Shown: positions 1-22,803 of the stretch, in pieces | Numbering within the stretch: the first letter of the stretch is position 1 | Layout of the letters: every line of letters starts with the position of its first letter | DNA from: a virus | DNA length: 22,803 nucleotides | Reading direction: 5' to 3' (one strand) | IMG/VR virus record: IMGVR_UViG_3300013132_000279 | Span: 1-22,803 of that record | Translations under genes and position numbers: made by a program | Notes under the pieces: generated by a model | The model's input: only the letters and a program-made list of their open reading frames with translations | Database searches by the model: none | Told to the model about the DNA's origin: nothing

Positions 1-1148
1 GCCGTTGGACAGAGACCAAAGACGCCCTGTTAGAAGGTCTACAAGGTTCTAAAAGAACCACAATGGCTGTAATTTTAGAAAACACTAAGAAGCACTTGAT
101 GGAAACTGCAACTAGTGGCGCAACAGCAGTAGGTAACGTTGCTACATTAAACCGCGTAATCCTTCCAGTAATTCGTCGTGTTATGCCAACAGTTATCGCT
201 AACGAAATCGTTGGCGTACAACCAATGACTGGCCCAGTAGCACAAATCCACACTCTACGTGTACGTTACGCTGACCAAGTGACAGCAACAAGTGGCGACA
301 GCACAGTAGGTGGTGATGAGGCATTAAGCCCATTCAAGATTGCAACTGCATACTCTGGTACAACAGCTGGTAAAGCTGCTTCTACATCAACACTAGAAGG
401 TACACCAGGTAACCGTATTAACGTTCAAATCTTGAAACAAGTAGTTGAAGCTAAAACACGTAAACTAAGCGCACGTTGGACATTTGAGGCAGCTCAAGAT
501 GCTCAAGCTATGCACGGTTTAGATGTTGAAGCTGAAATTATGGCTGCTTTAGCACAAGAAATCACAGTTGAAATTGATCAAGAGATCTTAGCATCTCTAT
601 CAGCTTTAGCTGGTAACACATACAACTACAACCAAGCTACAGTATCTGGTACTGCTACATTCGTTGGTGACGAGCACGCTGCTCTTGCTGTTTTAATTAA
701 CCGCGCAGCTAACTTGATTGCACAACGTACACGTCGTGGTGCAGCTAACTGGGCAGTTGTAAGTCCAGAAGCTTTAACAGTACTACAATCTGCAACTACT
801 TCAGCTTTTGCTCGTAGCACAGAAGGTACATTTGAAGCTCCAACTAACACTAAATTAGTTGGTACATTGAACAATGCTATGAAGATCTATGTAAACAGCT
901 ATGCTGGTACAGGTACTTCAGTGTTAGTAGGTTACAAAGGTTCTAGCGAAGCTGATGCAGCTGCGTTCTACTGCCCATACGTACCTCTAATGTCTAGCGG
1001 TGTTGTTCTAGATCCAAATACATTTGAACCAGTAGTAGGTTTCATGACACGTTATGGTTATGCTGAACTTACAAACACTGCTTCATCTCTAGGTAACGCA
1101 GCTGACTACTTAGAAAGTATTGGTGTATCTAACCTATCATTCCAATAA
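1..1148 (+). CDS. 23: Major capsid protein gp23 (5' end outside window)
   Basis: Builds the hexameric shell lattice of the T4-type prohead and head. The T4 gp23 signature is clear: a stretch around residues 40-58 counted from the Met at 63 contains VGVQPMTGPV (T4: CGVQPMNSPT), followed by VVEAKTRKLSARWTFEAAQD, a match to the T4 VIEAKSRQLKAAYSIELAQD segment, then HGLDVEAE and a C-terminal VVGFMTRYGY. The Met at 63 is probably internal. The frame is open from base 3, has no Shine-Dalgarno before 63, and the upstream residues (RWTETKDALLEGLQG) resemble the T4 propeptide segment KWKPLLEG. I therefore annotate a 5'-partial gene. LME/TA at codons 99-107 fits the prohead-protease consensus (L/I)xE, giving a mature subunit of about 347 residues, shorter than T4's (521-aa precursor, about 65 removed). 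A strong terminator follows directly. Identity is secure; the exact cleavage site is inferred. Confidence 0.95.
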   Translation, partial: RWTETKDALLEGLQGSKRTTMAVILENTKKHLMETATSGATAVGNVATLNRVILPVIRRVMPTVIANEIVGVQPMTGPVAQIHTLRVRYADQVTATSGDSTVGGDEALSPFKIATAYSGTTAGKAASTSTLEGTPGNRINVQILKQVVEAKTRKLSARWTFEAAQDAQAMHGLDVEAEIMAALAQEITVEIDQEILASLSALAGNTYNYNQATVSGTATFVGDEHAALAVLINRAANLIAQRTRRGAANWAVVSPEALTVLQSATTSAFARSTEGTFEAPTNTKLVGTLNNAMKIYVNSYAGTGTSVLVGYKGSSEADAAAFYCPYVPLMSSGVVLDPNTFEPVVGFMTRYGYAELTNTASSLGNAADYLESIGVSNLSFQ

Positions 1149-1173
1149 GATTTATTCTTTAGGATTGAAAAAT

Positions 1174-1199
1174 AAAAAAGCCCCGCAAGGGGCTTTTTT
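1174..1199 (+). terminator. Intrinsic, probably bidirectional terminator
   Basis: A perfect 11-bp stem, AAAAAAGCCCC / GGGGCTTTTTT, with a GCAA tetraloop. It has a T-run at the right end for the plus strand and, because the stem itself begins with six A, an equivalent T-run for the minus strand. It lies between the convergent 3' ends of gp23 (stop at 1148) and the minus-strand gene ending at 1205, so it can serve both. Confidence 0.93.
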
Positions 1200-1204
1200 G
1201 TTGG

Positions 1205-1552
1205 CTAGTAATAGTACTTGTCGTTTAGTTCGTCTTTACTATGCTGTGCTTCTTTACGAGGCAAGGGCTTAACAGTGTCATATAAAAGTCTAGCACGTTT
1301 ACTATCAAAGTTAGGATGACGTTGATGCCATTCTTTTTTGTTTTCTGCTTTAGTTAAACAGTAACGCAAGTCCATCTTTACATCCCAGTCTTGCTCTACT
1401 AAGATTAAGTTGTTTAGGTCTAACATATCTAACGCATACTCTACCCATTTACGTGTACTATCAATACTACCGTAGTTAGTAATACCACCTTTAAACACAG
1501 GTTTTACAGCTTTGTATTTTCCAATAATTTTATGTTTATATACTTTAGCCAT
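1205..1552 (-). CDS. Hypothetical 115-aa basic early protein
   Basis: Not recognised. It is a lysine-rich protein of 115 residues with no signal peptide, membrane segment or known motif that I can see. It ends in a run of tyrosines (KYYY) and has a basic middle (KKEWHQRHPN, SKRARLL). The ATG is supported by GGAG eight bases upstream and a near-perfect sigma70 promoter at 1584-1612 that gives a leader of about 25 nt. Its promoter class suggests early expression, unlike the late structural genes on either side. It stands alone on its strand, convergent with gp23 and divergent from the fibre block, which fits a takeover-type or accessory protein, but no function can be assigned. Confidence 0.8.
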   Translation of the reverse strand: MAKVYKHKIIGKYKAVKPVFKGGITNYGSIDSTRKWVEYALDMLDLNNLILVEQDWDVKMDLRYCLTKAENKKEWHQRHPNFDSKRARLLYDTVKPLPRKEAQHSKDELNDKYYY

Positions 1553-1583
1553 AACCTATTCTCCATATATAAAATGAACTGCA

Positions 1584-1612
1584 ATTATACTATCTAACGC
1601 AGTAAAAGTCAA
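1584..1612 (-). promoter_or_regulatory. Sigma70 early promoter for the 1552-1205 gene
   Basis: On the minus strand, -35 TTGACT (1612-1607) and -10 TATAAT (1589-1584) are separated by exactly 17 bp. Predicted start of transcription is near 1577, giving a short leader that contains the GGAG ribosome-binding site. The -35 box lies 5 bp from a late-promoter element that points the other way (1618-1625). Confidence 0.9.
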
Positions 1613-1617
1613 TCTGC

Positions 1618-1625
1618 GATAAATA
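1618..1625 (+). promoter_or_regulatory. Late promoter element GATAAATA before the 125-aa structural gene
   Basis: GATAAATA resembles the T4 late -10 box TATAAATA read by the gp55 late sigma factor. The same octamer, or a one-base variant, recurs before six other structural genes in this window. It leaves a leader of about 60 nt that can form a small GC-rich hairpin (1645-1662: GCGG, loop CACCCA, CCGC) before the ATG at 1695. Confidence 0.72.
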
Positions 1626-1694
1626 TTACTGTTCAGAAGAACTTATGCGGCACCCACCGCGTAGGCCTAGAACGCCATTTTAAGGAGAAAACAA

Positions 1695-2072
1695 ATGGGA
1701 CGTCCAATTAAGAAAGTCTATATTGGTGACACTGGCACAGCCGGAAGCCAAATTCAAGTAACAGGATATGTAACAGGAGGCAGTGCTCAAACTGGTTACA
1801 TTAACAAACAAAAAGGTAGCAAACGATATAAAGTTACAACAGGTGACGGTGCTGAAGTACTGACACTAGTAGCATCGGGTAGCTTATCAGCAGGTCAAAT
1901 GTACATTAACGCAACTGACTCTGCAGGCGGTACATATTATGTACAAAAATTATATGATCGTACAGCGTATTTGGTACCAAACACTGGAACACAATTTTCT
2001 GCTAGCACACATGTTAGCTGGAATTTAACAGGCGCAGTTAATGGCGTATCTGTGATTTTAGATAACGCTTAA
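1695..2072 (+). CDS. Small virion structural protein, paralogue of the next gene
   Basis: 125 residues, Gly/Thr/Ser-rich, beta-type sequence with no signal peptide, typical of T4-like phage particle-surface or fibre-associated proteins. It starts MGRPIKKVYIGDTG; the next gene starts MRPIEKKYFKGDTG. The two share most of their remaining sequence at the C-terminus (INKQ-GS-RY, INATDSAGGTYY/W, GTQF, V-LDN). RBS AAGGAG lies eight bases before the ATG. It is driven by the late element at 1618 and followed 11 bp later by its paralogue, with another AAGGAG. A structural role is inferred from composition, promoter class and neighbours; the exact place in the particle is unknown. Confidence 0.8.
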   Translation: MGRPIKKVYIGDTGTAGSQIQVTGYVTGGSAQTGYINKQKGSKRYKVTTGDGAEVLTLVASGSLSAGQMYINATDSAGGTYYVQKLYDRTAYLVPNTGTQFSASTHVSWNLTGAVNGVSVILDNA

Positions 2073-2083
2073 GGAGAACAATA

Positions 2084-3031
2084 ATGCGTCCAATAGAAAA
2101 GAAATATTTTAAAGGTGATACCGGTGAAGGCGGTGAAGGTGTAGCAAGTTTAACTGTAACTACACAAGGTAATAACTATTCACAAGGTGCTACAATTAGC
2201 ATCGCTGCAAGTCCAATTGGCGGTGATACAGCAACAGGTACTATCACAGTATGGACTCCACAGACAAGTACGAACTTGAGTATTAACAGAACAACACAAA
2301 CAGTAACCAGCGCAGGTACAGGATATACCACTGCACCAGCAGTTACTATCGTTAAACCGGCTAACGTAACAGTTACAGCTACAGCATTTAGTGGTAACCT
2401 AGCAGGTAACATTTTAACAGTAACTGACACAACTGGTTTATATGTCGGTATGCACAGTTCAGGTGGTAATCTAGCACAAACAGCACACATTTTAACGATT
2501 TGGTCTGCAAACGGCAACGTTGAAATGAGCCGTGGGGTAACAAGCACATTCAGCGCAGCGTATCCAATTGTATTTGGTGACGTGGGTCGTAGCGGTGTTA
2601 TAACTGCAACTTTAAACAGTCCTAGCGTAAGTGCAAACACTATTCAAGCTAACGCATGGTCAACAAGCGCAAGCAGAGGTCTACAGTCTGATATCAACAA
2701 ACAAGAAGGTAGTCGTTTGTATTATGTTGTTAACTCAGCTGATAGTAATGATCGCGTTCGCTTAGTACCAACAGGCACTAACGGAGTTAATAGTCCAACT
2801 ATTGCCGCTGTTACAGCCGCAGGTGGTCCTACACAAGCAGGCGAAATGACTATTAATGCTACTGACAGTGCTGGCGGTACTTACTGGGTAGTTAAACTAG
2901 AACACGCAGCTACTATTGTTAGTGGTGGTACTGGTACTCCTGGTACACAATTTGCTGACTATAGTCAAGTTGTTTGGACTTTAGATACACCAACAGTTAA
3001 TGTATCAGTGCAGTTAGACAATAACGCTTAA
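2084..3031 (+). CDS. Virion structural protein with inserted beta-repeat domain
   Basis: 315 residues. The N-terminus (about 1-15) and C-terminus (about 200-315) are paralogous to the preceding 125-aa protein. The middle (about 20-200) is an insertion. It begins with two repeats of the type found in phage fibre and adhesin proteins, TTQGNNYSQGATISI and TSAGTGYTTAPAVTI, and continues with a Val/Thr-rich segment. This suggests a surface protein that gained a beta-rich domain after duplication of the small gene. RBS AAGGAG is well placed. The transcript ends at the terminator at 3045-3074. Function as virion or fibre component is inferred. Confidence 0.82.
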   Translation: MRPIEKKYFKGDTGEGGEGVASLTVTTQGNNYSQGATISIAASPIGGDTATGTITVWTPQTSTNLSINRTTQTVTSAGTGYTTAPAVTIVKPANVTVTATAFSGNLAGNILTVTDTTGLYVGMHSSGGNLAQTAHILTIWSANGNVEMSRGVTSTFSAAYPIVFGDVGRSGVITATLNSPSVSANTIQANAWSTSASRGLQSDINKQEGSRLYYVVNSADSNDRVRLVPTGTNGVNSPTIAAVTAAGGPTQAGEMTINATDSAGGTYWVVKLEHAATIVSGGTGTPGTQFADYSQVVWTLDTPTVNVSVQLDNNA

Positions 3032-3044
3032 TCATAAGCAGCTT

Positions 3045-3074
3045 AAAAATAGCACCCACGGGTGCTATTTTTTT
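3045..3074 (+). terminator. Intrinsic terminator after the two paralogous structural genes
   Basis: Twelve-base perfect stem AAAAATAGCACC / GGTGCTATTTTT with a CACG tetraloop and a run of seven T. It closes the 1695-3031 transcript just upstream of the next late promoter. Confidence 0.92.
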
Positions 3075-3089
3075 ATCTGATGCTTTGGT

Positions 3090-3097
3090 GATAAATA
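3090..3097 (+). promoter_or_regulatory. Late promoter element GATAAATA before the 222-aa fibre-like gene
   Basis: Octamer identical to those at 1618, 4548, 19634 and (minus) 17891. It lies 20 bp before the ATG at 3118 and 16 bp after a strong terminator. The short leader carries GGAT as the only Shine-Dalgarno candidate, the same GGATA-TTT context seen before the genes at 4579 and 19663. Confidence 0.75.
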
Positions 3098-3117
3098 ATA
3101 GAAACTGGATATTTTAA

Positions 3118-3786
3118 ATGGCTAGCGTAAAGAAATTTAATGGTAATTTAGTAATTCAAACACCTTTTAAAAATAGTGTTGCATCTAATATTACTCTAGA
3201 TACAGACCACTTATTTGTAACTGGTAACCTCACTGTCCGCGGTAATATTACGGCTATCAGCAGTAACACACAGGTTATTACAGATAATATTATTACACTT
3301 AATGCAGGTGAAACGGGCAACGGTGTAAGTACATTAGGTACAACATCTGGTATTGAAATTGCACGTGGTACAGCACCTGGCGGCAATGTTCAATTGCGAT
3401 GGGACGAAACAACTAAGGTATGGCAAATTAGTGGTGTAACTCCTGGTAGTCCGGGAGACGGCAGTCAATACACAACACTATCAACATCAAGCACAGGCTT
3501 AACAGCAGTGGTTGACGACACAGCGCCTGTACTAGGTGCCAACTTGAACGTTAATGGTAAAACACTTTATGCTAACGTAGCCGCAACTTCGTATATTAAT
3601 GTTCAAGGCGCACTTAACATGAAGTATGCAAACGTTACTTACACTGCCGCTTCTGGTGGAATAGTGGTTAATGCCGCAGAAGAAGGCGCAGGCCAAACAG
3701 GTGTATATGTAACAGGTGATGCATCTACAAACGAAGAATTAGTTACAAAACGAAGAGCATTTGGCTTTTCATTATTATTAGGATAA
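3118..3786 (+). CDS. Fibre-like virion structural protein (222 aa)
   Basis: The N-terminal third has the pattern HLFVTGNLTVRGNITAISSN followed by TDNIITLNAGETG and TSGIEIARG. This is the same module (a GNLTVxGN strand, then a 'defines what is present' segment) that opens many aquatic T4-like phage fibre proteins and that recurs in the 1602-aa gene here. No enzymatic motif or membrane segment. The middle RWDETTKVWQISG resembles the 'RxNxxTxxxEFYxG' element of fibre tails. It is first in a four-gene late operon (3118-7491) with 4-bp or shorter gaps to the next two genes. The role as tail-fibre or particle-surface protein is inferred from motifs and context. Confidence 0.8.
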   Translation: MASVKKFNGNLVIQTPFKNSVASNITLDTDHLFVTGNLTVRGNITAISSNTQVITDNIITLNAGETGNGVSTLGTTSGIEIARGTAPGGNVQLRWDETTKVWQISGVTPGSPGDGSQYTTLSTSSTGLTAVVDDTAPVLGANLNVNGKTLYANVAATSYINVQGALNMKYANVTYTAASGGIVVNAAEEGAGQTGVYVTGDASTNEELVTKRRAFGFSLLLG

Positions 3787-3790
3787 AACA

Positions 3791-4096
3791 ATGGCATTAA
3801 TTAGCACAACACTTACTCTTGCAACAGCAAACGTTTATGTGAGCTCAGGTAATACAGTAGTATCGACTATGTATTTCTGTAACTACAACTCATCAGCAGC
3901 AAATTTGAATGTATGGGTACAAAGCGCAGGCTCTGGGTTCAGCGCAACTGCTAACTTAGTGTATAGAGAAGTACAGATTGCAGCCGCAGATACATTTGTA
4001 ATTGACCGTGAAAAACTAGTATTAGCCAACGGTGATCGTATTATTGCTAACGCTGGCGGTAGTATTGCTGCAACTGTAAATTACGTAGGAATCTAA
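3791..4096 (+). CDS. Small virion structural protein (101 aa)
   Basis: 101 residues with alternating hydrophobic pattern and the segment ADTFVIDREKLVLANGDRII, suggestive of a compact beta-sandwich such as a fibre cap or decoration subunit. AGGA that overlaps the end of the preceding gene serves as RBS, and only 4 bp separate the two genes, so translation is probably coupled. I do not recognise the family. The assignment as structural rests on composition and operon context. Confidence 0.75.
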   Translation: MALISTTLTLATANVYVSSGNTVVSTMYFCNYNSSAANLNVWVQSAGSGFSATANLVYREVQIAAADTFVIDREKLVLANGDRIIANAGGSIAATVNYVGI

Positions 4097-4099
4097 TAC

Positions 4100-4540
4100 A
4101 TGGGACGTATGCTTAAAAATCAAGTGTTCAGCGGCGCAGCCCATGCTTTGGGTGTACCTACAGGCACTAGTAGTATTGGACCAGACCATCCTGCTAATGC
4201 ACAAGTTCGCTGGAATACTACAACAAACAAAATGGAGTTTTGGGCTAACATTACAGGCACACCTAGTTGGAACGCTATTGCACGCGAAGGCAACGTGGTT
4301 ATTGCTAGAGACAACTTCACTGGTAATGGAGTTGCTGTGAAATTTTGGCCATTGAGTACAGCATTTGCATCAGGTGACGAAAATAAAGTATTAGTACATG
4401 CAGGTACAGTTTATCAGATTCCTACAACAAACTATACATTTGACGGCACCGGTAACATCACATTTAGTAGCCCGCCAAGTAATGGCGCCGCTATCACAGT
4501 TATCAGCGGATTTGCAAGCACAGTTTCAAGCATAGCCTAA
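4100..4540 (+). CDS. Fibre-like structural protein (146 aa)
   Basis: Two familiar phage-fibre elements are visible. The first is VRWNTTTNKMEFWANI (about residues 36-51), the 'RyNttTnklEfyng' element. The second starts at ARDNFTGNGVAVKFWPLS and runs through VLVHAGTVYQIPTTNYTF to ITFSSPPSNGAAITV (about 70-138), the common 'NGvyQ-P-nYt---itFt-aPp-Ga-I-V' domain of fibre and baseplate-associated proteins. It starts 3 bp after the previous stop. The gene is followed by the hairpin/late-promoter element at 4539-4574. Confidence 0.8.
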   Translation: MGRMLKNQVFSGAAHALGVPTGTSSIGPDHPANAQVRWNTTTNKMEFWANITGTPSWNAIAREGNVVIARDNFTGNGVAVKFWPLSTAFASGDENKVLVHAGTVYQIPTTNYTFDGTGNITFSSPPSNGAAITVISGFASTVSSIA

Positions 4541-4574
4541 TTATCCAGATAAATAGTGTAAAGGTTGGATAATT
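4539..4574 (+). promoter_or_regulatory. Hairpin that can hide the RBS of the 970-aa gene
   Basis: Inverted repeat AATTATCCA (4539-4547) / TGGATAATT (4566-4574), nine perfect pairs, with an 18-nt loop that begins with the late element GATAAATA. The right arm includes GGAT, the best Shine-Dalgarno candidate for the ATG at 4579. A transcript reading through from the upstream gene would contain both arms. One started from the late element, near 4561, would lack the left arm. Confidence 0.65.
4548..4555 (+). promoter_or_regulatory. Late promoter element GATAAATA before the 970-aa gene
   Basis: Same octamer as at 1618, 3090 and 19634. It is located in the loop of the 4539-4574 hairpin, 23 bp before the ATG at 4579. 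Confidence 0.75.
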
Positions 4575-4578
4575 TTTA

Positions 4579-7491
4579 ATGGCAATCAGTCGCGTTCCGG
4601 GGTACTCTCTACTAGCTAATCTAGACCGGCAAGGTACAGACCTTGCTCTAACCTCATCTGGTTTAACCTTACAATACTGGGACGTTGTTAATTATCGCAT
4701 TGGTGTTAATACAGACACCCCTCTGGAGGCGTTACATGTTAATGGCAATATCTTAACAGGTAACGGCCACATTTATTCAGGTGCTAATCTACAATTTGAC
4801 ATTGGCAGTATTGGTAATCAATGGCGTACTGGATACTTTGGTAATGTTACCGGTACTATCTTAACTGCCGACCAACCATTCATTACTAATGTAGGTCCAC
4901 TAGGCAACTTGACTGTTACTGGCAGTCTAACTGTTGGTAATATTAATTTAAGTAATTTAGTTATCAATGGTAATAGTATCATTAATGCAGGTAACAATAG
5001 AATTATCTATGTTGCTGATCCTATTAATAGCAGTGATGCAGCAACAAAAGCCTACGTTGATCAACAGGTGGTTGGTACAAACTACGGTAACCTAATACCT
5101 TTAGGTGACCCAACAGACGGTAACATACGCTATCCTGGTGCCTGGGCATTTTGGTCAAATACAACATTAGTAACTGATGCCATAGACGATCTAAATGAAA
5201 TGATGGAAAATGTTCGCGCCAATACTTTTGTTAAGAGCGTAACATTTACTGGAGCACCAACGGCAGGGGGTGCTGGTACTACAGTAACATTAACTATTGT
5301 ACCAACTGGTACAGCTAATCGTTACGATATTGCATGGGGTGATGGTACCTATTCAAATGCCAGCGTAACAACCAGCCCAACACACACTTATAATGATAAT
5401 ACAAACAGTCCTTTTGATCTAACAGTTCGCGCCTATAACAGCGCAGGACTAGGTACAGGCAGCGAAGCAAGTTTTGAAAGAATTGATTATATTATCATTT
5501 ACACAGCAGACCCTAACGTACAGTTTGATCTGTATCGTGCTTCAAGCGGCGGTAGTGCATTAACTGGTAATAATTTATATGTAATAGAAGGTAACGCAAT
5601 TTACCTACAAAACACCACAACAAATACCACAATGGCCACAGTGGCCTATCAAATGAATTGGGGTGACGGTACAAGTAACGTAGCTATCGCTAACGACAGT
5701 GCCAGTGGTGGTGTATTAGGTAGTCGCCTAGCATATACACCTAGTTACACAGCTAGCTCAGGTGCAACTACAAATACTATGCGCTTGTTCTTGACAAGCC
5801 ATACAACTGCTAACCCAAGTGTTATACCACGTGCTAATATTGCTAACGTAAAAGTTTATGATGCTAATATTAGTAGTCCTGCGGGTCTAAACACTAAAAC
5901 ATTGTCATTCAGTGGTAGTGTTGGTACTAACGCTACCTTAGCCGCTAGCGCCACAGATAACACAGGCGGTACAACCTTAGCAGCCAATGCTAGTGTAAGC
6001 CGCACAGTAGCCACGGGTACAACCTTAGTAACTACCTCAGGAAATGTTACAACCAATTATTCTTACAATGCTAACGTAGGTTACCTACAGGCAGTAGTTA
6101 ACGGCACAGTACGCGGTAACGCAAACGTTGCTAGTACTAGTGCAGGCATCACAGGCAACTTAGGTGTAATTGGTTTTAGCGATTTCTGGTTACTAACATC
6201 AGCAGGCGCAAGTACAACCTTTGCCGCAAGTACATATTATCCAGGAGCATTCTGGGGCTTTACGGCTAACGTAGTAGCACAAGGTGGTAGCATACCTGTA
6301 GGTATTAATCGCTTTGGTCTTAACCATAGTAGTACAGGTATTGTGGCTAATGTAGAATTTGTTAAAGATGATGTAACAAGTGTGCCTACGGTTACAGCAG
6401 GTACGCTGGCAATCAAAGCACCAGGTACATATAGATACATTAGTGGTATTCCATATTTCAATACAGGAAGCCCGCAACTATGGTGGCAGAATATTACCAT
6501 CAACAGTTGGATTGGCCAGACATGGAATAATACTTCTAACGTAGCCTATGTAGTTACAGGCACAGTTAAAGAAGGATCCTCAGGCAACGCTATTCTTGCT
6601 AACTCACATGCTTATGTAAATCTAAGTAATATTAGCAGTCCAATGCTGGCTAGCGGCACACCGGTTGCAGGCACAGGTAATGTATCAGCTTACAATGCAG
6701 GTAACTTAACAGTAGCTATTAATCAAGCAAGTGTTCGCAGTGTGGCTAACTTAAGAATTGTAGTTACAAACGTAAACGGCACAAGTGCCTATGTTGAAAC
6801 AGGTGTAAACGTTCAAGTTCACACAGCAAGCCAAAGCGGTATTAGTGAGATTGCTATCAGTGCTAACACGAGTGCTAATACTAACCCAGCAGTGCGTAGT
6901 ACCTACTTCTTAGCTAGTACCTCACATACACCAAGTTATGTAAGTTCTACAAACTTTATGACTACACCAAATGTTTATACAGAGGCAAGCGACCCTGGTG
7001 TAGCAGGCACACGCGAAGCAACAATTCGTATTGGCGTATTAAAATGGTCAGCTAATAATTACAGCACAGGATACTTACCTGTAGGACCAGATCGCAGTGC
7101 AGATGGCACAAGTTATCAATACTTTACCATGGGACTACAACGTAGCGGGGTTAGTGGATTTAACCTACACTTAGTAGCACCTGCTGGTATTGCTGGCTTG
7201 TGGGTAGCAGCCCCAGGCACATATATTGATCAAACCAGTTCATTAAATGGATGGTTAGATGCTACAACTAGCTATGCTGGTAGCGGTCGTCCTGGTGCTA
7301 ACACAGGTAGTGGTGGCAACGGATCAAACGGGTGTGGTACTGGTGCACTAGTATCAGCTAACGTAGCCTTAAGCGGTACCTTTGCAATGACATTAGGTAA
7401 CGTAAGTTTATCATCAGCGACTAATAATGTTGCTTTAGTTAGAATTGCCCTAGCTAGTGGACAAACAGTTTCCACATTGGCGGTGTCATAA
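4579..7491 (+). CDS. Large PKD-domain virion structural/fibre protein (970 aa)
   Basis: The N-terminal part (1-165) is fibre-like: IGVNTDTPLEALHVNGNILTG, a GNLTVTGSLTVGNI strand pair, then DPINSSDAATKAYVD (about 147-161), a hallmark of phage tail fibres. It is followed by DAIDDLNEMMENVRANTFVK and a PKD-like immunoglobulin fold at about 218-295 with the diagnostic WGDGT at 253-257. A second WGDGT lies at 361-365, so there are probably two PKD-like domains, which often bind carbohydrate or act as spacers. The remaining 600 residues are Ser/Thr/Asn/Gly-rich beta sequence. One cysteine lies near the C-terminus in a Gly-rich stretch (NGSNGCGTG). The stop overlaps the next start as TAATG, so the two are translationally coupled. 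A surface-exposed, host-range-related role is inferred. Confidence 0.85.
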   Translation: MAISRVPGYSLLANLDRQGTDLALTSSGLTLQYWDVVNYRIGVNTDTPLEALHVNGNILTGNGHIYSGANLQFDIGSIGNQWRTGYFGNVTGTILTADQPFITNVGPLGNLTVTGSLTVGNINLSNLVINGNSIINAGNNRIIYVADPINSSDAATKAYVDQQVVGTNYGNLIPLGDPTDGNIRYPGAWAFWSNTTLVTDAIDDLNEMMENVRANTFVKSVTFTGAPTAGGAGTTVTLTIVPTGTANRYDIAWGDGTYSNASVTTSPTHTYNDNTNSPFDLTVRAYNSAGLGTGSEASFERIDYIIIYTADPNVQFDLYRASSGGSALTGNNLYVIEGNAIYLQNTTTNTTMATVAYQMNWGDGTSNVAIANDSASGGVLGSRLAYTPSYTASSGATTNTMRLFLTSHTTANPSVIPRANIANVKVYDANISSPAGLNTKTLSFSGSVGTNATLAASATDNTGGTTLAANASVSRTVATGTTLVTTSGNVTTNYSYNANVGYLQAVVNGTVRGNANVASTSAGITGNLGVIGFSDFWLLTSAGASTTFAASTYYPGAFWGFTANVVAQGGSIPVGINRFGLNHSSTGIVANVEFVKDDVTSVPTVTAGTLAIKAPGTYRYISGIPYFNTGSPQLWWQNITINSWIGQTWNNTSNVAYVVTGTVKEGSSGNAILANSHAYVNLSNISSPMLASGTPVAGTGNVSAYNAGNLTVAINQASVRSVANLRIVVTNVNGTSAYVETGVNVQVHTASQSGISEIAISANTSANTNPAVRSTYFLASTSHTPSYVSSTNFMTTPNVYTEASDPGVAGTREATIRIGVLKWSANNYSTGYLPVGPDRSADGTSYQYFTMGLQRSGVSGFNLHLVAPAGIAGLWVAAPGTYIDQTSSLNGWLDATTSYAGSGRPGANTGSGGNGSNGCGTGALVSANVALSGTFAMTLGNVSLSSATNNVALVRIALASGQTVSTLAVS

Positions 7492-8936
7492 TGCCTATAC
7501 AGAACGCATCAGATTCACAAAAAGTTGACTATCTTTGGAAGAAGGTAGTCTACGGCGCCGCCAAAACAGATATAGCTGGTAATATTGACGCGACTCAAGA
7601 ACCCTATGCAAGTCCGCTATTAATTCGTGGTGATAAGATCCTACAGGAATCAGATCTGATTCCTACAGTTATTCCTGGAAGTAACACCCATCCTGTAACA
7701 GTTTATACAACTAGTCTACCAGCAGAATGTACTAGTGCAGCTGGTATCCCAACACCAACACTAACATGGATAACTGGTAGAACTAACTGGGTTCCGCCAG
7801 AGTTTGGGTCTACATATCAAGTTAAAGTGTATATAGGCCCTAGTGGCCAAGCAGGCAACGTATTAACTAAAGCAACACAGGTATTTGCTACGGGCAGTGG
7901 TAGTAACGACCTATGGGTATTTGACTATCAGTCTGGTATCTTAAACTTTAACAGTAATAATACACCATACAATGGTGCAAGTCCTATTAGTTTTACAGGA
8001 AACAGTGTTTACATTAGTGGTGCTGTTTATTCTGGAAACTTGGGGTTACCTACTGCAAGTAATATTGGTAATGCTATTCTAGGTTACTTCTCATTTGATG
8101 GTAATACAGTTACATCAATTCAATCTAATGGTAATATTGTATTAAATGCTCCAGGTACAGGCATCGTTCAGGTACAGGGAACTGATGCGTTTGGCTTACC
8201 TGCAGGTGATCAGACATCAAGACCAGATAGCCCGCTGGTTGGGTATACACGTTTTAACACAACTAGTAAAACAATCGAATACTACGATGGCACTAACTGG
8301 ATATCACCAGGTCAAGCGACTGTTAGTAGTGAAATTATTAATCCCGACGGTGTATCTAACACTTATCCTTTAAGTGCTAATACAACATCATCTGGTATTT
8401 TTGTAAGTATCAACGGTACAATACAACAACCAGGCTATGCTTATAATATTGTTAACAATAATGAAATTCAATTTACAGAAACTCCGCTAACTTCAGATTC
8501 TGTTGAAGTACGTTTAATGGCTCCGAGTGCTGTTACAGTTGGCGCATTACAATTTAATAATTATACATCTGTATCTCTTGACACAGAAAATATCAACATT
8601 GTAGGTAACATTCAAACTACCGGATTCTATAATAATAAATCTAATGTGTTATTAGGAAATCTAGCTACCACAACAGTTGACAGTTATAGTATTACAAGTT
8701 ACAGAACATCAAAATATGTGTTCCAAGCAGTTCGTGGTAGCGATGTACAAAGCTCAGAAACACTAGTAACACATAATGGTACTACAGCAGTTTCAACTAC
8801 CTACGGCGTTCTTACTATCGGTAATAGTTTAGGCAATGTTAGTGCTACTATTGTGGGTAGTAATGTAGAAATTCAATATACTCCAACATTAGTTAATACA
8901 TATCTTACTATTAGTCGTAATTTTTATCCTCTATAA
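7491..8936 (+). CDS. Fibre-like virion structural protein (481 aa)
   Basis: Opens with SQKVDYLWKKVVYGAAKTD and ASPLLIRGDKILQES (about 9-55), an N-terminus I associate with structural proteins of aquatic T4-like phages and probably the particle-attachment end. Next come a fibre element GYTRFNTTSKTIEYYDGTNW (251-270) and an 'NGtiQqPgyaYni' domain (about 285-345). The C-terminal domain of about 85 residues (from YSITSYRTSKYVFQA) is paralogous to the C-terminus of the 1602-aa protein. ATG overlaps the preceding stop by one base (TAATG). Together with its two large neighbours it probably forms or attaches a fibre assembly; this is inferred. Confidence 0.82.
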   Translation: MPIQNASDSQKVDYLWKKVVYGAAKTDIAGNIDATQEPYASPLLIRGDKILQESDLIPTVIPGSNTHPVTVYTTSLPAECTSAAGIPTPTLTWITGRTNWVPPEFGSTYQVKVYIGPSGQAGNVLTKATQVFATGSGSNDLWVFDYQSGILNFNSNNTPYNGASPISFTGNSVYISGAVYSGNLGLPTASNIGNAILGYFSFDGNTVTSIQSNGNIVLNAPGTGIVQVQGTDAFGLPAGDQTSRPDSPLVGYTRFNTTSKTIEYYDGTNWISPGQATVSSEIINPDGVSNTYPLSANTTSSGIFVSINGTIQQPGYAYNIVNNNEIQFTETPLTSDSVEVRLMAPSAVTVGALQFNNYTSVSLDTENINIVGNIQTTGFYNNKSNVLLGNLATTTVDSYSITSYRTSKYVFQAVRGSDVQSSETLVTHNGTTAVSTTYGVLTIGNSLGNVSATIVGSNVEIQYTPTLVNTYLTISRNFYPL

Positions 8937-8941
8937 CTTTT

Positions 8942-8969
8942 TAGTTTTCTGCATAAATACATAAAACTA
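8942..8969 (+). promoter_or_regulatory. AT-rich hairpin around the late promoter of the repeat fibre gene
   Basis: Inverted repeat TAGTTTT / AAAACTA, seven pairs, with a 14-nt loop that contains CATAAATA. It is weaker than the hairpins at 4539 and 19615 and is far from the RBS (GGAG at 9037-9040), so it cannot hide the start. It could act on read-through from the preceding gene or be chance. Confidence 0.4.
8952..8959 (+). promoter_or_regulatory. Late promoter element CATAAATA before the repeat fibre gene
   Basis: One-base variant of the GATAAATA element. It leaves a long leader of about 80 nt to the ATG at 9047. Confidence 0.62.
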
Positions 8970-9046
8970 GCACAAGTACGCCTATAGGGATATGGAACTG
9001 CAGGCAATTATAGTGTAAATTTAATATAATTTAAGCGGAGTATTCC

Positions 9047-12000
9047 ATGGCGGCATTGACCCGAATTTTTAACAACCAAATCTATAATAGCACAATTATA
9101 GGTTATCAAAAAATTGCAGCAGGTACTATCACAGGTAGCTTATTTGCAAGCAACGTAACAGTTCCAGGCGACTTACTAATTTCAGGTAACTTGTTTGTAT
9201 TAGGGTCTAGCTCATATACAACAATCGCAAGTACTAACACCTATGTAAACGACCCATTGATCCTTATGAATAACGGTTTCAGTGGATCTAATAGTTACGA
9301 CGAAGGTTTGATTTTTAATCGTGGTACTGACCAAAACCAAGCTATTATTTGGAGTGAAGCATTTGATGAATTCCGCTTAATTGCAACAAACGAAACAGGT
9401 ACCACATACGGTAATATAAATGCCACTGGCTTAGCAAGATTAAGTGTTGGTAGTTTTAACGTACCAGGCACAGCAAATATTGGTACTTTAGCAGTAACAG
9501 GTGCTATCTCTGGTGCAAGTTTAAATGTATCAGGCAATGTATTGGCATCAACTGTGGGTGCTAGTTTCTTAACAGCTTCTACAGTAGCAGTTGGTAACAT
9601 CGCCGCAGTTACAGTAGGCAATGTCGGAACACAATTTAATGGCGCCGCTGTTAACTTAAGCGGTAATATATTATCAGCAGGCGCAGTTCATAATAGTTTA
9701 ACAGTGAATGGTAATGAATCAGTAACTGGTTACTTAAACGTAACTGGTAACGTAATGGCGGCTGTTATTACTGCGAGCCAATTGAACACAACTGGTAACG
9801 TACTAGCAACTGCTGGTGTATTTAATGGGTTAACAGTGAATGGTAATGAAGCAGTGACTGGTTACTTAAACGTAACCGGTAATGTAATGACTGCCCAATT
9901 AAATGCAGGACAAGTCAACACAACTGGTAACGTACTAGCAACTGCTGGTGTATTTAATGGGTTAACAGTGAATGGTAATGAAGCAGTGACTGGTTACTTA
10001 AACGTAACTGGTAACATTATGGGCGCTGCTGGTATCCTTAACGGATTAACTGTAAACGGCAACGAAATTGTTACTGGTTATTTGGATGTAACAGGTAATG
10101 TTTTAGCAACAACGGTATTGGCACAATTAGTAACAGCGGACGACGCTACGTTTGGTAATGTAGCCGCAGGATTCATCGGAAACACCGGTACAGCATACAC
10201 TGGTGCAAGCATCAACTTAAGTGGTAACGTATTAGCTGCCGCAGGTGTTTATAATGCACTAACAGTGAATGGTAATGAATCAGTTACTGGTTATTTGAAT
10301 GTAACTGGTAACGTATTAGCTGCCGCAGGTGTTTATAATGCACTAACAGTGAATGGTAATGAATCAGTTACTGGTTATTTGAATGTAACCGGTAACGTAA
10401 TGACGGCACAATTAAATGTGGGTCAAATTAATACCACAGGTAATGTATTAGCAACAGCTGGTACATTTAATGCGCTCACAGTAAACGGGAATGAAAGTGT
10501 AACTGGTTACTTGAACGTAACAGGTAACATTTTAGGCGCTGCAGGAACACTTAGTAGTTTAACGGTCAATGGTAACGAGTCGGTAACAGGTTACTTGAAT
10601 GTAACAGGGAACATTTTAGGCGCTACTGGTACACTAGGTGTACTAGGCGTTAACAACAGCTTATGGGCTAATGCAAGTATAGCAACTACCGCACAAGGTA
10701 TTGGTGCGATTGTTGTACCTAACGGTGGTATTAGCGTAGCAGGTGCAGCAAATATTGCAGGTGCAATCACTACAGCAGGGGCAGCACAATTTAATAATAC
10801 AGTAACAGTTGGCGGCATCGAGTATATCACTAACACAACCAACGCCACAGAAGGCACTGGCTCAAGCGGTGCACTGCAAATTAAGGGTGGCGCAAGTATT
10901 GCTCGAGATTTGCATATTGGTGGCAATCTTTACGCAAGTAATATCTTTACAACAACATATCAAGTTATCACAGTACAGGATCCGTTACTGTACTTAGATG
11001 CGGCTAACACATATCCGTACAACTTTGATATTGGTTTCTATAGCAACTTTGTAGGGCCTAACCCGATTGACGACACTGGTAACGTTTACCAGCATACTGG
11101 GGTAGTCCGTGATGACACTGACAACACTTGGAAATTCTTCAGTAACGTTAGAACTGAACCTAGCGGTAGCGCGATTACATTTGATACTAATACAATTTAC
11201 GACCCAGTTAAAGCAGGTAACTTACAGTTAACATACACTCAAGCTGCAACAAGCACCACAACAGGTGCCCTACAAGTCGCAGGTGGAGCAGGCATTGCAG
11301 GAACGGTGGTAGCTGGACAAATTAACAGCACAGGTAATGTACTAGGTCAAGCCGGCACATTTAACGCATTAACAGTAAACGGCAATGAATCAGTAACTGG
11401 TTACTTGAATGTAACTGGTAACGTACTAACAGCATCATTGAGCACCGGGCAAATTAATACAACAGGTAACGTACTTGCTACGGCGGGTACATTTAACGCA
11501 TTAACAGTAAACGGCAATGAATCAGTAACTGGTTACTTGAATGTAACTGGCAATATTATAGGTGCAGCTGGCACATTAAGCGGCTTAACTGTAAATGGTA
11601 ACGAGTCAATAACTGGTTATCTAAACGTAACTGGTAATGTAATAGCATCAGCAGGCACGTTAAATGGCTTAACTGTGAATGGAGCAACAACACAAAATGG
11701 TACTCTAACAGTATCAAGTGGATTCATTAATTCATCAGGCAATATTTTAGCTACTGCGGGCACATTTAATAGCTTAACTGTAAATGGTAATGAATCAGTA
11801 ACTGGTTACTTGAATGTAACTGGTAACGTAATGGCCGCAGTAATTACAGCAAGTCAATTAAATTCTACAGGTAATATTGAAGCTCAAAATGGTGTATTAA
11901 ATGGCTTAACTGTAAATGGTAATGAATCAGTAACTGGTTACTTAAATGTAACCGGTAATATTATGGGAGCAGTTGGCACGTTAAGTGGCTTAACTGTTAA

Positions 12001-13855
12001 CGGAAATGAATCAGTAACTGGTTACTTGAATGTAACTGGCAATATTATAGGTGCAGCTGGCACATTAAGTAGCTTAACTGTAAATGGAGTAGTAAACTCA
12101 ACAGGTAACGTTTTAGCTACAGGCGGTGTGTTTAATGGCTTAACTGTAAATGGTAACGAGTCAATAACTGGTTATCTAAACGTAACCGGTAACGTAATAA
12201 CTGCGCAAGTAAACGCAGACATAGTGGCCGCAACGGGAACTATCTGGGCAAATGCGTCAGTTGTGACTAACGGATTAGGTGTTGGTGCATTGGTTGCACC
12301 TAACGGTGGCGCATCATTTAACGGTAATATAATTGCAAACGAAAATGTATTTGCTGGGCCTGATGCATTTAATAAAGCGGTTGGCCTACAGGCTATAACA
12401 TTTGCTGGGGTAGATGCAAATCAATACTATGTACAATCTGCACTACGAAATCTAGATAACAGAGGATCAGCCGACTTTGTTGCATACGGGTCTAGCGGAG
12501 CTGATAGTGATGGCTGGGCAGATTTTGGTTTCACCGGAAATGCGTTTGCTGACCCTTCGTATACTATTACAGGCCCAGACGACGGCTATTTTATTGTTCG
12601 TCCAGATGTGGGCGGTGGTAACTTAGTACTAGCAACAAGTGAAACAGGGGTCTTTAATGATATCGTCCTTGGTGTAGGAAGCTTCCTGTCAACAGCAGAA
12701 GTTGCGCGATTCCATGGTAACGTGGGTTCAAGCGGTAATGCGTGGATCAAATATCAAACAGTTTCTACAACACCTAACAATGGCGCTTTACGTGTAGATG
12801 GTGGTGTGGGCATTAGAGGAAACATCCGTGTAGGCGGTGGTGCTGTAATTAATAACAGCCAAACAGCTGATCCATTCCAAGTTAAAGGTGTTGCAACAAC
12901 AAGCCTAATTTACGCCGACACTGCACAAGGTGCAGTAATTATTGGCGGTAGTAACGTTGCTCCACAACTAGGTAGTACACTGAAAATTAACGGCACAGAT
13001 TCAATGTTATTACCAATTGGTAGCACAGGTCAACGTCCTGGTGCAACAGGTAATATTGACCTTGCTGGTATGATTCGTTTCAATACTACTATCCAGAACA
13101 TGGAGTTCTACGATGGTACACAATGGCAAACAGCAGGTAGTGTATTTACAGTAATCAGTGATCGTCAATTTACAGGTAATGTTGGTGGCGGTTACGGTAA
13201 CGTTGACGGTACCAACAAAAACTTTACTATTCAAGCTAACAGTACAACATCTGGTACAATCGTAAGCATTAACGGTGTAATACAATTCCCAACACTTGCA
13301 TATGACGTAAGTGGAACAACATTAACCTTTACTGAAGCACCTGCTCCAGATGACGTTATTGATGTTCGTGTATTAGCAACAACATCAACCATTGGTGCAC
13401 TTGCTAACGGCAATGGTCTAAATCAAGTTATTGCAGGCAACGACGGGGTACAGATTTGGACAGGTACGAGTGCAACAGTTGAGCGTGTATTAGTCAACCA
13501 AGCAGGCGATGTTAACTTGTTAGACAACAACAAATTGACCTACACACAAACTGCGACTAATATTGTAGCTAACAACACACCATATGTGATTGCTACATTT
13601 AGTACTGCTTCATATACTAGTGCAAAATACTTAATTAGTGCTAAGAAAGGTGCTACTAACGTTCAGACGATGGAAGCTGTGGTAGCGACAGATGGCACAA
13701 GTGCATATCTAACAACTTACGGTATTGTGAATAACGGGACCGACATGGGTGGATTAAGTGCTAACGTAGTAAGCGGTAATGTAAGAATATACTTTACAAC
13801 TACATCAAACATGACTAATGCAAATGTTAAGGCATTTGGTACATATATTGTTTAA
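9047..13855 (+). CDS. Giant repeat tail-fibre/virion surface protein (1602 aa)
   Basis: Probably a trimeric beta-structured fibre. The N-terminus (about 40-125) has PGDLLISGNLFVLGSSSYTT, NTYVNDPLILMNNG, GLIFNRGTDQNQAIIW and FRLIATNE, the 'which item is present' module common to aquatic T4-like fibre proteins. Fifteen copies of LTVNGNESVTGYLNVTGN or close variants follow, in two blocks (residues about 218-530 and 775-1051). The basic unit is 28 residues; some copies carry a 16-residue extra piece, making 44. Between the blocks sits a second copy of the N-terminal-type module (VITVQDPLLYLDAAN, DIGFYSNF) framed by two 'TGALQV-GGAgIag' elements. After the repeats come a fibre element (MIRFNTTIQNMEFYDGTQW), an 'INGVIQFPTLAYDV' domain and a C-terminal domain shared with the preceding 481-aa protein. 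RBS GGAG precedes the ATG. Receptor binding is inferred. Confidence 0.88.
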   Translation: MAALTRIFNNQIYNSTIIGYQKIAAGTITGSLFASNVTVPGDLLISGNLFVLGSSSYTTIASTNTYVNDPLILMNNGFSGSNSYDEGLIFNRGTDQNQAIIWSEAFDEFRLIATNETGTTYGNINATGLARLSVGSFNVPGTANIGTLAVTGAISGASLNVSGNVLASTVGASFLTASTVAVGNIAAVTVGNVGTQFNGAAVNLSGNILSAGAVHNSLTVNGNESVTGYLNVTGNVMAAVITASQLNTTGNVLATAGVFNGLTVNGNEAVTGYLNVTGNVMTAQLNAGQVNTTGNVLATAGVFNGLTVNGNEAVTGYLNVTGNIMGAAGILNGLTVNGNEIVTGYLDVTGNVLATTVLAQLVTADDATFGNVAAGFIGNTGTAYTGASINLSGNVLAAAGVYNALTVNGNESVTGYLNVTGNVLAAAGVYNALTVNGNESVTGYLNVTGNVMTAQLNVGQINTTGNVLATAGTFNALTVNGNESVTGYLNVTGNILGAAGTLSSLTVNGNESVTGYLNVTGNILGATGTLGVLGVNNSLWANASIATTAQGIGAIVVPNGGISVAGAANIAGAITTAGAAQFNNTVTVGGIEYITNTTNATEGTGSSGALQIKGGASIARDLHIGGNLYASNIFTTTYQVITVQDPLLYLDAANTYPYNFDIGFYSNFVGPNPIDDTGNVYQHTGVVRDDTDNTWKFFSNVRTEPSGSAITFDTNTIYDPVKAGNLQLTYTQAATSTTTGALQVAGGAGIAGTVVAGQINSTGNVLGQAGTFNALTVNGNESVTGYLNVTGNVLTASLSTGQINTTGNVLATAGTFNALTVNGNESVTGYLNVTGNIIGAAGTLSGLTVNGNESITGYLNVTGNVIASAGTLNGLTVNGATTQNGTLTVSSGFINSSGNILATAGTFNSLTVNGNESVTGYLNVTGNVMAAVITASQLNSTGNIEAQNGVLNGLTVNGNESVTGYLNVTGNIMGAVGTLSGLTVNGNESVTGYLNVTGNIIGAAGTLSSLTVNGVVNSTGNVLATGGVFNGLTVNGNESITGYLNVTGNVITAQVNADIVAATGTIWANASVVTNGLGVGALVAPNGGASFNGNIIANENVFAGPDAFNKAVGLQAITFAGVDANQYYVQSALRNLDNRGSADFVAYGSSGADSDGWADFGFTGNAFADPSYTITGPDDGYFIVRPDVGGGNLVLATSETGVFNDIVLGVGSFLSTAEVARFHGNVGSSGNAWIKYQTVSTTPNNGALRVDGGVGIRGNIRVGGGAVINNSQTADPFQVKGVATTSLIYADTAQGAVIIGGSNVAPQLGSTLKINGTDSMLLPIGSTGQRPGATGNIDLAGMIRFNTTIQNMEFYDGTQWQTAGSVFTVISDRQFTGNVGGGYGNVDGTNKNFTIQANSTTSGTIVSINGVIQFPTLAYDVSGTTLTFTEAPAPDDVIDVRVLATTSTIGALANGNGLNQVIAGNDGVQIWTGTSATVERVLVNQAGDVNLLDNNKLTYTQTATNIVANNTPYVIATFSTASYTSAKYLISAKKGATNVQTMEAVVATDGTSAYLTTYGIVNNGTDMGGLSANVVSGNVRIYFTTTSNMTNANVKAFGTYIV
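9698..10640 (+). repeat. Repeat block 1 in the giant fibre gene (8 copies)
   Basis: Eight in-frame copies of the LTVNGNE-x-x-TGYL-x-VTGN core. Units of 84 bp (28 residues) alternate with 132-bp units (44 residues). Copies range from almost identical DNA (10223-10306 vs 10307-10390) to copies with the same protein sequence but many synonymous differences. Confidence 0.92.
10223..10390 (+). repeat. Recent 84-bp tandem duplication inside the fibre gene
   Basis: 10223-10306 and 10307-10390 are identical at 83 of 84 positions; the only difference is the last base (t/c at 10306 and 10390). The unit is exactly 28 codons, so the frame is kept. Neighbouring copies are more diverged, so this duplication or gene-conversion event is the youngest in the array. 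Confidence 0.93.
11369..12200 (+). repeat. Repeat block 2 in the giant fibre gene (7 copies)
   Basis: Seven more full copies of the same core plus two degenerate ones (LTVNGATTQNGTLTV at about 11668 and a truncated LTVNGVVNSTGN at about 12074). 11357-11417 and 11489-11549 are nearly identical at 132-bp spacing, matching the 44-residue unit. Confidence 0.9.
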
Positions 13856-13864
13856 GGGTGATTA

Positions 13865-14602
13865 ATGTTACATCTAAATAAAAAATATCGTCGAGGATAT
13901 ATTAGCGAAGATATTATTGTTGAGCGTAAGTTAGAAGGTGGAATGTGGACAACGACCACCGAAACGGTCCCTAGTCGTGTTACTAATAGACAAATATCTA
14001 ACACCGCTGTGGTAATTGGGAACGGAGTAAATCGAGTGGGATTTGATTTACAGCAACTCAGAAAACCTAGCGGTTTATTGGGCGCCAGAACAGTGCAAAC
14101 ATACGGGTGTAATGCGTTGTATAGAGACTTTAGTCCTGATTTCTTAGTAGCTGTAGGAAACAACGGTATTGTTAGTGAACTTGCTAATAGCGGATATACA
14201 AATGATCACATTGTATATTCGAGTGCTATACATTTATTAGAGCACCCTAGTAAATTTTATCTAATCCCGCATGACATATATGCTGATGCAGGCACAACAG
14301 CGGCTTATATTGCCGCATTTGATGAGCATACGAAAATATACTTAATAGGGTTTGATGGCCAAGAACCAGGAAATTGGAACAACAATGTATACGCAGGTAC
14401 CCGCGGGTATGATGCAATAAACGTAAAAGTTGATTCAAGTGAATGGATTTTAAATCACAAACGGTTAATAGATGTTTATGACACAGTAGAATGGGTCTGG
14501 GTAACACCTAAAGGAACAAATCAGATTCCGGAACTATTAAAATCCAATCTTAACTTTAGACAAATTGACTTTAGACAACTGGTCTTAGAGTGCGATTTAT
14601 AA
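13865..14602 (+). CDS. Putative Rossmann-like sugar-transferase-family protein (245 aa)
   Basis: Not a structural-type sequence. It has a hydrophobic strand ending in a Gly loop, AVVIGNGVNRVGFDL (about 48-62), then TYGCNALYRDFSPDFLVAVG (about 79-98), later KIYLIGFDGQE (about 157-167). The 'VIGNG-x-R...CNalY...D' arrangement recalls Maf/DUF115-type and GT42 sialyltransferase-like proteins that bind nucleotide sugars. This is a pattern resemblance only and I would not name a substrate. It starts 9 bp after the giant fibre stop with AGGG as RBS, so it is probably the last gene of that late operon and could act on, or together with, the fibre. Its 3' end overlaps the convergent Nudix gene by 6 bp and no terminator lies between. 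Confidence 0.6.
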   Translation: MLHLNKKYRRGYISEDIIVERKLEGGMWTTTTETVPSRVTNRQISNTAVVIGNGVNRVGFDLQQLRKPSGLLGARTVQTYGCNALYRDFSPDFLVAVGNNGIVSELANSGYTNDHIVYSSAIHLLEHPSKFYLIPHDIYADAGTTAAYIAAFDEHTKIYLIGFDGQEPGNWNNNVYAGTRGYDAINVKVDSSEWILNHKRLIDVYDTVEWVWVTPKGTNQIPELLKSNLNFRQIDFRQLVLECDL

Positions 14603-15064
14603 TACAGATTCTAAAGTCTTAATCTTATCTACAACACTTGAAAAATTGATAGTACGCCAAACCCCCGGATGCAGGGGTTTTGGGTGATCTTCTAAACCAA
14701 CCCAGCAGTAACCTCTATGTTCGCTATTTAAGATGGGTGTAAATTCTTCATCTACGGGAATAAGAAAAGTATGATAGGTGAATTTACCGTTCTCACTGGT
14801 AAATTTTTCTATAGGAATAACTTTTGTTTGTGTAAAATTATAGCTGAGTTCTTCATCAAGTTCGCGAAGCAGGCTACTTAGCAACTGTTCTCCTGCCTCG
14901 ATGCCGCCACCGGCTAATCCCCAAGTGCCTGCATGTTTTTTAGTGTTGCGCAATAGGAATAGATAGCGGTGTGTTGTAGTACAATAGATGAAAGTGCCTA
15001 CGCCTTCTATAAGACCAGCGTCCACAGTCCCTCTTTGTACTCGCCCTCGTAGCTTTTTAGCCAT
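14597..15064 (-). CDS. Nudix hydrolase (155 aa)
   Basis: Hydrolyses a nucleoside diphosphate linked to some moiety X; the exact substrate is unknown (dNTP, NADH, ADP-ribose and RNA caps are family options). The Nudix box G-x5-E-x7-REUxEExGU is present at residues 53-75 (G53, E59, R67, E68, E71, E72), preceded by GTWGLAGG. The usual Gly near the end of the box is Ser74, while all metal-binding glutamates are intact, so it is likely active. The start at 15064 lies 58 bases inside the gp15 gene and gives a basic N-terminus (KKLRGRVQRG). A GTG at 15025 is a possible alternative. It is last in the minus-strand gp14-gp15 transcript, so late expression is likely. Confidence 0.88.
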   Translation of the reverse strand: MAKKLRGRVQRGTVDAGLIEGVGTFIYCTTTHRYLFLLRNTKKHAGTWGLAGGGIEAGEQLLSSLLRELDEELSYNFTQTKVIPIEKFTSENGKFTYHTFLIPVDEEFTPILNSEHRGYCWVGLEDHPKPLHPGVWRTINFSSVVDKIKTLESVL

Positions 15065-16407
15065 TGATTACCATTCCATTTATATTGAACACCTGTAGTC
15101 AGGTTGCTTACATATTGTAAACTCGTAGTACTTTGGCTGTCAAATGAAACTACCCAATGACTGCCGTTATATTGTATAATATCGTTAGCACGTGCTACTA
15201 GAGCAACACTGTCTGCACCTCGCCAAGCAACTGCATCATTACCTGGAGCATTACTATAATTACCAATATCTGCTAGGATTAGATAACGGGTACCTGATGT
15301 TGGACTCGTCGGTGCTGACTTAGTGGGATCAATAATAGCGTTAATGGCAGTAAGCGTATTGCCTGGTTTAGTATCAATGTCAACATTGAAGATTAGTTGA
15401 CTAGTGTCGGTTGGGTGGTAACTTACCGTACCTATAACTTCAGTAATACCATCTTCTTGCAGCAGTCTAACTTGACTGATACCGTTGTTTAGTTCGCCAT
15501 ACATGTTGATCAGCTTATGCCAATCATCTTTGGTGCCTACTTTAGTGGGTGTTTCTAGTGTAGGCGGGTCTCTAGGATCCGCAAACTCGCTAATTTTTAA
15601 TAAGGTTAAAGTATTACCTATTAGTAATACACCATACATAAGTGGAGTAAAGTATTGACGAGATCCTAATAGGTTGTCTTCACTGTAAACAGCATCACTT
15701 AAGTTGCCGTCTGCATCATGTATACTAGCAATAATCTTTTGAATTACGCCAAGTTTTTTAACCTTAGCAGGCGGACTAATCCATACAGGTAGTTTGAATG
15801 TTAGTGTAGCTACATCAATTGGGTTTTCTGTGCCGATAGGAACACTACGACTAGTCCAATTAGGACTTTCTAAGTAAACCACACTTAAACTTGTCCAGTC
15901 GATGTAGTTGTCTGTACTTTGTATTTCTAGTGCAGGATTAAACAATACAATAAGTTGCTCTAGTAACTGCAATTTTTGTTTAGTATTACTAGTCCAGATG
16001 TCTAATTTAAGTTCAATAGTGTACGGAACAGGCATCATACGTTCAATAGTAAACGCATTACCTTGACGATTTTCGAACTCTTGGGTATCTTCGTTGTAGT
16101 AACGCTCACGAATGTTCATCTTACCGATAAAGTCTGGTTGTTGCACACGATCCCTATCATAGGTAAGGTTATTTACATACACAGTCATAGCAGGCACAGT
16201 TGGCATAACACTACCTGAACTGTTATTACTGATGATCATTTGTACTTGTCGACTGCTATCACCCCAGTAAACTGGTACACGCTGTAAGGTTTTGTTACCA
16301 TCACGATCTGCACCATACTCAACTTGGAAACCCGATACCATACGAATGAACTGCGCTAAGAAGCGTTCTATTTGCGCATCATAGAAAAACTGTTGACTTG
16401 CTACCAT
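15007..16407 (-). CDS. 15: Tail sheath stabiliser and completion protein gp15-like (466 aa)
   Basis: Caps the tail tube and sheath and joins it to the neck. The N-terminal 230 residues follow the T4 gp15 plan: FFYDAQIERFLAQFIRMVSG, RVPVYWGDSSRQ, a DYDRDRV-like stretch, MPVPYTIELKLDIWTSN and LEQLIVLFNPALEIQ, then the LPVWISPP segment. It is much longer than T4 gp15 (272 aa). The extra C-terminal half ends in a module GTRYLILADIGNYS ... NDIIQYNGSHWVVSFD ... GVQYKWNGNQWLKSYEGEY, of a type also seen in the adjacent gp14. Its ATG overlaps the gp14 stop (TAATG), with GGAT as RBS. Homology to gp15 is a strong pattern match by eye. Confidence 0.85.
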   Translation of the reverse strand: MVASQQFFYDAQIERFLAQFIRMVSGFQVEYGADRDGNKTLQRVPVYWGDSSRQVQMIISNNSSGSVMPTVPAMTVYVNNLTYDRDRVQQPDFIGKMNIRERYYNEDTQEFENRQGNAFTIERMMPVPYTIELKLDIWTSNTKQKLQLLEQLIVLFNPALEIQSTDNYIDWTSLSVVYLESPNWTSRSVPIGTENPIDVATLTFKLPVWISPPAKVKKLGVIQKIIASIHDADGNLSDAVYSEDNLLGSRQYFTPLMYGVLLIGNTLTLLKISEFADPRDPPTLETPTKVGTKDDWHKLINMYGELNNGISQVRLLQEDGITEVIGTVSYHPTDTSQLIFNVDIDTKPGNTLTAINAIIDPTKSAPTSPTSGTRYLILADIGNYSNAPGNDAVAWRGADSVALVARANDIIQYNGSHWVVSFDSQSTTSLQYVSNLTTGVQYKWNGNQWLKSYEGEYKEGLWTLVL

Positions 16408-17861
16408 TATATATTATCCGCTGAAGGACGCAAGGCTTGTGACAAGCTCTGACGTTCGTTGATTACATGTCTATAAACTGTGTATTCCAATAAACTACCT
16501 ACAGTAGGTTGACTTGTAATAGTAAATCCTATGTTGCCGCTAACATTAGACATGGTATTAGTAATAGGTATACCATTCAGTTTTGTTCTCACACCATAGG
16601 TGCTTGTATATGGGACTTTAGTAACTACAGTCCCATATGGACTTGTATTGCTTAAAGTAAACGATATAGTTGATGCGTTAGCTTCTGGAGTGTATGCACT
16701 TGATACACGAATAGCGTCCCAAGCTGCCGCGTTACTCATAAATTTCTCGGTATTGTTTACAAAGCCACTGCGTTGTGTTGTATTGTTTATACCTGGTGTT
16801 AGATTTGTTCTCACCGCATCCTCTACCTTAACCCAACGACGGCCATCATAACGGAACAAGCGATTAGGTTGATAATCTAAACGTAGGTAATAAGTACCGA
16901 CCCCTGGATCAACTGGGAAGCTAATGCCAGCTGCAACGGTTCCACCATTTGGTGCAGTACCATCACCGGTTAAGTACCCTTCTACTTTAACTGTTGAAGT
17001 CAAATATTGGTCACTAGCATCATCTATAGTAGTACTAGCATCAATCACGGTTCCATCTAAAGTATGTGTCGCTTGGCTAGCGTCTAACCCATTAGGATTG
17101 CTAGGTAATCCATCTGGACCCAAGGCTAAAGTATAAATTGAGCTGGTATCATATCCGCTCTTAGGTACATCGGTTTCTGCACGCTGTACAACAGCATCAT
17201 TAATTTCAATAAGTTTGTTGTACGTGCTGAGTAGATCAGTAAGAGCGCGATCGCTGCTATCAACAACACCATCGCCGTTCATGTCTAAGTTGTTGATAAT
17301 ATCTTTGTATTCTTGGCTGTCTACCAATGGTTGTATTTTAACACGCCATAAGTGTGGATACCATAGAGGACTAAAGCCTTCCGCTGCACGGGTAGCATCC
17401 TGCACTACATAAAAACGTTTAAGTACCACAGGAACTGTATCATCCAGTGGATAGTAATCTTTTAGGAACGGCATTTCTAACACATCACCTACCATGATCT
17501 TACGACCTAAGGTGTCAATCATGTCATTAAGATGGAATGTGGCAAATATAGTATCGCCGGTTAGGAATAACCCAAACTGCGTTAAGTCAAAATCACTATC
17601 GTTAATTCGAAACTGTGTACGCATTGTATAAACACTAGTGTCATACTTACGATCACGGTTTTCTAAAAATAACAGATCTTGTATGGCTGTAATACCAGTA
17701 GTGCCGGGTTCTGTATTGCTAACAAAACCAGTGTCTTGTACACCCAAATATTTGTGTAAATTAATATCAACACCGCCCACAGTGAACTGTTCGCTGATAT
17801 TTCTATCAATAAATTGATAATCGCTACCTTTCTGCGGTCTGTAAAGTGATAATCTTGGCAT
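16407..17861 (-). CDS. 14: Neck protein gp14-like (484 aa)
   Basis: Neck protein that joins head to tail in T4-type virions. The N-terminus (RNISEQFTVGGVDINLHKYLG, QDLLFLENRDRKYD, FDLTQFGLFLTGDTIF, KRFYVVQDATRAAEGFSPLW) matches the long gp14 version I know from cyanophage-type T4-like phages; T4 gp14 itself is 256 aa. A calcium-loop-like DMNGDGVVDSSD lies at residues 193-204, followed by a short helix, as in dockerins or EF-hands. The C-terminal half has GTYYLRLDYQPNRLFRYDG and RWVKVEDAVR, an accessory module similar to one in gp15. RBS AGGA lies seven bases before the ATG, and a late element at 17891-17884 drives the gp14-gp15-Nudix transcript. Confidence 0.85.
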   Translation of the reverse strand: MPRLSLYRPQKGSDYQFIDRNISEQFTVGGVDINLHKYLGVQDTGFVSNTEPGTTGITAIQDLLFLENRDRKYDTSVYTMRTQFRINDSDFDLTQFGLFLTGDTIFATFHLNDMIDTLGRKIMVGDVLEMPFLKDYYPLDDTVPVVLKRFYVVQDATRAAEGFSPLWYPHLWRVKIQPLVDSQEYKDIINNLDMNGDGVVDSSDRALTDLLSTYNKLIEINDAVVQRAETDVPKSGYDTSSIYTLALGPDGLPSNPNGLDASQATHTLDGTVIDASTTIDDASDQYLTSTVKVEGYLTGDGTAPNGGTVAAGISFPVDPGVGTYYLRLDYQPNRLFRYDGRRWVKVEDAVRTNLTPGINNTTQRSGFVNNTEKFMSNAAAWDAIRVSSAYTPEANASTISFTLSNTSPYGTVVTKVPYTSTYGVRTKLNGIPITNTMSNVSGNIGFTITSQPTVGSLLEYTVYRHVINERQSLSQALRPSADNI

Positions 17862-17883
17862 TACATATTCCTATTACGTCTAG

Positions 17884-17891
17884 TATTTATC
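17884..17891 (-). promoter_or_regulatory. Late promoter element GATAAATA for the gp14-gp15-Nudix operon
   Basis: On the minus strand the octamer GATAAATA lies 22 bp before the gp14 ATG, the same spacing as before gp13 (21 bp) and the 970-aa gene (23 bp). It is 5 bp from the -35 box of a sigma70 promoter pointing right. Confidence 0.76.
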
Positions 17892-17896
17892 AAGTC

Positions 17897-17925
17897 TTGA
17901 CAACCTACCAAATTGATGTTATACT
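17897..17925 (+). promoter_or_regulatory. Sigma70 early promoter for the 17932-19611 cassette
   Basis: Consensus -35 TTGACA (17897-17902), 17-bp spacer, -10 TATACT (17920-17925). Transcription would start at about 17931-17933, essentially on the first ATG at 17932. The -35 is part of an imperfect 17-bp palindrome (17887-17903, arms TTaTCAAG / CTTGAcAA) that also covers half of the divergent late element. Confidence 0.9.
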
Positions 17926-17931
17926 ACGAAA

Positions 17932-18201
17932 ATGAATAATCAAATACAAACAAGTATGGATTGGGCAAAGGTGCAAACAAACATAGAAGCACCTGTGTAT
18001 AAAATGAAAAGATACAACCATGAAATGTTTAAGGTAAGTAGAAACATTGGGTACATGATTAGTGCGCTAAGTAAAGAAGAAGTAAACTGTCGTAAATTGG
18101 GCAAGCAAACAGAAAGACACAAAGAAATGCTTGACAAAATAAACGAAGAGATAGCAAACTATGAACGTATGATAACTTTTGCTGTATTATTAGCGGGATA
18201 A
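17932..18201 (+). CDS. Hypothetical small early protein (89 aa), possibly leaderless
   Basis: Not recognised. Largely helical, charged sequence with possible coiled coil (SKEEVNCRKLGKQTERHKEM, DKINEEIANYERM, about residues 47-80), ending in a short hydrophobic stretch (TFAVLLAG). There is no Shine-Dalgarno before the ATG at 17932, and the promoter predicts a transcript beginning at or within a base or two of this ATG, so it may be translated from a leaderless mRNA. In-frame Mets at 17956 and 18004 have no RBS either. First gene of a three-gene early cassette. Confidence 0.72.
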   Translation: MNNQIQTSMDWAKVQTNIEAPVYKMKRYNHEMFKVSRNIGYMISALSKEEVNCRKLGKQTERHKEMLDKINEEIANYERMITFAVLLAG

Positions 18202-18206
18202 ATTAT

Positions 18207-18413
18207 ATGGTAATTATGAGTATTGAAGAAGCATACCGCGCAGTGCGTGACTATGGTGAAATGAATGAACACTATAGTTTATGGTCAGCGGTTAAGTGTA
18301 TGGAAGATGCGTGGGATGATCTAGACTCATATGATCGTACAGCATATAAAATGGTTAAACGAGAATTATCAAATCTAGTAACAAAAACAGTAGAGGAAAA
18401 ACATGGCAATTAA
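18207..18413 (+). CDS. Hypothetical small acidic early protein (68 aa)
   Basis: Not recognised. Helical acidic protein with two aromatic-rich stretches (EMNEHYSLWSAVKCMEDAWD, DSYDRTAYKMVKRELSNL). The ATG at 18207 has GGGA eight bases upstream; the ATG at 18216 (MSIEEAY) is an alternative. It starts 5 bp after the previous gene and overlaps the next by 11 bp, so the three genes are one transcript. Confidence 0.72.
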   Translation: MVIMSIEEAYRAVRDYGEMNEHYSLWSAVKCMEDAWDDLDSYDRTAYKMVKRELSNLVTKTVEEKHGN

Positions 18414-19611
18414 AATTGACGGCGCAAAGAAAAAAACTAAGGTAGTAGCACGAGACCCTATTTTCTTAGATGAAAAAGCAGTGGGTACAGAACCAGTCTG
18501 GGACGCACAACGAGCAATAGAGTTTACAGACGAGGTATTTGACCATAACTTCCGTAAAAGTATGCGCTACTATAACTATTTCTACTCTACTAAAGATCTT
18601 AAGAAATATCTGGTAGAGTGGTTGCGCACACATGAAGGCAAGGACGGAGAGTACCATCACTTAGATAAGAAAACTATTGACTATTATGCCAAAACTAGAG
18701 ATAATTTAACTCCATTTACTGCCTGTGCCATCGCAAAAGCACATACACAAGGCATGCCCCTACGTGATCGTCATGTAGAGTATCTACTTAAAACAGTTAA
18801 AGAAGTTATCAAACTGCAAGAAGAGATAGTAGAAGAAGATGTTCCCGCTGATGACAGCAAGAAGGCACCTAAGACTGACGTAAAGGTGCCTACAATACAA
18901 GATCGCATGAACGCAATAGCAGACAAGCACCAGCTACACTTTTTAGAACTAGAAGATCAACTGTTTGCTGGTGAAACTGTGGACCCTAAAGCCTACGAGT
19001 ATCTAATTGGCAAAAATGTAGCACCTGCTACTTTAGCACGTATTCTTAGTCCTTTTGAACGTAGCCGAACAGAGTTTGCTGAGGCACGCACTAGTAAAGA
19101 TGAAGATACTAAAGATGCGTACGGGCATTTAAAAACTGCCGACTATAAACGCTACGATGCGTTTTATACTGCGCTATTTGATGGTTTTGCTCAATACGGC
19201 CAAGTTAAGAAAGCAACTAAGAAAGCGGCTGTACGCAAACCGCCAGCAAAAGAAAAACTGGTTGCTAAACTTAAGTATCTAAAAACAGACACCGCAACTA
19301 AAGCAGTAAGTATTAATCCTGTTGATATTATTGGCTCTCAAATATTGTGGGTTTACAATATTAAGACACGCAAACTGGGCAAATATGTAGCTGAAGAATA
19401 CAGTGCGCTTAATGTTAAAGGTACTACTATTACAGGATATAGTGAAAGTAAGAGCGTAAGTAAAACTCTACGTAAACCTGAAGTACAAATAAAAGAGTTT
19501 TTAGGTGCAAGTAAAGTTGATTTGCGTAAGTTCCTTGAAAACATCAAAGCCACCGAAGTAAAATTGAACGGGCGCATTAACCAAGATACAATCTTGCTAA
19601 AAGTTCAGTAA
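18403..19611 (+). CDS. Conserved-type hypothetical early protein (402 aa)
   Basis: Family function unknown. It is basic and mostly helical, with an acidic-to-basic linker around residues 145-165 (EEDVPADDSKKAPKTD) and an Ala/Lys/Pro-rich segment about 268-290 (KKATKKAAVRKPPAKEK), followed by a C-terminal domain of about 110 residues (SQILWVYNIKTRKLGKYVAE, KGTTITGYSE, LRKFLENIKATEVKLNGRIN). This C-terminal pattern resembles long hypothetical proteins I associate with T4-like phages of aquatic bacteria, but I know no assigned role. GAGG six bases before the ATG. The Lys-rich linker could contact nucleic acid; that is speculation. No terminator follows; the gp13 hairpin/late promoter begins 4 bp downstream. 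Confidence 0.8.
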   Translation: MAIKIDGAKKKTKVVARDPIFLDEKAVGTEPVWDAQRAIEFTDEVFDHNFRKSMRYYNYFYSTKDLKKYLVEWLRTHEGKDGEYHHLDKKTIDYYAKTRDNLTPFTACAIAKAHTQGMPLRDRHVEYLLKTVKEVIKLQEEIVEEDVPADDSKKAPKTDVKVPTIQDRMNAIADKHQLHFLELEDQLFAGETVDPKAYEYLIGKNVAPATLARILSPFERSRTEFAEARTSKDEDTKDAYGHLKTADYKRYDAFYTALFDGFAQYGQVKKATKKAAVRKPPAKEKLVAKLKYLKTDTATKAVSINPVDIIGSQILWVYNIKTRKLGKYVAEEYSALNVKGTTITGYSESKSVSKTLRKPEVQIKEFLGASKVDLRKFLENIKATEVKLNGRINQDTILLKVQ

Positions 19612-19614
19612 ACG

Positions 19615-19660
19615 AAATTATCCTGTTATCAACGATAAATACTTGGTAACAGGATAATTT
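19615..19660 (+). promoter_or_regulatory. Hairpin that can hide the gp13 RBS, late promoter in the loop
   Basis: Two 16-nt arms, AAATTATCCTGTTATC (19615-19630) and GGTAACAGGATAATTT (19645-19660), pair over all 16 positions in RNA (15 Watson-Crick pairs and one U-G). The 14-nt loop holds the late element GATAAATA. The right arm contains AGGA, the Shine-Dalgarno of gp13 (ATG 19663). Early read-through from 17897 would carry the closed hairpin; late transcripts starting near 19647 lack the left arm and should be open. Known precedents: T4 genes e, soc and 49. Confidence 0.8.
19634..19641 (+). promoter_or_regulatory. Late promoter element GATAAATA for gp13
   Basis: Octamer in the loop of the 19615-19660 hairpin, 21 bp before the gp13 ATG. 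Confidence 0.77.
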
Positions 19661-19662
19661 AC

Positions 19663-20577
19663 ATGTCATTATTACCAGCAAACGTATCAGCACAAAGCGG
19701 CTTAACAGCTAATCTTAGCTTAACCACAGAAAGCCTCTATAATCCAGTAACTGGCACTGGTGCAGGCCCTATTGCTTTTGATGCTAATCTACAAGCACAA
19801 TTAACCACAGTACAAAGCCTGCAGAACGATATCACTGACTACATTCGATTGCGTTTGGGTTATGGTATGATTGATGTTGAGGCTGATAAAGAACATTTTG
19901 ATATGGGGATTAAACAAGCATTGATCCGTTATCGTCAAAAGAGTTCAAACGCAGTTGAAGAAAGTTATGCGTTCTTAGATATCTATCCTGAAACACAAGA
20001 ATATATTCTCCCTAACAATATTATGGATGTTAAACAGATTTATCGACGTGGTATTGGTAGCGTTACAGGTACAACTGCTAGCCAATTTGAACCATTTGCA
20101 AGCGGCTATTTAAACACTTATATGTTAGTAGCTGGCCGTGTTGGTGGGTTAACTAACTACGAATTATTTGTAGATTATCAAAAACTTGCTATGCGTATGT
20201 TTGGCGGCTTTATGAACTTCTACTGGAACAAAGTTACTAAGAAACTCACTTTAGTTCGCAAACAACCATTCCAGGGTGCTAATAATACAGCACAATCTGA
20301 AACAGTTATGTTACATGTGTTTAATGTTAAACCAGATATTGTATTGTTAAACGATCCGCAGGCATTTCCATGGATTCAAGACTATGCGTATGCACTAACA
20401 TCGATTAGTGTTGGTCAAGCACGTGAAAAATTTGCATCTATTGCTGGCCCACAAGGTGGCACGACCCTAAACGGTACAGCTATCAAAGCAGAAGGGCAGG
20501 CCTTGCTAGATAAATTAGACGAAGAAATCAAAAATTATGTAGACGGTGGTCAACCATTAACTTGGATTATGGGCTAA
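19663..20577 (+). CDS. 13: Neck protein gp13-like (304 aa)
   Basis: Forms the head-proximal neck ring with gp14 and helps join filled heads to tails. Size matches T4 gp13 (309 aa). The conserved segment NDITDYIRLRLGYGMIDVEA, then HFDMGIKQALIRYRQKS and EYILPNNIMDVKQIYRRGIGS corresponds to T4 'LRRLGAPIINVELT...RALELYGEY...VTRILRTNIGS'. Later aromatic-rich MFGGFMNFYWNKVTKKLTLV and FPWIQDYAYALTSISVGQAREKF complete the plan. RBS AGGA lies within the hairpin arm. It has its own late promoter, is on the plus strand opposite to gp14 and gp15, and is followed by the kinase promoter. Confidence 0.87.
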   Translation: MSLLPANVSAQSGLTANLSLTTESLYNPVTGTGAGPIAFDANLQAQLTTVQSLQNDITDYIRLRLGYGMIDVEADKEHFDMGIKQALIRYRQKSSNAVEESYAFLDIYPETQEYILPNNIMDVKQIYRRGIGSVTGTTASQFEPFASGYLNTYMLVAGRVGGLTNYELFVDYQKLAMRMFGGFMNFYWNKVTKKLTLVRKQPFQGANNTAQSETVMLHVFNVKPDIVLLNDPQAFPWIQDYAYALTSISVGQAREKFASIAGPQGGTTLNGTAIKAEGQALLDKLDEEIKNYVDGGQPLTWIMG

Positions 20578-20583
20578 TAGCGG

Positions 20584-20612
20584 TTGACCTTCTAGTAGTA
20601 AATCTATAAAAT
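20584..20612 (+). promoter_or_regulatory. Sigma70 early promoter for dNMP kinase
   Basis: -35 TTGACC (20584-20589), 17-bp spacer, -10 TAAAAT (20607-20612), each five of six to consensus. The start of transcription would be near 20619, giving a short leader with GGGGG as RBS. Gives the metabolic gene early expression independent of gp13. Confidence 0.75.
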
Positions 20613-20636
20613 AGTAATATCAAATTGGGGGTTTCA

Positions 20637-21317
20637 ATGAGTCGTATCATCGGCATTTGCGGGTTCATCGGGTCGGGCAAAGATACAGTTGCTGACTATC
20701 TAGTTAATTTTCATGGTTTTAAAAGAGAAAGTTTCGCTAACAGTTTAAAAGATGCTGTGAGTCATGTTTTTGGTTGGGATAGAGATCTTTTAGAAGGTCG
20801 GACCAAACAAAGCCGTGAGTGGCGAGAAACTAAAGACGAGTGGTGGAGCAAACGTCTCAAACGAGATATCACACCACGTTGGGTTCTACAGTACTGGGGC
20901 ACAGATGTAATACGTAAAGGGTTCCATAACGATATGTGGGTGGCTAGTTTAGAAAACCGGCTACGTCAGGCACAAGACGATATTGTAATTACAGACTGTC
21001 GCTTTCTTAATGAAATTAAAGCAATCAAAGCAGCAGGCGGACAGGTTATCCGCATTAAACGTGGTCCTGAACCAGAATGGTATGATGCGGCTAAAGACTA
21101 TAACAAAGGTATGAAGCGCATTGGCTGGGCCTTGGGTAAGGATATCTTAGATAAAGCCGGAGTTCACGCAAGTGAATATAGCTGGGTTGGTAGTAAGTTT
21201 GACTCTGTACTTGATAATGATAGTACCTTAGATGAGTTGTTTGAGCAAGTAGAAGGGTTCTTAGCGACTAAAAATCTGGAACTAAATCCCCTTGACGCCA
21301 ACCAAGTCCTTCTCTAG
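20637..21317 (+). CDS. 1: Deoxynucleoside monophosphate kinase, gp1-like (226 aa)
   Basis: Phosphorylates dNMPs to dNDPs for phage DNA synthesis in the cytoplasm. Walker A P-loop GFIGSGKDT at residues 9-17. Also seen are GRTKQSREWRE and the family hallmark TPRWVLQYWGTDVIRKGFH followed by DMWV, and a Walker-B-like DIVITDCRFLNE; length is close to T4 gp1 (241 aa). The start is the ATG at 20637, with GGGGG (20627-20631) at proper distance. An in-frame TTG at 20625 overlaps this RBS and is not the start. The last 50 bases overlap the convergent zinc-ribbon gene. Confidence 0.92.
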   Translation: MSRIIGICGFIGSGKDTVADYLVNFHGFKRESFANSLKDAVSHVFGWDRDLLEGRTKQSREWRETKDEWWSKRLKRDITPRWVLQYWGTDVIRKGFHNDMWVASLENRLRQAQDDIVITDCRFLNEIKAIKAAGGQVIRIKRGPEPEWYDAAKDYNKGMKRIGWALGKDILDKAGVHASEYSWVGSKFDSVLDNDSTLDELFEQVEGFLATKNLELNPLDANQVLL

Positions 21318-21633
21318 CAACTTCGTACTGACAGTTAGCACAGATTGTTTTTAAGTTAGTTAGACTGTTATTATTAAGATCACCATCGATATAGTAAACA
21401 AATAGTTGATCTTTATACTTTGCCTTAAAGCCGCACTTTTCACAGTGCGGTTTCTTTTTATATCCAGCTTTATGCCAACCAGGTACCTGCGGCGGCAAAC
21501 GTTTCTTTTTACGAATACAACTGTCACAACGACTCCTATAATATGTCTTACCCCACATCTTATAGTTGACTGCACAGGGCTTTTTACCACAAACCTCACA
21601 TAATTTTCTGTATTCCATATGGTATTTAGCCAA
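21268..21633 (-). CDS. Zinc-ribbon / degenerate HNH-like protein (121 aa)
   Basis: Four CxxC pairs at residues 12-15, 36-39, 64-67 and 98-101, plus Cys20, suggest two zinc-binding modules. The second module has the layout of an HNH endonuclease, VYYIDGDLNNNSLTNLKTIC and CANCQ, but the catalytic first His is Tyr and the terminal His is Gln, so nuclease activity is doubtful; a DNA- or RNA-binding role is more likely. The start is uncertain: TTG at 21633 (MAKYHMEYRK) or ATG at 21618 (116 aa), neither with a good Shine-Dalgarno. It lies convergent to, and overlaps by 50 bp, the dNMP kinase gene. No clear promoter found upstream. Confidence 0.78.
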   Translation of the reverse strand: MAKYHMEYRKLCEVCGKKPCAVNYKMWGKTYYRSRCDSCIRKKKRLPPQVPGWHKAGYKKKPHCEKCGFKAKYKDQLFVYYIDGDLNNNSLTNLKTICANCQYEVAREGLGWRQGDLVPDF

Positions 21634-21659
21634 TAGCAGTGCGCGAACCTTTCAAAGGG

Positions 21660-21707
21660 CACTTTAAACCACTGATTTAACCAAATAATAATAAATAGTT
21701 TAAAGTG
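21660..21707 (+). promoter_or_regulatory. Inverted repeat around the gp18 late promoter
   Basis: Ten-base perfect arms CACTTTAAAC (21660-21669) / GTTTAAAGTG (21698-21707) with a 28-nt loop that contains AATAAATA. A shorter alternative pairing, ACCACT (21668-21673) / AGTGGT (21704-21709), also keeps the element in the loop. The gp18 RBS (GAGGA at 21719-21723) is outside the stem, so this hairpin would not directly block translation. Confidence 0.55.
21690..21697 (+). promoter_or_regulatory. Late promoter element AATAAATA for gp18
   Basis: One-base variant of the GATAAATA octamer, 36 bp before the gp18 ATG, in the loop of the 21660-21707 inverted repeat. Confidence 0.62.
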
Positions 21708-21733
21708 GTATCATTAAAGAGGAATACAACACT

Positions 21734-22803
21734 ATGGCAGCATTAACTTCACCTGGCGTATCAGTTACCATAATTGATCAAAGCCAATACGTATCTACAC
21801 AAGCTGGTACAGTTCCTTTCGTTTTACTTGCTACTGGCCAGGATAAAGTAAATCCTAGCGGCACAGTTGCAGCAGGAACAACTATTGCTAATGCAGAAAA
21901 AATTATTACAGTTACTAGTCAACGTGACTTAGTAAACATGTTTGGTAGCCCATATTTTGAAACTGATGCTGCAGGTAATCCTGTAAATAACAGTCAGTTA
22001 AATGAATACGGTCTACTCGCAGCTTATTCAGCTTTAGGCGTAACAAACACAATCTATGTACAACGTGCTAATGTAAACTTAACAGAGTTAGCAGGTACAA
22101 GCACTCGTCCAACAGGCACACCAACAGATGGCACATACTGGTTAGACACAGCAAGCACAAACTGGGGTGTATACTCATGGGATTGGGAAACTGGCTTTAT
22201 TAGCGAACAAGGCAACCTGTCAGTTATCACCGATACTGACTATTTAAGTGCAGGTGTTCCACTAAGCTCGTTTGGCGCTATTGGCGACTACGCTGTAGTT
22301 GCTACAAGTTCGAGTAACCCAATATACTACAAAGGCTATGATAATACATGGGCATTAGTTGGTAGTGATGATTGGAAATCAGCAGTGCCTACTGCAACTG
22401 GCTCAGTATCAAGCCCAACATTAACAGCTGGTAGTAAATTAATCATTAACGGTAATACTATTACTGTTAGTGGCACTACAGTGAGCTCAGCAGTTAGCGC
22501 AATTAACGCTGCTTCACTAAACGGTGTAAGTGCTCGTGCAAATGCAACTAACCAAATTGAACTTTTTGTAAATGGTTCTACAATCGTTTACAGCAACGCA
22601 GCAGGTAATGTTCGTGGCGTAATTGACACAGCAACAAGCACAGCAGATACACTACAAATTACACGTGGTAACGTATTCTTAGGTGCAAACGTCGACTGTA
22701 TGGCTAACCTAGGTTTATTATCATCTACCACTAGCTTTGCAACAATCTCAGGTAGCGGCAACACATATACATACAATGGTCCTACTATTGCTTATGCAAA
22801 ATA
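21734..22803 (+). CDS. 18: Tail sheath protein gp18 (3' end outside window)
   Basis: Contractile sheath subunit. Translation from the ATG at 21734 (RBS GAGGA) is open to the window end, about 356 residues. It begins MAALTSPGVSVTIIDQSQYV, as T4 gp18 begins with LLSPGIELKE, and continues SQRDLVNMFGSPYF (T4: EVDLVNTFGQP) and YGLLAAYSALGVTNTIYVQR (T4: FLQYGNDLRVVRA), all in the right order. An extra segment at about residues 130-215 (PTDGTYWLDTASTNWGVYSW, SSNPIYYKGYDNTWALVGSD) resembles the W/Y-rich accessory modules in gp14 and gp15. Late promoter upstream; first gene after the minus-strand zinc-ribbon gene. Confidence 0.92.
   Translation, partial: MAALTSPGVSVTIIDQSQYVSTQAGTVPFVLLATGQDKVNPSGTVAAGTTIANAEKIITVTSQRDLVNMFGSPYFETDAAGNPVNNSQLNEYGLLAAYSALGVTNTIYVQRANVNLTELAGTSTRPTGTPTDGTYWLDTASTNWGVYSWDWETGFISEQGNLSVITDTDYLSAGVPLSSFGAIGDYAVVATSSSNPIYYKGYDNTWALVGSDDWKSAVPTATGSVSSPTLTAGSKLIINGNTITVSGTTVSSAVSAINAASLNGVSARANATNQIELFVNGSTIVYSNAAGNVRGVIDTATSTADTLQITRGNVFLGANVDCMANLGLLSSTTSFATISGSGNTYTYNGPTIAYAK

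Follow-up and report, generated by a model that had tools for sequence, protein, structure and literature searches.

A predicted ribosome-binding-site hairpin around a late promoter, ahead of a large tail-type gene in a freshwater T4-like phage

Ahead of a 970-amino-acid (970-aa) gene in the 22.8-kb stretch of phage DNA analyzed here (22,803 nt, hereafter the window), two short complementary arms enclose a predicted late promoter, and the arm nearer the gene covers a candidate ribosome-binding site (RBS). An earlier note, made from the sequence, had described this hairpin at positions 4539-4574, the late promoter lying in its loop; we confirm it, with sequence and coordinates exact. Comparison among relatives gives stronger evidence than the window alone and makes the hairpin convincing, since it appears to be pairing, not sequence, that is kept at this leader. 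We favor, as the probable explanation, translational control by a promoter within a hairpin, of the kind known from T4 gene e, soc and I-TevI.

The hairpin and its surroundings

The window carries a T4-type structural region that encodes a major head protein, tail sheath-family proteins and a head-tail adaptor. Its head protein is closest to those of large T4-superfamily phages, and a DNA-level search of a phage collection with the window returned no match. The 970-aa open reading frame (ORF; 4579-7491, + strand, as are all features below unless stated) is assigned to PHROG 8578 and, over its second half, is similar to Caulobacter phage proteins that carry a tail-protein annotation. Upstream lies a 146-aa ORF (4100-4540), whose stop codon overlaps the left arm of the hairpin. 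Late promoter boxes of the form NATAAATA occur in the window at 1618, 3090, 4548, 8952, 19634 and 21690 on the + strand and at 17891 on the - strand. The box at 3090-3097 is the likely source of read-through RNA. Because an inverted repeat followed by a T-run, resembling a terminator, lies just above it (3045-3072), RNA entering the 970-aa site is probably itself late and from the 3090 promoter. The earlier note had suggested an effect on relative amounts rather than timing, since the upstream genes are themselves late, and the position of their own late box makes that doubt about timing reasonable.

Positions 4539-4574 read AATTATCCA-GATAAATA-GTGTAAAGGT-TGGATAATT, then TTTA and the start codon (ATG, 4579). 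The left arm, AATTATCCA (4539-4547), starts with the last two bases of the upstream stop codon TAA, and pairs with the right arm, TGGATAATT (4566-4574), over 9 bp, or 10 bp with G4548-U4565. The predicted T4-type late box, GATAAATA (4548-4555), lies in the loop. In T4, the late box occupies -13 to -6; from this spacing we infer a late start near 4561, which would give an 18-nt leader (4561-4578). Two Shine-Dalgarno candidates are present. The right arm includes GGA(T) (4567-4570), the RBS proposed in the earlier note, of which GGA (4567-4569) is paired. The other candidate, AAGG (4561-4564), is in the loop. The stems of relatives pair one candidate or the other, and in some of them AAGG falls within the right arm. 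The predicted strength of the hairpin is modest, about -7 kcal/mol, compared with -20.7 kcal/mol for a sister hairpin at 19616-19659.

Judged alone, the window site rises weakly above chance. Perfect 9-bp inverted repeats are common in the window (22 word pairs, partly overlapping, versus a shuffled mean of 5), and such a repeat by itself is weak evidence. The 70-nt RNA of this site folds no better than shuffles (z = -0.18, versus -5.0 at the sister site), and neither occlusion nor duplex-energy tests on the window site alone were significant. As a direct test, we shuffled the left flank and rescored the best contiguous stem across the promoter; two runs gave p values of 0.025 and 0.0075. A null built by swapping left flanks among promoters performs poorly, because sites with identical arms pair with one another.

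The Rfam freshwater-2 RNA (RF02980, 55.5 bits) matches 1624-1697 (+), directly behind the late box at 1618-1625, and extends to the start codon (ATG) of an ORF at 1695-2072; it looks like the late-transcript leader of a T4-like phage. A similar leader is found in a 188.8-kb related contig at 44748 (-). The tail sheath gene is preceded by a AATAAATA box lying within an inverted repeat (21660-21707), which stops short of the gene's likely RBS.

Pairing in relatives and at other late promoters

We gathered 24 leaders of the 970-aa gene by protein similarity, irrespective of their arms. In most, a long stem spans the late promoter; over all 24 the stem score averages 18.2, versus 12.7 for shuffled left flanks (Fisher 2e-13, a value overstated by shared ancestry). 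Among nearer relatives the leader core, AAAGGTTGGA, is near-constant, and the left arms take at least five unrelated forms (TAATTATCCAG, TTAACTTTTCT, ACTCTAGCCT, TTCAACCTT, AACAGCTTC, TGAAAAATCC). Pairing is thus conserved while sequence changes. Among close relatives, one (L104) carries a double compensatory change, AATAATCC/GGATTATT, and two others (L111 and L114) carry single changes to G-U. A covariation score on the alignment of 970-aa leaders was reached in 5 of 500 shuffles and stood above slid controls. Four leaders (L113, L241, L261 and L283) are without a convincing straddling stem.

The leader is different, and longer, in more distant relatives of the 970-aa gene. In five of them (L259, L264, L266, L273 and L285; just upstream of position 1501), the late promoter lies about 70 nt upstream and the conserved leader contains CACCT..AGGTG and CGCAAGATAGCG motifs. 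This is possibly a structured late leader; an Rfam search of the L264 and L259 leaders gave no match.

Is a promoter-straddling stem simply a common property of late promoters? We scored 41 late promoters from the window, the 188.8-kb contig and a 122.5-kb contig, and the stem is restricted to few late genes. Seven promoters reach p <= 0.0075, belonging to gp13-like genes (three), the 970-aa gene (two), a baseplate wedge gene and a homing endonuclease gene, and the others are mostly flat. The homing endonuclease in the 122.5-kb contig is of the textbook class for this control and so serves as a positive control within the set. The wedge-gene leader, followed through 69 relatives, gives mostly flat p values, with stems chiefly in the nearest relatives, which indicates that the stem test is not trivially positive.

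In L100 (122.5-kb relative, 110606), the homing endonuclease gene has a strong promoter-straddling hairpin just upstream of 11632. In L088 (188.8-kb relative, 69003), the baseplate wedge gene has its own straddling hairpin at 9603-9633, TTTATTTCTAA/TTAGGAATAAA; in its nearest relatives the arms differ yet still pair. Among cultured jumbo phages, the gp13-like gene is preceded by hairpins with other arms around TCTAAATA in PBECO4 (p = 0.015), K64-1 (p = 0.005) and XaC1 (p = 0.02). The GAP32 gp13-like leader has a similar look, with a stem that is not significant. Across these four phages (GAP32, PBECO4, K64-1 and XaC1; L219-L222) the hairpin surrounds (C/T)CTAAATA, and a T-run is present in three. 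In the related phage CBB, a reported late motif is ATAAATA.

The sister site and the origin of shared arms

The sister hairpin (19616-19659) surrounds GATAAATA at 19634-19641, before the gp13-like gene (19663-20577), and has the same 8-base arms as the site at 4539-4574. The earlier note had pointed out these common bases and proposed a search for their recurrence, which we carried out in the 22.8-kb window and in relatives. Within the window, a search for the pattern AATTATCC-N(0-30)-GGATAATT returns just these two sites; none of 100 shuffles contains it. In the 188.8-kb contig it occurs exactly twice, at the same two genes. A scan of IMG/VR found the pattern in 62 stretches: the majority have a 44-nt form before a gp13-like gene, 8 (including the window) have a 36-nt form before the 970-aa gene, and the remainder are mixed.

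It is tempting to see in this recurrence a reused module, as the earlier note did. The relatives speak against it. In five related genomes with both sites readable, the arms differ between the 970-aa and gp13-like sites, and relatives of the 970-aa gene have unrelated left arms. Because of these differences, we read the identical arms at the two window sites as probably the product of similar RBSs together with a constraint to pair. PeSL are mobile promoter/stem-loop cassettes that lie between genes of T4-type phages. Promoter and stem-loop are found in both; here, however, only the RBS and its complement are common to sites, and the arms evolve independently. We therefore reject a copied or mobile module, since nothing beyond the RBS and its complement is shared and the arms differ in the five genomes.

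Proposed control and its alternatives

The control we favor would work as follows. RNA from upstream, probably from the 3090 late promoter, would carry both arms, fold, and pair the ribosome-binding region of the 970-aa gene. RNA from GATAAATA at 4548-4555 would start near 4561, inside the hairpin, so that without the left arm its 18-nt leader would be open and its RBS free. Most of the 970-aa protein would then come from the gene's own promoter. When the RNA is polycistronic, initiation at the 970-aa gene would be lowered by the hairpin unless a ribosome at the overlapping upstream stop held the left arm open. Given the modest predicted energy relative to the sister site, a partial effect on amount seems likelier than a tight switch. 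The earlier note had suggested that the element sets relative amounts by uncoupling the gene from read-through. Uncoupling is possible but doubtful, because the left arm begins inside the upstream stop codon and a terminating ribosome should hold the hairpin open.

The same overlap raises an alternative that is rather unlikely but deserves weight: the element may be mainly a translational coupling device, closing the 970-aa gene unless the 146-aa gene has just been translated, so that the two proteins are made in proportion, with the loop promoter adding extra open message. Ribosomes ending at the overlapping upstream stop would reach the closing arm, and in the window as in 21 relatives the start of the best left arm falls from 13 bases before to 5 bases after the first base of that stop. 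Coupling by RNA unfolding is also documented (PMC12548453). However, the spacing from upstream stop to 970-aa start is 32-47 nt, long for efficient coupling; the position of the arm is partly forced by that of the promoter; and at the sister site the arm begins a few bases past the stop. An improbable reading is that 4539-4574 has no function in this phage and is a weak A+T-rich inverted repeat that has persisted through chance or descent. The abundance of 9-bp repeats in the window and the ordinary fold energy are what it would predict, but pairing has been kept, or rebuilt with other sequences, in most relatives, and compensatory changes are seen.

Two further explanations are very unlikely, and we reject both. 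One is that a protein controlling the late promoter binds the arms as a DNA palindrome, a reading encouraged by symmetric arms flanking a promoter box. The non-Watson-Crick cells at the gp13-like sister site comprise 25 G-U versus 3 A-C, with pairs counted ungapped and anchored on the promoter, as one alignment there had long gaps. This excess of G-U favors pairing of the sense-strand RNA over a DNA palindrome, and the unrelated arm sequences of relatives are unlike a protein site. The other, just as hard to credit, is a transcription terminator or attenuator that stops upstream RNA and has a promoter inside it. Five T follow the stem in the window, and the gp13-like hairpins of PBECO4 and XaC1 around TCTAAATA are followed by a T-run, so that a terminator is possible at those gp13-like sites. 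At the 970-aa gene, however, the stem is A+T-rich rather than G+C-rich, the T-run is absent from most relatives, and a terminator scan did not list the 4539-4574 hairpin.

The favored reading, control by a promoter within the hairpin, has precedents. In T4, gene e (lysozyme), soc and gene 49 have a late promoter in the 5'-strand part of an RBS-sequestering hairpin, and their late RNA lacks that strand (PMC3014915). The 970-aa site has a late box between its arms, pairing conserved in most relatives, and a predicted late RNA without the left arm; it differs in that the gene is a large tail-type gene, the RNA entering from upstream is probably late as well, and the stem is weak. The hairpin-controlled homing endonucleases I-TevI, segB and mobE have the promoter-in-hairpin layout too (PMC2988022), which is common to the 970-aa site and the homing endonuclease of the 122.5-kb contig. 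In contrast, the 970-aa gene is no endonuclease, and no intron or inserted gene is involved. Coupling by RNA unfolding, as in MS2 lysis and f1 gene IX (PMC12548453), resembles the 970-aa site in that an RBS lies in a hairpin that upstream ribosomes could open, whereas the 970-aa hairpin contains a late promoter predicted to give a second, open message.

On the comparative evidence, the 970-aa hairpin of this freshwater T4-like phage would be a new, evolutionarily supported case of control known from T4. We suggest, tentatively, a wider pattern: a clade of freshwater T4-like phages may have repeatedly rebuilt promoter-straddling hairpins at a fixed few virion genes (the gp13-like head-tail adaptor, the 970-aa tail-type gene and the baseplate wedge). 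A left arm placed on the upstream stop might then make a two-mode leader, coupled on polycistronic RNA and independent on its own late RNA, which would adjust the proportions of virion proteins. Late genes under such control could be sought by a simple signature, a stem that straddles NATAAATA and places its right arm on the leader. With the 970-aa site, this type of control, described chiefly for T4 lysozyme and homing endonucleases, would reach structural genes of widespread uncultured phages.
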